Below the pieces are notes generated by a model, which did not search any database, was not told the origin of the DNA, and saw only the letters and a program-made list of their open reading frames with translations. This document shows positions 1-64,000 of a stretch of 64,000 nucleotides of DNA, piece after piece (position 1 is the first letter of the stretch; the number at the start of each line of letters is the position of its first letter). Location: contig CAMCMZ010000007.1 of the NCBI GenBank assembly GCA_945876185.1, positions 1 to 64,000 of the forward strand, given 5' to 3'. This DNA is from Candidatus Kuenenia stuttgartensis. GTDB taxonomy: Bacteria > Planctomycetota > UBA11346. Position numbers and translations under genes: made by a program.

Positions 1-1217
1 GCGTCCGGCAGGGTGGCTCGCAGGAAGGCCCCGAGGTCACGCTCCTGGGTGCGATGGCACTCATCCACCAACACGATCCAGGCGGCACTGTCGGCAACAG
101 GTGTGCGACTCCCTTCCAACTTCTGGATGGTGGACAGGACGGTCATGCCCCGGCTGCCGCCGTGCAACAAGCCTTGCAGGTTCTTGCCGCTGTCGGCCTG
201 CATCGGGTTGGGTAGTCCGCACGCCTCGAAGGTCCGGCATATCTGCTCGTCCAGGTCGACCCGGTCCGTGAGCAGCAGAATGTTGGGCGAGCGCAACTCG
301 GCGTGATCAATGCCGAGGTGCCATTTCAACTTCAACACGGCGTAGGCCATGGTCAGGCTCTTGCCCGATCCCTGGGTGTGCCAGACCAGCCCGCGACGGT
401 GCTTCCCATCGCAGACCCGTTCGATGATGCGGTTTACCGCCCGGTATTGCTGATAGCGGCACAGCTTCTTCACCGTGCGCTGGTCACGGGTCTCGAAGAC
501 GGTGAAGTGGGCCAACAGATCCAAGAGTCGCCGGGGGTCCAGCATGCTGAACAGGTGCTGATCCAGCGGCGTCGCGAAGTCTGCGCTGCGGCGTGGTGCA
601 GGATCTTGCCAGATGCCCCAGTGCTGACTGGGGGCACCGGTGGCACCGTAGCAGGTCGTCACACCGTCGGTGACGATGCTGAACAAGTTCGGCGCGAACA
701 GGCGCGGGATGTCCCGCTCGTATTGCTTGATCTGCTCGAAGGCTTCGCCGGTCTTGTCGTGCCCGGCCACCGGCGACTTGCACTCAATGACGACCAGGGG
801 GATGCCGTTGCAGAAGACCACCAGATCCGGCTTGCGGCTGCTTTGCGCCTGGACGTAGAACTGACTGGTCACCACCCAGTCGTTGCCCCCAACCGGGTCG
901 GCGAAGTCGATCAGGCGGATGGTCTTGCGCGTCCGGCTTCCGGGCACGTTGCGGCTATAGGTACCACGTTGCAGCGCCAGCCACCGCTGGTTGTCGGTCT
1001 CGCCGGCCAAGTCCGTGTACACCAGCCGAGCGACCTCGGCATCAACGCCGTTGAGTCGCTGCACCGCCGCCATCAACCGCTGGGGCAGCAGCACGGCGTT
1101 GAGGGCTTCGCGTTCGGCGAGGTTCCCTTCTGGCGACAGCACGGTGTAGCCCAGGGCGCGTAGTGCGTCGAGGCAGGGCTTCTCGGCCAGACTGTATTCT
1201 GATCCGGTGACGCTCAT
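1..1217 (-). CDS. hsdR: Type I restriction endonuclease subunit R (HsdR), 3' part missing at window edge
   Basis: This is the motor and nuclease subunit of a type I restriction-modification complex. It translocates DNA with ATP and cleaves when the recognition site is unmethylated. About 405 N-terminal residues are visible. A PD-(D/E)xK nuclease core is present (PDLVVF near 130-135, then IECK near 144-147). A Walker A motif, HTQGSGKS, lies near 280-287 and a DEAD-type box, VDECHR, near 384-389. The family usually has about 1000 residues, so more than half lies beyond the left edge. The ATG at 1217 overlaps the TGA of the upstream gene (ATGA), which suggests translational coupling. Motif order and the neighbouring hsdM and hsdS make the call secure. 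Confidence 0.96.
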   Translation of the reverse strand, partial: MSVTGSEYSLAEKPCLDALRALGYTVLSPEGNLAEREALNAVLLPQRLMAAVQRLNGVDAEVARLVYTDLAGETDNQRWLALQRGTYSRNVPGSRTRKTIRLIDFADPVGGNDWVVTSQFYVQAQSSRKPDLVVFCNGIPLVVIECKSPVAGHDKTGEAFEQIKQYERDIPRLFAPNLFSIVTDGVTTCYGATGAPSQHWGIWQDPAPRRSADFATPLDQHLFSMLDPRRLLDLLAHFTVFETRDQRTVKKLCRYQQYRAVNRIIERVCDGKHRRGLVWHTQGSGKSLTMAYAVLKLKWHLGIDHAELRSPNILLLTDRVDLDEQICRTFEACGLPNPMQADSGKNLQGLLHGGSRGMTVLSTIQKLEGSRTPVADSAAWIVLVDECHRTQERDLGAFLRATLPD

Positions 1218-3316
1218 GGGATCAGGTGCAGTTCGCGGGAGAGGTCCAATGCCCGTATGCCGCCCTGACGGGTCGTCTGGTACGCTTGGTCTGGATGGTG
1301 CGGATTGGTCGGGTACTTGTAGGCCAGATGGCCGGCGATGATGAGGTCGCGCAGGTAGTGGTTGCGCAGCGAGTCCTCCTCTCGGCTCAGGCGTGCGGCG
1401 AGCGAGTTGAGGGTCACATGCGCCTGCAAGCAGACCAGCAGGATGGCCAACTCCATCACCTCGCCCTGTATCCGCTTTTGGGTCTGGCAGCGTTGTACGA
1501 GTTGGGTCTCCATCGCCCGGAGGTCGGCCTGGATGCCGTCGATGTGGTCAATCGTAAGACCACTATTGGCAGCAACTTGTGGCGTTATGACGACGGGACT
1601 GGCAGCCGGCGAGTGTTCGGACCCTTCAGCAGTGTGTTCGGACCTCGCCGCCGAATGTTCGGACCCCGATGCGCTATGTTCGGAGTTCCCTGGCTTGGCT
1701 GGGCCGCCGGCAGGCGGAGGGGCCTGCACGATAGCTCCGCGAAGTTGGTCGAGCATGGCCACGAAGCTGTCCGGGGTGCCGGTAGGCCGTTGACCGGGCA
1801 GGTAGTAGACCTTGCCCCGTCGCGAACTGTCCGACTCCAGTTTGCCGTCCCGTTGCAGGCCGGACAGCATCACCGATAGATCGTGAGGATGGCTGGCGGA
1901 CATCTCGACCATGCGTGCATGGCTGACCGTGCCTTCCAGCAGGGCAGTGGTGAGCGCCAGGCGCTCGTCCAGGCTGAGTTCATCAAGCTGAGTCCCGAAC
2001 CGCTGGCGTAGTCGCGTCAGCGCCTCCTCGGGGATGAGGCTGACCATGTGCAGTTCCAGCACGGTCTGCTCCGGCTCTGGCAGTTCGCGCAACTGCGGCG
2101 AACGCCAGTGCTGGCTGGCCCAACCGCTCAGGATCTTGGGGATGCCCGAACCGGCCTGCTCGCCACGACCGATCAACGAGAACATCTTCTGCAAGCGGCG
2201 GTTGCGGCTGTCGCTGATGCCGCCCTGACGAGCGAGGGCCGCAGGCACTCGCATCAGGCCCGGATTGCGGAAGCCGAAAAGGCCCGGGCGCTTGATCACC
2301 AGCAGGCTGATCCGGCCCGAGAAGTCGGCGTGGATCAGGGTGTTGACCAGGGCTTCACGCAGCGCGATGTGGACCGGGGTCTCCTCCTCGCGTTCGTCAC
2401 CCTTGAGAGCGAAGGGCACCTTGAGGTCGGCTGTCAGCTTCAGGTAAACGCGGCGGTAGAAGTCGAAAAGGTTCCCCGACCACGACCCATCGGGCCACAA
2501 GCGGTCGATCCAACGTTGGGTTGACGGTGCCGCCGGCTGTTCTTGGTAATCGACGAAGTAGTGCGGCAACGCCTCGACGATGAGATGGCCCTGGCCGAAC
2601 ATCAGGAGTCCACCCAAGGTGAGGCCAGCCGTTCCGGCTTCGCGATCTTCGCCCCACGCCCCGATGCGGGCCAGATAGGCTTGGTCGTCCAGGGTGTTCC
2701 AGGGGTGGTCCGGCTGCCGGGCCTGGAACAAGCGGCGGTAGGCCGTCAGGGCGTCCAGATCCAGATCCTTGAGCCCATGATGCGGCAGGATGCGGGCGTC
2801 GCGGGCGTCCTCCACCTGCTCGGCCAGCATGCGCCGCACCGACTCATCATCGACCTGATAATCGCCCGTTGCCCGGCGACGATAGGTGTTGCCACCCAGC
2901 GGGGTCTGACCGACGTAGATCGGTCGCTGTTGACGGGTGGCTCGGGGTACGCTGATGACGATGATCGCCAAGCCGTCGATGGTGAGGACGCGGACCTGGG
3001 CATCGCTCAAGAGGTTGGCGCTGACCCGTTGGCGATTGGCCAAGGCGTCCCACAACTCCTTGCGCACCTTTTCGGGATCGGCCAAGCCCTTCAGGACCAG
3101 GCGGTCGTTGGCTTTGTCTTCGGCTACACCCAGCAGGATCAGACCGCCATCGCTATTGGCCATCGCGCTGTAGGTGATCAGCGCCTCCTTGAGCGGGAAC
3201 TGCCCTGATCCATCGCGTCCCTGGGCGGCCTTCGCTTCGAGGTCGTAGTCCTCGCCCAGGGCGTCGAGGTCGGCGGCGGTCCGCAGGTTGGCGAGAAGAT
3301 CGTCGAGGCTGGTCAT
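1214..3316 (-). CDS. AlbA_2 (Schlafen-like) / GHKL-ATPase protein embedded in the type I R-M operon
   Basis: A 700-residue protein between hsdS and hsdR. The N-terminus (about 20-140) resembles the AlbA_2/Schlafen-AAA divergent fold (DYDLEAKAA, later GGLILLGVAE). Around 310-400 is a GHKL ATPase-like segment of the HATPase_c_4 type (ALREALVNTLIHADF, then GEQAGSGIPKI), typical of 'putative DNA-binding ATPase' proteins. The C-terminus (about 600-690) looks like a winged helix. Residues about 542-570 carry four seven-residue repeats beginning SEH. The family is often annotated as a transcriptional regulator. Its place inside an hsd operon and its ATGA overlap with hsdR suggest a role in controlling or assisting restriction. 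That role is inference, since no biochemical function is established for this arrangement. Confidence 0.85.
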   Translation of the reverse strand: MTSLDDLLANLRTAADLDALGEDYDLEAKAAQGRDGSGQFPLKEALITYSAMANSDGGLILLGVAEDKANDRLVLKGLADPEKVRKELWDALANRQRVSANLLSDAQVRVLTIDGLAIIVISVPRATRQQRPIYVGQTPLGGNTYRRRATGDYQVDDESVRRMLAEQVEDARDARILPHHGLKDLDLDALTAYRRLFQARQPDHPWNTLDDQAYLARIGAWGEDREAGTAGLTLGGLLMFGQGHLIVEALPHYFVDYQEQPAAPSTQRWIDRLWPDGSWSGNLFDFYRRVYLKLTADLKVPFALKGDEREEETPVHIALREALVNTLIHADFSGRISLLVIKRPGLFGFRNPGLMRVPAALARQGGISDSRNRRLQKMFSLIGRGEQAGSGIPKILSGWASQHWRSPQLRELPEPEQTVLELHMVSLIPEEALTRLRQRFGTQLDELSLDERLALTTALLEGTVSHARMVEMSASHPHDLSVMLSGLQRDGKLESDSSRRGKVYYLPGQRPTGTPDSFVAMLDQLRGAIVQAPPPAGGPAKPGNSEHSASGSEHSAARSEHTAEGSEHSPAASPVVITPQVAANSGLTIDHIDGIQADLRAMETQLVQRCQTQKRIQGEVMELAILLVCLQAHVTLNSLAARLSREEDSLRNHYLRDLIIAGHLAYKYPTNPHHPDQAYQTTRQGGIRALDLSRELHLIP
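1605..1690 (-). repeat. 21-bp in-frame tandem repeat (SEHxxxx)
   Basis: Four degenerate copies of a 21-nt unit starting TCCGAACA on the minus strand encode SEHSASG, SEHSAAR, SEHTAEG and SEHSPAA. They form a flexible linker between the ATPase core and the C-terminal helix-turn-helix of the AlbA_2 protein. The copy number is a multiple of codons, so slippage would keep the frame. Confidence 0.85.
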
Positions 3317-3326
3317 GTGGACATCG

Positions 3327-3950
3327 TCATGCTACGGTTATGACGGGCATGCGAACACGACCCGTAAGTAGATCATGGAGAAGACCACGCTTGAGAGTTT
3401 GCAACGGCCCAAGGCAATCCTTGACGCCAGATCCAGGAGCACCGATCAGTGCAGCGTTGGCTTGGATGGCGTTGTCTACGGCTGTTAGGACGTTCGCAAT
3501 CCGACGCTGTTCAAGGAGAGGCGGGAGTGGGGCGCAAATACTACTTAGATGTTTTGTTGACAGGTGTTTGACTGTAGTGGCGCCTATCTCGGAGTTGATT
3601 TTCAACAACCACGGCGTGAGGAAATGGAACAGGAAATCCTGATCCAACACATCAGTTGCAGATGTCTTCACCGAGCAGAGACGTTGGTTCAACAGTGCTC
3701 TACCACCGTTCCATTTGACAATGTTGAAGTCGCCGTCCATGCCAATCAGCAGATCGCCATTGTTTACCCAGTATCCATCGGGAATTCCGCCGGTATAGCC
3801 CACGGATGGCACGTTGGTCAGAAGGTCGCGAATGCGAATGAGGGGCGCTCCTTGCCCTGCGGCATTGAAGTGCCCGGACTCAAACGGGAACCCTGGGACA
3901 ATGCTGATGGCAGCGCCCAATTCATAATTCGTCCACCCTTCAGGAACCAT
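3327..3950 (-). CDS. hsdS: Type I restriction specificity subunit (HsdS), half-length with a single recognition domain
   Basis: This subunit chooses the DNA target of the complex. The protein has 207 residues, about half the usual 400 or so. I see one target-recognition domain (about 1-125) and one conserved spacer helix region ending in the family-typical [36 protein letters not shown] starts the conserved helix. A stretch around 176-190 ([14 protein letters not shown]) looks like an extra insertion between the two halves of the coiled helix. The start at 3950 ([11 protein letters not shown]) was chosen because it overlaps the hsdM stop by a few bases, whereas a longer reading from 3995 lies inside hsdM. 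A half-S could act as a dimer that reads a palindromic site, as known for some truncated S subunits. Confidence 0.87.
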
Positions 3951-5793
3951 ACCCCAACCCTTCCAGATGTCGCCACATCTCCCGCTCCGCCACATCCCGC
4001 TTCGCCTGCAATGCCTTCAGCATCTTCACTGCCTCCCGAACATCTACCCGCTCCACCGGCGGGGCGGTGCTGACATAGCGACTGATGTTCAGCGTGTCAT
4101 CACTGGCGGCGATCTCGTCCAACCCTACCACTCGGCAGAAGCGATCTTCGTCTCGCCAGGCGTGGAAGGCCGCCGCAAAGCGGTCGACATGCACCTGTTC
4201 AAGATAGTTCTGCGCCTTGCCTTCACGGTAGTCGCGCTCTCCGTTGATGATCAACACCTTGCCCTTGCGCTCGGGGGGCTTGGCGGGATTCACGATCAGG
4301 ATGCAGGCGGGGATGCTGGCGCCGTAGAACAGGTTGCCGGCCAGGCCAACGACCGCCTCAATCAGGTCCGCCTTTAGCAGGCCGCTGCGGATGGCACCCT
4401 CGGCACCGCCCCGGAACAGTACCCCGTGGGGCAGCACCACGCCGAGCATGCCGTTGGAGTTGAGGCTGGAGACCATGTGCTGGACGAAGGCGAGGTCGCC
4501 GTAGCTCTTGGGCGGGCAACCGTACGTGTCACGACCAAAGGGATCGCCTTTGCTCCATGAGTCGTGTCCCCAGGCATCAAGGCTGAATGGGGGATTGGCG
4601 AGCACCCGATCAAAGGTGCGAAGTTGCTTGCTGCCCTCGGCCACCAGATGCTTGGGGTCTCGCAGGGTGTCGCCGCGCCGCACGTCGGCGTCGTCGAGAC
4701 CGTGGAGAAATAAGTTCATCTGGCAGATGGCCCAGGTGTTGAGGTTGACCTCTTGGCCGTAGAGGTGCAGCGACTTGGGGTTCTTGCCCTGGCGCTCGAC
4801 GTAGTGGATGGCCTCCAACAGCATGCCGCCCGAACCGCAGGTCGGATCGTAGACGCTCATGCCCTCCTGTGGACGCAGGCACTCGACGATCAGCCGCACC
4901 ACCATCTTCGGGGTGTAGAACTCACCGCCCTTCTTGCCGGCGTCGTCAGCGAACTGGCTGATGAGGTATTCGTAGGCGTTGCCGAGGAGATCCGGTTCGA
5001 CCTCGGTGGTGCGCAGGCGGTGGCGCTCGAAGTGCTGCAACAACGCTTCCAGGGTGGCGTCCGGGAAGCGTTCCTTGTTGTTGAAGTCCACGTCCTGAAA
5101 GACCCCGCGCAGGCGCGAGTTGGCGTCTTCGATGGCGCGGAAGGCGATGTTGAGGTGTTCGCCGATGTTGGTGCTGTGCTTGCGGACATCGCGCCAGAAG
5201 GAACCGGCAGGGATGTGGAAGCGGTGCTCGTCGGGGTCTGCCGCCATGGCGGTGTCGCCGGCATATTGGGCGAGGCGGGCTTCGTATTCCTCCTCCCACA
5301 CGTCGCAGAGGCGCTTGAAGAACAGCAGACCGAAAATGTAGTGCTTGTAGTCGCTGGCGTCGATCTTGCCGCGCAGCAGGTCGGCGGCCTTCCAGAGGTG
5401 CCGCTCAAGCTGCGACAGGGTGAGCTTGGCCCCGGGGACGGTGTCGTCCTCTGGGAGCGCGCCGCTCCGCGGCGCATCGAGACGAGCACCGCGGAGCGGT
5501 GCGCTCCCAGGATCGCCCTCGGAAACGCTCTCAGCTCGCCGGACCGATCCGCCGCGCCCCCGCCCCTTCTCCAGCCGGCCAGCGGCCACCAGCGCATCCC
5601 GCGCAGCCCCGTAGCGGGCTTCGTCCCAGCCCAGCGCCTCCCGCAGCGAACCATTGCCGATGCCGGTACCGTCGGAGGGCACGCGGGCGAGGAGAACTTC
5701 AGCGTCTTCGGGGACTGGCACGGCGGTGTCCTGGGGTGGAGGGTCAAGAGCATCCGACGGCAGAGATGATGGGCAACCCGTGAACCTGCCCAT
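3940..5793 (-). CDS. hsdM: Type I restriction-modification DNA methyltransferase subunit (HsdM) with N-terminal extension
   Basis: This is an N6-adenine methyltransferase that protects host DNA and forms the core of the R-M complex. In its 617 residues the HsdM_N helical domain begins near 123. The SAM-binding motif DPTCGSGG is at 316-323 and the catalytic NPPF at 400-403. An N-terminal extension of about 120 residues precedes the usual start. Residues about 30-88 look like a small winged-helix domain, and about 94-113 are encoded by a dispersed palindromic repeat inserted in frame. The ATG at 5793 has a GGGGAGG about 12 nt upstream, and an in-frame GTG at codon 25 is an alternative. It is the first gene of a compact minus-strand operon with hsdS, the AlbA_2 protein and hsdR. 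Confidence 0.95.
5451..5510. repeat. Family B palindromic repeat inserted in frame inside hsdM
   Basis: A 60-nt palindrome beginning CTGGGAGCGCGCCGCTCCG and ending in its reverse complement. The same element occurs between genes at 36393-36542, 41706-41757 and 41949-41974. Here it is exactly 20 codons long and encodes [18 protein letters not shown] between two domains of HsdM. Confidence 0.9.
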
Positions 5794-6024
5794 GCCTTGC
5801 CCTTGCCTCCCCGGCCGGGTTTGCGCCGCCGCGATCCGTCACCGTGTGCCCCGACAGCCTGGAGAAAGCCGTGGGACGCATGACGTAACCGTGACGGACA
5901 TGGTTCTTGAGCCTCGACCCTGAGTGGAACGATGGCGGCCGCTCCACTCGCCGCTGAACCGCCCCGTCGGGCGCATCAGCCTTCGCGGCGCGGGTTCACT
6001 GATACGACGGGAAAGGCTCCAGAC

Positions 6025-7347
6025 ATGCGACTTCCGGCCGTATCCAGCCTCGCCGTGATCCTCTTCGCCCTCGCTGCGTGCGGCTCCAAACCCCCCGGAA
6101 CTTCGTCCGCCGGCCCGGGAAAAAAACCGCCGCCAGTGCCCGTGCGGACCGAGGTCGCAACCAGGCGCGACGTGCCGCTGGTGCTGCGTCTGGTCGGCCA
6201 GACCGCCGCCTCAGAGCTGGTACTCATCCGACCGCAGGTGACCGGTCTGATCACGACGGTGAATTTCAAGGAAGGCGACACCGTGGCGGAGGGGACTCCG
6301 CTGTTCAACCTCGACGACCGGCCGTATGCTGGCGCCCTGAAGAAGGCCCGCGCGGATCTGGCGCAGGCCAAGGCCATCGAACAGCAGGCGCAAGCGACGT
6401 TGGCCCGCGACCGCCTCCAGCTCGCGCTCGCCGGGGCCGAGGTGAAGCGGCTGGATCCGCTCATCCAGCAGGGCATCGCTTCGGCGCAGCAGATCGACCA
6501 GACCCGCACCGCCGCCCAGGTGGCCGAGGCCACGGTCGCCGCGAGCGAGGCCGCGCTCGCCACCGCCACGGCGGCGGTGACCTCATTCGAGGCGCTGCTC
6601 GGCAAGGCGACCCTCGACCATTCCTTCTGCACGATCAAGGCCCCTATCGCCGGCGTCACCGGCGCGGTCGGATCGACCCCGGGCAACCTTGCCCTCGCGG
6701 GTCAGGGCGTGCTCGTCACCATCGCCCGCATGCAGCCGATGCACGTCGGTTTTGCCCTGCCCGCGCGCGAGCTGGCGGCGGTGCGCGCGGCGCGAGCGCG
6801 CGGGCCACTCGCCGTGGCAGTCTGGCCAGAAGGCGGCGGCGAGCCCAGCCCGGGCACGCTCGACCTCATCGAGAACCAGATCTCCGGCACCGCGACGGTG
6901 CGCCTGCGCGCGGTCTGTCCCAATGCTGGTCCCAACGCCGGTCCCAATGCAGAAGCACGGCTCTGGCCCGGCCAGCAGTGCCAGGTGGAGTTGACCCTGG
7001 GCGTCGAGGCCGGCGTGGTGACGGTGCCGGAAACGGCGCTCCAGGCGGGCCAGAACGGCAGCCTGGTCTGGATCGTCGGTAACGATCAGACCGTTTCGCC
7101 GCGTCCGGTGACGGTCGCGCGCACCTGGATGGGTGTGGCGGTGATCGCCAAGGGCATTGAGGTCGGCGAACGCGTGGTCACCGACGGCCAACTGACCTTG
7201 GTGCGGGGCCGCACGGTCGCGGTGATCGATCCTGCCAAGCCGCTGGCAGGTTCACCGCCCCAACCCGGTTCCGCCGCTGTGGCACCGAAAGCAGAGGCAC
7301 GGCCGCCCGCAGCGACGACCCTGCCGCCCACTATCCCGCCCCCATGA
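6025..7347 (+). CDS. RND efflux periplasmic adaptor (membrane fusion) lipoprotein
   Basis: This is the adaptor that joins an inner-membrane RND pump to an outer-membrane channel. The start at 6025 gives a lipoprotein signal peptide with lipobox LAAC (Cys 19), and GGAAAGG lies upstream. A longer frame from 5932 adds an implausible leader. A biotinyl-lipoyl-like half motif (LIRPQVTGLITTVNFKEGD) is followed by a long alpha-helical hairpin rich in Ala and Gln (about 105-190), then the second lipoyl half (IKAPIAGVTG) and beta-barrel domains. A small tandem repeat, PNAGPNAGPNAEA, lies near 295-310. The pump gene starts 8 nt after its stop, so the two form an operon. Substrates cannot be read from the sequence. 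Confidence 0.92.
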   Translation: MRLPAVSSLAVILFALAACGSKPPGTSSAGPGKKPPPVPVRTEVATRRDVPLVLRLVGQTAASELVLIRPQVTGLITTVNFKEGDTVAEGTPLFNLDDRPYAGALKKARADLAQAKAIEQQAQATLARDRLQLALAGAEVKRLDPLIQQGIASAQQIDQTRTAAQVAEATVAASEAALATATAAVTSFEALLGKATLDHSFCTIKAPIAGVTGAVGSTPGNLALAGQGVLVTIARMQPMHVGFALPARELAAVRAARARGPLAVAVWPEGGGEPSPGTLDLIENQISGTATVRLRAVCPNAGPNAGPNAEARLWPGQQCQVELTLGVEAGVVTVPETALQAGQNGSLVWIVGNDQTVSPRPVTVARTWMGVAVIAKGIEVGERVVTDGQLTLVRGRTVAVIDPAKPLAGSPPQPGSAAVAPKAEARPPAATTLPPTIPPP

Positions 7348-7354
7348 CCCCGCG

Positions 7355-10300
7355 ATGAACGTTCCCGCCCTGTGCATCCGCCTGCCGGTGATGACCACCC
7401 TGGTCATGGTCGGCATTCTCGGCTTCGGGATGCTCGCCTACCAGCAGTTGCCGTTGAGCGACCTGCCGAAGATCGACTACCCGACCGTCTCGGTCACCGC
7501 CAACCTGCCGGGCGCAGACCCGGAGACCATGGCGTCGGCGGTGGCGACGCCGCTCGAACGCCAGTTCTCGACCATCGCCGGCATCGATGCGATGACCTCG
7601 TCGAGCCAGCGTGGACAGACCAGGATCACCATCCAGTTCGCGCTTGAACGCAACATCGACGCCGCCGCCCAGGACGTGCAGGCGGCGATGGCGGCGGCGC
7701 AGAAGAACCTGCCGGCGACCATGCCCAGCCCGCCGACCTGGCAGAAGGTCAACCCGGGCGAACTGCCGATCCTCTTCATGGCGTTGCGCTCCGAGACCCT
7801 GCCGCTGTCGCAGGTCAATGAATACGCCGACACCCTGCTGGCGCAGCGCATCTCGATGCTGTCGGGGGTGGCGCAGGTCGTGATCTACGGGGCGCAGAAG
7901 CCGGCGGTGCGGATCCAGGTCGATCCCGACAAGCTCGCCGGGCGCGATCTGTCGCTTAACGAACTGGCGAAGGCGGTGGAACGGGGCAACAGCAACCTGC
8001 CCACCGGCACCGTGTGGGGCGTGGACAAGGCCTGGGCCATCCAGTCCGACGCCGGGCTGAAGGAGGCCAAGGGCTTCCGCCCGCTGGTGCTCGCCTGGCG
8101 TGACGGCGCGCCGGTGCGGCTGGACGAGGTCGCCGCCGTCAGCGATGGGGTGCAGAACGACAAGGTCGCAGCCTGGTTCAAGGACACCCGCTCCATCGTG
8201 CTGGCGGTGCAGCGCCAGCCCGGCACCAACACCGTGGCGATCGTCGATGCCGTAAAGGCCCTGCTGCCGAAGCTCCAGGCGCAGATTCCGGCTCAGGTGG
8301 AACTGGACGTGTTCATCGATCGCTCGCTGGCCATCCGCGCCTCGGTCACCGATGTCCAGCACACCCTGATCCTCACCGCCGTCCTCGTCGTGCTGGTGAT
8401 CTTCGTCTTCCTGCGCCGTCTTTCCGCCACCATCATTCCGGCGCTGTCGCTGCCGCTGTCGCTGGTCGGCACGTTCTCGGCGATGTGGCTGCTCGGTTTC
8501 AACCTCGACAACCTCTCGCTCATGGCGCTCACCCTGGCGACCGGCTTCGTCGTCGACGACGCCATCGTGGTGCTCGAGAACATTGTCCGGCGCATGGAAA
8601 ATGGTGAGGACGCGCGAACCGCCTCGATCGAGGGCTCGCGCCAGATCGCCTTCACCGTGCTCTCGATGACCATCTCGCTCTTGGCGGTTTTCATCCCGGT
8701 GCTGTTCATGAGTGGCATCCTCGGCCGGTTGTTTCTGGAATTTGCGGTCACGGTGATGGTCGCGATCGGCGTATCCGGCTTCGTCTCGCTGACCCTGGTG
8801 CCGATGCTGTGCAGCCGCTTCCTGCGCCCGGAGAAGGAGAACCATGGCTGGTTCCACCGTCGCAGCGAGCAGTTCTTCGACGGCTGGCGCAACCTGTACG
8901 AGCGCAGCCTCGATGTCGCCCTGCGCCATCCCTGGTGGGTGCTCGCCAGCCTGCTCGTCTCGCTCGGCATTTCCGGCTGGCTGGCGGTGATCGTGCCCAA
9001 GGGCCAGATCCCCAACGAAGACCTGGGCCAGATCCGCATCGTCACCGAGTATTCCAGCGACATCTCCTTCCCCAACCTCGTGCGCCGACAACGGTCAGTC
9101 GCGCAGGTGGTGCTCAAAAATCCGAACGTCCATTCCTTCATGTCGAGCGTCGGCAACGAGAGCGGCAACCAGGGCACGATGTTCCTGCGCCTGAAGGATC
9201 CGCCGGAACGCAAGCTGCCACCGGAAGCCGTCATCGGTCAGTTGCGCGCCGCGCTGGCCGGGCAGGTCGGCGTGCGCGTCCTGCTCTCGATCCCACCCCA
9301 GATCCGCATCGATGCGACCCTCTCGAAGGCGCAATTCCAGTACACCCTGCAAGGAGCCGACACCGAGGAATTGTACCGCACGGCGGCGGTGATGATCACC
9401 CGGATGCGCGCGATGGGTGACCACCTCACCGACGTCAGCACCGACATGGTGCTCGACAGCCCACGGTTGACGGTCCAGCTCGACCGCGAGCGCGCAGCGG
9501 CGCTCGGGATCTCGCCGGCCCAGTTCGAATCCACCCTCGGCCTCGCCTTCGGATCGCAGCAGATTTCGACCATCTACACCGACACCAATCAATACCAGGT
9601 GATCATGGAGGTCGGTTCCGAGCACCAACGTGACGCCAACGCCCTCGCCGCCATCCACGTCAGGCCCGACCTCATCCCCGGCGCCGCGCTCGTACCCCTG
9701 GGCGCGGTGGCGACGTTCGGCAAGCAGGTCGGTCCGCTTGCGATCAACCATCGCGGCCAGTTCCCGGCGGTGACCATCTTCTTCAACCTGCGCGCCGGGG
9801 TGGCGCTGGGCACTGCGGTCGAACGCATCGGCGCCCTCGCCCCGACCATCCTGCCCGCCAGCGTGACCGGTTCGTTCGCCGGCGCGGCGCAGTCCTTCCA
9901 GACCTCGGTGAACAGCATGCTGCCGCTGCTGATCCTCTCGATCGTCGTCATCTACCTGGTGCTTGGCATCCTCTACGAAAGCTTCATCCATCCGATCACC
10001 ATCCTGAGCGGTTTGCCCTCGGCCGGCATCGGCGCCTTCATCGCGCTCATCCTCTTCGGCGACGAGCTCAACGTGTTCAGCTTCATCGGCCTGATCATGC
10101 TGGTCGGCATCGTGAAGAAGAACGCGATCATGATGGTCGACTTCGCCATCCAGGCGCGGGTGCAGGACGGCCTCGACGCGTTCGCCGCCATACGACGCGG
10201 CTGCCTGGTGCGCTTCCGCCCGATCATGATGACGACGATGTGCGCCCTCATGGGCACCCTGCCGCTTGCGATCGGCCTCGGCACCGTCTCGAATTCGCGC

Positions 10301-10468
10301 CGCTCGCTCGGCATCGCGGTGGTCGGTGGCCTGCTGCTGTCGCAGCTCATCACCCTGTACATCACGCCGGTGGTCTACCTGCTGCTCGACCGGGTGCAGG
10401 AGTCCCTGCGGCGCTGGTTCAGCCGGGCCGCGATCAGGTCGCCGGAAAAGAACCGGCCGGCGACCTGA
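7355..10468 (+). CDS. RND-family multidrug-type efflux pump, inner-membrane subunit (AcrB/MdtB-like)
   Basis: This is the proton-driven export subunit of the tripartite pump. Its 1037 residues match the normal length of the HAE1 family. The first membrane helix is at about 13-30, followed by the porter domain (ADPETMASAVATPLERQF). The helix-4 proton-relay motif GFVVDDAIVVLENIVRR is at about 396-412 with the paired Asp. The second half repeats the architecture (membrane helices around 855-1010, GLIMLVGIVKKNAIMMVDFA). The sequence looks closest to MdtB/MdtC-type pumps rather than metal pumps. It follows the adaptor gene directly. No outer-membrane factor gene is next to it, so the channel must be encoded elsewhere. 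Confidence 0.95.
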   Translation: MNVPALCIRLPVMTTLVMVGILGFGMLAYQQLPLSDLPKIDYPTVSVTANLPGADPETMASAVATPLERQFSTIAGIDAMTSSSQRGQTRITIQFALERNIDAAAQDVQAAMAAAQKNLPATMPSPPTWQKVNPGELPILFMALRSETLPLSQVNEYADTLLAQRISMLSGVAQVVIYGAQKPAVRIQVDPDKLAGRDLSLNELAKAVERGNSNLPTGTVWGVDKAWAIQSDAGLKEAKGFRPLVLAWRDGAPVRLDEVAAVSDGVQNDKVAAWFKDTRSIVLAVQRQPGTNTVAIVDAVKALLPKLQAQIPAQVELDVFIDRSLAIRASVTDVQHTLILTAVLVVLVIFVFLRRLSATIIPALSLPLSLVGTFSAMWLLGFNLDNLSLMALTLATGFVVDDAIVVLENIVRRMENGEDARTASIEGSRQIAFTVLSMTISLLAVFIPVLFMSGILGRLFLEFAVTVMVAIGVSGFVSLTLVPMLCSRFLRPEKENHGWFHRRSEQFFDGWRNLYERSLDVALRHPWWVLASLLVSLGISGWLAVIVPKGQIPNEDLGQIRIVTEYSSDISFPNLVRRQRSVAQVVLKNPNVHSFMSSVGNESGNQGTMFLRLKDPPERKLPPEAVIGQLRAALAGQVGVRVLLSIPPQIRIDATLSKAQFQYTLQGADTEELYRTAAVMITRMRAMGDHLTDVSTDMVLDSPRLTVQLDRERAAALGISPAQFESTLGLAFGSQQISTIYTDTNQYQVIMEVGSEHQRDANALAAIHVRPDLIPGAALVPLGAVATFGKQVGPLAINHRGQFPAVTIFFNLRAGVALGTAVERIGALAPTILPASVTGSFAGAAQSFQTSVNSMLPLLILSIVVIYLVLGILYESFIHPITILSGLPSAGIGAFIALILFGDELNVFSFIGLIMLVGIVKKNAIMMVDFAIQARVQDGLDAFAAIRRGCLVRFRPIMMTTMCALMGTLPLAIGLGTVSNSRRSLGIAVVGGLLLSQLITLYITPVVYLLLDRVQESLRRWFSRAAIRSPEKNRPAT

Positions 10469-10487
10469 CCATCAGGCGACCAAGCGC

Positions 10488-11228
10488 CTACCGTAGGATC
10501 CCGCGATCGACCAGGATGGCCTCCTGGCGCGGCTTGAGCACTGCGCGCAGGGCCTCCTCGGCCTTGCCGAGCGTGGTGTCGAAGGCGGCGCGGGCTTTGC
10601 GCACGCGGGCGATGGCGGCGGTGGCGGTGGTTTCAGCGGCATTCGCCTGGGCATCCTCGACCGCGGCCTTCAGCGCCTTGAGGCCATCCTGAAGCTCCTG
10701 GATCGCCGGATCGATCGGCGTGTCGCCCAGGATGAGCTTGAGGTCGGGGCCGGAACCACCGGGGCCGCCCGGCCCGCCGCGCCGACCCGGGAACCCGGGA
10801 CCGCCGGGACCGGCACTGCGATCGGCCAGGCCCTTCTGTTGCTTCAGGCTTTCGACCTTGCTGAGCAGGGGTTCGATGGTTGCGAATTCCTCGTCCTTCA
10901 GGGCGAGGGTCTTCTTCAGTTCCGCGTGCTGCGCCGCCTGCTGGCGGGCCAGGCGCTCGCGGATCATCGGTGCGTTCTGGGCCATCTTGGCCTGCATCAC
11001 CTGCTGGATTCGCGCGCGGCCCTCCGGCGTGTCGGGGTCGACGCCCTTGAGTTCGGGATGCTCGGCGATCAGCCGCTTGAGATTGGCCTCGCGGGCATTC
11101 TCAAACGGGGGGGCGTCGGCCGGGGGCGGCCCTGCGGGTGGCGGCGGCGGGGGAGTGGCCTCGCTGTCGCCAGCGAAGGCCGATCCGGTCAGGGCGGCCG
11201 CAGCGAAGGCGGAAAGGAGCAGGCGCAT
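10488..11228 (-). CDS. Predicted exported Pro/Gly-rich helical protein, function unknown
   Basis: A 246-residue protein with a clear Sec signal peptide (about 1-19, ending GSAFA). A polyproline run follows, then helical Ala/Glu/Arg-rich segments (about 45-135) and a Gly/Pro-rich linker near 140-160 (GPGGPGFPGRRGGPGG). A second helical part contains KALKAAVEDAQANAAETT. The arrangement recalls periplasmic Spy/CpxP-like helical proteins, but I see no convincing LTxxQ motif, so this is only a resemblance. It is convergent with the RND pump, with about 19 nt between stops. Confidence 0.65.
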   Translation of the reverse strand: MRLLLSAFAAAALTGSAFAGDSEATPPPPPPAGPPPADAPPFENAREANLKRLIAEHPELKGVDPDTPEGRARIQQVMQAKMAQNAPMIRERLARQQAAQHAELKKTLALKDEEFATIEPLLSKVESLKQQKGLADRSAGPGGPGFPGRRGGPGGPGGSGPDLKLILGDTPIDPAIQELQDGLKALKAAVEDAQANAAETTATAAIARVRKARAAFDTTLGKAEEALRAVLKPRQEAILVDRGILR

Positions 11229-11359
11229 GGTGGTCTACCTTCGGCGAGGCTGGCGGGATGACCAGCGTCGTGGCCGCAGAATATCAGCGATCAGTAGGAA
11301 TTTGCCAGGGCTGGCCAGGTCATCCGATCGTCATGGGAGTGACGGGGCCTGATCATACT

Positions 11360-11570
11360 AAAAATCGCAATTGCACCCCACCTGCTGCGTTGGTCGTCAG
11401 TCATTGGGCGCTGCCCAACTCCTTCCTCCCGCCTTGCATCTGGGGCGCACTTGCGATTTTTTTAGGAAGTCGATGTAGCCAGCGTTCAAAGAGGGGAAGG
11501 CCGATACGATCTTCGCACACGACTGGTGCCGGCGGGACCAACGCCGCAGCTGGGGTGCAATTGCGATTTT
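11360..11570. repeat. Family A palindromic element, composite copy, downstream of the regulator gene
   Basis: The intergenic stretch 11229-11574 is largely this element. The left arm AAAAATCGCAATTGCACCCC at 11360 is complementary to GGGGTGCAATTGCGATTTT ending at 11570. Between them, at 11457-11463, is a further right-arm-like end (GCACTTGCGATTTTTTT). The core contains GTTGGTCGTCAGTCA and CTCCTTCCTCCCGCC, shared with the copies at 13670, 14949 and 32314. The arm starts 4 nt after the TGA of the minus-strand regulator gene, and its A/T ends make it a plausible bidirectional terminator. Confidence 0.85.
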
Positions 11571-11574
11571 GGCT

Positions 11575-12441
11575 TCAGTGGCTCGCGGTGGTGGCGCGGT
11601 CGAGGTACTTGATCGCCACTACTCGATTGCCGCGCGCGTCGTAGACCAGCTTGTCCATCAGGTTGCGGATGAGGTGGATGCCGTAGCCGCCCAGGCGCTT
11701 GCCTTCGTTTTTGCGACTCTCGATGTGGGCGAGCGGATCGATGCTCGGGTCGGGGACCTTGCTGATGTTGAAGCCCTGGCCTTCGTCCTCGATGTAGACG
11801 ATGACCTTGCCGGGCAGGATGCGGCAGCCGAATTTCACTTTTTTCCCTGGATCGTTACGGTTGCCCCACTCGATGGCGTTGCGGCCGAGTTCTTCGAGCG
11901 CCAGGCGCACCTCGCCGGCGGCCGGTTCGGGGATGCGGAAGCGTTCGAGCAGGCCGAGAAAGCGACGGTAGCGGTAGAGCACCGACGCGTCGCTGCCGCC
12001 GGTGACCTCGAACCAGCCGTGCGGATCGTATTCGACGTCGAGCTCGGTGCCGGCGACGGGCAGATGCTGGAGCGTGTTCGCCACGACAAGGAGCAGCGCG
12101 TCGATGCCGACCGGCTTGACCAGGTAGTCGCAGGCGCCGTGGCGCAGGCAGCGCACGATGACGTCGTCCTGGCCGAGGGCGGTGAGCATGATCACCGCCG
12201 CCGGATAGGCGCGCTTGCGCAGTTCAGCGAGAAGCTGCTCGCCGTCCATGCGCGGCATGATGATGTCGCAGACCAGGAGGTGGAATGGTTCGGTCGCGGC
12301 CTCGATGCGATCGAGCGCCTCGCGCCCGTCGCCGGCGGTCTCGATGACGAGCTGACCGCCCAGGTCGCGCAGAGTCTCGGCCACGTGCGCGCGCAGGGCC
12401 GGCATGTCTTCGACCACCAGGATGCGGTAGCCGGTGCTCAT
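11575..12441 (-). CDS. Response regulator with receiver domain and GHKL (anti-sigma-kinase-like) output domain
   Basis: A 288-residue fusion. The receiver domain (about 6-120) has the acidic pair near 11-12, phospho-acceptor Asp59 in LLVCDIIMP, Thr87 and Lys109 (VKP). A linker leads to a GHKL ATPase domain of the RsbW/SpoIIAB type: N box EELGRNAIEWGN near 183-194, G1 box EDEGQGF near 218-224 and G2 box GGYGIHLI near 251-258. No DNA-binding domain is present. Such a protein most likely works by partner switching, with phosphorylation of the receiver controlling binding to, or phosphorylation of, an anti-anti-sigma or similar partner. The partner is not in the window. It is co-transcribed with the histidine kinase just upstream, through a repeated stop/start junction. 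Confidence 0.88.
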   Translation of the reverse strand: MSTGYRILVVEDMPALRAHVAETLRDLGGQLVIETAGDGREALDRIEAATEPFHLLVCDIIMPRMDGEQLLAELRKRAYPAAVIMLTALGQDDVIVRCLRHGACDYLVKPVGIDALLLVVANTLQHLPVAGTELDVEYDPHGWFEVTGGSDASVLYRYRRFLGLLERFRIPEPAAGEVRLALEELGRNAIEWGNRNDPGKKVKFGCRILPGKVIVYIEDEGQGFNISKVPDPSIDPLAHIESRKNEGKRLGGYGIHLIRNLMDKLVYDARGNRVVAIKYLDRATTASH

Positions 12442-12494
12442 GGCTGTGCCTTGCTCATGGCTGTGCCCTGCTCATGGCTGTGCCCTGCTCATGG
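12437..12494 (-). repeat. 17-bp tandem repeat at the kinase/regulator junction creating three chained mini-ORFs
   Basis: Three full copies and one partial copy of a 17-nt unit (minus strand CAGGGCACAGCCATGAG, with one copy CAAGG...). Every copy contains ATGA. Read on the minus strand, the kinase ends CAG CCA TGA with an ATG overlapping its stop at 12492. That ATG opens MSRAQP-stop, whose TGA overlaps the ATG at 12475. That opens a second MSRAQP-stop overlapping the ATG at 12458, which opens MSKAQP-stop overlapping the regulator ATG at 12441. The unit therefore looks like a duplicated stop/start junction. Confidence 0.92.
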
Positions 12495-13316
12495 CTGTTC
12501 GGCCGGTCCCGGAACGGGGATGGTGACCAGGAAGCGGCAGCCCTTCCCGATGTCGCTATCGAGGGTGATCGTGCCGTGGTGCAGGCCGACCAGTCCCTTG
12601 ACGATGGCGAGGCCAAGTCCGATCCCGGCATCGCCGCCAGTGTTGGCGTTGGCCCAGGCGCGGCGGTAGAACGGCCGGAAGATACGATCCTGTTCGTCGG
12701 GCGGCACGCCGGGACCGTCGTCATGCACGCTGAACCGCGCTCCCAGCGCATCGGCATCCATGGTCACGGTGACGGTGCCGGTGGCCGGGGTGAACTTGCG
12801 CGCATTGTCGACCAGATTCATCAGCACCTGGAGGATGCGCCGGCGATCGACCCAAGCGACCTTGCCATCGAGGGCGTCGGGCGTGGGCCAGACCGCCTTG
12901 AGCCGCGCCGTATCCAGCACTGGCTCGGTGGCGGCGCGCAGGTCGGTGAGGATTTCGGTCAGGGCGATCGGCTGACGTCGGATCGCGCCATGCCCGGCGT
13001 CGAAGGTCGACAGGTCGAGCAGATCGTTGATGAGGTCGAGCAGCGTGCGGCCATTGCGGCTGATGCGGTCGACCATCTCCAACTGCTTGCCGTTGAGTTT
13101 GCCGCCGGCCCCGGTCTGGAGCAGGTCGGAGAACCCGATGATCGAGTTCAACGGGGTGCGCAGGTCATGGCTGACCCGGGCTAGGAATTCGGTCTTCATC
13201 CGGTCGAGTTCGAGCAGCCGTTGGCGCTCCAACTCAAGACGTTCCTTCTCGGCGAGCAGGCGGACATTGGCCGCCAGCACATCAAGCGTTACTGGATCGG
13301 GATGTGGATCGGACAG
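12489..13316 (-). CDS. Histidine kinase (HisKA-HATPase), cytoplasmic
   Basis: A sensor-less histidine kinase. A coiled leader (EKERLELERQRLLELDRMK) runs into the HisKA box FLARVSHDLRTPLNSIIGFSD. The HATPase domain has an N box around LMNLVDNARKFT, G1 HDDGPGVPP and G2 GIGLGLAIVKGL. There are no membrane segments or input domain, so it may act as the catalytic part of a larger signalling complex. Start choice is unusual. The frame is open to a stop near 13377 without an ATG. GTG at 13280 has no clear ribosome site, whereas CTG at 13316 sits about 7 nt after a strong GAGGAGG. I use 13316, and the product is then 275 residues (263 from the GTG). The gene pairs with the receiver-GHKL protein downstream. 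Confidence 0.88.
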   Translation of the reverse strand: MSDPHPDPVTLDVLAANVRLLAEKERLELERQRLLELDRMKTEFLARVSHDLRTPLNSIIGFSDLLQTGAGGKLNGKQLEMVDRISRNGRTLLDLINDLLDLSTFDAGHGAIRRQPIALTEILTDLRAATEPVLDTARLKAVWPTPDALDGKVAWVDRRRILQVLMNLVDNARKFTPATGTVTVTMDADALGARFSVHDDGPGVPPDEQDRIFRPFYRRAWANANTGGDAGIGLGLAIVKGLVGLHHGTITLDSDIGKGCRFLVTIPVPGPAEQP

Positions 13317-13323
13317 GGCTTGT

Positions 13324-13331
13324 CCCTCCTC
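13324..13331 (-). promoter_or_regulatory. Strong ribosome-binding site that argues for a CTG start of the kinase
   Basis: GAGGAGGG on the minus strand lies 7-8 nt before CTG (13316-13314) and about 45 nt before the in-frame GTG at 13280. No ATG occurs in this frame between here and the upstream stop. Confidence 0.5.
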
Positions 13332-13669
13332 GGGCTGGTCGATGGATCGTTCGTTGCGCCACTGGACCGTGGCTCAGCGTCCGTCAGCAGGTAGTGGATA
13401 CACCACAAGCGGCCAATGATCAACATGTCTGAGGACGTGCGATCTGGGAAGATATCAAGCGCATGTATCGCCTGAAACGGTTAACGGCTCGGCCGGTTCA
13501 ATCTAAATCTCGCAAATGAGCCCTTCACTTTACAACAAGCTGGCACGGGTAAAAGGTTTGGTGAATTTCCCGCCCCCACCAATCGGGTGAGGAGATCGGA
13601 TCGGCCTTCCCCGCTTTGAACGCCGATCACGCCGACCATCATCGAAACCGCCACACAACAATTTCCTTC
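13332..13669. other. Intergenic stretch without recognised gene
   Basis: This is the divergent region between the kinase and the HIT protein. It should hold promoters for both, but I cannot pick a convincing -35/-10 pair. Part of it (around 13485-13560) is noticeably AT-richer than its surroundings. Open frames here are short and not protein-like. Confidence 0.5.
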
Positions 13670-13868
13670 AAAAATCGCAAGAGTGCCCCAGATGCAAGGC
13701 GGGAGGAAGGAGTGTGGCAGCGCCGCGTCAGGACAGGTGTGGCCGCGCGGTCCCTTGGCCGCAGCAGACCAACAAATTTCCAGATCCGTTCGTGGGCGGT
13801 GGAATACACCTGTCCTGACGAGGACAGCTGACGACCAACGCAGCAGGTGGGGCGCTATTGCGATTTTT
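13670..13868. repeat. Family A palindromic element, long form
   Basis: The left end AAAAATCGCAAGAGTGCCCC and right end GGGGCGCTATTGCGATTTTT are complementary. Inside, AAGGCGGGAGGAAGGAGTG faces GACGACCAACGC. A nested inverted repeat (GTCAGGACAGGTGTG against CACCTGTCCTGAC) encloses a loop of about 80 nt. It ends 53 nt before the HIT gene start. Confidence 0.85.
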
Positions 13869-13921
13869 AGGTTCAACCAGCCTTCGGTTGCCCTGGCGGT
13901 TGAAGTCGAAGGATGCGGCGC

Positions 13922-14329
13922 ATGCCCAGCATTTTCTCCCGCATCATCGCCGGCGAGATTCCCGGCGCGTTCGTCTTCCAGGACCCGCTCTGGGTCGCCT
14001 TCCTCGACCATGCGCCGGTGGCGCCCGGGCATCTGCTCCTGGTTCCGCGCGCCGAGGCGCAGTACCTGGCCGACCTGCCGGCCGACACCAAGGCGACGCT
14101 CGGTGATTACCTCGGTCGCAGCATCGCCGCCATCAAGCGCGCCACCGGCGCCACTGCGGTGAACGTGCTGGTGAACGACGGGCCAGAAGCGGGGCAACTC
14201 GTGCCGCACGCGCACCTGCACCTGATCCCACGCACCGCCGACGACGACCTGCAATTCCATCTGCCCGGCAAGGCGAAAGGGATCGACCTCGCAGCCGTTG
14301 CGGCGCGGGTGCGGGCTCAGTGGCGATGA
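13922..14329 (+). CDS. HIT-family protein (nucleotide hydrolase/transferase)
   Basis: A 135-residue histidine-triad protein. The family hydrolyses nucleoside phosphoramidates or dinucleoside polyphosphates through a nucleotidyl-histidine intermediate. The triad HAHLHL is near 95-100, preceded by the typical VNVLVNDGPEAGQLVPH. The N-terminus SIFSRIIAGEIPG is the standard HIT opening. The start at 13922 fits a GAAGGA about 9 nt upstream. An ATG three codons earlier is possible. Its TGA overlaps the ATG of the next gene (ATGA), so the two are probably co-translated. The partner is also a nucleotide-cleaning type enzyme, which suggests a joint housekeeping role. Confidence 0.93.
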   Translation: MPSIFSRIIAGEIPGAFVFQDPLWVAFLDHAPVAPGHLLLVPRAEAQYLADLPADTKATLGDYLGRSIAAIKRATGATAVNVLVNDGPEAGQLVPHAHLHLIPRTADDDLQFHLPGKAKGIDLAAVAARVRAQWR

Positions 14330-14673
14330 ACGTGGCGAAGCGTCCGGCACGCCGCCGCCGCAAGGTTCCCGCCGCCCCGTTCGACCTGCGCGCCTTCCAG
14401 GCCCGCATCGCTACAACGTATGGCAGCAAGGACGCCAAGCGCGGCATCGCCGGGACCTTCATGTACTTCAGCGAGGAGATCGGCGAACTCGCCGAGGCCC
14501 TGCGCGAGCCCGACCGCCACGACCTGCCCGGCGAGTTCGCCGATTGCCTCGCCTGGCTGGTCTCGCTCGCCCACCTGGCCAAGGTCGACCTCGCCGCAGC
14601 GGTTGATCGGAAATATCCCGGCCTCTGCCCGAAATGCCTGGAAATAATCTGCGTCTGCGTCAGCAAGCCCTAG
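14326..14673 (+). CDS. MazG-like nucleotide pyrophosphohydrolase with C-terminal Cys motif
   Basis: A 115-residue all-helical NTP-PPase-like protein. It shows the metal-binding pattern EEIGELAEAL (about 46-55) followed by EFADCLAWLVSLA, matching the ExxE...ExxD signature of MazG/dCTPase folds. Such enzymes remove aberrant nucleoside triphosphates. The C-terminus CPKCLEIICVC has four Cys residues and could bind a metal, which is not general for the family. The basic N-terminal leader (KRPARRRRK) is also unusual. The start at 14326 overlaps the HIT stop by ATGA. Confidence 0.8.
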   Translation: MNVAKRPARRRRKVPAAPFDLRAFQARIATTYGSKDAKRGIAGTFMYFSEEIGELAEALREPDRHDLPGEFADCLAWLVSLAHLAKVDLAAAVDRKYPGLCPKCLEIICVCVSKP

Positions 14674-14726
14674 CCCGTAGCCGGGCTTGTCGGCTGAACT
14701 GAATCGGCAACGTGGCGGTTGGAAAC

Positions 14727-15046
14727 GATGACACCCGGCTGCAAGGCCGGGTGTCGAGGTCCCATTTCGATTAGCAGATGGCCCAAGGAAAACGTCCAGA
14801 GTACCTCAGCGGCAAGGCGGGAGTAAGTTGGAGTAAGTTGGAGTAAGTTGGGCAGCGCCCAATGACCCGCGACCAACGTCGCAGACGATGACACCCGGCC
14901 GCAAGGCCGGGTGTCGAGTTCGCTTCTTCGATGAGGCAGATGGCCCGAGGAAAACGTCCAGAGTACCTCAGCTGCAAGGCGGGAGGAGGGAGTGTTGCAG
15001 CGCCTCGTCCGGCCAGGTGTGGCCAATCGGCTACCTGAGCGCAGAG
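14727..15046. repeat. 160-bp tandem direct duplication with GNRA-capped hairpins
   Basis: The stretch starting GATGACACCCGGC at 14727 recurs at 14887, a period of 160 nt, with modest divergence. Each unit opens with a near-perfect hairpin: an 11-bp stem GACACCCGGC(C/T), loop GCAA and GGCCGGGTGTC, at 14730-14755 and 14890-14915. It then runs into a family A left arm (GGAAAACGTCCAGAGTACCTC). Unit 1 also carries three copies of GAGTAAGTTG at 14821-14850. The hairpins lie just downstream of the MazG-like gene and could end its transcript. Confidence 0.85.
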
Positions 15047-15150
15047 TCGTGCCAAACACCAAACCCCGTTCGGGAGGGTGAGAGACACCTGGCCGGATGA
15101 TGAGAGCCGACGACCAACGCCGCAGATGAGGTGCTATGGACGTTTTCCGG
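14949..15150. repeat. Family A palindromic element, alternative-arm form, downstream of gap
   Basis: The core is the same as in other family A copies (AAGGCGGGAGGAGGGAGTG, then GACGACCAACGCCGCAG). The outer arms have a different sequence: GGAAAACGTCCAGAGTACCTC pairs with GAGGTGCTATGGACGTTTTCC. A nested inverted repeat, TCCGGCCAGGTGT with ACACCTGGCCGGA, lies in the middle. On the minus strand the arm begins 2 nt after the gap stop codon. Confidence 0.85.
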
Positions 15151-15152
15151 GT

Positions 15153-16295
<1,143 letters not shown>

Positions 16296-16376
16296 TCAGT
16301 CACGAGCGCAAGCCGACCGCATTGACCCACCGTGCCAGGCATGTCCGCGATGGCGGCGATGCATGCTTCACATGCA

Positions 16377-16403
16377 AGAACCCCGGCGGATGGCCGAGGT
16401 TCT
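16377..16403 (-). terminator. Candidate hairpin terminator after the small basic protein gene
   Basis: AGAACCCCGGC, loop GGATG, then GCCGAGGTTCT forms an 11-bp stem with one mismatch. It lies about 68 nt downstream of the small basic protein stop and upstream of gap. The following T-tract on the minus strand is short (TTGC), so it is either a weak terminator or an attenuating/processing hairpin. The rest of 16218-16470 shows nothing else I recognise. Confidence 0.5.
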
Positions 16404-16470
16404 GCGGACTTTCCAGGGAAATGACGAAGCGCAGCGGCCTGAACCAGCCTGCGGCAGGGCCCGCGCGGCC

Positions 16471-16635
16471 TCAGGTCATCTTGATGTTGCGGACCTTGGG
16501 CAGGTTGAAGATCGAGCCATTCTCGGCCGACCAGCGGCCATCGGCCTTGAGGCGCTCGATGCGCTCAGCGCGGGAGAGAACGTTGCGGTGCTTGGAAAAA
16601 CCGCCTTTGCTGGCGAACGTACCGTGCATGCTCAT
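16471..16635 (-). CDS. Small basic protein of the PVC-superphylum type
   Basis: A 54-residue basic protein: it starts MSMHGTFASKGGFSKHRNVL, continues SRAERIERLKADGRW and ends LPKVRNIKMT. It matches, from memory, the conserved small basic protein family (TIGR04137) found in Chlamydiae, Verrucomicrobia, Lentisphaerae and Planctomycetes. The family has been suspected of association with ribosomes or RNA, but its function is not established. It is preceded by an exceptionally strong ribosome-binding site with ideal spacing, which fits high expression. It lies 49 nt downstream of lpxA on the same strand. Confidence 0.88.
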   Translation of the reverse strand: MSMHGTFASKGGFSKHRNVLSRAERIERLKADGRWSAENGSIFNLPKVRNIKMT

Positions 16636-16646
16636 GGATCACCTCC
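16636..16646 (-). promoter_or_regulatory. Near-perfect Shine-Dalgarno site for the small basic protein
   Basis: GGAGGTGATCC stands immediately before the ATG on the minus strand, with 6 nt between GGAGG and ATG. It is complementary to the conserved 3' end of 16S rRNA over about ten bases, the strongest such site noticed in the window. Confidence 0.85.
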
Positions 16647-16684
16647 GGCGTGGGGGCGCGAACCATAGCAAGAGCGGCCAGGAA

Positions 16685-17551
16685 TCAAGTCTCGGCTGGC
16701 GCCGAGGGAATCGGCTTGGCGCCAGGGCCGCCGCCGACGACCGGCGGGCGGTGGGCCTCCTGCACCCGGCCCTTCACCGACTGTTCCAGGTGGCGTTCCA
16801 TCCAGCGCACCAGGCGCGAGACGGCGGTGTCGGCGGCATCGGGCAGGCTGTCGCGCAGTTCCTCAAGCGCCTCGGCGCGCGGCCGGCTGCGGTCGTGGAA
16901 GAGAATGCGGTAGGCGTCGCGCATGGCCGAGATCTGGTCTTCTGGGATGCCGGCCCGGCGCATGCCGATCTGGTTGACATTGCGCGGCTCGGCCGGGTTG
17001 CCCTCGGCGATGACATAGGGCGGGATGTCGAACTTGATGCCGCACATTGCGCCGACGTAGGCGAGTTCACCCACCGAGACGAAATGGTGTACGCCGGTCA
17101 TCGGCCCGACGACGGAGCGGTCAGCCAGGTTCACGTGGCCGGCCAGGTTCGCCGCGTTGCCGACGATCACCCGGTTACCGAGGATGCAGTCGTGCGCGAT
17201 GTGGCAGTAGGCCATCAGCAGGCAGTCGTCACCGACCACGGTCTTCATGCCGCCGCCTTCGGTGCCCTTGTTGACGGTCACGCATTCGTGGACGCGGCAA
17301 TTTTTGCCGATGATGACCTCGGAATCCTCGTTCTTGAACTTGAGGTCCTGGGGATCGCCGCCAACCACCGCGCCGGGGAAGACCTTGGTGCCGTCGCCGA
17401 TGGTGGTGCGCCCGATCACGGTCACGTGGCTGACCAGCTCGACCCCGGCACCCAGCACGACCTTGCCACGCACCAGGCAGAACGGGCCGACGGTGGCCTG
17501 GGGATGGATCTCGGCGGCAGCATCGACGACGGCGAGGGCATGGACGGGCAT
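16685..17551 (-). CDS. lpxA: Acyl-[ACP]--UDP-N-acetylglucosamine O-acyltransferase
   Basis: This is the first enzyme of lipid A synthesis, adding a 3-hydroxyacyl chain to UDP-GlcNAc in the cytosol. Left-handed beta-helix hexapeptide repeats (IHPQATVGPF, VIGRTTIGDG) run over about 12-190. The catalytic histidine is His120 in CHIAHDC. GMRRAGIPEDQISAMRDAYRILFHD starts the C-terminal helical part. The 288 residues exceed the usual 260-265 because of a Pro/Gly-rich tail. The start at 17551 has GGAG about 8 nt upstream, and an in-frame ATG at 17566 is the alternative. A much longer open frame to 17857 only reads through rsmD. It shows that the cell makes an outer membrane with lipid A. Confidence 0.93.
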   Translation of the reverse strand: MPVHALAVVDAAAEIHPQATVGPFCLVRGKVVLGAGVELVSHVTVIGRTTIGDGTKVFPGAVVGGDPQDLKFKNEDSEVIIGKNCRVHECVTVNKGTEGGGMKTVVGDDCLLMAYCHIAHDCILGNRVIVGNAANLAGHVNLADRSVVGPMTGVHHFVSVGELAYVGAMCGIKFDIPPYVIAEGNPAEPRNVNQIGMRRAGIPEDQISAMRDAYRILFHDRSRPRAEALEELRDSLPDAADTAVSRLVRWMERHLEQSVKGRVQEAHRPPVVGGGPGAKPIPSAPAET

Positions 17552-17637
17552 GGGCGGCTCCGGCATCCCGCGTGAGGCGGGAACCAAGGTTTCGTCAAGA
17601 ATGCAGCCGCATCGCTTAGTCGTTGGTGGATGCGCGG

Positions 17638-18216
17638 TCAAGGCATGGCGGCGGAAATCCGAGGAGTTTCCGGCGCATGCATCAGCAAGGAGATCCAGCT
17701 CCGGCCGTAGGTCCGACGTTCGCGCTCGACCAGCTCTGGATGTTCCGGCAGATCGGTGCCCGCTTCGCCCCGGATGACCACGACGCCGTCTGCCGCGAGC
17801 GTCGCCGCCGCGAGGCGGAGAAGTTCCGCGATCAGCGCCGGCTCGTCGGCGAACCACGGGAACGGCGGATCGGCGAAGACCAGGTCAAGTCCGGCAAGGG
17901 TCGGCAGTGCGGTCTGGAACGGCCGAGGATGCAGGCGTATCGCCGGCGGGTCGCCGAGTTGGCGCAGATTGGCGCGGATCACGGGGATGGCGTGGCGGCC
18001 GGGTTCGATGAGGTGGGCCACCGACGCGCCCCGGCTGGCGGCCTCGATGCCGAAGCCGCCGGAGCCGGCGCAGACATCGGCGACGGTCAACCCGCTGAGA
18101 TCCTGGCCAAGCCAGTCGAAGAGCGACTGCTTGATCCGGTCCGGCAGCGGCCGGGTCGCCAGTCCGTCGGGCGCTTCCAGGGTGCGGCCCTTCCACTTTC
18201 CTGCGATAATCCTCAC
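17638..18216 (-). CDS. rsmD: 16S rRNA (guanine(966)-N(2))-methyltransferase
   Basis: This enzyme methylates G966 in helix 31 of 16S rRNA using SAM. The 192-residue protein begins MRIIAGKWKGRTLEAPDG, the classic RsmD opening, followed by TRPLPDRIKQSLFDWL. The SAM motif DVCAGSGGFGIEAASRGA is at 47-64 and the catalytic ADPPF near 115. The GTG start at 18216 overlaps the aroA stop (GTGA), so it is probably translated by coupling with aroA. Confidence 0.95.
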   Translation of the reverse strand: MRIIAGKWKGRTLEAPDGLATRPLPDRIKQSLFDWLGQDLSGLTVADVCAGSGGFGIEAASRGASVAHLIEPGRHAIPVIRANLRQLGDPPAIRLHPRPFQTALPTLAGLDLVFADPPFPWFADEPALIAELLRLAAATLAADGVVVIRGEAGTDLPEHPELVERERRTYGRSWISLLMHAPETPRISAAMP

Positions 18217-19559
18217 GCTGGCGCGATCGTGGAGGCGGCCCCAGAAACCGCCGCAAGATCGCTCCAGAACCCAGGATAAGTCTTCGAGGTGCAGGCGGGG
18301 TCCGCGATGGTCACCGCGCCGGTGAGCGCGCCGAGCACGCCGAAGCTCATCGCCATGCGATGATCCGCATAGCATTCCACCGTCGCCGGCACGATCGGCC
18401 GAGGTGAGATGCGCAGCCAGTCGTCGCCGTGCTCGACGTGCTGGCCCAGGCGGCGCAGTTCGGTCACCGTCGCCGCCAGGCGGTCGGTCTCCTTGATGCG
18501 GATGTTGGCGACGTTGCGGATCACCGTGTCGCCCCGGCACAACGGCGCGATGGCAGCGAGGGTCATCACGGTGTCGCTGATGTGGTGCAGATCGGCGTCG
18601 ATCCCGGTCAGGCCGCCAACCGGCGCCGCGACCGTGGTGTCGGTTCCGTCGCTGCTGACGCTGGCGCCCATGTGGCGCAGCAACTCGACGAAAGCGTAGT
18701 CACCCTGGAGCGACGAGGCGTCGAGTCCGGGGACGGTGATGCGGCCGCCGCCGGCCGCCGCGAGCGCGAACGGATAGCTGGCCGAGCTGGCGTCCGGCTC
18801 GGCCGCGTAACGCCGGCTCTGATAGGCGCGGATCGGCGTGGTGCGAAAACCGGTCGAAACGCCGGCTTCGTAGCCGTTGCCCGAACCACCGACCACGTCG
18901 ATGCGGCCGCCAAAATCCGCGATCAGGCGCCGGGTCATCTCAATGTAGGGCAGGCTGACCAGCTCGCCCTCGACGCTGATCTCCAAGGCTGCCTCGGCAA
19001 AGCCGCTGACGAGCAGCAGCGCGGTGAAATACTGGCTCGAACGATCACCGCGCATGCGGATGCGCCCGCCGGGGATGCGTCCGCCATGCACGGTCAGCGG
19101 TGGACAGCCGGTCGGGCAGTCGACCGCGACGCCCAGTTGGCGCAGACCATCGACGAGATCCGCGATCGGCCGCTTCGCCATGTGTTCGTTGCCGACGAAC
19201 GTCGTCGCGCCCGGGATCAGCGCAGCGAGCGCGGCGCAGAAGCGCACCGTCGTACCGCTGTTGCCAACGAAGCACGGCGTCGCCGGAGCGCGCAGACGAT
19301 CGCGGCCGCCGCGCACGATGAGTTCGCCTGGCGCGCCTGCGCGGATCATGACGCCCATCGCGGTCAGGCATTCGCGCATGCGCTGCGTGTCGTCGCTCTC
19401 CAGCACGTTCGCTATGACGCTTTCGCCGCCATCCGCGAGCGCGGTGCAGACAAGGGCGCGGTTGGTGAGGCTCTTTGAACCCGGCACAGTCCAGGTCGTA
19501 TCGACACGACCGCGCAGGCGGGGGACGAGGAACGGGCCGGACGGAGTCATGGCGGCCAC
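18213..19559 (-). CDS. aroA: 3-phosphoshikimate 1-carboxyvinyltransferase (EPSP synthase)
   Basis: This enzyme transfers enolpyruvate from PEP to shikimate-3-phosphate in aromatic amino acid synthesis. The 448 residues contain the substrate motif PGSKSLTNRAL (26-36), GNSGTTVRF, RGDRSSQYFTALLL, IRIKETDRLAA and DHRMAMSFGVL. The length is normal (about 430-450). An in-frame ATG three codons in is an alternative start. It is divergent from glnD across 95 nt, which must hold both promoters, and overlaps rsmD downstream. Confidence 0.97.
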   Translation of the reverse strand: MAAMTPSGPFLVPRLRGRVDTTWTVPGSKSLTNRALVCTALADGGESVIANVLESDDTQRMRECLTAMGVMIRAGAPGELIVRGGRDRLRAPATPCFVGNSGTTVRFCAALAALIPGATTFVGNEHMAKRPIADLVDGLRQLGVAVDCPTGCPPLTVHGGRIPGGRIRMRGDRSSQYFTALLLVSGFAEAALEISVEGELVSLPYIEMTRRLIADFGGRIDVVGGSGNGYEAGVSTGFRTTPIRAYQSRRYAAEPDASSASYPFALAAAGGGRITVPGLDASSLQGDYAFVELLRHMGASVSSDGTDTTVAAPVGGLTGIDADLHHISDTVMTLAAIAPLCRGDTVIRNVANIRIKETDRLAATVTELRRLGQHVEHGDDWLRISPRPIVPATVECYADHRMAMSFGVLGALTGAVTIADPACTSKTYPGFWSDLAAVSGAASTIAPA

Positions 19560-19654
19560 AATCGTGGCGGGTTCGGGGCTGGCAATCCATCGTGGTTGCC
19601 GGGGGTCGCCCTGGACCGGACTTGCGATCCGCGCTGACGATCGACCCTGTGCCC

Positions 19655-22360
19655 ATGGCCACCGCCGTCCCGCTCGCCGCCCACGTCGTCCACGTCCCGG
19701 ATCCGCTGCACCTGCGCGACGAACTCGCCGGTTTCGCCGACCGCCCGCGCCCAGAGGTGGTCGCCGGGGTCAAGGCGCTGCGCCTGCGCGAACTCGCGGC
19801 CATCGCGCGGACCCAGATCGAGCATTCCAACGAACTGACCGGCCTCGACACCGCGCTCGCGATCTCGGGCATGACCGACGCGGTGGTGCGGGCGCTCGCG
19901 CATCGCGCCTTCCTGCGCGCCGGCGCGCCGGGCGACTGGTACGGCCAGGTCGGCGTCTTCGCCATCGGCGGCTATGGCCGGGGCGAGATGAATCCCAACA
20001 GCGACCTCGATCTGCTGGTGTTCGCGCTCGATCGTCCCTGCCCCTGGCTCGACAAGGGCTGGGCGGAACTGCAGACCCTGCTCTGGGACGTGAAGTTCCA
20101 GGTCGGCGCATCCAAGCGCGGCGCAGCGGAACTGGCCCGCATCATCGACGACGACTACGTCACCGCGACCGCCGTGATCGAAGGCCGCTCGATCCTCGCC
20201 ACCCAGGCGGTCGACGCGCGCTTCCTGGAGATGCTCGCGCGCTTCCGCGATCGCCGCAGCCTGCCCTTCCTGCGCTTCAAGCTGGAGGAACTCGCCAAGC
20301 GGCGTGAAGCGGCAGGGGCCAGCCCGTTCCTGATGGAACCCAACCTGAAGTCGAATCCGGGCTGCCTGCGCGACGTGCAGTTGCTGCGCAATCTCGGGTT
20401 CTGCGTATCGGGTTCGCGCAATCTCTATCACCTGGAAGAGCTGGAGGTCATCACCCGCGCCGACTTGACCGGGGTCGTCGCGGCCAACGACCATCTCCTC
20501 ATGCTGCGCAGCCTGCTGCACTTCCATCACGGCCGGAAGCACGACACCTTCCAGCTCGCGGACCAGGTGCGCATCGCCAAGCAGCTCGGCTATGCCGATG
20601 TCAGCCGGCTGAGCGCGGTCGAGCACTTCATGAAGTTGCACTACGCCAAGGTGCTGCACGTGCACCAGATCGTCGACCTGGCGCTCAGCCGCGCCCGCGC
20701 CAAGGGGCACCTCGGGCGCCGGCCGATTCTGATCAAGACCCGGCGCAAACTCGATGAGGACTTCGTCGCGGTCGACGGCCAGGTCTATCCCAGCCACGAT
20801 GCCTGGTGGCAGAAGCCGGACTGGGTGCGCCGCATCTTTTCCGTCTGCCGCCTCGCCCAGGACCGCAAACTCACGCTGTCGCTGGAGTTCCAGCGCCAGA
20901 TCCGGCATCACCTCGATCGCGTCACCGACGAGGTCCGCCATGATGCCGCCACCGCGCAGGCGTTCCTCGCGGTGATCGGCAACCTTGGCCAGGTGCGGCC
21001 GATCCTCACCGATCTCCACCGCGCCGGGCTGCTCGGAGCCTACCTGCCCGAGTTCGGCGTGCTGACCTGCCACATGCAGTTCGACAGCTACCACCAATAC
21101 ACGGTGGACGAGCACACCCTGATCGCCCTGGGCAACCTGGACGCGGTCGCGAGCGGCCGGGTGCAGGGTGCGCCGGGCATGACCCGCATCCTGCCGCACG
21201 TGCAGCGCAAGGATCTGCTCGCGTTGTCGCTGCTGCTGCACGATATGGGCAAGTACATGGGGCGCGGCCACGTCGCACGTGGGGCGATGATGGCGGTGGG
21301 CGTCGGCGAACGCCTGCACCTGGAAAAGGACGCCGCTGACTTCATGTACTTCCTCGTCGAACGCCACGTGATCCTGTCCGACGCCAGCCGCATGCGCGAC
21401 TTCCATCAGCCGTCGTTCCTCGGCCCGTTCGCGCAGAAGATCGGCGACCGCGCCCGGCTCGATGCGCTCTACTGCCTGACCTGGTGCGACGCCAAGGCGG
21501 TGGGCGAAGGCATCCTGACTGGCTGGCAGGAGGCCATCCTGGGCGAGTTGTACGAAGCCGTCGCGGCCGAACTGTCCAGTTCCGGCGCGCACCGCGCCAT
21601 CGCGGTCGAGGACCGCCTGGCCCAGGAACTGGTTGTCGCCAAGGTCGCCTCAGCCGAAGCCCAGGAATTCATCCGTTCCCTGTCCGGCACCTACCCGCAT
21701 CAGGTCGTGGCCGGCGAGATCGTGCGCCACTGGCGCGTCCATGCCGAGGCCAAACGCGACGGCATCGGCCTGGATCCGGACTTCCGCGACAGCCACGTCC
21801 ATCTGGTCGCCGCCGCGCCCGACCGCCACGCCCTGTTCGCCGACGTCACCGCGACGCTGTGCGGCCACGGCTTCGACGTGATCGACGCCCGCACCTGGGT
21901 CACCGCCAACGCCATGGTGATCTACAGCTTCCGCCTCGCCTCGATTTTTCCGGCGAAACTGCGCGAAGAAGCGACCTGGGCCGCGCTCAAACGCGACCTC
22001 ATCGCGGTGGTCGGCGGCAAGCTGGATGCGCGCACCCTGCTCGAACGCCGGCGCAAAACCTACACCGACAAGCCCGCCGACAGCGGCTTCGACGATCCGG
22101 CGGTGAAACTGGAAGGCGTCACCAGCGACACCCACACCATCGTCGACGTCCACACCAAGGACGAGGTCGGCCTGCTGTCGCGCCTCTGCCGCGAGATCAG
22201 CGACGCCGGCATCGAGATCGGCCACGCCTGCATCAACACCATGGGCGACGTCGCCGTCGACGTGTTCTATGTCCAGCGCCAGGGCCGGAAGCTCGACGAG
22301 GTCGAGGCCGAGGACCTGCGCGGGCGGGTGATCCGGATGCTGAATCTCAAGACGGCGTGA
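19655..22360 (+). CDS. glnD: [Protein-PII] uridylyltransferase / uridylyl-removing enzyme
   Basis: This is the nitrogen-status sensor that uridylylates PII when glutamine is low and removes UMP when it is high. The nucleotidyltransferase motif GGYGRGEMNPNSDLDLL is at about 105-121. The PII-uridylyltransferase linker follows, then an HD hydrolase domain with LHDMGKYMGRGHV near 527-540 and DEHTLIALGNL before it. Two ACT domains follow from about 720 and 820 (HALFADVTATL and GLLSRLCREI). The 901 residues fit the family. The start at 19655 was chosen because the upstream part of the open frame reads antisense to aroA. Confidence 0.96.
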   Translation: MATAVPLAAHVVHVPDPLHLRDELAGFADRPRPEVVAGVKALRLRELAAIARTQIEHSNELTGLDTALAISGMTDAVVRALAHRAFLRAGAPGDWYGQVGVFAIGGYGRGEMNPNSDLDLLVFALDRPCPWLDKGWAELQTLLWDVKFQVGASKRGAAELARIIDDDYVTATAVIEGRSILATQAVDARFLEMLARFRDRRSLPFLRFKLEELAKRREAAGASPFLMEPNLKSNPGCLRDVQLLRNLGFCVSGSRNLYHLEELEVITRADLTGVVAANDHLLMLRSLLHFHHGRKHDTFQLADQVRIAKQLGYADVSRLSAVEHFMKLHYAKVLHVHQIVDLALSRARAKGHLGRRPILIKTRRKLDEDFVAVDGQVYPSHDAWWQKPDWVRRIFSVCRLAQDRKLTLSLEFQRQIRHHLDRVTDEVRHDAATAQAFLAVIGNLGQVRPILTDLHRAGLLGAYLPEFGVLTCHMQFDSYHQYTVDEHTLIALGNLDAVASGRVQGAPGMTRILPHVQRKDLLALSLLLHDMGKYMGRGHVARGAMMAVGVGERLHLEKDAADFMYFLVERHVILSDASRMRDFHQPSFLGPFAQKIGDRARLDALYCLTWCDAKAVGEGILTGWQEAILGELYEAVAAELSSSGAHRAIAVEDRLAQELVVAKVASAEAQEFIRSLSGTYPHQVVAGEIVRHWRVHAEAKRDGIGLDPDFRDSHVHLVAAAPDRHALFADVTATLCGHGFDVIDARTWVTANAMVIYSFRLASIFPAKLREEATWAALKRDLIAVVGGKLDARTLLERRRKTYTDKPADSGFDDPAVKLEGVTSDTHTIVDVHTKDEVGLLSRLCREISDAGIEIGHACINTMGDVAVDVFYVQRQGRKLDEVEAEDLRGRVIRMLNLKTA

Positions 22361-22391
22361 GCCGGAACTCAACCTGGGGGAAATCTCGCAA

Positions 22392-22688
22392 TCAAAGCAA
22401 CTTGCTGTTAATTTCTGGATTATTCGTCGAAAGCGCGTCGCGAAGCATGCTTTGACCCCTGACGGCGGCCCAACTCAAATGCGCGGCCAACACCAGATCT
22501 CGGCGTTGTTCAGGCGTGATCTGCAATTTGTCGAGCCAATCATCAAGGGTTTTCAAGGAGGGCTTACGCCGTTGGTTGAGGACCTGTGAAACCGAGGCGG
22601 GAGTGACGCCAATCAACCGCGCATAGGCCCGGACCCCAAGTCCCTGCTGTTGTAGCGTTGCCCGCAACAGGTCGGCAAAAGTCCGCAT
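22392..22688 (-). CDS. XRE-family helix-turn-helix regulator
   Basis: A 98-residue protein with a Cro/C1-type HTH at about 15-60 (YARLIGVTPASVSQVLNQRRKPSLKTLDDWLDKL). It has no sensor or partner domain. It is divergent from the gene at 22814, and the shared 125-nt region carries an inverted repeat overlapping a promoter-like sequence. A simple repressor of itself and that neighbour is likely, by analogy with phage, plasmid and toxin-antitoxin regulators. No toxin is recognised next to it. Confidence 0.83.
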   Translation of the reverse strand: MRTFADLLRATLQQQGLGVRAYARLIGVTPASVSQVLNQRRKPSLKTLDDWLDKLQITPEQRRDLVLAAHLSWAAVRGQSMLRDALSTNNPEINSKLL

Positions 22689-22727
22689 CCGGCGAATCTA
22701 GGCCGATTTGCACCAATGACAGTTGAG

Positions 22728-22759
22728 CGCTTGACGGTGTTAAGCGATTGATATACACT
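22728..22759 (+). promoter_or_regulatory. Predicted promoter with overlapping inverted repeat (candidate XRE operator)
   Basis: TTGACG (22731-22736), a 17-nt spacer and TACACT (22754-22759) form a sigma70-like promoter for the gene at 22814. CGCTT and AAGCG arms (about 22729-22746, 9-nt spacer) are an inverted repeat across the -35 box, placed where the divergent HTH protein could bind. Confidence 0.5.
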
Positions 22760-22813
22760 CTTTCAAGAGTCCAACAGCCGTCCGATTCCACTCGATCCTG
22801 AGAGGAATTCTCC

Positions 22814-23314
22814 ATGACCGACAACATGACCGACGTTTTCGTGAATCACGCGTTTCCAATCATGGCGAAAATTCGTGAATGGTGGGCAACACAACACGAC
22901 ATCATTTACGAAAAATGCGAGCCCCTGCATCGCATCCTGCGTCGTCGTGCCGACCTCACGACGGATAGCGGTGCGCCGATAGTGTTGACCGCTCAAGACG
23001 CTGATCAGGTTATTGATTATCTCAGGAAAGGTGGACTTTGGATCAATGATCCCATTGACCAACGTCCCCTGTTATACAAACCACACACCCGTAAAGGGAA
23101 CGCCCATGAAATTCACCACCTCGCTCATCCTGATCCTTGGCGCTGTATTGACCTGCGCTGGATGTGGGAAAAAACAGGAATCTGCCCCAGCACCCAAATT
23201 GACAAATTTAAACGTGAGTTTGGATCTCAGCCCGTCGTCTATAACTATTGGTCAATCCTCTGTCTGGACAATAACCGTAAAAAACGGGACTTTCGTCTCC
23301 AGTTCCCCCTGTAA
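22814..23314 (+). CDS. Hypothetical protein, 3' end overlapping the next gene and probably frameshifted
   Basis: A 166-residue open frame with a good ribosome site (GAGGAAT, 8 nt) and the promoter-like sequence above. Residues 1 to about 90 look like an ordinary helical protein (MAKIREWWATQHDIIYEKC), with no family I recognise. From about residue 95 on, the frame runs antiparallel to good sense and overlaps the lipoprotein gene by 209 nt, so this tail is probably not native. In another frame a TAA occurs at 23092-23094, right before the lipoprotein ribosome site. A single frameshift near 23040-23090 would explain the picture. The region is visibly AT-richer than its surroundings. Confidence 0.5.
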   Translation: MTDNMTDVFVNHAFPIMAKIREWWATQHDIIYEKCEPLHRILRRRADLTTDSGAPIVLTAQDADQVIDYLRKGGLWINDPIDQRPLLYKPHTRKGNAHEIHHLAHPDPWRCIDLRWMWEKTGICPSTQIDKFKREFGSQPVVYNYWSILCLDNNRKKRDFRLQFPL

Positions 23315-23570
23315 GGGAATCATAACATTTAGTTGGAGCGGCGATGGTAACGCTGTTGGCCGATCTTTCGACATTCCTTCTATCGGCCCTTTAACACAGG
23401 TTACGTTTACTGATGGATGGACAGGCGATCCTGGTGAAGAAAATACCGCGGTCCTTGTGAATGTGAAAGTCGACACAGACAACAAGAACGCCGAATCGAG
23501 CGAATCAGACAATGAGATATCACGCACATTGACCATCACCCCAGCGCCTGCATTGAAAAGCAAAGGGTAG
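23106..23570 (+). CDS. Predicted lipoprotein with an Ig-like/CARDB-type domain
   Basis: A 154-residue protein starting MKFTTSLILILGAVLTCAGC, a lipoprotein signal peptide with lipobox CAGC (Cys 20), preceded by AAGGGAAC. The mature part has beta-rich sequence (LNVSLDLSPSSITIGQSSVW, then VLVNVKVDTDNKNAESSESDNEIS). This resembles the CARDB fold of cell-adhesion-like domains, where NxxESDN-type turns are common. The assignment to CARDB is by resemblance only. Base composition is clearly lower in GC than the window average, suggesting recent transfer together with the upstream hypothetical gene and the XRE regulator. Confidence 0.7.
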   Translation: MKFTTSLILILGAVLTCAGCGKKQESAPAPKLTNLNVSLDLSPSSITIGQSSVWTITVKNGTFVSSSPCKGIITFSWSGDGNAVGRSFDIPSIGPLTQVTFTDGWTGDPGEENTAVLVNVKVDTDNKNAESSESDNEISRTLTITPAPALKSKG

Positions 23571-23585
23571 AATCGGAAAATACGT

Positions 23586-23616
23586 CTCGGCTCAATGATC
23601 GACGAGTAAGTTTTTT
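23586..23616 (+). terminator. Weak hairpin plus T6 tract after the lipoprotein gene
   Basis: CTCG (23586) can pair with CGAG (23603), followed within 5 nt by TTTTTT (23611-23616). The stem is short, so this is a tentative intrinsic terminator. Confidence 0.35.
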
Positions 23617-23648
23617 GTGGGATTTCGTTATAATGGTTCATCTGGCGC

Positions 23649-23813
23649 CGCCGTGCCGCCCTCGTCGTCCCACGCCGTCCTTGGGGTCATCGCCGCCGTC
23701 GCCCGCGCCCTGGCGGCGTGCACGGGGTTGCTGGTGCTGGCGGGGCCGGACTGAGCAAGGACGCGGGCGTGCCGACCTTTCGCTGCGCGGACGGGTTGTG
23801 GCGTGACCACAAT
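23649..23813 (+). pseudogene. Truncated, frameshifted 5' copy of the sirtuin gene at 26731
   Basis: About 165 nt align with 26731-26896, the first part of the intact Sir2-family gene, with some twenty mismatches by eye and one single-base deletion inside the codons for the LTGAGSS motif. The similarity stops abruptly after GACCACAA at 23813. Only the N-terminal NAD-binding segment is represented and the frame is broken, so it cannot give a working protein. The two copies flank about 3 kb holding the small proteins, the riboswitch and the TrpD-like gene. The remainder of 23571-23890 holds nothing else recognised. Confidence 0.85.
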
Positions 23814-23890
23814 ACGATCAACCGTCGATGATGGTCTCGCAGCAGCAGGGGCAGCGGCAGACTTGGCGCATGGCGTCCTTGGTCATGACA

Positions 23891-24100
23891 TCATTGCAGA
23901 CCGTGAGCCGCCAAGAGCTGTTCCGCTTGCGCGACCATAGTTTCAGCCACGGCGATCTGGGATCCGCCAAACGCCGTGGCTGGACCTTCAACCGCCGCCG
24001 CGCTGGAGTTGGTGATCAGGCAGGGGATGCCGTGCTGGTCGAGCACCGCCTTGGCGAGGTTGGCCGAAACATCGTCCGCATACTGCTTGATGACTTTCAT
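23891..24100 (-). CDS. DUF2007-like small protein (putative signal-transducing protein)
   Basis: A 69-residue protein, MKVIKQYADDVSANLAKAVL followed by DQHGIPCLITNSS and a C-terminal VAETMVAQAEQLLAAHG. It has the beta-alpha-beta pattern of the DUF2007 family, in which a short ferredoxin-like domain is often fused or linked to signalling or zinc proteins. Its function is unknown. The ATG at 24100 has AGGA about 8 nt upstream, and a GTG at 24118 is an alternative. Confidence 0.7.
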   Translation of the reverse strand: MKVIKQYADDVSANLAKAVLDQHGIPCLITNSSAAAVEGPATAFGGSQIAVAETMVAQAEQLLAAHGLQ

Positions 24101-24241
24101 CGCATATTTCCTGTTCACCGAGGGTTGGTTGTACGAACTTCGATGTACCTCTCTGTCCTCCCGGGTTCAAACCAGCAAGGTCAACCCAGGCAGTGACGTT
24201 TTCCGGTGCAAGCCCACCGTTCCCTGACTTCATCGATCCAA

Positions 24242-24655
24242 TCAGCCATGCTTCGACATGGAACTGATCAACAGCCACAACCCGAGGATGAGGTTCAACC
24301 CCAGGCCGATGCCGGCGACGATCCGGTTCGAACGTTTGGCGACCAGACCGATGATCCCAAGCACGGTGCCACCGATGGGGAAGAGCATGGAGACGAGTCC
24401 GACCAGGCCGCCTGCGGCGAAGCCGTTCAGGTTCTGGGTGCGGGCCGAATCCATCATCAAGCCCATGGCCAGGAAGATCCCGAGCCAGAACAGCACGAAG
24501 CAGACAATTGACAGGATCCCCAGGGTCGGTTTGGTTCCGGTGGGCTTCCTCCGTCGGCTGAATCCCCGCGTCTGGGGCTGACGGCCTGGCGCCGGGATCC
24601 GGCTCTGGGTCGCGGGTCGAACGGTCCGATAGGAAGTGCGCGAGGTATAGGTCAT
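24242..24655 (-). CDS. Small integral membrane protein, DUF4190-like
   Basis: A 137-residue protein. A basic, Pro/Arg-rich cytosolic N-terminus (about 1-42) is followed by two or three hydrophobic segments: LGILSIVCFVLFWLGIFLAM, then GLVGLVSMLFPIGGTVLGIIGLVA, then IVAGIGLGLNLILGLWLL. Gly-rich tandem helices of this type are typical of DUF4190-like proteins, whose role is unknown. The start at 24655 is the first Met giving a membrane-protein-like sequence, since the longer open frame upstream is not protein-like. It sits about 124 nt upstream of the DUF2007-like gene on the same strand. Confidence 0.65.
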   Translation of the reverse strand: MTYTSRTSYRTVRPATQSRIPAPGRQPQTRGFSRRRKPTGTKPTLGILSIVCFVLFWLGIFLAMGLMMDSARTQNLNGFAAGGLVGLVSMLFPIGGTVLGIIGLVAKRSNRIVAGIGLGLNLILGLWLLISSMSKHG

Positions 24656-24959
24656 GGGGGCATTCCGGATGATGGGCGGTGAAATACCACCTGGGCGATG
24701 ACCGGCAAGGATGCAGAGGCGAGTCCATGGGTGCGGGCTGGGGCAGCGATGATGAGGACAACCCGACTGAACGACGGTCGCGCAGCAGTCGGCGGAGTCG
24801 GCCAGCCACGTGCAGATGATCGCCAAGTTGCAGCACCACCTCCGGGGGTTGTTTCGGGCATGATTTGGACGCTCCACTGAAAAGCTCCTCGGCGACGTTG
24901 CGCCGGATCAGCCGTTCATCAGCGCGATCGAAGCCGTTGCCTGGTGATTGACCCTCCCG
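24656..24959. other. Intergenic stretch upstream of the riboswitch
   Basis: About 300 nt between the divergent membrane-protein gene and the riboswitch. It should contain the promoter of the riboswitch transcript, but no clear -35/-10 pair or gene is visible to me. Confidence 0.4.
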
Positions 24960-25135
24960 CAGGAGTGCCACCCTCCGCCGCCGACGGACCGCGGCATCCG
25001 GAACACGGTGAGAACCCGTGGTGGACCCGCCGCTGTATCCGGCTTGCGTATCGCCGGCTCAGAGCCAGCCACTGACGGGGACTACCCCGCGGGGAAGGCG
25101 CGATACGCTGCACGCCGGGAGCCAGAAGGCCTGAC
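24960..25135 (+). promoter_or_regulatory. Cobalamin (B12) riboswitch
   Basis: The hallmark blocks appear in order and at normal spacing. A P2 arm pair (TGCC near 24966, GGCA near 24993) is followed by CCGGAACACGGTGAGAACCC and GGTGGACCCGCCGCTGTATC. Next come AGAGCCAGCCACTG and GGGGAAGGCGCGATACG, and finally GCCGGGAGCCAGAAGGCCTG near 25115-25135. CCACTG and GGGAAGG are core elements of the cobalamin aptamer (B12 box), and the 3' GAGCCAGAAGxCCTG closing segment is diagnostic. Such aptamers normally repress B12 synthesis, transport or B12-dependent-alternative genes when cobalamin is bound. Here it is followed at once by the 3' half of a dehydrogenase gene and a TrpD-like gene. Confidence 0.9.
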
Positions 25136-25139
25136 CGCT

Positions 25140-25514
25140 CCCGAGGGGCGCCAGGCCGATGTGGCGGTGGTGGCTGTGGGCGATGCCGGAGCCTACCGCG
25201 AAGCTCTCGCCACTCTCGCCCCGCGTGGACGGTTGGTACTCTTCAGCGGCTTGGCGCCGGCCTCGGCCGTGCAGGGCATCGACCTCAACGCGCTGCACTA
25301 TCACGAGCAGACCCTGGTGGGCGCCTACGGCTGCAGCCTGCGGCACGGCCGCCAGGCCCTCGACCTCATCGCCCGCGGCCTGCCGGTGGCCGACCTCATC
25401 ACCCATCGCCTGGCGCTCGCCGATCTCGAGCACGGACTCGAACTCGTGGCGCAACGGCAGGCGATGAAGGTGCTGCTCTTCCCATCCCAGCTCACCACGA
25501 AAGGCATTCCATGA
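25140..25514 (+). pseudogene. 3' remnant of a zinc-type (MDR) alcohol dehydrogenase gene fused behind the riboswitch
   Basis: From about 25150 the frame encodes the second half of an MDR dehydrogenase: the end of the nucleotide-binding fold (ADVAVVAVGDAGAYREALAT, then LAPRGRLVLFSGLA) and the C-terminal part (HYHEQTLVGAYGCSLRH, ending MKVLLFPS). The N-terminal catalytic domain with its zinc ligands and the GxGxxG motif is absent. Upstream the frame only reads through the riboswitch. No good start with a ribosome site is seen (in-frame GTGs near 25159-25171). I take it as a deletion product, although a short protein might still be made. Its TGA overlaps the ATG of the TrpD-like gene (ATGA). Confidence 0.8.
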
Positions 25515-26647
25515 CCCACGATCCCCGCGCCTTCGGCGCCATACTTCAGCGGCTCATTCGTCGCGAAGATCTCAGCCGCGCCGAGTCCGCCGCCGCGATG
25601 GCGGAGGTGCTCTCCGGCGCCCCCTGCGACCTGCACCAGGGCGCCTTCCTCGCCTCCCTGGTGGCCAAGGGCGAGACCGCCGACGAGATCGCTGGCTGCT
25701 GCGATGCGGTGATCGAGCACGACACCGTGCGTGTCACCTCGCCGCTGCCCGAGCCGCTGGTCGAAAACAGCGGCACCGGCATGGACCGCCTCAAGACCTT
25801 CAACATCAGCACCCTGGCCGCGTTGGTGGCGGCGGCGGATGGTGTCAGCCTCGCCCGCCATGGGGCGCGCGCACTGACCAGTTCCTGCGGCACGGTGGAT
25901 CTCTGCGAAGCTCTGGGGGTGGACGTCGAGGCGCCGGTGGAGCGGGTAGCGATGAGCGTGCGCCGCTGCGGCCTCGGTCTGTTCAACGGCATGAGCCCTC
26001 AGGTGCATCCGCGCGCCCTATTCCGCATCCTCGGCCAGATCCGCTTTGGCTCGACGTTGAACATCGCCGCCTCGCTGGCCTCGCCGGCCCGCGCCACCCA
26101 CGGGGTGCGCGGGGTCTACAGCCCGGCACTGATCGCCCCCACAGCGCAGGTGATGCGCGGCCTGGGCTACCGCGCTGGCCTGGTGCTGCACGGCTGCGCG
26201 CCCGACGGCTCGCCGGGCAGCGACGAGGCCACCGCCTGCGGCCCGATCCGATTTCTGCGTTTCGCCCAAGGGATGGCCGACGAGCAGGGGGAGATCAGTG
26301 CCACCGACCTGGGTCTGCCGCCAGCGCTGCCTGCCGATCTTGCACCGCTGGGCGACGTGACCCGCGAAGCCCGCCGGGCGGTGACGCTGCTCTCCGGCCG
26401 TGGGGTTCCACGCCAAACCGATGCGGTAGCGCTCAACGCGGGGGCCATCCTCTGGATCGTCGGCCGCTGTCCGAGCTGGCACGCTGGATTCGAACGAGCG
26501 CAGACGCTGCTCGCTCAAGGTGCCGGCCTGGTGCGCCTTCGTCTGTGGGTTTCAGAACAAGGTGGATTGGACGGCCAAGCCAAGTTGGAACAATTGATGG
26601 CGGCTACCGACTTCATCGGCGGCGGTACAGCGTCGACCAGCGCATGA
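25511..26647 (+). CDS. Anthranilate phosphoribosyltransferase-like (TrpD-family) protein under riboswitch control
   Basis: A 378-residue class IV phosphoribosyltransferase / nucleoside-phosphorylase-III fold. The N-terminal helical part (LSRAESAAAMAEVLSG, then AFLASLVAKGETADEIAG) is typical of TrpD. The PRPP loop is NSGTGMDRLKTFNIST, a variant of GTGGD...TFNIST, with Met in place of the second Gly. HGARALTSSCGTVDLCEALG follows. No tryptophan genes are nearby. The gene sits behind a cobalamin riboswitch and is coupled by ATGA to a dehydrogenase remnant, and its own stop overlaps a start of the sirtuin frame. A true role in tryptophan synthesis is therefore doubtful. Phosphoribosylation of some other aromatic compound, possibly a corrinoid-related ligand, is a speculation. 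Confidence 0.8.
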   Translation: MTHDPRAFGAILQRLIRREDLSRAESAAAMAEVLSGAPCDLHQGAFLASLVAKGETADEIAGCCDAVIEHDTVRVTSPLPEPLVENSGTGMDRLKTFNISTLAALVAAADGVSLARHGARALTSSCGTVDLCEALGVDVEAPVERVAMSVRRCGLGLFNGMSPQVHPRALFRILGQIRFGSTLNIAASLASPARATHGVRGVYSPALIAPTAQVMRGLGYRAGLVLHGCAPDGSPGSDEATACGPIRFLRFAQGMADEQGEISATDLGLPPALPADLAPLGDVTREARRAVTLLSGRGVPRQTDAVALNAGAILWIVGRCPSWHAGFERAQTLLAQGAGLVRLRLWVSEQGGLDGQAKLEQLMAATDFIGGGTASTSA

Positions 26648-26730
26648 TGCTGGCTTCGGTCTTGGCCATTTCACGTGGTACAGGCGATCGCCTCGGTGGC
26701 GTTTCCTGCGTCTGGCCTAGCATCCCCGCC

Positions 26731-27528
26731 GTGCCGTCCTCGTCGTCCCACTCCGCCCTGGGGGCCATCGCCGCCGCTGCCCGCGCCTTGGCGGCGTGCA
26801 CGCGGTTGCTCGTGCTGACCGGGGCCGGGTCGAGCAAGGACGCTGGCGTGCCGACCTTCCGCTGTGCGGATGGACTGTGGCGCGACCACAAGCCGGAGGA
26901 CCTCGCCGCGCCGGAGGGCTTCGCGCGCAATCCCGACCTGGTCTGGGACTGGTACCGCGAACGCCGTTTGCTGATCGCGCGGGCGCAGCCGCATGTCGGC
27001 CAGCGCGCGATCGCCCTTTTGCAGCAGCATTATCCGGCGCCGGGCAAGGTGCTGGTGGCGACCACCAACGAGGACGACCTGTTCGACCGGGCCGGGGTCG
27101 CCGGCGTCGTGCACCTGCATGGATCCCTGTTCGAGACGGCGTGCTCGGCCGGGTGCGGCTGGCGGCACCTGGATGCGTTCGACAACGGCCTGAGCATGCA
27201 GCCATGCCCCGCCTGCGGGGCGCGCACGCGGCCGGGTTCGACCTGGTACGGCGAGTCGCTGCCGAAAGGGGTGCTGGAATCCATCGCCGCGTTCAAGCCC
27301 GACGGCTGTCTGCTGATCGGTTCTTCCTGCCTGGTGCAGCCGACCTCGGTGATTGCGCCGGAACTGATCGCCGCCGGTTGCCCGGTGGTCGAGATCAATC
27401 CGGAGGAAACCCCGATCTCACCGCTCGCCGCATGCAGCCTGCGCGCCACCGCCAAGGACGCGATCCCGCCGCTGGTCGACCTGCTGACGTCACCGACGGT
27501 GCGGGACCAGAAGCGGCGGATCACCTGA
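26731..27528 (+). CDS. Sir2-family NAD-dependent protein deacylase (sirtuin)
   Basis: This enzyme removes acyl groups from lysine using NAD. Residues about 31-46 give LTGAGSSKDAGVPTFR, the NAD-binding GAG motif, with Lys replacing the usual residue after SS. TTNEDDLFDRAGV replaces TQN-x-D, and the catalytic His is in VVHLHGSLF. A four-Cys zinc site is formed by CSAGCGW and CPACGA. GSTWYGESLP and LLIGSSCLVQPTSV follow. It has 265 residues from the GTG at 26731. ATGs at 26644 and 26647, overlapping the TrpD-like stop, would add about 29 residues, and the start is undecided. A broken copy of its 5' end lies at 23649. The name cobB is used for this family in enterobacteria, where it can also replace CobT in cobalamin synthesis. 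Confidence 0.88.
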   Translation: MPSSSSHSALGAIAAAARALAACTRLLVLTGAGSSKDAGVPTFRCADGLWRDHKPEDLAAPEGFARNPDLVWDWYRERRLLIARAQPHVGQRAIALLQQHYPAPGKVLVATTNEDDLFDRAGVAGVVHLHGSLFETACSAGCGWRHLDAFDNGLSMQPCPACGARTRPGSTWYGESLPKGVLESIAAFKPDGCLLIGSSCLVQPTSVIAPELIAAGCPVVEINPEETPISPLAACSLRATAKDAIPPLVDLLTSPTVRDQKRRIT

Positions 27529-27602
27529 ACCGGGGTCGGGTTACGATGCAGGGGGATCTGGCGTGTTGTGATTTTCCCTTGGGCGTACGGTGTTCTCCAC
27601 CC

Positions 27603-27745
27603 GGTACCGGGAATCCCCCTGGGACCGCCACGCTCCAGCGTGGCTTGGGCGGCGATGCCGCTCGGGTGAAGTTGTTTCCTGATCCCTTGGTCTCGCCCTG
27701 TGAATCGGACGCATTGCCAGGCTGGAGCCTGGCGGTCCCAGGGTC
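27603..27745. repeat. Family C palindromic repeat
   Basis: GGGAATCCCCCTGGGACCGC and CACGCTCCAGCGTGGC at the left end, and GCCAGGCTGGAGCCTGGCGG plus TCCCAGGGTCG at the right end, enclose about 80 nt of loop. The same pair of ends occurs twice at 54361-54678. It separates the sirtuin from the tilS-glmU ORF. Confidence 0.85.
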
Positions 27746-27766
27746 GTGTTTCCGGACACCTTGCTG

Positions 27767-29539
27767 ATGAATCGCGCCTCCATGTTTGACCCCACTTGGC
27801 TTCCCCCGCCGCCGGCGCGGCTGGTCGTCGCGGTGAGCGGCGGCGCGGACTCATGCGCCCTGTGGGATCTGCTGCTGACTGACGGCCGTTGGCCGATCCT
27901 CGTCTGGCATCTCGACCATGGCCTGCGCCCGGAGTCGGCGACGGATGCGGCGTTCATGCGCGAACGGGCCGAGCACTACCTCACCCAGGGAAAAGTAGCG
28001 GAACTCATCCTCGAATCCGTCGATGTGGCCGTGCTGGCCAAGGCCTGGGGCTGCGGCCTGGAAGAAGCCGGCCGCCGGCACCGCTATGAGCGCCTGTCTG
28101 CCGTGGCGCTGGCCCACGACGTGGCAGCGGTCTGCACCGCGCACCACGCCGACGATCAGGCCGAAACCGTGCTGGCGCACCTGCTGCGCGGTGCCGGGCC
28201 GGTCGGGCTGGCGGGCATCCCTCCCTGGCGCGAACTCGGCCCGGGCGTGCTGCTGGTCCGGCCGCTGCTGGCGGCCAGCCGGGCTCAACTGCGCCAGCAC
28301 CTGGAAAAAACCGGTCTTTCCTGGCGTGAAGACGGCAGCAACGCGGACGTGCGCTATCAGCGCAACCACTTGCGCCAACGCGTGCTGCCCCAGCTGGAAC
28401 GGCTTTGCCCCGGCTTCGGCGCAGCGCTGGCCACGGCGGCGGCCACGACCCGGAAACAGGTTGATCACGCAGACACCCTGGTCGCGCGCGCCTGGCGCGC
28501 GGACGACGCTGGGCTCGACCTCGAACCGCTCCTCGCGCTCGCGCCCGACGTGCGGCTGCTGGCATGGCGCCGGCTGCTGCTGCAACTTGGTCTGCCACTC
28601 AGCCGATCGCACCTGGAACGGCTGGAGGCCATCGCCAGCGGGCCGCCCGATCGCCGGCTGGGACTCAGGGGTTGGGAACTGTGGCGACGCCAGGGTCGTC
28701 TGCGCTGGCGGCCGGCCCCGCTTGCGCGCAAGCCCGCACGCGCGCAGGCTGCGTCCATCATGCCGACCACTGCCCTTATGCCGACCACTGCCGTGATCCT
28801 CGCCGCGGGCAAAGGCACGCGGATGAATTCCGAACTCGCGAAAGTCCTCCACCCGCTCTCCGGCCGGCCGCTGGTGGCGCATGTGCTGGACGCCTGCCGC
28901 GCCGCCGGCGTCGACCAGACCGTGGTCGTGGTGGGCTGGCAGCGTGACCAGGTCGAGGCGGCGGTGGCGTCGTGGGCGCCGACCTGCGTCGTGCAGGATC
29001 GGCAACTCGGTACCGGCCACGCCGTGCTGGTCACCGAAACCGCAGTGACCGGCGACCACGTGGTCGTGCTCTGCGGCGATTCGCCGCTCATCCCCGCCAG
29101 CCTGCTGCGCGACCTCATCGCCCGGCACAAGCGCACCGGCGCGGCCTGCACCGCCGTCGCGGCCCGGATGCAGGATCCCACCGGCTACGGCCGGATGGTG
29201 GTTGATGCCGCCGGCAACCTGCTGCGCATCGTCGAACACCGCGACGCGAATGATTCCGAACGCCGGATCGATCTGATCAACAGCGGCCTCTATGCCTTCC
29301 GCCGGAGCGACCTGTTCCGCTGCCTGCATCAGGTGCGTCCGGCCAATGCCCAGGGCGAGTACTACCTGACCGACGTGGTGAAAATGCTGGTCGAGGAACG
29401 CGCCCAGGTCGGGATGGTGATCTGCGACACGCCGACTTCGGTGCTCGGGATCAACACTCCGGCCGATCTGTTGGAGGCTGCGCGCATCCACGCGCAAAGC
29501 CGCAAGACGCAGGTCATGGAACCATCGAAACTTCAGTGA
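27767..29539 (+). CDS. TilS-GlmU(N) fusion: tRNA(Ile)-lysidine synthetase joined to an N-acetylglucosamine-1-phosphate uridylyltransferase-type domain
   Basis: A single uninterrupted frame of 590 residues. The N-terminal part (about 1-325) is TilS, which makes lysidine at C34 of tRNA-Ile2. It shows the PP-loop VSGGADSCALW (about 23-33), WHLDHGLRP and HHADDQAETVL. The part from about 340 on is the GlmU pyrophosphorylase domain: VILAAGKGTRMNSELAKVLH, LCGDSPLIP and GYGRMVVDAAGN. It lacks the C-terminal beta-helix acetyltransferase. The joint contains a duplicated MPTTA-type sequence (18 nt twice, 28759-28794). Internal ATGs there could start a separate GlmU-like protein, but I see no stop codon for TilS and no strong ribosome site. 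Start options are GTG 27746, ATG 27767 and ATG 27782. Confidence 0.85.
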   Translation: MNRASMFDPTWLPPPPARLVVAVSGGADSCALWDLLLTDGRWPILVWHLDHGLRPESATDAAFMRERAEHYLTQGKVAELILESVDVAVLAKAWGCGLEEAGRRHRYERLSAVALAHDVAAVCTAHHADDQAETVLAHLLRGAGPVGLAGIPPWRELGPGVLLVRPLLAASRAQLRQHLEKTGLSWREDGSNADVRYQRNHLRQRVLPQLERLCPGFGAALATAAATTRKQVDHADTLVARAWRADDAGLDLEPLLALAPDVRLLAWRRLLLQLGLPLSRSHLERLEAIASGPPDRRLGLRGWELWRRQGRLRWRPAPLARKPARAQAASIMPTTALMPTTAVILAAGKGTRMNSELAKVLHPLSGRPLVAHVLDACRAAGVDQTVVVVGWQRDQVEAAVASWAPTCVVQDRQLGTGHAVLVTETAVTGDHVVVLCGDSPLIPASLLRDLIARHKRTGAACTAVAARMQDPTGYGRMVVDAAGNLLRIVEHRDANDSERRIDLINSGLYAFRRSDLFRCLHQVRPANAQGEYYLTDVVKMLVEERAQVGMVICDTPTSVLGINTPADLLEAARIHAQSRKTQVMEPSKLQ

Positions 29540-29548
29540 TGCAGGCCC

Positions 29549-31183
29549 GTGATGCGTGAGGGAAACGGAACCGGCGTGACCGTCATCCGCTTCGTCGATG
29601 GCACCCTGACCCTGCATGAGGCCGCTCCGGCTGTGCTGGAGGCCCTCGGCCCGCTGGCGGTCGCCGACCCGCGCATCGGCGGCCATCGCGCCCGCGCCTG
29701 CGACTACGCTGAGATCCTGCGCCGGCTGCACGGCCGCCACGCCTACCGTGACGAGGCGCGCCAGTACCGCGAACTGGACCTGAACGAACACGAATCGCTG
29801 CCGCTGCGCGAATACCAACGCCTCGCGCTCGAGTCCTGGGGAGTCGGGCGCAAGCGTGGGGTCGTGGTGCTGCCCACCGGCGCGGGCAAGACCTACGTCG
29901 CGCTCAAGGCGATGCTGATGGCCAAACGCTCGACCCTGGTGCTCGCCCCGACCATCGACCTGGTGCAGCAATGGGCGGGCGACCTGGCCCGCCGCCTGCA
30001 GGTGCCGATCGGGATCTACGGCGGCGGGGAGAAACGCCTCGAGGAAATCACGGTCTCGACCTACGATTCCGCCGTGCTGTTCATGCCATTCCACGGCAAC
30101 CGCTTCGGTCTGCTGGTGTTCGACGAATGCCACCACCTGCCCGCAATGGTCACCGCCGGCGCGGCTGAACAGTGCCTGGCCCCGTTCCGCCTGGGCCTGA
30201 CCGCCACCCCGGAACGCACTGACGGCCAACACGCCCGCCTGGATGACCTCATCGGGCCGGAGGTCCATCGTTCGCATATCGGTGAACTCGAAGGCCGGTT
30301 CCTGGCGTCGTACCAGGCGGAAGTGCTGGAAGTGGCGCTCGATCCCGACGAAGCGGTCGCCTACCGCGAGGCGCGGGCCGAATACGTCGCCTTCATCCGC
30401 GCCCAGGGCATCGATTTTTCCGCCCCCGACGGCTGGGCCCAGTTCCTTGCCGCCGCCGGGCGCGATCCCGACGGCCGCAAGGCGATGCGCGCCTACCGCG
30501 AGCAGCGCCGCCTGGCGCGTTCGGGTCGCGCCAAGCTGCGCGCGCTCTGGCAGCTGCTGCGTGAACATGCCGGCGAACGCTGCCTGGTGTTCACCGACGA
30601 CAACGACACCGCCTACCGCATCGGATCCGAATTCGTGCTGCCGGTGCTGACCCACCACACCAAAGGCGGCGAACGCAAACGGCTGCTCGACGCCTTCCGC
30701 GCCGGCACCCTGCCGGTGCTGGTCACCAGCAAGGTGCTGAACGAGGGCGTCGACGTGCCCGAGGCGTCGGTGGGCATCATCGTCAGCGGTTCCGGCAGCG
30801 TGCGCGAGCACGTCCAGCGCCTGGGCCGGCTGCTGCGACCGAAGCAGGGCAAGACCGCGATCCTGTACGAACTGATCGCCGCTGGCACCGCCGAGGCATA
30901 CACGTCGCAGCGGCGGCGGTCGCACGCTGCTTTTGGCGAGCAAGTCCGGAACGGCGAGCAAGTCCGGAGTGGCGAGCAAGTCCGAAGTGGCGAGCAAGTC
31001 CGGAACGGCGAACAAGTCCGGAGTGGCGAACAAATCCGGAACAGGGGCGAAGTCCGGAGCTATGGCCCGATCCGGATGGGCGAACCCTCCCCCAAGCACC
31101 GCGAAGATCCCGGCGACGACGGGGTTCGCGACGCTGACGCGGAGTGGCCGGAGGACCTCTTTTCCCACGCCGATCCCGACTGA
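29549..31183 (+). CDS. XPB/Ssl2-type superfamily 2 DEAD/DEAH helicase
   Basis: A 544-residue helicase. Motif I LPTGAGKT is near 107-114, motif II FDECHHLP near 189-196 and motif III LTATPERTDG near 217-226. A long insert follows (FIRAQGIDFSAPDG), then the second RecA domain (CLVFTDDNDTA, VLVTSKVLNEGVDVPEAS, QRLGRLLRPKQGK). The motifs match bacterial XPB-like enzymes thought to act in DNA repair or recombination. After the conserved end (about 460) the C-terminus holds six-residue repeats GEQVR(N/S) and an acidic tail. It starts 10 nt after the TilS-GlmU stop, with GTG at 29549 or ATG at 29552. Confidence 0.9.
   Translation: MMREGNGTGVTVIRFVDGTLTLHEAAPAVLEALGPLAVADPRIGGHRARACDYAEILRRLHGRHAYRDEARQYRELDLNEHESLPLREYQRLALESWGVGRKRGVVVLPTGAGKTYVALKAMLMAKRSTLVLAPTIDLVQQWAGDLARRLQVPIGIYGGGEKRLEEITVSTYDSAVLFMPFHGNRFGLLVFDECHHLPAMVTAGAAEQCLAPFRLGLTATPERTDGQHARLDDLIGPEVHRSHIGELEGRFLASYQAEVLEVALDPDEAVAYREARAEYVAFIRAQGIDFSAPDGWAQFLAAAGRDPDGRKAMRAYREQRRLARSGRAKLRALWQLLREHAGERCLVFTDDNDTAYRIGSEFVLPVLTHHTKGGERKRLLDAFRAGTLPVLVTSKVLNEGVDVPEASVGIIVSGSGSVREHVQRLGRLLRPKQGKTAILYELIAAGTAEAYTSQRRRSHAAFGEQVRNGEQVRSGEQVRSGEQVRNGEQVRSGEQIRNRGEVRSYGPIRMGEPSPKHREDPGDDGVRDADAEWPEDLFSHADPD
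30934..31060 (+). repeat. 18-bp in-frame tandem repeat in the helicase C-terminus
   Basis: About seven degenerate copies of GAGCAAGTCCGGARYGGC encode GEQVR(N/S). Because the unit is 18 nt with no stop in any register, several frames stay open here, including SKSG(T/V)A repeats in a shifted frame. The repeats lie outside the conserved helicase core. Confidence 0.88.
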
Positions 31184-31262
31184 CGCGACGCCCAACCGAA
31201 CCGCCCAGCGGCGGGCGGGCACGGTTGCGCCCGTGCCGCGTCCGGCGTAAGGTGCCGACGGC

Positions 31263-32315
31263 ATGCGCCTCCTCGACCGTATTCTCGGCATGTTCTGCCT
31301 CGATCTCGGGATCGACCTGGGCACCGCCAACACCCTGGTCGCGGTGCAGGGGCGCGGGGTGGTGATCTGCGAACCGAGCGTGGTCGCGGTCAAGCGCGGC
31401 ACCAAGCAGGTCCTGATGGATGGCAACGCGGTCGGCGACCAGGCCAAGATCATGCTCGGCAAGAACCCGGGCAACATCGACGTGGTGCGGCCGATGAAGG
31501 ACGGCGTCATCGCCGATCTGGAAATCACCGAGGCGATGCTGCGCTACTTCATCCGCAAGGCCAACGGCCGGCGCGGGATGTTCCGCCCGCGCCTGGTCAT
31601 CGCGGTGCCGTCGGGGCTGAACGAGGTGGAAAAAGGCGCGGTCACCAACAGCGCGATGAACTCCGGCGCGCGGGAAGTGTTCCTTATCGCCCAGCCGATG
31701 GCGGCGGCGATCGGCGCCGGGTTGCCGGTGGCCGACCCGATCGGCTCGATGATCGTCGACATCGGCGGCGGCACGACTGAGGTCGCGGTGATCTCGCTCG
31801 CCGGCATCGTCGCGAGCGAATCGGTGCGGGTGGCCGGCGATGAGCTCAACCACGCCATCATCAAATACCTGAAATCCCAGTATTCCGTCGTGGTCGGCGA
31901 GAACACCGCCGAGCTGGTGAAGTGCCAGATCGGCTGCGCTTTGCCGCTCGCCGACGAAGCGAAGATGACTATTCGCGGCCGCGACCTGCGCACCGGCATG
32001 CCGCGTTCGATCGAAGTCACCTCGACCGAGGCACTGGAAGCCCTGCGCCCGTCGGTGCAGACCATCGTCAATTCGATCAAGATGGTGCTCGAACGCACCC
32101 AGCCCGAACTCGCCGCCGACCTCATCGAACGCGGCATCGTCATGGCCGGCGGCACCAGCCAGCTGCACGGCCTGTGCGAGCTCGTCGCCCAGGAAACCGG
32201 CCTGCCCGTGCGCATGGCCCAGGATCCGATGACCTGCGTCGCGCGCGGCTGCGCCGCATTGCTGGACAACCTTGATGCCCTGTCGCAGATTCTGGAGACG
32301 GGGACGGAGCAGTAA
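31263..32315 (+). CDS. mreB: Rod-shape determining actin homologue MreB
   Basis: MreB is the cytoskeletal actin that directs lateral cell-wall synthesis. The 350 residues include the phosphate-1 loop DLGIDLGTANTLV (about 14-26), VIAVPSGLNEVEKGAV, the phosphate-2 loop MIVDIGGGTTEVAVISLAG and the adenosine motif GIVMAGGTSQLHG. The N-terminus MRLLDRILGMF is a short amphipathic membrane-binding helix. No mreC or mreD follows. The TAA stop is shared with the first bases of a family A palindrome. The gene supports a rod-like cell. Confidence 0.95.
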   Translation: MRLLDRILGMFCLDLGIDLGTANTLVAVQGRGVVICEPSVVAVKRGTKQVLMDGNAVGDQAKIMLGKNPGNIDVVRPMKDGVIADLEITEAMLRYFIRKANGRRGMFRPRLVIAVPSGLNEVEKGAVTNSAMNSGAREVFLIAQPMAAAIGAGLPVADPIGSMIVDIGGGTTEVAVISLAGIVASESVRVAGDELNHAIIKYLKSQYSVVVGENTAELVKCQIGCALPLADEAKMTIRGRDLRTGMPRSIEVTSTEALEALRPSVQTIVNSIKMVLERTQPELAADLIERGIVMAGGTSQLHGLCELVAQETGLPVRMAQDPMTCVARGCAALLDNLDALSQILETGTEQ

Positions 32316-32415
32316 AAATCGCAAGTGCGCCCCATCTGCGGCGTTGGTCGTCAGTCATGTGGCGCTGCCACACTCCTTCCTCCCGCCTTGCATCTGGGGC
32401 ACACTTGCGATTTTT
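32314..32415. repeat. Family A palindromic element, short form, starting inside the mreB stop codon
   Basis: AAAAATCGCAAGTGCGCCCC at the left pairs with GGGGCACACTTGCGATTTTT at the right. The inner part GCGTTGGTCGTCAGTCA and CTCCTTCCTCCCGCC is the shared core, with the inner hairpin GTGGCGCTGCCAC. The A5 of the left end begins with the last two bases of the mreB TAA. The stem followed by T5 is a good intrinsic-terminator shape in both directions. Confidence 0.88.
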
Positions 32416-32527
32416 CGTCGCGATCTTTGGGTGAGTAACCGACTATGCGCCGGTGGATGGCGACCGAGGCGGTTTGAAGAACAGGAAATTCTTGCGTCCC
32501 ACGTCGAGCCGCGAAAGCTCCCCGGCC

Positions 32528-33100
32528 ATGCCCAGAACCCTGATCGCGGTCGAGTCCATCCAACGTTCGATCCACCACCTGCGCGGCCAGCGGGTGATGA
32601 CCGACGCCGACCTTGCCCGGTTGTACGGGGTCGCCACCAAGCGCCTGAACGAGGCGGTGAAGCGCAACAGTAAGCGTTTTCCTGCGGATTTCATGTTCGA
32701 ACTGACGCTGGCAGAGGAGGACGGTTTGAGGTCGCAGAATGCGACCTCAAAGGCCGCGCCCACGTCTCGGGGCGGTCGCCGCTATCGCACCCATGTCTTC
32801 ACCGAGCAGGGCGTGGCGATGCTGTCCAGCGTGCTCAACAGCCCCCGCGCCATCGCGGTCAATATCGAGATCATGCGCGCCTTCGTGCAGATGCGGAAGA
32901 CGCTGACGGCGAACGTCGATCTGGCCAAGCGGCTGACGGTGCTTGAAGCCGAGATGGGCCGCCACGCCGCCGAGTTCGGTCATCACAAGGCAGAAACCGT
33001 GCGCGCGATGAAGGTGGTCTTCGCGACCCTGAAGGCCCTGGCTGCCGAGAAGTCGACGCCCGAACCCAAGCGCGATCCCGTCGGATTCGTGCTGAAATAG
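32528..33100 (+). CDS. ORF6N-domain protein (phage-type DNA-binding/antirepressor-like)
   Basis: A 190-residue protein. The ORF6N/KilA-N-like domain covers about 5-110: SIHHLRGQRVMTDADLARLY, then NEAVKRNSKRFPADFMFELT and TEQGVAMLSSVLNS. A helical C-terminus follows (AEMGRHAAEFGHHKAET). Such proteins occur in phages and as isolated chromosomal genes, with suggested DNA-binding or antirepressor roles that remain poorly defined. The start at 32528 begins the conserved part, and a frame open from 32453 adds a leader without homology. No other phage genes are nearby. Confidence 0.85.
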   Translation: MPRTLIAVESIQRSIHHLRGQRVMTDADLARLYGVATKRLNEAVKRNSKRFPADFMFELTLAEEDGLRSQNATSKAAPTSRGGRRYRTHVFTEQGVAMLSSVLNSPRAIAVNIEIMRAFVQMRKTLTANVDLAKRLTVLEAEMGRHAAEFGHHKAETVRAMKVVFATLKALAAEKSTPEPKRDPVGFVLK

Positions 33101-33140
33101 CGCCTTGTCCGCAGCCTGGTCGCGGGCACCCTCATCGCCC

Positions 33141-35327
33141 ATGCCCCTCCTCGCCGCCCAGCACGCCGATGAACTTGCGAATGCCCGCTGCCGCGATCCC
33201 TTCGCGGTGCTGGGTGTCCATGCCGAGGCGGACGGGGTATGGCTGAGGGTGTGGCGGCGCGGGGCGATTGAGGTCGCGGTGGTTGCGCGCGAAAGCCGAC
33301 GCACGCGATACCTGCTGCACCAGGCCGGGGCGCCGGGCCTGTTCGAGGCGCGCATCCCCCGCCGAAAGCAGGCGTTTGCCTATGAATTGGCCGTGCAGAT
33401 CGGCGGCATCGACGGCGAGATCATCGAGCGCGATCCGTATTCCTTCTGGCCGCAGCTGTCCGACTTCGACCTCGGGCTGCTGCGATCCGGCCATCACCTC
33501 CATCTCGGCAAGGTCCTCGGCGCGCATGCCATGACCATTGACGGCTGCGCCGGCGTGCGCTTCGCGGTGTGGGCCCCGAACGCCGAATCGGTTTCGGTGG
33601 TCGGCGATTGGAACGACTTCGACGCCCGCTGGCATCCGATGCGGCTCAGACCCGATTGCGGGGTGTGGGAACTGTTCATCCCCCAGGCGGCGATCGGGAT
33701 GCGCTACAAGTACCAGATCCGCGGCCCTGGCGGTGAGATCCGGATCAAGGCCGATCCCTGTGCGCTCCAGGCCGAAGTCCCGCCCGCCACCGCATCGGTC
33801 ATCAGCGATCCGGCCGCGTACACCTGGGGCGACGCAGCCTGGATGCAGGCCCGGGCGGGCGCGCAGCCGAAGAAGAAACCGCTGGCGATCTACGAATGCC
33901 ATCTCGGATCGTGGGACCGCCGCGCGGAACCCGACTGCTGGCCGAACTACCGCGAGCTCGCACCGAAGCTCATCGCACATCTGAAAAACCTGGGCTTCAC
34001 GCATCTTGAACTGCTGCCGCTGGCGCAGCATCCGTTCGAGGGCTCGTGGGGCTACCAGGTCTCGGGCCAGTTCGCGCCGAATTCGCGCCACGGTTCGCCG
34101 GCGGATCTCAAGTGGTTCATCGACCAGTTCCATCAGGCCGGGCTGGGCGTGATCATCGACTACGTGCCGGGGCACTTTCCCAAGGACGACTTCTGCCTGG
34201 CGCGCTTTGACGGCACGCCGACCTATGAGTACGCCGATCCGCGCGAAGGGGAGCACAAGACCTGGGGAACCTGCGTCTTCAACTTCCGCCGGCCCGAGGT
34301 GCGCAATTTCCTCCTCGCCGCCGCGCTGCATTGGCTGCGCGAGTTCCACATCGACGGCCTGCGCGTCGACGCCGTGTCGTCAATGCTCTACCGCAGCTAC
34401 GACCGCCAGCCCGGCGAATGGGTGCCGAACGAGCAGGGCGGCGACGCCAACCTGGAAGCGGTCAGCTTCCTGCAGGAACTCACCAGCACCGTGCATCGCG
34501 ACTGCCCCGGCGTGCTGACGATCGCCGAGGAGTCCACCGCCTGGGCCGGCGTCACCGCGCCGACCGACATGCAGGGCCTGGGCTTCGACCTGAAGTGGAA
34601 CATGGGCTGGATGCACGACACGCTGTCGTACCTCGCGCTCGATCCGGTCATGCGGTCGGGCAGCCACAACAAAGCGACCTTCCATCAATGGTACGCCTAC
34701 GACGACGCCTGGGTGCTGCCGCTGTCGCACGATGAGGTCGTGCACGGCAAGCGCTCGCTGATCGACAAATTGCCCGGCGACTGGTGGCAGCGGCGGGCGC
34801 AGCTGCGGCAACTGCTCGGCTACCAGATCGCGGTGCCGGGCCGCAAACTGCTGTTCCAGGGAGGAGAATTCGGAGTCGGCCGCGAGTTCGCCTGGGACCG
34901 CCGGCTCGACTGGGCCGAGGCCGACGAGCCTGACCGCAAGGGCATCACCGCCTTCCTGCGCGCCGCGCTGGCGCTCTACCGCGACCAGGGCGCACTGCAT
35001 GAAGCCGACGACGAACGCGGCGGCTTCGAGTGGATCGATTGTGAAAACCGCGCCGAGAGCCTGCTCGCCTTCCTGCGCCGTGCGCCGGGCAAGACGGAAG
35101 TGCTGGTCGCCTGCAATTTCACCCCGATTCCCCGCCACGACTATCCTCTCGGGGTGCCGCGCGGCGGCGTCTGGCGCGAGGTTCTGAACAGCGACGCGCC
35201 AGAATTCGGTGGCTCGGGTGTGCTCAATCCGACGGTACGCACGCATGAGCATTCCTGGGGCGCCTTTCCGGCCCACGTGCGCGTGTCGCTGCCGCCGCTC
35301 GGCATCGCGTTTTTTCAGCCACGATGA
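33141..35327 (+). CDS. glgB: 1,4-alpha-glucan branching enzyme
   Basis: This enzyme makes alpha-1,6 branches in glycogen (GH13). The 728 residues match the family. N-terminal beta domains (DPFAVLGVHAEADG) and CBM48 (GVRFAVWAPNAESVSVVGDW) come first. The catalytic barrel contains ELLPLAQHPFEGSWGYQVSG, the nucleophile Asp in GLRVDAVSSML (near 410), the acid Glu in IAEESTAW (near 463) and LSHDEVVHGKRSL. The start at 33141 is the first Met in a normal context. Its TGA overlaps the ATG of the pseudouridine synthase gene. No other glycogen genes are in the window. Confidence 0.96.
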   Translation: MPLLAAQHADELANARCRDPFAVLGVHAEADGVWLRVWRRGAIEVAVVARESRRTRYLLHQAGAPGLFEARIPRRKQAFAYELAVQIGGIDGEIIERDPYSFWPQLSDFDLGLLRSGHHLHLGKVLGAHAMTIDGCAGVRFAVWAPNAESVSVVGDWNDFDARWHPMRLRPDCGVWELFIPQAAIGMRYKYQIRGPGGEIRIKADPCALQAEVPPATASVISDPAAYTWGDAAWMQARAGAQPKKKPLAIYECHLGSWDRRAEPDCWPNYRELAPKLIAHLKNLGFTHLELLPLAQHPFEGSWGYQVSGQFAPNSRHGSPADLKWFIDQFHQAGLGVIIDYVPGHFPKDDFCLARFDGTPTYEYADPREGEHKTWGTCVFNFRRPEVRNFLLAAALHWLREFHIDGLRVDAVSSMLYRSYDRQPGEWVPNEQGGDANLEAVSFLQELTSTVHRDCPGVLTIAEESTAWAGVTAPTDMQGLGFDLKWNMGWMHDTLSYLALDPVMRSGSHNKATFHQWYAYDDAWVLPLSHDEVVHGKRSLIDKLPGDWWQRRAQLRQLLGYQIAVPGRKLLFQGGEFGVGREFAWDRRLDWAEADEPDRKGITAFLRAALALYRDQGALHEADDERGGFEWIDCENRAESLLAFLRRAPGKTEVLVACNFTPIPRHDYPLGVPRGGVWREVLNSDAPEFGGSGVLNPTVRTHEHSWGAFPAHVRVSLPPLGIAFFQPR

Positions 35328-36388
35328 CCGGTTATCCGGCGGCGGACGACGACGCCGCGATCGTCAAGAACGAGGTCAAGGTTCTCAAGCGGCTGGACGA
35401 GCGTTACCGCGAGGTGTCCTTCACGGTCGGCCGTCGGCACCGCACCTCGTGGCAGCTGGATGACTACCTGCGCGTGTTCTGCCCGCGTTATCCCAAGGAA
35501 CTCATCGCGCGCTGGTGCGCCGAAGGCCGCCTGACCGTCGACGAGGTTGCGGCCACGGCGGCGCAGATCGTCGCCGGCGGCCAGCGCGTGCGGCTGCTCG
35601 CGCCGCTGCCCAAACCCGATCCGACCTACATCGTGCCGCCGCTTGAGATCCTGCACCACGACGACGACTGCATCGCCGCCAACAAGCCGGTGGCGCAGCT
35701 CGCGCATCCCGCCGGCAAGATCATGACCGGGACGCTGCTCAACCTGCTCGCTGACTGGGTCGCGGCGCGCGGCGGCGCCCCAGATCAGGTGCGGCTGGTC
35801 AACCGCATCGACCGCGACACCAGCGGGATCTGCCTTGCATCACGAACGCTGGAGGCGCACATCGCGCTCGCCACCGCGCTGGCGGAACGGCGTGCGGTGA
35901 AGGAATACCTCGCGATATGCCACGGCGTCCCGGCCGCGCTGACGGGCGAGTGGACCGAACCCCTGGGCGAGGATCCACGTGGCAGCGTGGCGCGGGTGGT
36001 GCGCGACGACGGCCAGCCGTGTCGAACGGAATACCGCGTGGTCGCAGTCGCGCCGACGGTGGAAACCGGAAAGGCGCCGCGCTTCGCCCTCCTGCGCCTG
36101 GTCCTGCACACCGGGCGGCAGCACCAGATCCGCGTCCACTGCGCCCACCATGGCCATCCGCTTGTCGGCGATTGGGTTTACGGCCAACCGTGCGCCGAAC
36201 TGCCCGGCCAAGCGCTGCACAGCGCGCTGCTGACCATCCCGCATCCACGCGGCGGCGAATTGGCGATCACCGCGCCGATGACCTCGGCGTTGGAAAAAAT
36301 CTGGCAGAACCTGCTGGACGGCGGCGCGCCGACGCCGGTGCCGCTGAATGCGGAACAGCGCTCGCGGATGAAATTACCGCCGGCATAG
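35324..36388 (+). CDS. RluA/RluD-family pseudouridine synthase
   Basis: This protein isomerises uridine in rRNA or tRNA. Of its 354 residues the N-terminal part (about 35-95) is S4-like (QLDDYLRVFCPRYPKELIAR, then GRLTVDE). The catalytic domain has NRIDRDTSGICL near 159-170, with the catalytic Asp in the usual HRLDxxTSG position; the His is Asn here, a common variant. LHTGRQHQIRVHCAHHGHPLVGD is the conserved C-terminal motif. The exact target site cannot be told. It overlaps glgB by ATGA. A family B palindrome begins 4 nt after its TAG. Confidence 0.92.
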   Translation: MTGYPAADDDAAIVKNEVKVLKRLDERYREVSFTVGRRHRTSWQLDDYLRVFCPRYPKELIARWCAEGRLTVDEVAATAAQIVAGGQRVRLLAPLPKPDPTYIVPPLEILHHDDDCIAANKPVAQLAHPAGKIMTGTLLNLLADWVAARGGAPDQVRLVNRIDRDTSGICLASRTLEAHIALATALAERRAVKEYLAICHGVPAALTGEWTEPLGEDPRGSVARVVRDDGQPCRTEYRVVAVAPTVETGKAPRFALLRLVLHTGRQHQIRVHCAHHGHPLVGDWVYGQPCAELPGQALHSALLTIPHPRGGELAITAPMTSALEKIWQNLLDGGAPTPVPLNAEQRSRMKLPPA

Positions 36389-36392
36389 CTAT

Positions 36393-36542
36393 CTGGGAGC
36401 GCGCCGCTCCGCGGCGGTTCGAACCCTGGGAGTGCGCCGCTCCGCGGCGCTCAGCAAGTTTTTTTCGCTGGCCGCCAACCATGGGCGTGCCCTCCGTTCC
36501 AATGACCTTTCCCCCAGGCGCCGCGGAGCGGCGCGCTCCCAG
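36393..36542. repeat. Family B palindromic repeats, cluster after the pseudouridine synthase gene
   Basis: Two head copies (CTGGGAGCGCGCCGCTCCG at 36393, CTGGGAGTGCGCCGCTCCG at about 36425) and one inverted copy (GCGCCGCGGAGCGGCGCGCT ending at 36542). Together they can fold as a long cruciform-like structure between two plus-strand genes. Confidence 0.85.
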
Positions 36543-36587
36543 GCGGTCCAGGATTGGCTGGCGCGCAGCGGCCCTAGCCTGCACCGC

Positions 36588-37403
36588 GTGCTGCGCGCCC
36601 TCAAACTGGCCTGGCTGATGTTCACCGTCGTGCTCAAGCGCCGGCTGGCCTATCGCGGCGACCTGCTCATCCAGGCGCTGGACGAACTGCTGCGCGGGCT
36701 GGTCGCCTTCGCGCTCCTGCAGGTCTACGTCAGCAAGTCGCAGGATCTGGCCGGCTGGAACCGCGATCAGCTCCTGTTCGTGCTTGGCTTTTCCCTGGTG
36801 CCGATCTCGTTTTTCCACTGCCTGTGCGGCAATCTCTACCAGTTGTCCAGCCGCTACATCATCAATGGCGAACTCGACCGCATCCTGCTCCGGCCGTATC
36901 CGAGCTACCTCCAGATCTGCTTCGACCGCCTGGCGATCGAGGACCTGTCGGGCGCGGTCTTTGGTTTCACCCTGATGGCAATCGCGGCGGCGCGCCTGCC
37001 CGGCTTCGACTGGTCGCCGCTCAACCTCGGCCTGCTCGCGTTGATGCTGGCGTCAGCCTTCGGCGTGGTGGTGGCGGTGTTCATGGCCTTTGCCTCGACC
37101 GGGTTCTGGTTCGAGGACCGCGTCGGCATGGTGCCGCCGGTCTACAACCTGATGGAGTTCGGCCGCTGGCCGGTCGACATCTACCACCGCCTGGTGCGCC
37201 TGCTGATCACCTGCGCCATCCCGTTCGGCTTCGTTGCGTTCTTCCCGGCCAGCCTGTTCGTGGGTGGGCGGGCAGGCGACGTGGCCAGCCCCTGGTGGCA
37301 GCACCCTGGCGTCTGGACCCCGGTGGTTGCCGCAGTCGCGCTGGTGGTGGCCATGTCGTTGTGGCGGCTGGGCATACGCCGCTACAACTCGGCCGGCAAC
37401 TGA
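36588..37403 (+). CDS. ABC-2 family transporter permease (ABC2_membrane_6 / DUF990-like)
   Basis: A membrane protein of 271 residues with six predicted helices. A leader (ALKLAWLMFTVVLKRRLAYR) is followed by FFHCLCGNLYQLSSRYIING and ELDRILLRPYPSYLQI. The RYIINGELDRxLLRP block is the signature of this permease class, usually one of a pair working with an ATPase of the NodI/CcmA type. No ATPase gene is adjacent, so its partner is elsewhere or transport is not its job. The GTG at 36588 gives the typical N-terminus, and the frame upstream is made of repeat sequence. Confidence 0.85.
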   Translation: MLRALKLAWLMFTVVLKRRLAYRGDLLIQALDELLRGLVAFALLQVYVSKSQDLAGWNRDQLLFVLGFSLVPISFFHCLCGNLYQLSSRYIINGELDRILLRPYPSYLQICFDRLAIEDLSGAVFGFTLMAIAAARLPGFDWSPLNLGLLALMLASAFGVVVAVFMAFASTGFWFEDRVGMVPPVYNLMEFGRWPVDIYHRLVRLLITCAIPFGFVAFFPASLFVGGRAGDVASPWWQHPGVWTPVVAAVALVVAMSLWRLGIRRYNSAGN

Positions 37404-37487
37404 GCCTGAACCTTGCGCTGCGACCTGCGTTGACCCTCGTTTGACCCGCCGACCGAATCTGCCGACCCGCCGGACAAGGACATCCCT

Positions 37488-39131
37488 ATGCCGCAAACTC
37501 CTGCCCCAAACCCCGCCGGAAATCCCGCTCGGCCCACCAAGCCCCCGAAGATGCAGAAGAAGGGCGGCTTCACCTGGCTAGTCCTGTCCGTCGTCATCCT
37601 GGGCCTGGCCGTGCTGTTCATCTTCGCCGGCGACAAACTGCGAGCCGCATTCGGCCTGGGCAGTCCACAAGGCGATGAGGGCCCCGATCCCAAGGCGATC
37701 GCCGGCATCAAGATCAGTGAAGGCGCCGGTCGCACCGGCGCCGGTGCGACGGTGACCTTCGAGCCGCGCGCCACCGGTACCGCCGAGGCGAAGACGACCG
37801 AGCCGGTCAAGGTCGCTTCCACGCCCACGATCACGCAGGCGGCCAAGAGCTTCAAGGACGAGGCGAAGGGCACTGAGTTTCTCGCCCAGGCGGAAAAGGC
37901 CCTGGCCGCGATGCAATGGGACGTCGCCGCCAGCCAGGCCCGCCGACTCGAAGGGCTCGACGTGCCGCCGCGCTTGAAGTCCCGCGCCTACGACATCACC
38001 GAACGCGCGCCGCAGATCTCCGAACTCTTCAAGCGCCTGGGCGATCGTGACGAACTGACTCGTGGCTGGGACACCCATCCCGGCCTGGTCGCGCTCTCGG
38101 GCCTGGGTGGCGCGTCCGGCAGATCGCTTGCCGTGCCGCTCGCTGACGGCTCGAACAACGAAGGCGTGGCCGACGATCCGCTCGGATTCATCGCGTCGAA
38201 GCGCAGCATCGGCGAGGTGTCGTTCCTTCTTCAGGCCAAGAACCAGTTCATCCCCGGCACCCTGGCCGACGACAAGATCGGCACGGTCGAGAAGGTCGAT
38301 GTGCGGAAGATCATCGCCGAGCGCACCCAGGAACTCGCCGGCATGGCCGACCGCATCCGCAACAGCGAGCGCGCTGCTGATAGCTTGGCCTGGTACGACG
38401 CAGGCAAGTACGCCTTCCGCAACCGCGTCGACGGCCGCGTCGGCGAACTGCTGGAGCGCACCGTCGCGCTCGACCCGAAAATCGCCGGCAAGATCCGCGA
38501 GATCCGGGCCGAGACGATCATCGCCATCGTCAAGATCCACCGCAACACCGGCAACAAGACCGCCGAGGCGGGTTGGACGGTCTCGCTGAAACGCCACTTC
38601 ACCGACACGACAGCCTTCAAGGAATTCGACGCCTGGGTGAAGGGCGAGAAGGACCGCCAGATCCAGTTGGCCAAGGAATTGGAGGAAAAGCGGCGGCGTG
38701 AGGAGGACGAACGCATTGAATACCTCCGCAATGAAGCCGAAAGGAAGTCGAAGCAAGGCGACGAGGAAGCCGCCGCTGCGGCCCGAAATGCAGTCACCAT
38801 CGCGATGAAGGATGCCGCTCCCGAACCAGCCACGTCCGAACCAACTACGGCAACGACGACGGTCGCAGGTCCGGCCCTTGCCGCGCTCACCGAAGACGAG
38901 AAGACCGCTGACACCCTCAAGGCCGCCGCCGAGACCGAACTCGGCAAGCTCGTCGACATGCCGCCCACCGCCGAACGCTCGCGCCGCTACCACGCCCTCG
39001 TTCCCAGCGTGACCAAGGCCAAAGGCATCTACGACCGCCTGATCCGGGCCCACAAGGCCAGCCCCGACGCCGAACTCAAACTGGTCGAGATCAGCAAGCT
39101 GCTGTTCATGATCAAGAAGTCGCCGATGTAA
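37488..39131 (+). CDS. Single-pass membrane protein with long helical domain, function unknown
   Basis: A 547-residue protein I do not recognise. A Pro/Lys-rich cytosolic N-terminus (1-26) is followed by one membrane helix (GFTWLVLSVVILGLAVLFIF, about 27-47) and a large, mostly helical soluble part. Near 400-430 is a charged coiled coil (IQLAKELEEKRRREEDERIE), then an Ala/Thr/Pro-rich linker (about 448-475) and a last helical segment ending LLFMIKKSPM. No signal-peptide cleavage site is obvious, so it is probably anchored with the bulk outside the cytoplasm. It is a stand-alone gene between the ABC permease and the ferritin-like protein. Confidence 0.7.
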   Translation: MPQTPAPNPAGNPARPTKPPKMQKKGGFTWLVLSVVILGLAVLFIFAGDKLRAAFGLGSPQGDEGPDPKAIAGIKISEGAGRTGAGATVTFEPRATGTAEAKTTEPVKVASTPTITQAAKSFKDEAKGTEFLAQAEKALAAMQWDVAASQARRLEGLDVPPRLKSRAYDITERAPQISELFKRLGDRDELTRGWDTHPGLVALSGLGGASGRSLAVPLADGSNNEGVADDPLGFIASKRSIGEVSFLLQAKNQFIPGTLADDKIGTVEKVDVRKIIAERTQELAGMADRIRNSERAADSLAWYDAGKYAFRNRVDGRVGELLERTVALDPKIAGKIREIRAETIIAIVKIHRNTGNKTAEAGWTVSLKRHFTDTTAFKEFDAWVKGEKDRQIQLAKELEEKRRREEDERIEYLRNEAERKSKQGDEEAAAAARNAVTIAMKDAAPEPATSEPTTATTTVAGPALAALTEDEKTADTLKAAAETELGKLVDMPPTAERSRRYHALVPSVTKAKGIYDRLIRAHKASPDAELKLVEISKLLFMIKKSPM

Positions 39132-39157
39132 CTGCCGATCCCGGGACTGGCGCGTCC

Positions 39158-39712
39158 TTGGGGTTGACCGAGCATGTCCGCGTGAACCTGGAACGGCTGC
39201 TGCAACTGGGCTACAGCGCTGAACGCGCGGCCGCGTTCGCCTACCGCGGCCATGCGCGGTCGCTGAAGGACCCAGAGGAAAAAACCCACATTGCCCGGAT
39301 CGAGGCCGAGGAATGGGAGCATCGCGACAACCTGCTGCGCATGCTGAACCGATTGCACCTGCGCCCGTCACGTTGGCTGGAATGGAAATACGCATGCATC
39401 GGTCGACTGATCTCCGCCTCCTGCCATATCATCGGCTATTTCGCCCCGATGTACTTCGCCGGCCGGCTGGAAAGCGGCAACGTCAACGAATACCTGCACA
39501 TGATCGAACTTGCGCGCGGCACCGCGATCGCGGACGAGATCCCGTGCCTGCTGGAGATGGCGCGGGTCGAGAAGCAGCACGAACTGTATTTCCTCGCCCG
39601 CATCGAAGCCCATTGGCTGCTGCCTTGGTTCAGGCCGTGGTTCCGTTGGGGGCCAGGGGTCAGCTTCAATCCGATGAGCGCTGGCGAAGCTGAGGAGCCT
39701 TCGACTGTCTAG
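39158..39712 (+). CDS. Ferritin-like (COQ7-type) diiron protein
   Basis: A 184-residue helical protein with paired metal motifs of the ferritin-like fold. ARIEAEEWEHRDNLL (about 46-60) supplies Glu...ExxH in the first half, and NEYLHMIELARG followed by MARVEKQHELYFLARIE supplies the second. The spacing resembles COQ7/demethoxyubiquinone hydroxylase and related membrane-peripheral proteins. The C-terminus is Trp/Phe-rich (HWLLPWFRPWFRWG), likely membrane-seeking. The neighbouring menD points to menaquinone rather than ubiquinone, so a classic COQ7 role is unlikely. The annotated start is TTG at 39158, and an in-frame GTG near 39182 is an alternative. Confidence 0.75.
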   Translation: MGLTEHVRVNLERLLQLGYSAERAAAFAYRGHARSLKDPEEKTHIARIEAEEWEHRDNLLRMLNRLHLRPSRWLEWKYACIGRLISASCHIIGYFAPMYFAGRLESGNVNEYLHMIELARGTAIADEIPCLLEMARVEKQHELYFLARIEAHWLLPWFRPWFRWGPGVSFNPMSAGEAEEPSTV

Positions 39713-39746
39713 AACAAGATCGCCGAACCGTCTCCGCCGCTGAACT

Positions 39747-39995
39747 TTATCCGAAGGAAATAGCCAGATGACCCGCCATCTGATCCAACATCATCATAGG
39801 TAAGAAGATGGCTTGAAGAAACGCCGGTGATGGATGTATGGCAAAACTCACTCCCCAGTGAATGCCATGGGGGTCGAATATCCCTGAAACGAAATGTCCC
39901 GTCGCCGTGTAGTTGATCCACACCGCATACGAGACGACATAGAGTGCGAGCAGGATCCCGACGACACTTCCAAAGATCACCACATCTCGACGCAT
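39747..39995 (-). CDS. Small membrane protein cotranscribed with menD
   Basis: An 82-residue protein starting MRRDVVIFGSVVGILLALYV, with one clear membrane helix. A Trp/His-rich loop follows (TGHFVSGIFDPHGIHWGVSF) and then a second hydrophobic segment (FLQAIFLPMMMLDQMAG). I recognise no family. It begins 5 nt after the menD stop, so it is almost certainly on the menD transcript. Its codons are less GC-rich than menD. A role in quinone or envelope biology is only a guess from position. Confidence 0.65.
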   Translation of the reverse strand: MRRDVVIFGSVVGILLALYVVSYAVWINYTATGHFVSGIFDPHGIHWGVSFAIHPSPAFLQAIFLPMMMLDQMAGHLAISFG

Positions 39996-40000
39996 GGAAT

Positions 40001-41662
40001 TCAGCCCATACCTGCCATTGCCCGAACCAACGCTCGATGCCGCTCGACCGTGTCGGTCGCTGAGCGCAGATCGCACTCGATCAGCCGCCATCCCGCTTGA
40101 TCCACGGAGGCGGCGGCAAGGGCGGCGTTCAATCCGGCGCGATCCGCCACACGGTGATAGGTCAGGCCGAATTGCGCTGCGACGTTGGTGAAATCCAGGC
40201 CATGCGCGGTCCGCACCCACTGCTGGTAGCCGGGTTCGCTGGCCACCGGCAGGTAGTCGAAGATGCCGCCACCGCCGTTGTTGAGGACGATGATCGCGCC
40301 CGGTCCCTTCACCTTCGCCAGTCCAGCCAGGGCGGGCAGGTCGTGCAGCAGCGCGAGATCGCCGGTGAGCAACCACGTCGGGCCGGGCGCCCCGGTGCTG
40401 GCCAGGCCGATGAGCGTGCCGACCTGGCCGTCGATGCCGTTGACGCCTCGGTTGGCGAAAAGCTGGAAATCCTTGGGGCGCGGGCCGCAATGCAGGTTGG
40501 CGTGGCGCACCGCCATGCTGTTGGCGACCAGCAGCCGGCGCGGGGCGGGATGGCGGCAGATCAGATGAGCGGCGAGCGGTTCGCTCCACGGGCTGTCGGC
40601 CATGGCGGCAACCAAGGCCTGGTTGGCATGGGAATCAGCAGATTGCCAAGCGGAAATCCAGGCCGCGTCGACGCCATGGGATTGCGGCAACCTTCGGCTG
40701 GAATTCAGCACTGTACCCGCTCGCGCCAACCAGTCGCGGTTGCGGCCGTCGGGTTCGTCGCTGATCCAGGTCGCTTCAGCGCGATCGAGCCACTCGTACA
40801 CCGCGCGGCTCAGCGGCACGTCGCCGCATTGAATGATGGTGTCCGGCCGTTCGCGCCCGAGCGGACCGGACACCAGCGCATCCGCATGGCAGATGAGCCG
40901 CGGCACATCGTCGCGGCGCAGGCCGCTGATCGCGTCCGCGAGCACGGGATAGCCGGTCATCTCGGCCAGATGCAGGACGCGGTCAGCCACCGCGCCGTGG
41001 CCGGCAGTGATCAGGCCGCGTCGGCCCAGAACCGGCGCGCTGACGCCAAGTCGGGTGAACGGCGCCGGTTCGCCTGGTTTTTTCCGGCCATTCACCGCTG
41101 AATCCGACATTCCTTCCGGCACCGTCCAGGATCCGGTCGGCACCAGGGGATCGCGCAACGGCACGTTGATCACGGCCGGGCCGGATCCTTGGGCAAGTCG
41201 GCTGACCTGGGATCGTAGCGCGCGCAGGGCGCGGTCGCTGGCGACGGGTTCGCCGAGGTCGCATTCGCGCCCGACCAGACCGCGCAGCACCTGGACCTGC
41301 GGCATGGTTTGCGGTGCACCGCAGCCGTGCAGTTCCCACGGACGGTCGGCGACGACGACGATCAACGGCAGGTGCGCGCCCTGAGCCTCGGCCAGGGCGG
41401 GAGCGCAGTTGGCCAGCGCGGAGCCGGAGGTGACGCAGACCAGCGTCGGGGCTCCGATCAGGCGGGTCGCACCGAGCGCGATGAACGCGCCGCTGCGCTC
41501 GTCAACGTGGCTGACCGCATCGTCGCCAAAGGCGGCGGCGAGGGCAAACAGCAGCGGGCTGTTGCGGCTGCCGGGGCAGAGCACCGCCCGGCAAACCCCG
41601 CTGCGGCGCAGTTCCTCCGCCAGCGCACGACACCACAGGCCATTGAGATCGCGATCGGTCAC
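40001..41662 (-). CDS. menD: 2-succinyl-5-enolpyruvyl-6-hydroxy-3-cyclohexene-1-carboxylate synthase
   Basis: A thiamine-diphosphate enzyme of menaquinone synthesis, joining isochorismate and 2-oxoglutarate. It has 553 residues from the GTG at 41662, matching the family (about 556). Typical blocks are AVLCPGSRNSPLLFAL, VDERSGAFIALGATRL, SGSALANCAPALAEA and the ThDP segment LLTGDLALLHDL with NNGGGGIFDYLP. The longer open frame to 41740 is encoded by a family B repeat (LATERRAPR) and was rejected. No other men genes are nearby. Confidence 0.95.
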   Translation of the reverse strand: MTDRDLNGLWCRALAEELRRSGVCRAVLCPGSRNSPLLFALAAAFGDDAVSHVDERSGAFIALGATRLIGAPTLVCVTSGSALANCAPALAEAQGAHLPLIVVVADRPWELHGCGAPQTMPQVQVLRGLVGRECDLGEPVASDRALRALRSQVSRLAQGSGPAVINVPLRDPLVPTGSWTVPEGMSDSAVNGRKKPGEPAPFTRLGVSAPVLGRRGLITAGHGAVADRVLHLAEMTGYPVLADAISGLRRDDVPRLICHADALVSGPLGRERPDTIIQCGDVPLSRAVYEWLDRAEATWISDEPDGRNRDWLARAGTVLNSSRRLPQSHGVDAAWISAWQSADSHANQALVAAMADSPWSEPLAAHLICRHPAPRRLLVANSMAVRHANLHCGPRPKDFQLFANRGVNGIDGQVGTLIGLASTGAPGPTWLLTGDLALLHDLPALAGLAKVKGPGAIIVLNNGGGGIFDYLPVASEPGYQQWVRTAHGLDFTNVAAQFGLTYHRVADRAGLNAALAAASVDQAGWRLIECDLRSATDTVERHRALVRAMAGMG

Positions 41663-41705
41663 CCCCGCATCACACCGGCGGCGGCGCCAGGGGGAAGAGG
41701 TCAGC

Positions 41706-41974
41706 CTGGGAGCGCGCCGCTCCGTCGCGAGGTCGAACACCGCGGAGCGGCGCGCTGGGGTTTGGCCATTTGTCTAGGTTGGTCCGACGATCCAGCCAAG
41801 GCTGACCATGATTTCGCTGCAATTCCATGGTCATTCCGGCCTTGGCAGAATCGTCGCGTGACCAGCGGCCGGTTGCAAACCGGCGGTCCCAGGCGCAAGC
41901 GTTTTACCATCATTTTCGTAACATTGGGGCCGAATGGCCAAACCCTAGAGCGCCGCGGAGCGGCGCGCTCCCAG
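41706..41974. repeat. Intergenic repeat cluster: family B palindromes flanking a family D element
   Basis: The gap 41663-42005 between menD and the mannosidase gene holds a family B copy at 41706-41757. A family D unit lies at about 41853-41915 (GGCCGGTTGCAAACCGGCGG, then TCCCAGGCGCAAGCG), and a second, inverted family B copy at 41949-41974. No gene or clear promoter is visible. Confidence 0.8.
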
Positions 41975-42005
41975 GGGCGTTCTTGGATTCATCCACGCCA
42001 AGGAA

Positions 42006-44924
42006 TCACCGCCGGAGTCGGACCCGCACCGAGGCGATCGCCCACGCGCCGATGGCGAGGGTGAAACCATCGCCATCGATCGCGGTCGTCACACCGGCCA
42101 GCGGCCGTTCCAGCAGATCGACCGGAACCGCCGCAGCGATCGCGCCCCACGCGGCGGCATCGAGGTGGATGCGGGCAGTTGCCGACATGCCGACGAGTTC
42201 CTGCAGGCGGATGATCACCCCATCGCCGTCCTCGGCCGGCTTGAGCTGGGTCACCACGACATGGGCCGGCGTGCAGGCCGTGACGGTCGGGCTGGTGCCG
42301 GGCAGACGGCCGGCATGGGCGTCGGTGACCGCCCAGCGCAGGGCGTGGTTGGCTTCGACGCCCAGGCGGTGCGGAAGTTCAGGCGCGAGTTTCGTTCCGA
42401 CCTGGACGAGGAAGTTCCAGGCGTGGTCGCCGATCTCGGGCAGCGGATCCGGATCCCAGGTCGCACGCAGCAGGTGGACCACCAAGGCATCGGCGTCGAG
42501 GGCGTAGTTGGAAATGCCATCGTTGGCCAGCACGGCACCGCCGTCGCGCCCACGCACCGCGACCCGGCGCAGAGTGGGCAAGGTGCGGCCCTTGGGCTCG
42601 TGGTGTTCCAGTGATCCGAAAGGGATCTCGGCGGTGGCGAGTTGGGCGGATCCGTCGTCCGACAGAGCGAGCGGAAAACGCAGCGATAGGCGCGGGGTAC
42701 CGATCTCTGCTGACCCGCGTTCAACCCAGCGCGTCTCGACCTTCAGCCGCAGGCGGTCCTCGCCGCCGGCCAGGGTCCAGGTCAGGGTGATGCGGCTGTC
42801 GCCATGGCGGAAGACGGCCTGGATCACCGCGAGATAGGGTCCGTGCTGGAGGATCTCGATCTTGTCGCAGCAGAGCGCCACCGTTTCACGAGTGTCATGG
42901 ATCACCCACGCCGAAGCCAGGGCGGGCCGTTCGATGGTGATAACCGGCAGGCCCAGGCAGGCGCCGGCGGGGACGAACTCGCGCCCGCTCGCGCGTTCGA
43001 CCAGGCTCGCGATGCCACCGCGCACGGTGTCGAAACGCACGGTGAGGTGTTCGTTGGTGAAACCCAATCGCCCGCCGGGCGACGCCATCTTGCCCTGGCT
43101 CTCCAACTGCCCTTCGACATCGCACACCGTGCCAACCGTACCCGGTCCGGCAGCGGCCTTCGCTGCCGTGGGCGCGGCGGGATCAACGACCAGGGCATAG
43201 GCGGTCCAGCCGCCGGCGGCAACCCGTGCCGGCACGGCAAGATCGGTCCACGAATGCGCCCACCAGCGGCCGGTGCCGAGCACCTGGGCGCGCACGGTGT
43301 TGCCCTGGGCATCGCGGACGGCGAAGGCATGCGGCGGCGGCACCGGTTGGGCGCGATCGATGTTGCCTTCCCAGGCGCGCACGGTGATGACCTCGTGGCG
43401 ATCCCAGGCGCTGGGATTGGCGACCACGATGGCGAGCGGCCAGCCGTCGACCGCCTGCGCCACGCTCGCGTTGCCGACGACGAATCCGGCCCCGGCGCCC
43501 AGGTTCAGGCGGGCCAAGTTGGGAATGCGGTTCACACTGGCGGTGCTGGCGCTGGGCGAAGGTTGACCGGCCCAGGACGTGTCGACCGCCTGGGCGAGGG
43601 CGCGCAGGGCGGTGGACTGCACGCTTTGCGCCTCGGCCAACACGCGCTGGGTCATGCCCACGGTGTAGGCCTTCGAGTCAGCGGTGTTCGATCCCGGCAG
43701 GATGTCGTGGAAATGGGTGAGCAACGCGTCGCGCCAGGCGGTGGCCAGACGCGCACGCGGCGGCTGCACGCCACAGGTGGCGAAGGCCAGGGCGCCGGCG
43801 CCATCGGCATCGGCCAGCGCGTTCTCGCCCTGACGGTTGGCGCGCTTGACCGCCGACTGCGAGATCAGGCAGCCGGTCAATTCGAAGTTGAGTTCGCGTT
43901 TCCAGGTCGGCAGGCGGTCGCCGAGTTTTTCCAGTTCACTGAAGAAGGCGCCCGCGGTCGAGAATTCCCAGCGCGGCCACACCGGCCAGGCATCCATGTC
44001 GAGGATGCGTTCGATGTGCCGCCGGGTCGGGCCGCCGCCGTGGTCACCGACACCGTAGACCATCATCCAGGTGCGCGCGCCGGTGGCGCGGGCGAAGGTC
44101 GTCACCGCCTTGATCTGGTCCGGGGTGCAGAGGTTCATGTAGTCGCCGAGTTCGCGCAGGACCAACACCCGCGAACCATCAGCGGCCTGCCACCAGAAGG
44201 CTGGCGGGCGATCGGTCCCGCCACTGCGCTGCAGATAATAGTATTTCACCCCGGCGCGGGCATCAATCGCGGGAATGCTCGCCGCATGGCCGAACGAATC
44301 CGGCACCCAATCGACCGGCACGTCCTCAGGGGTCAGGCCAAGGTGTTCCTGCATCCAGGCGCGGGTGGTCAGCAACTGCCGCGCGATCGCCTCGCCGCCG
44401 GCGGTGTTGCGCTCGCCCTCGACCCAATGGCTGGCGGTGACCTCCCAGCGGCCGTCGCGGGTGCGCGCCGCGACCTCGGCAAACAGCTCGGGATCGTAAT
44501 GGCGCAGGACCTCGTAGAGCACGCCCTGCGACTGGCTGAAGCGGAATCCCGGATATTCGCGCATCAGGCGCAGTACGGTGCGGGTGGTGTCGAGCATTGT
44601 GCCGACCGTTTCCTGCCACGGCCACTGCCAGTTGATATCGAGGTGCGCGTGGCCGACGCAGTGGACGCGGTACGACCGCGCCACTGCCGCCGCCGGGGCG
44701 AGCACGGCTTCGGCCTCGGCCAGGGCGGCCTCCACCGATTGGCCCGCCTCGACCGAAGCCGCGAACCCGCGTTCGGCTGCATCCGCCAGCGCCGGCCAGC
44801 CAGTGCCCTCGGCCAGATGCAAGGTGGCGAGGTCGCGCACGAATCCGGCCTGCGCCCGCAGGCGTTCGGCGTAATGCTGCTCGCGGATCTGGCGGCGGAC
44901 GATGGCGGCGGCGGGCGTGGTCAT
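42006..44924 (-). CDS. Alpha-mannosidase, glycoside hydrolase family 38
   Basis: A retaining exo-mannosidase acting on alpha-mannose linkages, probably cytosolic because no signal peptide is seen. In its 972 residues the zinc motif GHAHLDINWQWPW lies near 88-100. The nucleophile Asp is in WVPDSFGHAASIPA near 207. RMxxDAWPVWPRWEFSTA-like sequence follows, and the middle helical domain and C-terminal beta domains (LRLKVETRWVERG) complete the fold. The ATG at 44924 has AAGGA 6 nt upstream, and a longer open frame from 45320 runs antisense to tyrS. It is divergent from tyrS across 109 nt. Confidence 0.93.
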   Translation of the reverse strand: MTTPAAAIVRRQIREQHYAERLRAQAGFVRDLATLHLAEGTGWPALADAAERGFAASVEAGQSVEAALAEAEAVLAPAAAVARSYRVHCVGHAHLDINWQWPWQETVGTMLDTTRTVLRLMREYPGFRFSQSQGVLYEVLRHYDPELFAEVAARTRDGRWEVTASHWVEGERNTAGGEAIARQLLTTRAWMQEHLGLTPEDVPVDWVPDSFGHAASIPAIDARAGVKYYYLQRSGGTDRPPAFWWQAADGSRVLVLRELGDYMNLCTPDQIKAVTTFARATGARTWMMVYGVGDHGGGPTRRHIERILDMDAWPVWPRWEFSTAGAFFSELEKLGDRLPTWKRELNFELTGCLISQSAVKRANRQGENALADADGAGALAFATCGVQPPRARLATAWRDALLTHFHDILPGSNTADSKAYTVGMTQRVLAEAQSVQSTALRALAQAVDTSWAGQPSPSASTASVNRIPNLARLNLGAGAGFVVGNASVAQAVDGWPLAIVVANPSAWDRHEVITVRAWEGNIDRAQPVPPPHAFAVRDAQGNTVRAQVLGTGRWWAHSWTDLAVPARVAAGGWTAYALVVDPAAPTAAKAAAGPGTVGTVCDVEGQLESQGKMASPGGRLGFTNEHLTVRFDTVRGGIASLVERASGREFVPAGACLGLPVITIERPALASAWVIHDTRETVALCCDKIEILQHGPYLAVIQAVFRHGDSRITLTWTLAGGEDRLRLKVETRWVERGSAEIGTPRLSLRFPLALSDDGSAQLATAEIPFGSLEHHEPKGRTLPTLRRVAVRGRDGGAVLANDGISNYALDADALVVHLLRATWDPDPLPEIGDHAWNFLVQVGTKLAPELPHRLGVEANHALRWAVTDAHAGRLPGTSPTVTACTPAHVVVTQLKPAEDGDGVIIRLQELVGMSATARIHLDAAAWGAIAAAVPVDLLERPLAGVTTAIDGDGFTLAIGAWAIASVRVRLRR

Positions 44925-45033
44925 GGGGCGTCCTTGTCCCGGCAGCGTAGTTGCGTGCCGATCGACGCCAGATGCGGGATGCGACGGGTCATCCCACCTT
45001 GCCCCGCCCGGGTCGCACCTAGCCTGACCGGCC

Positions 45034-46290
45034 ATGCCTGATGTCCCAGAAACCACCAACCTTTTCGAGCTGCTCAGCGCGCGCGGGCTGGTCTCGCAGT
45101 GCACTGATCCCGACGGTATCCGCGCCCGCCTGGCCAAGCCGCTCGCGGCGTATGTCGGCTTCGATCCCACCGCCGACAGCCTGCACATCGGCAGCCTGGT
45201 GCCGATCATGGGACTGTACTGGTTGCAGCAGTGCGGGCACCGGCCGCTGGTGCTGGTCGGCGGCGCGACCGGGCTGGTCGGGGATCCGTCGGGCAAGACC
45301 GAATCGCGCACCATGCTCACCCGCGAGGACGTGAATCACAACGCCAACGCGATCGCGGCGCAGATCGCCCGGCTGGTGCGCTTCGACGACTCGCCGACCG
45401 GAGCGAAGCTGATCAACAACGTGGACTGGCTCGGCACGCTCAACTGGATCGAGATGCTGCGCGCGGTCGGCCCGCACTTCAGCATCAACCGCATGCTGAG
45501 CATGGATTCGGTGAAGGGCCGCCTGGAAGCGGGCGGCATGACCTTCCTCGAATTCAACTACATGGTGATGCAGGCCTATGATTTCGCGCACCTGCACCGG
45601 GCCGAAGGCTGCACCGTGCAGTTCGGCGGCCAGGACCAGTGGGGCAATATCGTGATGGGCATCGAACTCGCCCGGCGGACGGATGGCGCCGATCTCGCCG
45701 GGGTGACATTCCCGCTCGTGACGAAAGCCGACGGCGGCAAGTTTGGCAAGTCGGAAAAGGGCAACATCTGGCTGTCCACCGAGCGCACGCCGGTACACGA
45801 GTTCTTCCAGTTCTGGCGCAACATCGCCGACGCCGACGTGCGCAGATTCTTCGGCTTCTTCACCACGCTGCCGATGACCGAAGTCGACGCCCTGACCGCC
45901 GCCGGCGGCGAGGCGCTCAACCCCGCCAAGGAACGCCTGGCCTGGGAAGTCACCCGCCTGATCCACGGCCAGGGTGCCGCCGACGCGGCGCGCGAGGCCG
46001 CGCGCAAAGCCTTTGGCGCCGGCCACGATGCCACCGCCGACGCCGTACCGCACGGTCCGCTCGCCACCGCCGATCTGGCGGCAGGCCTGTCGTTCGCCGC
46101 CCTGCTGGTGAAGGCCGGCCTGGCGACGTCGAATTCCGATGCCAAACGCCTGATCAAGGGCGGTGGCGCCCAGCTCAACGACGCCGTGATCGCCGACGAG
46201 CAACGCAGTGTCACCGCCGCCGACGTGGTCGCCGGACACATCGTGGTGCGCGCTGGAAAGAAGCGGCTGTTCCGGTTCGATGTGGCGTAG
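45034..46290 (+). CDS. tyrS: Tyrosyl-tRNA synthetase
   Basis: A class I aminoacyl-tRNA synthetase charging tRNA-Tyr. The 418 residues show the HIGH-type motif HIGS at 51-54 and the KMSKS-type motif KFGKS near 236-240. They also show the tyrosine-pocket segments FEFNYMVMQAYDF-like and QFGGQDQWGNI. An S4 RNA-binding domain is at the C-terminus (about 350-415, TSNSDAKRLIKGGGAQLND). This is the standard bacterial TyrRS length. The GNAT gene begins 4 nt after its stop. Confidence 0.97.
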   Translation: MPDVPETTNLFELLSARGLVSQCTDPDGIRARLAKPLAAYVGFDPTADSLHIGSLVPIMGLYWLQQCGHRPLVLVGGATGLVGDPSGKTESRTMLTREDVNHNANAIAAQIARLVRFDDSPTGAKLINNVDWLGTLNWIEMLRAVGPHFSINRMLSMDSVKGRLEAGGMTFLEFNYMVMQAYDFAHLHRAEGCTVQFGGQDQWGNIVMGIELARRTDGADLAGVTFPLVTKADGGKFGKSEKGNIWLSTERTPVHEFFQFWRNIADADVRRFFGFFTTLPMTEVDALTAAGGEALNPAKERLAWEVTRLIHGQGAADAAREAARKAFGAGHDATADAVPHGPLATADLAAGLSFAALLVKAGLATSNSDAKRLIKGGGAQLNDAVIADEQRSVTAADVVAGHIVVRAGKKRLFRFDVA

Positions 46291-46293
46291 GTC

Positions 46294-46770
46294 GTGACGG
46301 ACATCCGTGTCCGTGCGGCTGTCGCCGCCGACCAGGATGCCGTGGGCTGGATCCACCGTCTGGCGTTCGCTCCGATGCGGGAGATCTATCGTCCCGGTCC
46401 CCGGGCGCATTCGGCCACGCAGCAGACGGGTTCCATCGTCCGCCTCGTCGCCGAGATCGATGGCCGGATCCTTGCGACGGCCTGCTATGAACGGACGCCG
46501 GACCTCCTGGAATTATTCTCCTTCGCCTGCGATCCCGCGCATCAACGGCAAGGCCTGGCCTGCGCGCTGTTGCGTCACATCGAAACCATCGCGCGGCAGG
46601 CGAGCATCCGGCGGCTGCGCGCCGTGGTCGTTGCCGAGACCGGCAATGCCGCCATCTACGAAAGGTTGGGATTCACCAGCGTGGCGACCTCGCCATCGAT
46701 GATCTTCACCAGCAACCGGTTCCCGGTCATCCATGAGACGGTGATGGAAAAGCAACTGGAGGCACCATGA
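46294..46770 (+). CDS. GNAT-family N-acetyltransferase
   Basis: A 158-residue acetyl-CoA-dependent acetyltransferase. Beta-strand 4 and the acetyl-CoA loop read LLELFSFACDPAHQRQGLACALL (about 69-91), with QRQGLA as the Q/RxxGxG/A motif. VVAETGNAAIYERLGFTSV is motif B. The substrate is not deducible. The start is GTG at 46294, 4 nt behind tyrS. Confidence 0.88.
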   Translation: MTDIRVRAAVAADQDAVGWIHRLAFAPMREIYRPGPRAHSATQQTGSIVRLVAEIDGRILATACYERTPDLLELFSFACDPAHQRQGLACALLRHIETIARQASIRRLRAVVVAETGNAAIYERLGFTSVATSPSMIFTSNRFPVIHETVMEKQLEAP

Positions 46771-46801
46771 ATCACCCCATCCCACTCCAACGCACCATCC
46801 C

Positions 46802-47422
46802 ATGACCCTGGCCTGCGACTGCGACGGCACCTTGCTTGATTCGGAGCGGGTGGTGAAAGAGGTCTTCCTCGGCATCCTCGCCCAATTCGGCCATCCGATG
46901 GACGGTGACCTCTACGATACCTTCATTGGTTCACCCGACCATGACATCCAGCACTTGCTCGCAAATGGGATGGATCAGCAGACCCTGGATCGGTTCTACG
47001 CCCAATTCAACCAGGTGATGGATCACAGCAACATTCCGCTCAAGCCCGGCGTCGTAGAACTGCTCGATCACGGCCGATCCATCGGTCACCGCTTGGTGCT
47101 GGCCACCAGTTCGTCGCGTCGCCACGTCGCCCGCTACCTGCCGCCGGAGGTCATTGCGCGGTTCGATCTCATCCTGACCAAGGAATCCGTGACGCGCCGC
47201 AAGCCGGATCCGGAGATCTACCGCTTGGCCCAGTCGGCTTTTCCAGATCAACGCCTGGTTGTGCTGGAAGACTCGCCGCACGGGATCACCGCCGCGGTCG
47301 GGGCCGGCGCGGCGTGCTACCTCATCCCGGACCAGGCCCGCTGCGACGCCGTCTGTCGGGCGACCTGCGCCGGGGTGGTCGCTGCGGCCCGAGATCTCAT
47401 CGGCCACCTTCCGCCACCGTGA
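46802..47422 (+). CDS. HAD-superfamily hydrolase, subfamily IA (phosphoglycolate-phosphatase/beta-PGM-like)
   Basis: A 206-residue phosphatase or phosphomutase-like protein. Motif I CDCDGTLLDSE (about 5-15) has both Asp residues. Motif II is LATSSSRRHV, motif III TRRKPDPEIYRLA, and motif IV VVLEDSPHGITAAVGAGA. The cap is helical (C1 type, about 16-85). It likely acts on small phosphorylated metabolites such as sugar phosphates. The substrate is unknown. Confidence 0.9.
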   Translation: MTLACDCDGTLLDSERVVKEVFLGILAQFGHPMDGDLYDTFIGSPDHDIQHLLANGMDQQTLDRFYAQFNQVMDHSNIPLKPGVVELLDHGRSIGHRLVLATSSSRRHVARYLPPEVIARFDLILTKESVTRRKPDPEIYRLAQSAFPDQRLVVLEDSPHGITAAVGAGAACYLIPDQARCDAVCRATCAGVVAAARDLIGHLPPP

Positions 47423-47479
47423 ATCAGGACGCTTGCTGGCGAACCACTCGGATCAGCATTCCAACAGAGGGTTGCCGCC

Positions 47480-48220
47480 ATGTCCGAGAATCTCGCCCGT
47501 TTCCGTGACCGCGCCGACGATTACGCCAAGCATCGGCCTTCCTATCCGGCGGCGCTGTTCATGGAGCCAGGTTTGTCTGCGCTCTTCACTCGGACGGAAC
47601 TTGCGGCGGATGTCGGGGCCGGCACCGGTCTGTTCACGCGCCAACTTGCGGCAGTGGTTCGCAAAATCGTGGCGATCGAACCGGAACCAGCCATGTGCGC
47701 CGAGGCCAGCGCCTTCCTGCGCGACCACGCCAACATCGAGGTACGCCAGGGTCGCGCCGAGGCCACCGGACTAGCGGCTGCCAGCGTCGATCTGGTCACC
47801 GTTGCGCAGGCCTTCCACTGGTTCGATCGCGCGACCTTTCGCACTGAGGCGCGGCGCATCCTGCGGCCGGGCGGTGCCGTTCTGATCGTCCGCAACCAGC
47901 GGTGCAAAGACGATCCCTTCATGCAGGACTACGAAACATCCATCCGCCAGCATGAAGTGCGGCCGGCGGTGCGGGCCACCGAGGCGGAGATCACCGCGTT
48001 CTTTCCCGCAGGGTGCGCGACCTGCGTCGTCCCCTGGAGCGAGGACATCGACCACGCCACGTTCCTCGGCCGGGTGCGGTCCAACTCCACCATGCCTCGG
48101 CCGGACCATCCGGCTTACGCCGGCATGACGGCTGAGGTCGATCGCCTCTTCATCCGCTGGCAGCGGGACGGCCAGGTGCGGTACGCCTACCAATGCCAGG
48201 CGTGGTGGGGCGCGCCGTGA
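47480..48220 (+). CDS. Class I SAM-dependent methyltransferase
   Basis: A 246-residue Methyltransf_11-type enzyme. The N-terminus FRDRADDYAKHRPSYP is typical. Motif I AADVGAGTGLFTRQLA lies near 43-58, and the acidic residue in VAIEPEPAM follows. Motif with AQAFHWFD is near 110, and RILRPGGAVLIV is the post-II motif. The overall pattern matches small-molecule methyltransferases annotated in many genomes without a known substrate. Confidence 0.88.
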   Translation: MSENLARFRDRADDYAKHRPSYPAALFMEPGLSALFTRTELAADVGAGTGLFTRQLAAVVRKIVAIEPEPAMCAEASAFLRDHANIEVRQGRAEATGLAAASVDLVTVAQAFHWFDRATFRTEARRILRPGGAVLIVRNQRCKDDPFMQDYETSIRQHEVRPAVRATEAEITAFFPAGCATCVVPWSEDIDHATFLGRVRSNSTMPRPDHPAYAGMTAEVDRLFIRWQRDGQVRYAYQCQAWWGAP

Positions 48221-48227
48221 CAAGCAG

Positions 48228-48242
48228 GCTGCGCATCACGCA
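48228..48242. terminator. Small hairpin between convergent genes
   Basis: CTGCG CATCA CGCAG forms a 5-bp stem in the 43 nt between the methyltransferase and the convergent gene at 48264. It has no T-tract, so terminator function is uncertain. Confidence 0.25.
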
Positions 48243-48263
48243 GGGAAGACTGCGGCAATCCGA

Positions 48264-49196
48264 CTACTTCACCTCGCACAACCGCTTTGGCGTGAGTCCA
48301 TAGGCGATCTGCAGGGCGGCGGCGGATCCGCTGCCGTGGCGGATGGCGTCGAGCAGGTTCGGCAGGGCGGCGCGTTGGGCGGGCTGGACAAGAACGGTAA
48401 CGATGGCGGCGGCGAGTTCGCGGTCGGGTTCGCTCGCGGTCAGGGTCGCGGCAATCGCGTCGGCGCCCCGGCGTTGGCGCAGTTCCAGCGCGGTCGCGGG
48501 GCCCAACTCTTGGCCGGCGGCCTTGCGCATCGCCAGGGCGCCCAGGCCCTGGACCAGCCAGGGCGGCCAGCCGTCAGCTTGCGGGGCCGTGGGCGGATCG
48601 GCGAGGGCGAAGTGGAGTCCGATCACGGCGGCGGCGACGCGGCCGCGCAGCACGGCTGCATCAGCGCCGTCCAGGCCGACGCGGATGATCGGCAGAGCAG
48701 GGCGCACGACGACGCCGGGTGAGGGCTGCTCGCCGGCGACCACGACCAGCGGCCCGGCCCAGCGCTGCCAGGCATCCGCCTGCAGCAGTTCGCCAGCATC
48801 GCGCACACCTTGACTGGTGGCGGTGATCAAAGCCTCGACCTGGGCGGGGCTGGCGACGGCGATGTTGCCTTGCCGCACTGCCGGCAGGCCCAGGCGGCCG
48901 GCCTCGGCGACGGCCCAGGCGGCGAGCACGCGTTGGCAATTCGGCAGCACCGCGAGCGGCTTGCCCTGGCGTTTGAGCACAGCGAAGGCGAGGTCGACTC
49001 GGTTTGCGGCGATCGCGGCGGCCAGGCGGATTTCAGGCGGGGTCCGCTCGTCCGCGAGCAGCGGCGGCAGGCGCAACGCGGCCGGGACGGCCTCAGCACG
49101 CACGACCACCGGCAGCCAGGCCCCGCGCCAGGCGACGGCGCGGGCATCGGCCATCGCCGGCGGGCCTTGCAGGGCGAGGATCAGGGCGGCGTCCAT
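48264..49196 (-). CDS. Hypothetical Ala-rich protein, weak peptidase-MA-like pattern
   Basis: A 310-residue protein I cannot assign. The sequence is Ala/Leu/Arg-rich and looks alpha-helical, with no signal peptide. VAAAVIGLHFALAD followed about 15 residues later by WPPWLVQGLGALAMRKAAG recalls the 'WLxEGLA' segment after the HExxH of gluzincin (peptidase MA-like) proteins. The HExxH itself is absent, so at best it would be an inactive relative. The start at 49196 is chosen because the frame further upstream is repeat DNA. Confidence 0.55.
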   Translation of the reverse strand: MDAALILALQGPPAMADARAVAWRGAWLPVVVRAEAVPAALRLPPLLADERTPPEIRLAAAIAANRVDLAFAVLKRQGKPLAVLPNCQRVLAAWAVAEAGRLGLPAVRQGNIAVASPAQVEALITATSQGVRDAGELLQADAWQRWAGPLVVVAGEQPSPGVVVRPALPIIRVGLDGADAAVLRGRVAAAVIGLHFALADPPTAPQADGWPPWLVQGLGALAMRKAAGQELGPATALELRQRRGADAIAATLTASEPDRELAAAIVTVLVQPAQRAALPNLLDAIRHGSGSAAALQIAYGLTPKRLCEVK

Positions 49197-49366
49197 GCGG
49201 GCAGCATCCGGGATGAAGCCGGGGTTACCACCAGTGAGCGGGATTGGGGCGGGGGATGGGATGAAGAAAGGGGATGGCCACAAAGAGCACAGAAAGCACA
49301 AAGGTTTGGCGTCTCGGCTCACTGGCGGTCCCATGGCGTAGAACGGTCTCGGGCAAAGACCGTGGC

Positions 49367-49671
49367 CCCCTGGGACCGCCGGTTTGCAACCGGCAGGGTG
49401 GCAGATGTGGTCCGATCCGGATCGATCGCCGAGATGACCGAATCTCGTCCCCTCCACGATCTCCTGGTTCAGACTGCACATTCAGATGCCTGGTATCGCT
49501 CGGCCGGTTGAAAACCGGCGGTCCCATGCGCAAGCGTTCAGCGACGTGCCAGATGACCGAAGCGCGTCCCATCCACGATCTCCAGGTTCAGACGGCGCGT
49601 CAGTGGCCTGGTATCGCTCGGCCGGTTGAAAACCGGCGGTCCCAGGCGCAAGCGTTCAGCGACGTGCCAGC
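49367..49671. repeat. Family D repeats including a 119-bp tandem duplication
   Basis: The 540-nt gap 49197-49738 holds GGGACCGCCGGTTTGCAACC (49369) and two consecutive 119-nt units starting ATGACCGAA at 49434 and 49553. Each unit contains GCTCGGCCGGTTGAAAACCG and GCGGTCCCA, followed by GCGCAAGCGTTCAGCGACGT. The inverted repeat CCGGTTGAAAACCGG gives a small perfect hairpin. A single related unit lies at 41853-41915. No gene was found in this gap. Confidence 0.85.
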
Positions 49672-49738
49672 GGAATCGGCGACCCCGCTCTGGCGTGGGT
49701 AGGGGCTGGCGGCACACTCGGCCGCACCGCAGCACCCC

Positions 49739-50545
49739 ATGTTCCGACGCAAGACCGATCAGATCTTCGACACGCTCCAGGCGGTGCAGCGACGCATCAC
49801 GGAACAGGGCGGTGCGCCGCCGCGACCGCAGGTTCCCACTGCCCCGGCGGTGCGACCGATCTTGTCGATCGGCAAGGCCCGGCCCTCGACCGACCTCCCG
49901 CCGCCTCCACCCGGCCCACCGCCAGCAGCGGTGCGCGCGGCGGGTCCGCCGCCGCTGTCGCCGCCACCGGCACCCCCGACCCTTTCGCCGCCCTCGGCTC
50001 TGGCGCGGGCCGCGACCCCGGGGCCCTATTCACCGGGTCAACCGGCGGCTCCGCCTCCACTCATCACGCTGACTTTGTCGCAGGTCATCACTGTACTGAT
50101 CGTCCTTCTGGTCAGTCACTCCGTGGTCTGGGTTTTTGCAGCACGCATGAGTGACTCCAACCCACGCAGCGAACCCACGCCGTCTGGGGTCGGGTACCGT
50201 TCGCAACCGACTGAATTGCCCCAATCACCCCGCTATATCATTGTGCTCACTTGGGCAGCTAGCTCCGACGAAAGTGAAGTGAGACGGTTGAAGAAAAACT
50301 GTGATGATCTGAATGCAGGCATGCGAAAATATCTGAAAGATCATCCAGAGTCTCCGCTTCGGCCATGGTACAGCGTGAAAGAGCACCCTTCCAACGGCAA
50401 CACCGAACTCATCTTCGGAGCTACGGAAAATCAAATCGGAATTGAAAAATCACCGCTATGGGAAGATTTCATCCGAAAGCTCGCCATTCCAAGGGAACAA
50501 AGAGGTGCCGGCTACAGTCGTGCGAGTTGGAGACGGGCGAACTGA
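49739..50545 (+). CDS. Proline-rich single-pass membrane protein, function unknown
   Basis: A 268-residue protein. A short helical start (QIFDTLQAVQRRITEQGG) is followed by a Pro/Ala-rich stretch (about 26-105), one membrane helix (LSQVITVLIVLLVSHSVVWV, about 112-132) and a C-terminal globular part (about 158-265). The latter contains YIIVLTWAASSDESEVRRLK and KEHPSNGNTELIFGA. Its layout (strand, helix, strand with many small repeats) loosely recalls SPOR-type domains, but no SPOR signature is clear. The first half is very GC-rich and the second half AT-richer, suggesting a joint between sequences of different origin. Confidence 0.65.
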   Translation: MFRRKTDQIFDTLQAVQRRITEQGGAPPRPQVPTAPAVRPILSIGKARPSTDLPPPPPGPPPAAVRAAGPPPLSPPPAPPTLSPPSALARAATPGPYSPGQPAAPPPLITLTLSQVITVLIVLLVSHSVVWVFAARMSDSNPRSEPTPSGVGYRSQPTELPQSPRYIIVLTWAASSDESEVRRLKKNCDDLNAGMRKYLKDHPESPLRPWYSVKEHPSNGNTELIFGATENQIGIEKSPLWEDFIRKLAIPREQRGAGYSRASWRRAN

Positions 50546-50550
50546 TTTCT

Positions 50551-51243
50551 GTGGAAGTAACCAATAAATTCAGAATTTACCCCCGCCACGCCACCCTCTG
50601 GCCACTCGTCGCCCCCCGCCTGAAACCGGGCGAACTCGCGCACGACCGCCACCACCTGGAACGCATCTACGTGTGGATGCTGCGCCTCGCGCCGGAAGCT
50701 GGCGCGGACGCCGATTGCTGCGGCGCGGCGGCGCTGGTGCATGACCTGGCGTTCATCCCGAAGGAATCGCCGGAGCGCAGCCTGGGTGGCGCTAGGTCGG
50801 CGGAACTGGCCGGCGATCTGCTGCGCACCGCTGGTTATGACGCGGCCGAAGTCGAGGCGATCGCGGCAGCGGTGGCGACCTCGTCGTGGTCGCGTGGGCT
50901 GGCGCCGGCCAACGCGATCGGCGTGGCGCTCCAGGATGCGGATCGGCTGGACGCCATCGGGGCGCTGGGACTGCTGCGCAACATCGCCTGTGGCCAGGAC
51001 ATGGCCTTGCGGAAATCCCCAGAAAACGCGGGGGGATTCTACCATCCCGAGGATCCGTTCGCGGCGGGCGGGCGACCGCTGGACGACCGCACCTGGGTGG
51101 TCGACCACCTGCCGGCAAAACTACTGAAGCTGGCCGCCGGTATGCGCCTGCCCAGCGCCCAGGCTGAGGCGCAACGGCGGCACGCATTTCTGCTCGCCTT
51201 CCGCGCCCAGTTGGCTGGCGAACTCGGCCTGACGCTGCCCTGA
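50551..51243 (+). CDS. HD-domain phosphohydrolase
   Basis: A 230-residue metal-dependent phosphohydrolase-like protein. HDRHHLERIYVWMLRLA (about 32-48) gives the first His, AALVHDLAF the HD pair near 64-65, and ALQDADRLDAIGALGLLR the last Asp near 134-137. This arrangement matches the YedJ-type HD family found as general nucleotide phosphohydrolases. The start is uncertain. GTG at 50551, just after the previous stop, is used because the frame further upstream overlaps the preceding gene. Confidence 0.82.
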   Translation: MEVTNKFRIYPRHATLWPLVAPRLKPGELAHDRHHLERIYVWMLRLAPEAGADADCCGAAALVHDLAFIPKESPERSLGGARSAELAGDLLRTAGYDAAEVEAIAAAVATSSWSRGLAPANAIGVALQDADRLDAIGALGLLRNIACGQDMALRKSPENAGGFYHPEDPFAAGGRPLDDRTWVVDHLPAKLLKLAAGMRLPSAQAEAQRRHAFLLAFRAQLAGELGLTLP

Positions 51244-51353
51244 TTCAGGCTCTTATCCAAGTTGCTCCGACCCCCGGCCGGCTTGCCCGTGCCGGGCATC
51301 AGCCCATGCTGCGCGACCCGCCTGAACCAGGATCCGCACCGAGGTAAATCGCC

Positions 51354-54020
51354 ATGACCGAGCCGAAACCCTACGAACCCGCCGTCATCGAGGCGAAGTG
51401 GCAGCGCCAGTGGGAAGGCGCCGGCGCGCATGAGGTGCGCGATGACCTGCCGCGCGAGCGCTGCTACTACGTGCTGGAAATGTTCCCGTATCCCAGCGGC
51501 AAGCTGCACATGGGACACGTGCGCAACTACACGATCGGTGACGCGGTCGCGCGCTACAAGCGCATGCGCGGCTTCGCGGTGCTGCATCCGATGGGCTGGG
51601 ATTCGTTCGGCCTGCCGGCGGAACAGGCGGCGATCGAACGCGGCATCCATCCGCGCAAGTGGACTTACGAGAACATCGCCTACATGCGCGATCAGCTGAA
51701 GCGCATGGGATTCAGCTACGCGTGGTCGCGCGAATTCGCCTGTTCCGACCCCGGCTATGGCGCGCGCGAGCAGGACATCTTCCTCGATCTGGTCGAGAAG
51801 GGTCTGGTCTACCGCAAGTCGAGCCTGGTGAACTGGTCGACCGGGCTCAACTGCGTGCTCGCCAATGAACAGGTGGTCGACGGCAAGTGCTGGCGCACCG
51901 GCACGGTGGTGGTGCAGAAGGAACTGCCGCAGTGGTACCTGCGCATCACCGCGTATGCGGAAGAACTGCTCGACAGCACCTGGAAGCTCGCCGGCTGGCC
52001 CGACGCGGTGCTGATCCAGCAACGCAACTGGCTGGGCAAAAGCATCGGCGCCGAGATCGACTTCGCCGTCGACGGCCACCCGGACGTGAAGCTGACCGCG
52101 TTCACCACCCGGCCCGACACCCTGTTCGGCGTGACGTTCGTCTCGATCGCGCCCGAGCACAGCGCCCTGGCGCGCATCGTGCCCGCCAGCCACCGCGCGG
52201 CGGTGGACGCCTTCACCGCCGAGGTGCGCGCGGTATCGGCGCAGGAACGCCTGGGCGACGCGGCGGAAAAGAAGGGCTGCTTCTCGGGCGTGTACGTGAT
52301 CAACCCGGCGAACGGGAAAAAAGTCCCGCTCTACCTCGCCAACTTCGTGGTCGCCGACTACGGCACCGGCGTGGTCATGGCGGTGCCGGCGCACGACAGC
52401 CGCGACTTCGCCTTCGCCAAGAAGTATGGCATCGACGTGGTCACCGTGATCCGCGCCAGCGACCCCAAGGACGCAGGCTGGCTGAAATTGCAGGCTGGTG
52501 AAGACGCCTTCACCGAAGCGGGCGTGATGCAGAACAGCGCCCAGTTCGATGGCCAGGCCAGCGACGCGGCCAAGACCGCGATCACCACCTGGCTGGAAGA
52601 GCAGAAGTCCGGCCGCAAGACCGTGACCTGGCGCCTGCGCGACTGGTGCCTGAGCCGGCAGCGGTATTGGGGCAACCCGATCCCGTACCTGTACTGCGAC
52701 AAGCTCGGCGCAACCCCGCTGCGCAAGCAGGACCTGCCGGTGACGTTGCCCGACGACGTGACCTTCGATGGCGCCGGCAATCCGCTTCTGCGCCATCCGA
52801 CCTGGGTGACGACGGACCGTGACGGCAAGGCGCTCAGCGTGCGCGGCCCTGATGGCCCCGAATCAGCCCGGCGCGAGACCGACACCATGGACACCTTCGT
52901 GGAGTCCTCGTGGTACTTCGCGCGCTACACCTGCCACGACAACCGCAAGGCTGACCTGGGCTGCGCCGCGCCGCTCGATCGCCGCCGCGTCGACCATTGG
53001 CTGCCGGTCGATCTCTACATCGGCGGCATTGAGCACGCCGTGCTGCATCTGCTCTACGCGCGCTTCTTCCAGAAGGCGCTCGCGGATCTCGGCTACACCG
53101 GGGTGCGCGAGCCGTTCAAGCGCCTGCTCTGCCAGGGCATGGTCTGCATGGAGACCTACTCGCGCGAGACCGGCCCGGGCAAGAAGCAGTACTTCTATCC
53201 CGATGAAGTCGACGTCCGGGTCGACGCCAAGGGCGCGGTGGTCAGTGCCGCGTTGCTTGCCGACGGCCAGCCGGTGACCGTGGGTCGCATCGAAAAGATG
53301 TCGAAATCCAAGCGCAACACCGTCGATCCACAGCGGTTGGTGGATGCCTATGGCGCCGACACCGCCCGCCTGTTCACCCTGTTCGCGGCGCCGATCGAAC
53401 GCGATCTCGACTGGGACGAGGAAAGCGTCAAGGGCTGCAGCCGCTACCTCAAGCGCCTGTGGACGCTGGTGCAGGAGCACCGCGAGCGTCTGGCCGGCGT
53501 CACCGCGTTCGCCGGCCACGCCAAGGATCTCAGCGGCCACGACCAGGCGGTGGTGCGCAAGGTGCACCAGACGATCAAGCGCGCCACCGACGCGATGGAG
53601 CGCGACTTCGGCTTCAACACCACCATCGCCGCGTGCATGGAACTCACCAACGAATTGAAGCCCGACGCGCTCAAGCCCGAGATCTTCAAGCTCGGCCTGA
53701 CCACCCTGGTGCGCCTGCTCGCGCCGATGGTGCCGCACATCACGAGCGAACTCTGGGCGGAACTCGGCGGCGGCGATGATCTGACCGGGGCTGGCTGGCC
53801 GGTCTTCGATGCCGGCCAGATCGATGCCGACGAGGTCGATTACCCGGTGCAGATCAACGGTAAACTGAAAGGTCGCATCAGCCTGCCGCGCACGCTGGTC
53901 GGCAAGGACCTCGATGCTGCCGTCCTCGCCCATCCTGAGGTGATCGCGCTGATCGACGGCCGGCCGGTGCGCAAACTCATCGTCATCCACGGCAAGATCA
54001 TCAACCTCGTCCTGGGCTGA
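51354..54020 (+). CDS. leuS: Leucyl-tRNA synthetase
   Basis: A class I synthetase charging tRNA-Leu. The 888 residues contain the HIGH motif in FPYPSGKLHMGHVRNY (HMGH at 52-55). The editing domain CP1 holds the TTRPDTLFGVTFV segment (about 252-264) and AVPAHDSRD. The catalytic core has DLYIGGIEHAVLHLLYARFF, and the KMSKS loop is at 648-652 (EKMSKSKRN). The C-terminal domain ends NGKLKGRISL and IVIHGKIINLVLG. Length and order are standard. Confidence 0.98.
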   Translation: MTEPKPYEPAVIEAKWQRQWEGAGAHEVRDDLPRERCYYVLEMFPYPSGKLHMGHVRNYTIGDAVARYKRMRGFAVLHPMGWDSFGLPAEQAAIERGIHPRKWTYENIAYMRDQLKRMGFSYAWSREFACSDPGYGAREQDIFLDLVEKGLVYRKSSLVNWSTGLNCVLANEQVVDGKCWRTGTVVVQKELPQWYLRITAYAEELLDSTWKLAGWPDAVLIQQRNWLGKSIGAEIDFAVDGHPDVKLTAFTTRPDTLFGVTFVSIAPEHSALARIVPASHRAAVDAFTAEVRAVSAQERLGDAAEKKGCFSGVYVINPANGKKVPLYLANFVVADYGTGVVMAVPAHDSRDFAFAKKYGIDVVTVIRASDPKDAGWLKLQAGEDAFTEAGVMQNSAQFDGQASDAAKTAITTWLEEQKSGRKTVTWRLRDWCLSRQRYWGNPIPYLYCDKLGATPLRKQDLPVTLPDDVTFDGAGNPLLRHPTWVTTDRDGKALSVRGPDGPESARRETDTMDTFVESSWYFARYTCHDNRKADLGCAAPLDRRRVDHWLPVDLYIGGIEHAVLHLLYARFFQKALADLGYTGVREPFKRLLCQGMVCMETYSRETGPGKKQYFYPDEVDVRVDAKGAVVSAALLADGQPVTVGRIEKMSKSKRNTVDPQRLVDAYGADTARLFTLFAAPIERDLDWDEESVKGCSRYLKRLWTLVQEHRERLAGVTAFAGHAKDLSGHDQAVVRKVHQTIKRATDAMERDFGFNTTIAACMELTNELKPDALKPEIFKLGLTTLVRLLAPMVPHITSELWAELGGGDDLTGAGWPVFDAGQIDADEVDYPVQINGKLKGRISLPRTLVGKDLDAAVLAHPEVIALIDGRPVRKLIVIHGKIINLVLG

Positions 54021-54053
54021 AATCCCAGGTGAAAGTCGGGAGAGAGGAACACC

Positions 54054-54335
54054 ATGGCCGACCAACCCGCCATCGTCTTCAACGGCACCGCGATCCCGGC
54101 GACGCCGCGCACGCCGGGCAGCGATCTGCTCGGCCTGATCCTCGATGCCAAGGTGAACGTACGGTTCCTGTGCATGGGCGGCACCTGCGGCCAGTGCCGG
54201 GTGGAACTGGTCTCGGGTGGCGAGCACCTGGAACCCAAGTCCGACGGCGAGGCGTGGGGTTGTCCTGATGATGACGCCCGCCTGGCCTGCCAGGCGGTCC
54301 ATCGCGGCACGGGCACCGTGGTGATCAAGCAGTAG
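54054..54335 (+). CDS. 2Fe-2S ferredoxin
   Basis: A 93-residue plant/bacterial-type ferredoxin for electron transfer. The cluster ligands are Cys40, Cys45, Cys48 (FLCMGGTCGQCRVEL) and Cys79 (RLACQAV), and an extra Cys at 70 is probably not a ligand. There is a good ribosome site (GAGAGGAAC). It lies 33 nt behind leuS and may share its transcript, with family C repeats after it. The redox partner is unknown. Confidence 0.92.
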   Translation: MADQPAIVFNGTAIPATPRTPGSDLLGLILDAKVNVRFLCMGGTCGQCRVELVSGGEHLEPKSDGEAWGCPDDDARLACQAVHRGTGTVVIKQ

Positions 54336-54360
54336 GATCGTGACTTTTCCTCTCGCCCGG

Positions 54361-54678
54361 TCCGGGAATCCCCCTGGGACCGCCACGCTCCAGCGTGGCC
54401 GGCGATTCGAGGTGTTCGTTGGCAGCAGCGACCTTCGTCGGCCAAGCACCACGCCCGACCCGAGCCAGGCTGGTGCCTGGCGGTCCCAGGGTCGGATGAT
54501 CCAGCGCTCACTGCCAGCAACGCCACCACCGTCCGGGAATCCCCCTGGGACCGCCACGCCCCAGCGTGGCCGGCGATTCGGGGTGTTCATCAGCACCGGC
54601 GATTTTCGTCGGCCCGGCATCAGGCCCAGCGCCACAACTGACCCGTGCCAGGCTGGAGCCTGGCGGTCCCAGGGTCGG
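54361..54678. repeat. Family C palindromic repeat, two tandem units of 171 bp
   Basis: The 384-nt gap after the ferredoxin is filled by two units starting TCCGGGAATCCCCCTGGGAC at 54361 and 54532. Each holds GGGACCGCCACGCTCCAGCG (CCCC in the second), TGGCCGGCGATTCG, and ends CTGGCGGTCCCAGGGTCGG. It is the same element as at 27603-27745. No gene was found. Confidence 0.87.
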
Positions 54679-54719
54679 TCTCCTGTATCTCTTTCATTTC
54701 AATGCTGAGGATCGATCCC

Positions 54720-56735
54720 ATGACTGACCTACCCTTCGTGACCGAGATCATCGCTGAACCAGAACAACGCGGCTCGTTGACCATCAGTGCCGAACGCCTG
54801 CCCGACTCGGATCGGCAGCGCTGGCGTTTGACGCTCATCGCCGGCGCGGCGGGCTTCCATGGCCGGCTGCGGATCGTGCTGCCGCTCACCACGGCGACCG
54901 TGCCGTGGTTCCTTATCCCCGGCTATTTCTACGGCCAGGGTCGGACGGATCCGAGGTTGAGCACGCCGACGCTCGGCCAATTGGGTGCCGACCGCTGGAC
55001 CGCGCCAGCGTGGGACATCGCCCTGGAGCGCGCGGCTTACCCGGTGGTGCTCGCTGCCCACGGCGGTCGCTGGCGCGGCCTGGATGCCGAGCCGCACTAC
55101 CGCCTGAGCGATGCGCCCGACCGACCCGCGACCTGGGGCAATGACGAGCCGCAAATCGGCCTGGGTCTCGGCTGGGAAAACGGCCGGGGCCGCGTCGCTA
55201 TCAACCTGCCGGCGTTCGAGGGTCCGCTGCGCCAGGTGCGCCACCGCCATGATGAAGCCTTGGCGCGTCGGCTGACCCTGCCGGCCGGAGCGCGGATCGA
55301 ACTCGACGTCGGCGTCTGGGATTTCGCAGGCGACGGGCACGGCTACCAGAGGGTGCTCGAACGGCTGTACCGCGAACTCAAGCCGCAGCATCCCAGCGCG
55401 GTCGAGGAGCCGCACGACGAACTCGCCGCCTGCGCCGCACACGGCTTGAAGGCCTGGCACTGGACGCCTGCCACCGGCGATCGGCCGGGCTATTTCGTCT
55501 ACACCGCCGCGCTCGACCGCAGCGTCGAATTCAACGCCAACGTCAACCGCAAGACCTCGCTCGGCTGGCACTTCGATGCCACCGGTTTCGTCGGCGGCTT
55601 TCCGGTCGCGTTCGGGCTCGCGTGGCAAGGTCTGCGCCAGAACGATGCGGAATCGCTGGCGATCGTCGACCAGTACGTCGACCGTCTCTGCCGCGAGGCG
55701 CACGCGCCCAACGGCCTGTTCCGCACCAGCTACCATCCTGGCCGCTCGCGCACGCCGAACGGCGAGTTCGCCAACGGGCCGGACGCGCCCGGTTATGGAT
55801 CCTGCTGGCAGGGCGATGCGGCGGTGGCGCATGCGCGCACCACGGCGGATGCGTCGTTCCACCTCGCCCGGCTGATCGACCTGCTGGGCGCGGCACATCC
55901 GCGCCGGGCGGCCTGGCGCGCTGCGCTGCGGCGCACGCTCGACGCGGCCCTGCGCCTGCAGCAGCCGGATGGCCGGCATCCGCAGCTCTACGACGTGGTC
56001 GCGAATGTCCCGCGTCAGCTCGATGGCTGTGGCGGTCTGACCTGGATCCCGGCCATGGACGCGGCTCATGATTGCTTCGCCGACGAACCCGCCTTCCAGG
56101 AACGCCTGCGGAAATCCATGCTTGCCGCCGGAGCGTCCTACGCCCGTGACGTGGAGGCCGAACGCATCTACGGCGCCCCGGAAGACGTCAGCCTGTCGCC
56201 CACCAGTGAAGACGGCTACGCGGCGGTGCTGGCCTACGGCAGCCTGCACCGGCGTTTCGGCGGCGACGACTCACGCTGGCTGCCGCTGCTCGTCCGCGCC
56301 GCCGACTGGATGCTGACCTGGCGCAAGGCCTACAACGTGCGCTTCGATCCGCGCAACGTCCTGGGCGCGGGCGGCCTGCGCACGGTGGGCGGCGACTTTG
56401 CATCCTCCAACAACAACCACCTGCATGTCTACGGCATGAACTGCCTCGGCGAACTGCATCGACTGACCGCGATCACCGGAATTCCGTACTACGCTGAACG
56501 TGCCGACGACCATTTCCGCTTCACCTGCCAACTGCTGTGCAAGGTCGACGGCCAGTGGAACGGCCAGCGCGGCATGTTGACGGAACAGTTCTACACCACC
56601 GACTGGTCGATCTGGGACGGCTGGGATCCGACCCCGGCCCACGTCCAGAAAGGCACCCTAATGGGCTTCAGCCATTCGTGGTGCATCAACATGGTGCTGT
56701 TGGGATTGGCTGAGTTGGAGCACCGTCCGGGGTGA
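54720..56735 (+). CDS. Large six-hairpin glycosidase-like protein, substrate unknown
   Basis: A 671-residue soluble protein. An N-terminal beta-sandwich part (about 1-230; ISAERLPDSDRQRWRLTLIA, LPAGARIELDVGVWDF) is followed by an (alpha/alpha) toroid-like domain. Recurrent segments there are HARTTADASFHLARLIDLLG, LQQPDGRHPQLYDVV, SPTSEDGYAAVLAYGSLHRR and SSNNNHLHVYGMN. This architecture is shared by many glycoside hydrolases (families such as 127 and 142 and related DUFs), but I cannot name a family or the catalytic residues with confidence. The start at 54720 has GAGGA at good spacing, and the longer frame lies in the repeat. It may work with the alpha-mannosidase on complex glycans, which is speculative. 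Confidence 0.7.
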   Translation: MTDLPFVTEIIAEPEQRGSLTISAERLPDSDRQRWRLTLIAGAAGFHGRLRIVLPLTTATVPWFLIPGYFYGQGRTDPRLSTPTLGQLGADRWTAPAWDIALERAAYPVVLAAHGGRWRGLDAEPHYRLSDAPDRPATWGNDEPQIGLGLGWENGRGRVAINLPAFEGPLRQVRHRHDEALARRLTLPAGARIELDVGVWDFAGDGHGYQRVLERLYRELKPQHPSAVEEPHDELAACAAHGLKAWHWTPATGDRPGYFVYTAALDRSVEFNANVNRKTSLGWHFDATGFVGGFPVAFGLAWQGLRQNDAESLAIVDQYVDRLCREAHAPNGLFRTSYHPGRSRTPNGEFANGPDAPGYGSCWQGDAAVAHARTTADASFHLARLIDLLGAAHPRRAAWRAALRRTLDAALRLQQPDGRHPQLYDVVANVPRQLDGCGGLTWIPAMDAAHDCFADEPAFQERLRKSMLAAGASYARDVEAERIYGAPEDVSLSPTSEDGYAAVLAYGSLHRRFGGDDSRWLPLLVRAADWMLTWRKAYNVRFDPRNVLGAGGLRTVGGDFASSNNNHLHVYGMNCLGELHRLTAITGIPYYAERADDHFRFTCQLLCKVDGQWNGQRGMLTEQFYTTDWSIWDGWDPTPAHVQKGTLMGFSHSWCINMVLLGLAELEHRPG

Positions 56736-56784
56736 CGCCGCCTGGTCGGGCCGCGTTGATGAGCCCCGAGAGCAAAGGGAAAAC

Positions 56785-58959
56785 CTAGGCTCTATTCGCA
56801 AATCGAAGATGTCGTAGCCGTAGAGCGTTACCGATGACCGATACGGAACTCAGACTCATTGCCGCGCCGGCAAGCATGGGACTGAGGAGCAAGCCAAAGA
56901 ACGGGTACAGCAGTCCGGCTGCCACGGGTATGCCCACCACGTTGTACAGAAATGCGAAAACCAGGTTCTGCCGGATGTTGCTCATGGTGGCCCGGCTCAG
57001 GCGGATGGCCTTGGCCACACCGCGCAGATCACCGCGCATGAGGGTGATGCCGGCGCTCTGCATGGCCACATCCGTGCCTGTTCCCATGGCAATGCCCACA
57101 TCGGCTTCGCTGAGAGCCGGTGCATCGTTGATGCCATCCCCGGCCATGGCGACGCGCTGGCCATCCGCACGCAGCTTCTTGACATAGGCGACTTTCCCGG
57201 CCGGTTCGATCTCGGCTTCCACCGCATCAAGGCCGAGTTGCTTGGCCACCGCCTCGGCAGTACGGCGGTTATCACCTGTGACCATGATGAGGCGTATGCC
57301 GAGTGCATGAAGATCGCGGATGGCTTCCGGTGTGGTGGACTTGATGGGGTCCGCCACGGCAAGGATGCCCGCGGGCTTTCCATCGATGGCGACGAACATG
57401 GCGGTCTTCCCGGCTTCCTGCAACGTGCCGGCGGTGGCCTCCAGGGCCTCCAAGCCCGATATGTGCTCGCGCTTCAGGAAGTCGGCTTTGCCGATGATCA
57501 CCGCTCGTCCAGCAATGGAGCCCAGGACACCACCTCCGGTGACGGAACGGAAGTCCTTCACGGCCACGGTACTGAGACCCTGCTCCTGGGCGCCCAGGAC
57601 AATCGCTGCGGCGAGCGGGTGCTCACTATTCTGCTCAATCGAGGCTGCAAATTGCAGGAACTCTTTCGCGTCGAAGCCATTGCTGGTCAAGATATCCAGT
57701 AGTTTGGGTTTGCCCTCGGTGAGCGTGCCCGTCTTGTCGATGACGAGTACGGTGACCTTTTCCAGTCGTTCGAGTGCCTCGGCGTTTTTGACCAGCACAC
57801 CTTCCTGGGCACCACGTCCAACACCGACCATGATGGACATGGGCGTGGCAAGACCGAGAGCGCATGGACAGGCAATGATGAGGACCGCGACGGCATTGAC
57901 GATGGCATGCGCAAGCCTGGGTTCGGGCCCTAACCAGAGCCAAAGGCCGAAGGTAAGAACCGCAGCAGCCAGCACGGCTGGCACGAAGATGCCAGCAACC
58001 CGGTCCGCGAGACCTTGAATAGGTGCCCGGCTGCGCTGGGCCTCGGCCACCATGTGCACGATCTGCGCCAGGACCGTGTCGCTGCCAATGCGCTCGGCGC
58101 GCATGACGAAGCTGCCAGGGCCATTGACCGTCCCGCCAGTCACCTTGTCCCCGACGCCTTTTTCCACGGGCAGTGGTTCGCCGGTGAGCATCGACTCCTC
58201 AACGCTGGAGTGGCCCTCGACCACCACTCCGTCAACAGGCACCTGGTCGCCTGGAACGACGCGCAACCAGTCGCCTTTTTTAACCTGTTCAAGCGGAACA
58301 ACCTGATCGCCGCCAGGTGCTACCTGGCGCGCCGTAGGCGGTGCAAGATTGAGCAGCGCCTTGATGGCGCTGCCGGTGCGGCTGCGGGCCTGGAGTTCCA
58401 GCACCTGGCCGAGAAGCACCAGGACGACGATGACCGACGCGGCCTCGAAGTAGATGCCGATCTTGCCCGCATGACGCAGGCCATGCGGAAATGCGTCGGG
58501 AGCGATCATGGCCACGGCGCTGAAGAGGAAGGCTGCGCCGACACCCAGGGTGATGAGCGTGAACATGTTCAGGTTCCAGGTCACCACCGATCGCCAACCG
58601 CGATACAGGAGCGGCCAGCCAGCCCAGCACACTACGGGGATCGTCAGCGCGAACTGCAACCAGCGGGCCAGATGGCCATCTACCCACGGCTGCCGAGCCA
58701 GGGCCGGAATCATAGGTGCCATCGCCAGGAGAAACACAGGAATGGTCAGCACGGCGCCGATCCACATCCGCCGCGTCATGTCGTCAGATTCAGCGTGCTC
58801 GATCTGGTCAGCGGGTGCCGCCGGCGTTTTCAGTTCCAAGGTCATGCCGCACTTTGGGCAATTCCCAGGATGGTCCTGCTGGATCTCGGGATGCATAGGG
58901 CAGGTGTAGACCACCGTATGTGGGCTTCCTGATTCCTGCTGCGCTATGACCGGGGTCAC
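56785..58959 (-). CDS. Copper/silver-type P1B ATPase (CopA-like) with N-terminal Cys/His metal-binding motif
   Basis: An ATP-driven exporter of Cu+ or Ag+ across the inner membrane, with 724 residues. The N-terminal heavy-metal-binding motif [20 protein letters not shown] lies at about 19-38 in place of HMA domains. Eight membrane helices include the ion-site CPC ([13 protein letters not shown], near 362). The phosphorylated Asp is in [11 protein letters not shown] near 406, with the HP motif SEHPLAAA and [10 protein letters not shown]. The GTG start at 58959 (VTPVIAQQ) overlaps the TGA of the 37-residue membrane peptide (GTGA). A longer frame from 59052 would read through that peptide gene and was rejected. 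Confidence 0.93.
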
Positions 58960-59069
58960 TTCTTTGACATCCTGACAATGACAATAACCAGAAGAACAAC
59001 GACAGCGATGCTGATCGCGGTCCATATCCACATGCCACCACCCGACATCCAACCATCTGCGTGGTTCAT
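58956..59069 (-). CDS. 37-residue membrane peptide translationally coupled to the Cu/Ag ATPase
   Basis: The reading frame [20 protein letters not shown] followed by [17 protein letters not shown] encodes a Met/Gly/Trp-rich N-terminus, one membrane helix and a basic end. It has the look of small SHOCT-like or copper-associated membrane peptides that occur beside metal ATPases. Its TGA overlaps the GTG start of the ATPase. Too short for most gene callers, it is supported by the hydrophobic pattern, the positive-inside tail and the exact GTGA joint. Confidence 0.7.
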
Positions 59070-59093
59070 TTTTCGTGTCTCATTTATTGGTTA

Positions 59094-59145
59094 GCGCTGA
59101 AGGTTGCGCTGAAGGTTGCGCTGAAGGTTGCGCTGAAGGTTGCGT
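59094..59145. repeat. 12-bp tandem repeat upstream of the copper genes
   Basis: Four copies of GCGCTGAAGGTT followed by GCGTCAG lie between the YHS protein gene and the membrane peptide gene. They stand about 25-75 nt upstream of the peptide start on the minus strand, where they could vary promoter or leader spacing. Confidence 0.85.
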
Positions 59146-59226
59146 CAGTATCGAATTGGTAACAAAGAGGTCCTCGCTGGCAAACGTTCGCTCTCGCGGG
59201 GCTTGCTGGGATAGGGCCATGGACGA

Positions 59227-59412
59227 TTAGCCACAGCAACCGCCACCGGACGTTTTGGGCTTCGTTCCCGGCGGAAGATAAGTGAACTTATCGCGGCATG
59301 TATCGCCACAAAAGTAGTAGGTTTTCCCATCGCGTTCAGCATGAATGGCCGTTGTTGGGTCTACGACCATGCCGCAGACTGGGTCTTTAATCGTCGAGGT
59401 TGTGGGGTTCAT
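59227..59412 (-). CDS. YHS-domain small metal-binding protein
   Basis: A 61-residue protein with the YHS motif IKDPVCGMVVDPTTAIHAER (about 8-27) and YYFCGDTCRDKFTYLPPG, Cys residues typical of copper/heavy-metal-binding YHS domains. A Cys-rich end GGGCCG is added. It is probably a small metal chaperone or buffer for the neighbouring ATPases. The ATG at 59412 has AGGA about 9 nt upstream, and an in-frame start at 59448 is less likely. Confidence 0.88.
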   Translation of the reverse strand: MNPTTSTIKDPVCGMVVDPTTAIHAERDGKTYYFCGDTCRDKFTYLPPGTKPKTSGGGCCG

Positions 59413-59563
59413 GGCGTCATTTCCTGGTTGGGCGAGGGCTAAGGTCACATGGCAACCAGGCCCTGGAGGGGCGGGCCATCGGCATGTGGACCATATCCTG
59501 GGTTGGCGGTGGCAATTTCGCCATGGGGTGAAACCCGTAATCGAGTTGCGTCAGTTTGGGAAT

Positions 59564-59600
59564 GGTGGTCAGTTCCTCAGGCGGTGGTCAGTCACTCAGG
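59564..59600. promoter_or_regulatory. 18-bp direct repeat in the leader of the YHS gene
   Basis: GGTGGTCAGTTCCTCAGG and GGTGGTCAGTCACTCAGG stand 19 nt apart within the 242-nt gap between the P2-type ATPase stop and the YHS gene. A direct repeat at this place may be a regulator-binding site, but this is not established. Confidence 0.4.
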
Positions 59601-59654
59601 CCAACCAGACGACCTCCTGGATGGCCTGCCGTTTTTACAACCGAAAGCTGGGAT

Positions 59655-62411
59655 CTATTGGCGAATGACCGGATCAGAGCTTCCATCGGTGGTGGGTATC
59701 CGCCAGCGCTGCGGGATCTTGGCCAACTCCAGCACCACCAGCGGAATGAATCCAAGCCCGATCAGGACGGCGCATTCGTAAGCGGTCATGGGCACGGTGT
59801 GAAGGATCTGGCCCAGCCAGGCGACGTGGTGGCTCGCGATTTGGATGGCGATGGTCAGGGCGACCACCGCGAGCAATTTCAGATTGGAGAAAAAACCCAG
59901 TTCCCACACGAACCTGGTTTCGCTGCGGGCACCGAAGGACCGCAGCAACTCGGCGAAGACCAGGACCGAGAACGCGTTGGCCTGGGCGGTGGCCAGGTTC
60001 TGGTAGCGCAGGCCATAGAAGAAGACCGCGAAGGCGATGCCGCCGGTGAGCAGGCCAATGAAGCCTATGCGCCACAGGAATCTCCGATTCATCAGGCGTT
60101 CGCCGGCGGCTCGTGGGGGACGCTGCATCAAGGTGCGATCGATGGGATCCGTGGCCAGACAGATCGCAGGAAGGCCATCAGAGACCAGATTGATCCACAG
60201 CAGATGCACCGGCAGCAGCGGCATGGGCAGGCCGACGACAATGCACACCGTCATCAGCAGCAACTCACCCACATTGCCAGCGAGCAGGTATTCGATGGTT
60301 TTGCGGATATTGGTATAGACCCCGCGTCCTTCCTCGACCGCAGCAACGATGGTCGCGAAATTGTCATCGGTGACGATCATGGCCGCCGCTTCCTTGGTCA
60401 CCTCGGTGCCCGAGATCCCCATGGCGACACCGATGTCGGCACCCTTGATCGCGGGTGCGTCATTGACGCCATCACCGGTCATGGCGACGACTGCGCCATT
60501 GGCCTTCAAAGCGTTCACGATGCGCAACTTGTGGGCGGCGGTGACCCGAGCGTACACCGGCGTCTGCGACGCGGCCACTTTCAGGGCTTCATCGTCCATC
60601 GCGTCCAGTTCGGTGCCGGACAGGGCGCGCTGGTCGCTGCCGGTAGCGATCCCGAGTTCACGCGCGATGGCCAGGGCCGTATTGGGATGATCACCGGTAA
60701 TCATGATGACCCGGATGCCGGCGGCATGGCAGCGGACGACAGCGTCTTTCGCCTCTGGCCGCGGAGGATCCTGCATGCCGATCATGCCGACCCAGACCAG
60801 ATCACGCTCGACCGAATCAGCGGTGTAGCCCGTCAGGTCCGGTTGAAGATCGCGATAGGCCACGCCAAGGACGCGCAGCGCACGGTCGGCCAAGGCCACG
60901 TTGGCCGAGGTGATGACGGAGCGCTGCTTCTCATCCAATGGCTGAACCCCGGCATCGGTGAGGACCTGCGTGCACAGGCCAAGAAGTTGGTCCGGAGCGC
61001 CCTTCACCAGCGCCCACGGCCGGCCCGCATCACGGATGACGGTCATGCGTTTGCGGTTGCTGTCGAACGGGAATTCCCGCTGCTTGGGGTGTTCGCGTTC
61101 AATGCGATCGGCCGGCCAGCCGCCTTTGGCCGCGAGGGTGAGCAAGGCCCCATCCGTCGGATCACCAATGATTTTCCAACTGTCACCTTCGTGGCGAAGT
61201 TCCGCGGCATTGCAGCCGCCGGCCAGTTTCAGGAGCTGATCCAGCACCGAAGCACGATCCTGGCCATCAGCCCGGCCATCAGCCCGGCGAATCGATCCGG
61301 TCGGGGCATAGCCTTCACCGTCGACCAGGAATTCAGCGCCAGCGACCTGCACCACCCGCACGGTCATCTCGTTCATGGTCAGCGTCCCGGTCTTATCGGT
61401 GCAGATGACCGACGTCGAACCGAGGGTCTCCACCGCGGGAAGACGACGGATCAGGGCACGCCGGCGCGCCATGCGCTGGACGCCAAGCGCCAAGGCCACG
61501 GTCACCACGGCGGGCAGACCTTCGGGCACGGCGGCAACCGCAAGGCTGACGCAGGTCATGAAGAGTTCCAAAGCCGGCTGACCGCGCAGCATTCCGAGGG
61601 TGAACAACACCGCGACGATTCCCAGGGTGGCGAACACCAGGACCCGGCCAACCGCGTCCAACCGTTTTTGCAGCGGCGTCTCAAGGTCTCCGGTCGCCCG
61701 GATCAGGCCGGCGATCCGGCCGATCTCGGTCGCCATCCCGGTGCCCACGACGACGGCCTCACCCGTGCCGACGGACACGGCGGTGCCCAGAAACACCATG
61801 TTCGCGCGATCCCCTAGAGGCAGGTCGCGGCGGTCGAGCACCGCCTCTGATTTCTCTGCCGGCAGCGATTCGCCCGTGAGGGCTGATTCAACGCAGGCGA
61901 GCGAGGCGGTGCGGATCAGACGGGCGTCGGCGGCGACCACATCCCCGGCCTCAAGCAGAATGATGTCGCCCGGAACCACCGCCGAGGCCGGCAGTTCAGT
62001 CACCTGACCGTCGCGACGGACCCGGGCGTGCGGGGCCGTCATCCGGCGCAGGGCCGCGATCGCCGTTTCGGCACGGTGCTCTTGGACGAAGCCGATGATC
62101 GCGTTGATCACGACGATCCCGGCAATGGCGCCAGCGTCGATCCATTCCCCCAGGAACCCGGCGATCGCCGCTGCCCCAAGGAGGATCCAGACGATGATGC
62201 TCGTGAACTGCCGGACGAGGATCCGCCACGGTTGCACGGGAGCGGCGTCGGTCAGTTCATTGGGGCCGGTTTCGATCAGATGAGCGGCAGCGATCGCTGC
62301 GGTCAGCCCGGTTGGCGCTGACTGAAAACGCTCCATGACCGTGGTCGCTGCGATGGTGTGCCAGGGTTCGGGTGGGGCCGATGCAACAGCCTGGGTAGGT
62401 GGTTGGCTCAT
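59655..62411 (-). CDS. P2-type (Ca2+-transporter-like) cation ATPase
   Basis: A 918-residue P-type ATPase of the SERCA/PMCA-like class. The N-terminal cation-ATPase domain has [40 protein letters not shown] belongs to the actuator. The ion-site helix 4 is [20 protein letters not shown], with the PEGLP motif. The phosphorylated Asp is in [13 protein letters not shown], with KGAPDQLL in the nucleotide domain and [20 protein letters not shown]. Helix 5-6 motifs ([22 protein letters not shown]) favour Ca2+/Mn2+-type transport, but the ion is not proven. ATG 62411 overlaps the stop of the upstream CusA-type gene (ATGA). A frame from 62459 is the longer, less likely choice. Confidence 0.93.
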
Positions 62412-64000
62412 GGGGTGACGCTCGTTGTTGCGACTTTCTGGCGTTGCCGCCATTTCCATTCTTCGACCGCGCAGAACACGCAGGGGGCGATCAACCCGGT
62501 GATGACCTGGATGCCGATGCCGCCGACTGACGGGATGGCCATCGGCTGCATGACATCCGATCCCCGGCCGTTGATGAGGAAGAGCGGCAGCAGCCCGATG
62601 CTGGTGGTGGCGATGGTCATCAGGGCGGGCCGGATGCGCTTGAGCGCGGTCAGGACCACGGTTTGCCGCAACTCGTCGATCGAGGCGAAGTCGCGGTCCT
62701 TGAAGGCGTCCTCCAGGTAGGTGCTCATGATCACTCCATCGTCATCGGCGACGCCGAAGAGGACGAGGAATCCGACCCAGACCGCCACCGACAGATTGGC
62801 GCCCCAGAATCCGAGCGCGAGAAAACCAGCTCCGGCGCTGACCAGGATCGAGATGAAGATCATCGGCCCGATCCACCAGCGCCTGAATCCGAGGTAGAGC
62901 ATTAGCAACATCGCCGCCATGCACATCGGCACCAGGATCGCCATGCGAGCGGTAGCGCGCTGCTGGTTTTCGAACTGCCCCGACCATTCCCAATAATATC
63001 CCTGCGGAACTTTGAGTGATCCATCAGCCAATGCTTGACGCAGCATCCGTTCAGCATCTTCGACCACCGAGACTTCATCCCGATCGCGAGTGTTCATCGT
63101 CACGTACCCGACCAGCAAATTGCGTTCGCCTTTGATCTCCTGCGGTCCGACCACGGTGCGAATTTCGCAGAGCTGGCTGATTGGAACCTGGATGCCACCA
63201 GCTGCCGGAACCAGGATGCGCTCCAGATCGGGAAGCTCGTCACGCATATCCCGGGCATAACGGACGCGCACCCCATAGCGTTCGCGTCCTTCCACGGTCT
63301 GAGTCAGTTCCATGCCGCCGAGCGCGGTGCTGATCACATCCTGGACATCCTGGACGCGTACGCCGAAACGGGCGATGCGTTCGCGATCGACGACGAATTC
63401 GAGGTACGGCTTGCCGACGATGCGTTCCGCCACCACATCGGTGGCACCGGGCACGGTGCGCAGGACCTGCTCCATGGCCAGGCCGATGCGTTCGATCTCG
63501 CGCAGATCCTGACCGTAGATTTTCACCCCCATCATCGCGCGGAAGCCGGTCTGCAGCATGATCAGGCGGGTCTGGATCGGTTGCAGCCAGGTCGGCAACA
63601 CCCCGGGCATGCGCGTGACGCGCTGCATGTCGGCGAGGATCTCGGCCTTGGTGATCACCCGCTGTTCTGGCCACACCCACGCCAAGGGCGCCTTCAGCCA
63701 TCTGGGCCAGGTGGAGAAAAAGCGTTCGACGGGCAGTTGCCGCCACGCGGTGACGGGTTTGAGGACCACGATGGTTTCCATCATGCCGATGGGTGCCGGA
63801 TCCAGGGCGCTGGCCACCCGACCGAGTTTTCCGACCACCGAGGCCACCTCGGGGATCGAGGCGATGGCGGCGTCCTGCTTCGCATTGACCGCGACGACCT
63901 CCGACAAGGCCGCCTGGGGCAGCACCGAGGGCATGGCGAGGAAACTGCCCTCGTCCAGCGGCGGCATGAATTCCCGGCCGATGCCAGGCAGGATCCTGGT
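62408..64000 (-). CDS. Heavy-metal efflux RND pump of the CusA/CzcA type, N-terminal part beyond window edge
   Basis: About 530 C-terminal residues of a metal-exporting RND inner-membrane protein. The first visible segment is LPGIGREFMPPLDEGSFLAM. VASVVGKLGRVASALDPAPI follows, a CusA/CzcA hallmark. FRAMMGVKIYGQDLREIERI and the C-terminal membrane half (LMLYLGFRRWWIGPMIFISI, GVADDDGVIMSTYLEDAF) follow. The sequence reads in frame to the right edge, so the start lies outside. It leads a minus-strand operon with the P2 ATPase, consistent with a metal-resistance island. Confidence 0.94.
   Translation of the reverse strand, partial: TRILPGIGREFMPPLDEGSFLAMPSVLPQAALSEVVAVNAKQDAAIASIPEVASVVGKLGRVASALDPAPIGMMETIVVLKPVTAWRQLPVERFFSTWPRWLKAPLAWVWPEQRVITKAEILADMQRVTRMPGVLPTWLQPIQTRLIMLQTGFRAMMGVKIYGQDLREIERIGLAMEQVLRTVPGATDVVAERIVGKPYLEFVVDRERIARFGVRVQDVQDVISTALGGMELTQTVEGRERYGVRVRYARDMRDELPDLERILVPAAGGIQVPISQLCEIRTVVGPQEIKGERNLLVGYVTMNTRDRDEVSVVEDAERMLRQALADGSLKVPQGYYWEWSGQFENQQRATARMAILVPMCMAAMLLMLYLGFRRWWIGPMIFISILVSAGAGFLALGFWGANLSVAVWVGFLVLFGVADDDGVIMSTYLEDAFKDRDFASIDELRQTVVLTALKRIRPALMTIATTSIGLLPLFLINGRGSDVMQPMAIPSVGGIGIQVITGLIAPCVFCAVEEWKWRQRQKVATTSVTP

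Follow-up and report, generated by a model that had tools for sequence, protein, structure and literature searches.

Tandem ATGA-linked mini-ORFs between a histidine kinase and a response regulator: a putative re-initiation relay that recurs at bacterial operon junctions

In the window, a 64,000-nucleotide stretch of a Candidatus Kuenenia stuttgartensis contig, a histidine kinase gene is followed on the minus strand by the gene of a REC-HATPase_c_2 response regulator, and the two are joined by three 17-bp units chained through ATGA overlaps. We propose that an ATGA junction was duplicated here and acts as a coupling relay, which is the best explanation of the data at a probability of roughly 0.57. 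We infer that ribosomes may pass through the chain and thereby affect the level of the regulator. The feature represents a variant of translational coupling at ATGA that recurs in bacteria and is apparently undescribed in the literature searched.

Architecture of the kinase-regulator junction

The array comprises two copies of ATGAGCAGGGCACAGCC and one of ATGAGCAAGGCACAGCC, and every unit encodes a mini-ORF of six codons and a TGA stop, which shares an ATGA with the start that follows (Table 1). The kinase gene itself ends in GAA CAG CCA TGA, with its stop at 12491-12489, and the ATGs that come after it are located at 12492, 12475, 12458 and 12441, the last of which is the start of the regulator (ORF 12441-11575). 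The distance from the kinase stop to the regulator ATG is thus 47 nt (+47), and all four steps of the chain are -4 nt (ATGA) overlaps. Inspection of the letters, the frames and the TRF output confirmed the arrangement of three chained units that had been described in a first-pass annotation.

Table 1. Features of the junction and other tandem arrays of the window
Feature	Position	Strand	Remarks
Response regulator, Response_reg + HATPase_c_2 (Pfam)	11575..12441	-	288 aa
17-bp tandem array	12435..12498	-	TRF: score 121, 3.8 copies, 97% matches
Mini-ORF 3	12438..12458	-	MSKAQP, stop; AAGG 7 nt 5' of regulator ATG, Shine-Dalgarno-like
Mini-ORF 2	12455..12475	-	MSRAQP, stop
Mini-ORF 1	12472..12492	-	MSRAQP, stop; ATG overlaps kinase TGA as ATGA
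Histidine kinase, HisKA + HATPase_c (Pfam)	12489..13280	-	263 aa from GTG; C-terminus GPAEQP, stop; open frame reaches upstream to 13373
10-bp array, GGAGTAAGTT	14820-14851		perfect
18-bp-based array	30935-31059
118-bp duplication	49432-49670
12-bp array	59089-59144

Kinase and regulator are co-directional. The output domain of the regulator, HATPase_c_2, is of the anti-sigma-kinase-like (RsbW-like) and not of the DNA-binding type according to Pfam; together with the receiver, it makes the protein a response regulator whose output is anti-sigma-kinase-like. Consensus scans of positions 11450-13600 revealed neither a sigma-70-like promoter nor a terminator at the junction, within the limits of such scans, and predicted RNA structure in the array did not exceed that of shuffled sequences (z 0.11).

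Origin of the array and related arrays in the family

Close homologues of the regulator (57-79% identity) are present in almost every one of the family's 22 other genomes, with one genome showing a weak match only. Regulator homologues in the family often adjoin a kinase. The kinase-regulator junction is ATGA in the same-genus G001 and in G003 and GTGA in G011 and G017, while the other relatives with a kinase ahead of the regulator display a spacing of a few nucleotides. The comparison of unit number between related genomes, which the first-pass annotation had put forward as a check, thus gave zero: the 17-bp unit was absent from this junction in all family genomes where a kinase precedes the regulator. 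Since the relatives carry plain junctions, the array would most simply have been born from such a junction in the lineage of the source genome. Its units and the sequence that now flanks them agree at 8 of 11 variable positions, a fit that is compatible with an older local duplication, although it does not allow the original event to be reconstructed exactly. The proposal that the array arose by duplication of one ATGA junction is borne out by the plain ATGA and GTGA junctions of the relatives, as well as by units elsewhere that are made from local flanks (see below).

The core CAGCCATGAGC is often seen around gene starts in the family, and its single copies lie mostly at ordinary starts; it was thus ruled out as a mobile or otherwise special element. 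In the source genome it is tandemly repeated, with differing middles, at four places. The first is the junction of the window, and the second is pyrB-pyrI, where the flank-derived block AGACAGCCATGAGCCAG has been triplicated exactly, giving two units that encode MSQRQP and a stop. The third array is located 5' of a secreted repeat protein gene with no co-directional gene before it (a leader position), and the fourth separates a flgM-like gene from the gene of a TPR protein. At pyrB-pyrI, plain overlaps are seen in several relatives and unrelated tandem repeats in others. At each of the two junctions, kinase-regulator and pyrB-pyrI, the units occur in a single genome of the family. Arrays that share the core in G014 and G005 are in-frame 18-bp coding repeats (SHE-rich) and were discarded as chains.

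Two further ATGA arrays complement this series: an 11-bp array after sdhC (L602, G000 contig C12, 6772-6797), which encodes MSAK, MSAK and MSVK, each with a stop, and ends blind well short of sdhA, and a 14-bp array on contig C52. The six non-coding ATGA arrays of the source genome have periods of 17, 17, 17, 17/18, 11 and 14 bp, and the fact that all six essentially fall into class 2 mod 3 is suggestive only. In a 464-kb sample of the source genome, the intergenic regions contain approximately 20 short tandem arrays with a wide range of periods, and 400 kb of G001 contains a similar number. These numbers, taken together with the other ATGA arrays and the repeat-rich nature of the family, point to ordinary slippage or local duplication as the generator. 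We note that G001 has a junction chain of its own (L437, contig C30, 6381-6446), with three 20-bp mini-ORF units flanked by two long ORFs whose translations look like phage-tail proteins.

Recurrence at operon junctions and unit number

A genome collection was scanned for three CCATGA motifs at 17-bp spacing, which identified at least 115 loci; 139 of the 159 matches listed are true tandem repeats. Among the matches listed, the period-17 arrays come from many phyla, and 21 of 99 lie exactly between two long co-directional ORFs, as opposed to 8 of the 501 single CCATGA sites taken from the same DNA for comparison. Here, a junction was defined by at least 150 codons on each side, with one ORF closed by the first TGA and the other opened by the last ATG. 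Five junction pairs were checked by Pfam and all correspond to real operon partners: an OmpR-type regulator and a kinase, a CoA-transferase and a TPP enzyme, the Fe-S and FAD subunits of a molybdoenzyme, a TsaD-family protein and an acetyltransferase, and a solute-binding protein and a permease. The longest chain noted has five units (L226). For junction arrays from many phyla, agreement with the local flanks reached 8.0 of 11 positions, compared with 4.6 when flanks were permuted (500 permutations, maximum 5.67), which shows that units elsewhere derive from their local flanks. A Shine-Dalgarno module is not a general conserved element of these arrays, as SD-like motifs were found in 3 of 24 junction arrays, near background. 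None of the 57 units in the 24 junction arrays contains an internal in-frame stop, as compared to 15 of 117 non-junction units, a difference that is confounded by base composition. On viral contigs, tandem ATGA arrays were evenly divided between classes 1 and 2 (5:5), and none of them lies at a junction.

Unit number varies at the orthologous junction between CaiB (CoA-transferase) and the TPP enzyme in Rhizobiaceae, where 0, 1, 2 or 3 units are found, always of 17 bp: none in Shinella, one (MKKALS, stop) in the finished R. leguminosarum plasmid CP022567, two in the isolate genome of R. mesosinicum and three in Rhizobiales AFS010580 (loci L172, L273, L519 and L520 carry 2, 3, 1 and 0 units, respectively). 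The unit sequence has diverged while the 17-bp period has held. In the annotation of CP022567, the unit appears as a 13-nt gap.

The period has consequences for the reading frame. Because 17 equals 2 (mod 3), each copy recreates the -4 nt overlap and coupling can pass along the chain; with a block of 1 mod 3, a mini-ORF spans two units, so that only odd-numbered starts are reached. A period spectrum was calculated over 392 + 398 + 397 partly overlapping genomes. Classes 2 and 1 stood at 6:0 at junctions with at least 150 codons on both sides, although the arrays are few, and at 7 versus 2 with at least 100 codons, compared with approximately 33:19 for the other arrays by hand tally. With so few junction arrays the lean towards 2 mod 3 is not significant, and neither the reading frame nor the copy number is established as a target of selection. 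Three candidate junction arrays of 1 mod 3 (L449, L502 and L513; 7, 13 and 19 bp) all display odd copy numbers (5, 5 and 3, too few to weigh).

A putative relay, its alternatives and known systems

In the mechanism that we favor, slippage or local duplication would have turned an ancestral single ATGA junction between kinase and regulator into tandem copies of a 17-bp block. The kinase stop would thus feed a chain of three six-codon mini-ORFs, the last of which ends exactly on the regulator ATG, and a ribosome that finishes the kinase could re-initiate at every step. Re-initiation in native E. coli and Haloferax gene pairs requires an overlap or a very short gap, approximately 20 nt nearly abolishing it, and the final 15 nt of the upstream gene are enough for termination-reinitiation (PMC10666635), while other studies report a longer reach (PMC12548453). 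Given the limit of approximately 20 nt, a bare 47-nt insertion should largely uncouple the regulator, and given that the last 15 nt suffice, a six-codon ORF can act as an 'upstream gene'. The chain may hence preserve translational coupling across the 47-nt insertion, probably with some loss per step, and the same duplication recurs at ATGA junctions across bacteria and would stay where it is harmless. Against this mechanism, some arrays of the source genome cannot be relays, namely the C12 chain with its blind end before sdhA and an array on contig C5 that lacks an upstream gene.

The array could instead be inert slippage debris that ribosomes do not traverse, with the regulator initiated de novo from the AAGG-bearing last unit or from an unfolded leader RNA. 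We regard this as unlikely. In its favor, intergenic short tandem arrays are common in the source genome and its congener, some ATGA arrays of the source genome occupy leader or blind positions, the AAGG in the last unit is suitably spaced from the regulator ATG, and SD-like motifs occur above background at start regions of the source genome (23% versus 9%). It fits poorly, however, with the strong enrichment of arrays at exact stop-start junctions (21/99 listed versus 8/501), with the scarcity of SD-like motifs at junction arrays elsewhere, with the lack of internal stops in junction units, subject to the same confounding by base composition, and with the constancy of the 17-bp period in Rhizobiaceae.

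A broader reading, which we hold to be rather doubtful, is that the chains are a class of recurrent natural re-initiation relays that derive from duplicated stop-start junctions, are maintained, and set the ratio of the partners through unit number; only block lengths of 2 mod 3 would then keep a one-unit chain across the inserted DNA. Still less probable is the reading built on the first-pass annotation, in which unit number is a selected, slippage-changed and heritable dial for the kinase:regulator ratio. The range of 0 to 3 copies at the orthologous Rhizobiaceae junction is in its favor, as is the fact that array junctions join ratio-sensitive partners (HK-RR, PyrB-PyrI, Fe-S and FAD subunits), but within the family each of two junctions has units in one genome only, ordinary slippage explains their presence, and the period bias is not significant. 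Thus, the origin and geometry proposed in that annotation hold, while a purpose-built tuning function is unproven and its scope was too narrow, since the design recurs across bacteria; the notion of a device special to kinase-regulator tuning is not supported, given the ATGA arrays of the same genome at pyrB-pyrI, in a leader and blind after sdhC, and the many other short tandem arrays in its intergenic DNA. Lastly, short-read assemblers can miscount repeat copies and the assembly is in 123 contigs and 82% complete, but a wrong unit count or a regulator start elsewhere is very improbable, considering that the units differ from each other (AGG versus AAG), that the same design exists in a finished plasmid and in an isolate genome (R. 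leguminosarum CP022567 and R. mesosinicum), that the receiver domain begins at residue 7 and that the regulators of relatives have their starts in the corresponding position or close to it.

The literature searched gave no published description of such ATGA mini-ORF chains, in line with the first-pass statement that no described regulatory device is known to be built in this way. It is still a matter of dispute whether a ribosome that has terminated remains bound to the message or scans (PMC10666635, PMC12548453), and recurrence at operon junctions makes these sites a natural test of whether ribosomes can hop through mini-genes without release. Natural chains offer six-codon ORFs as the sole short-range path to the next gene and are ready constructs for measuring per-step re-initiation efficiency; they would also show how an operon junction can grow by duplication and yet stay coupled.

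The putative relay resembles ATGA (-4 nt) termination-reinitiation coupling (PMC6728339, PMC10666635, reviewed in PMC12548453) in that every step consists of a -4 overlap within a single mRNA, and both known ATGA-coupled pairs and array pairs are often partner proteins or complex subunits. It differs in that four consecutive overlaps run via mini-ORFs and the genes themselves lie at +47 nt. Leader peptides, intergenic small ORFs and minigenes likewise place a very short ORF directly 5' of a gene; these ORFs are translated, and the gene that follows may be fed or regulated by them (PMC4833913, PMC8092293, PMC8708949). Three six-codon ORFs lie immediately upstream here, but known leader peptides and minigenes are single or paired and non-repeated, whereas these are near-identical tandem ORFs, stop on start. 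Like intergenic short tandem repeats and VNTR contingency loci, the feature is a local array in which the number of units may change, and comparison of related genomes gave 0 units in the congener at this junction and 0-3 at the similar Rhizobiaceae design. It differs from them in that the length and content of its units maintain a translational chain. Synthetic bicistronic designs and translational coupling elements (PMC11602170) also employ a short first cistron that ends on the next start, as a means of controlling initiation; the chains described here are natural, tandemly repeated and up to five units long.
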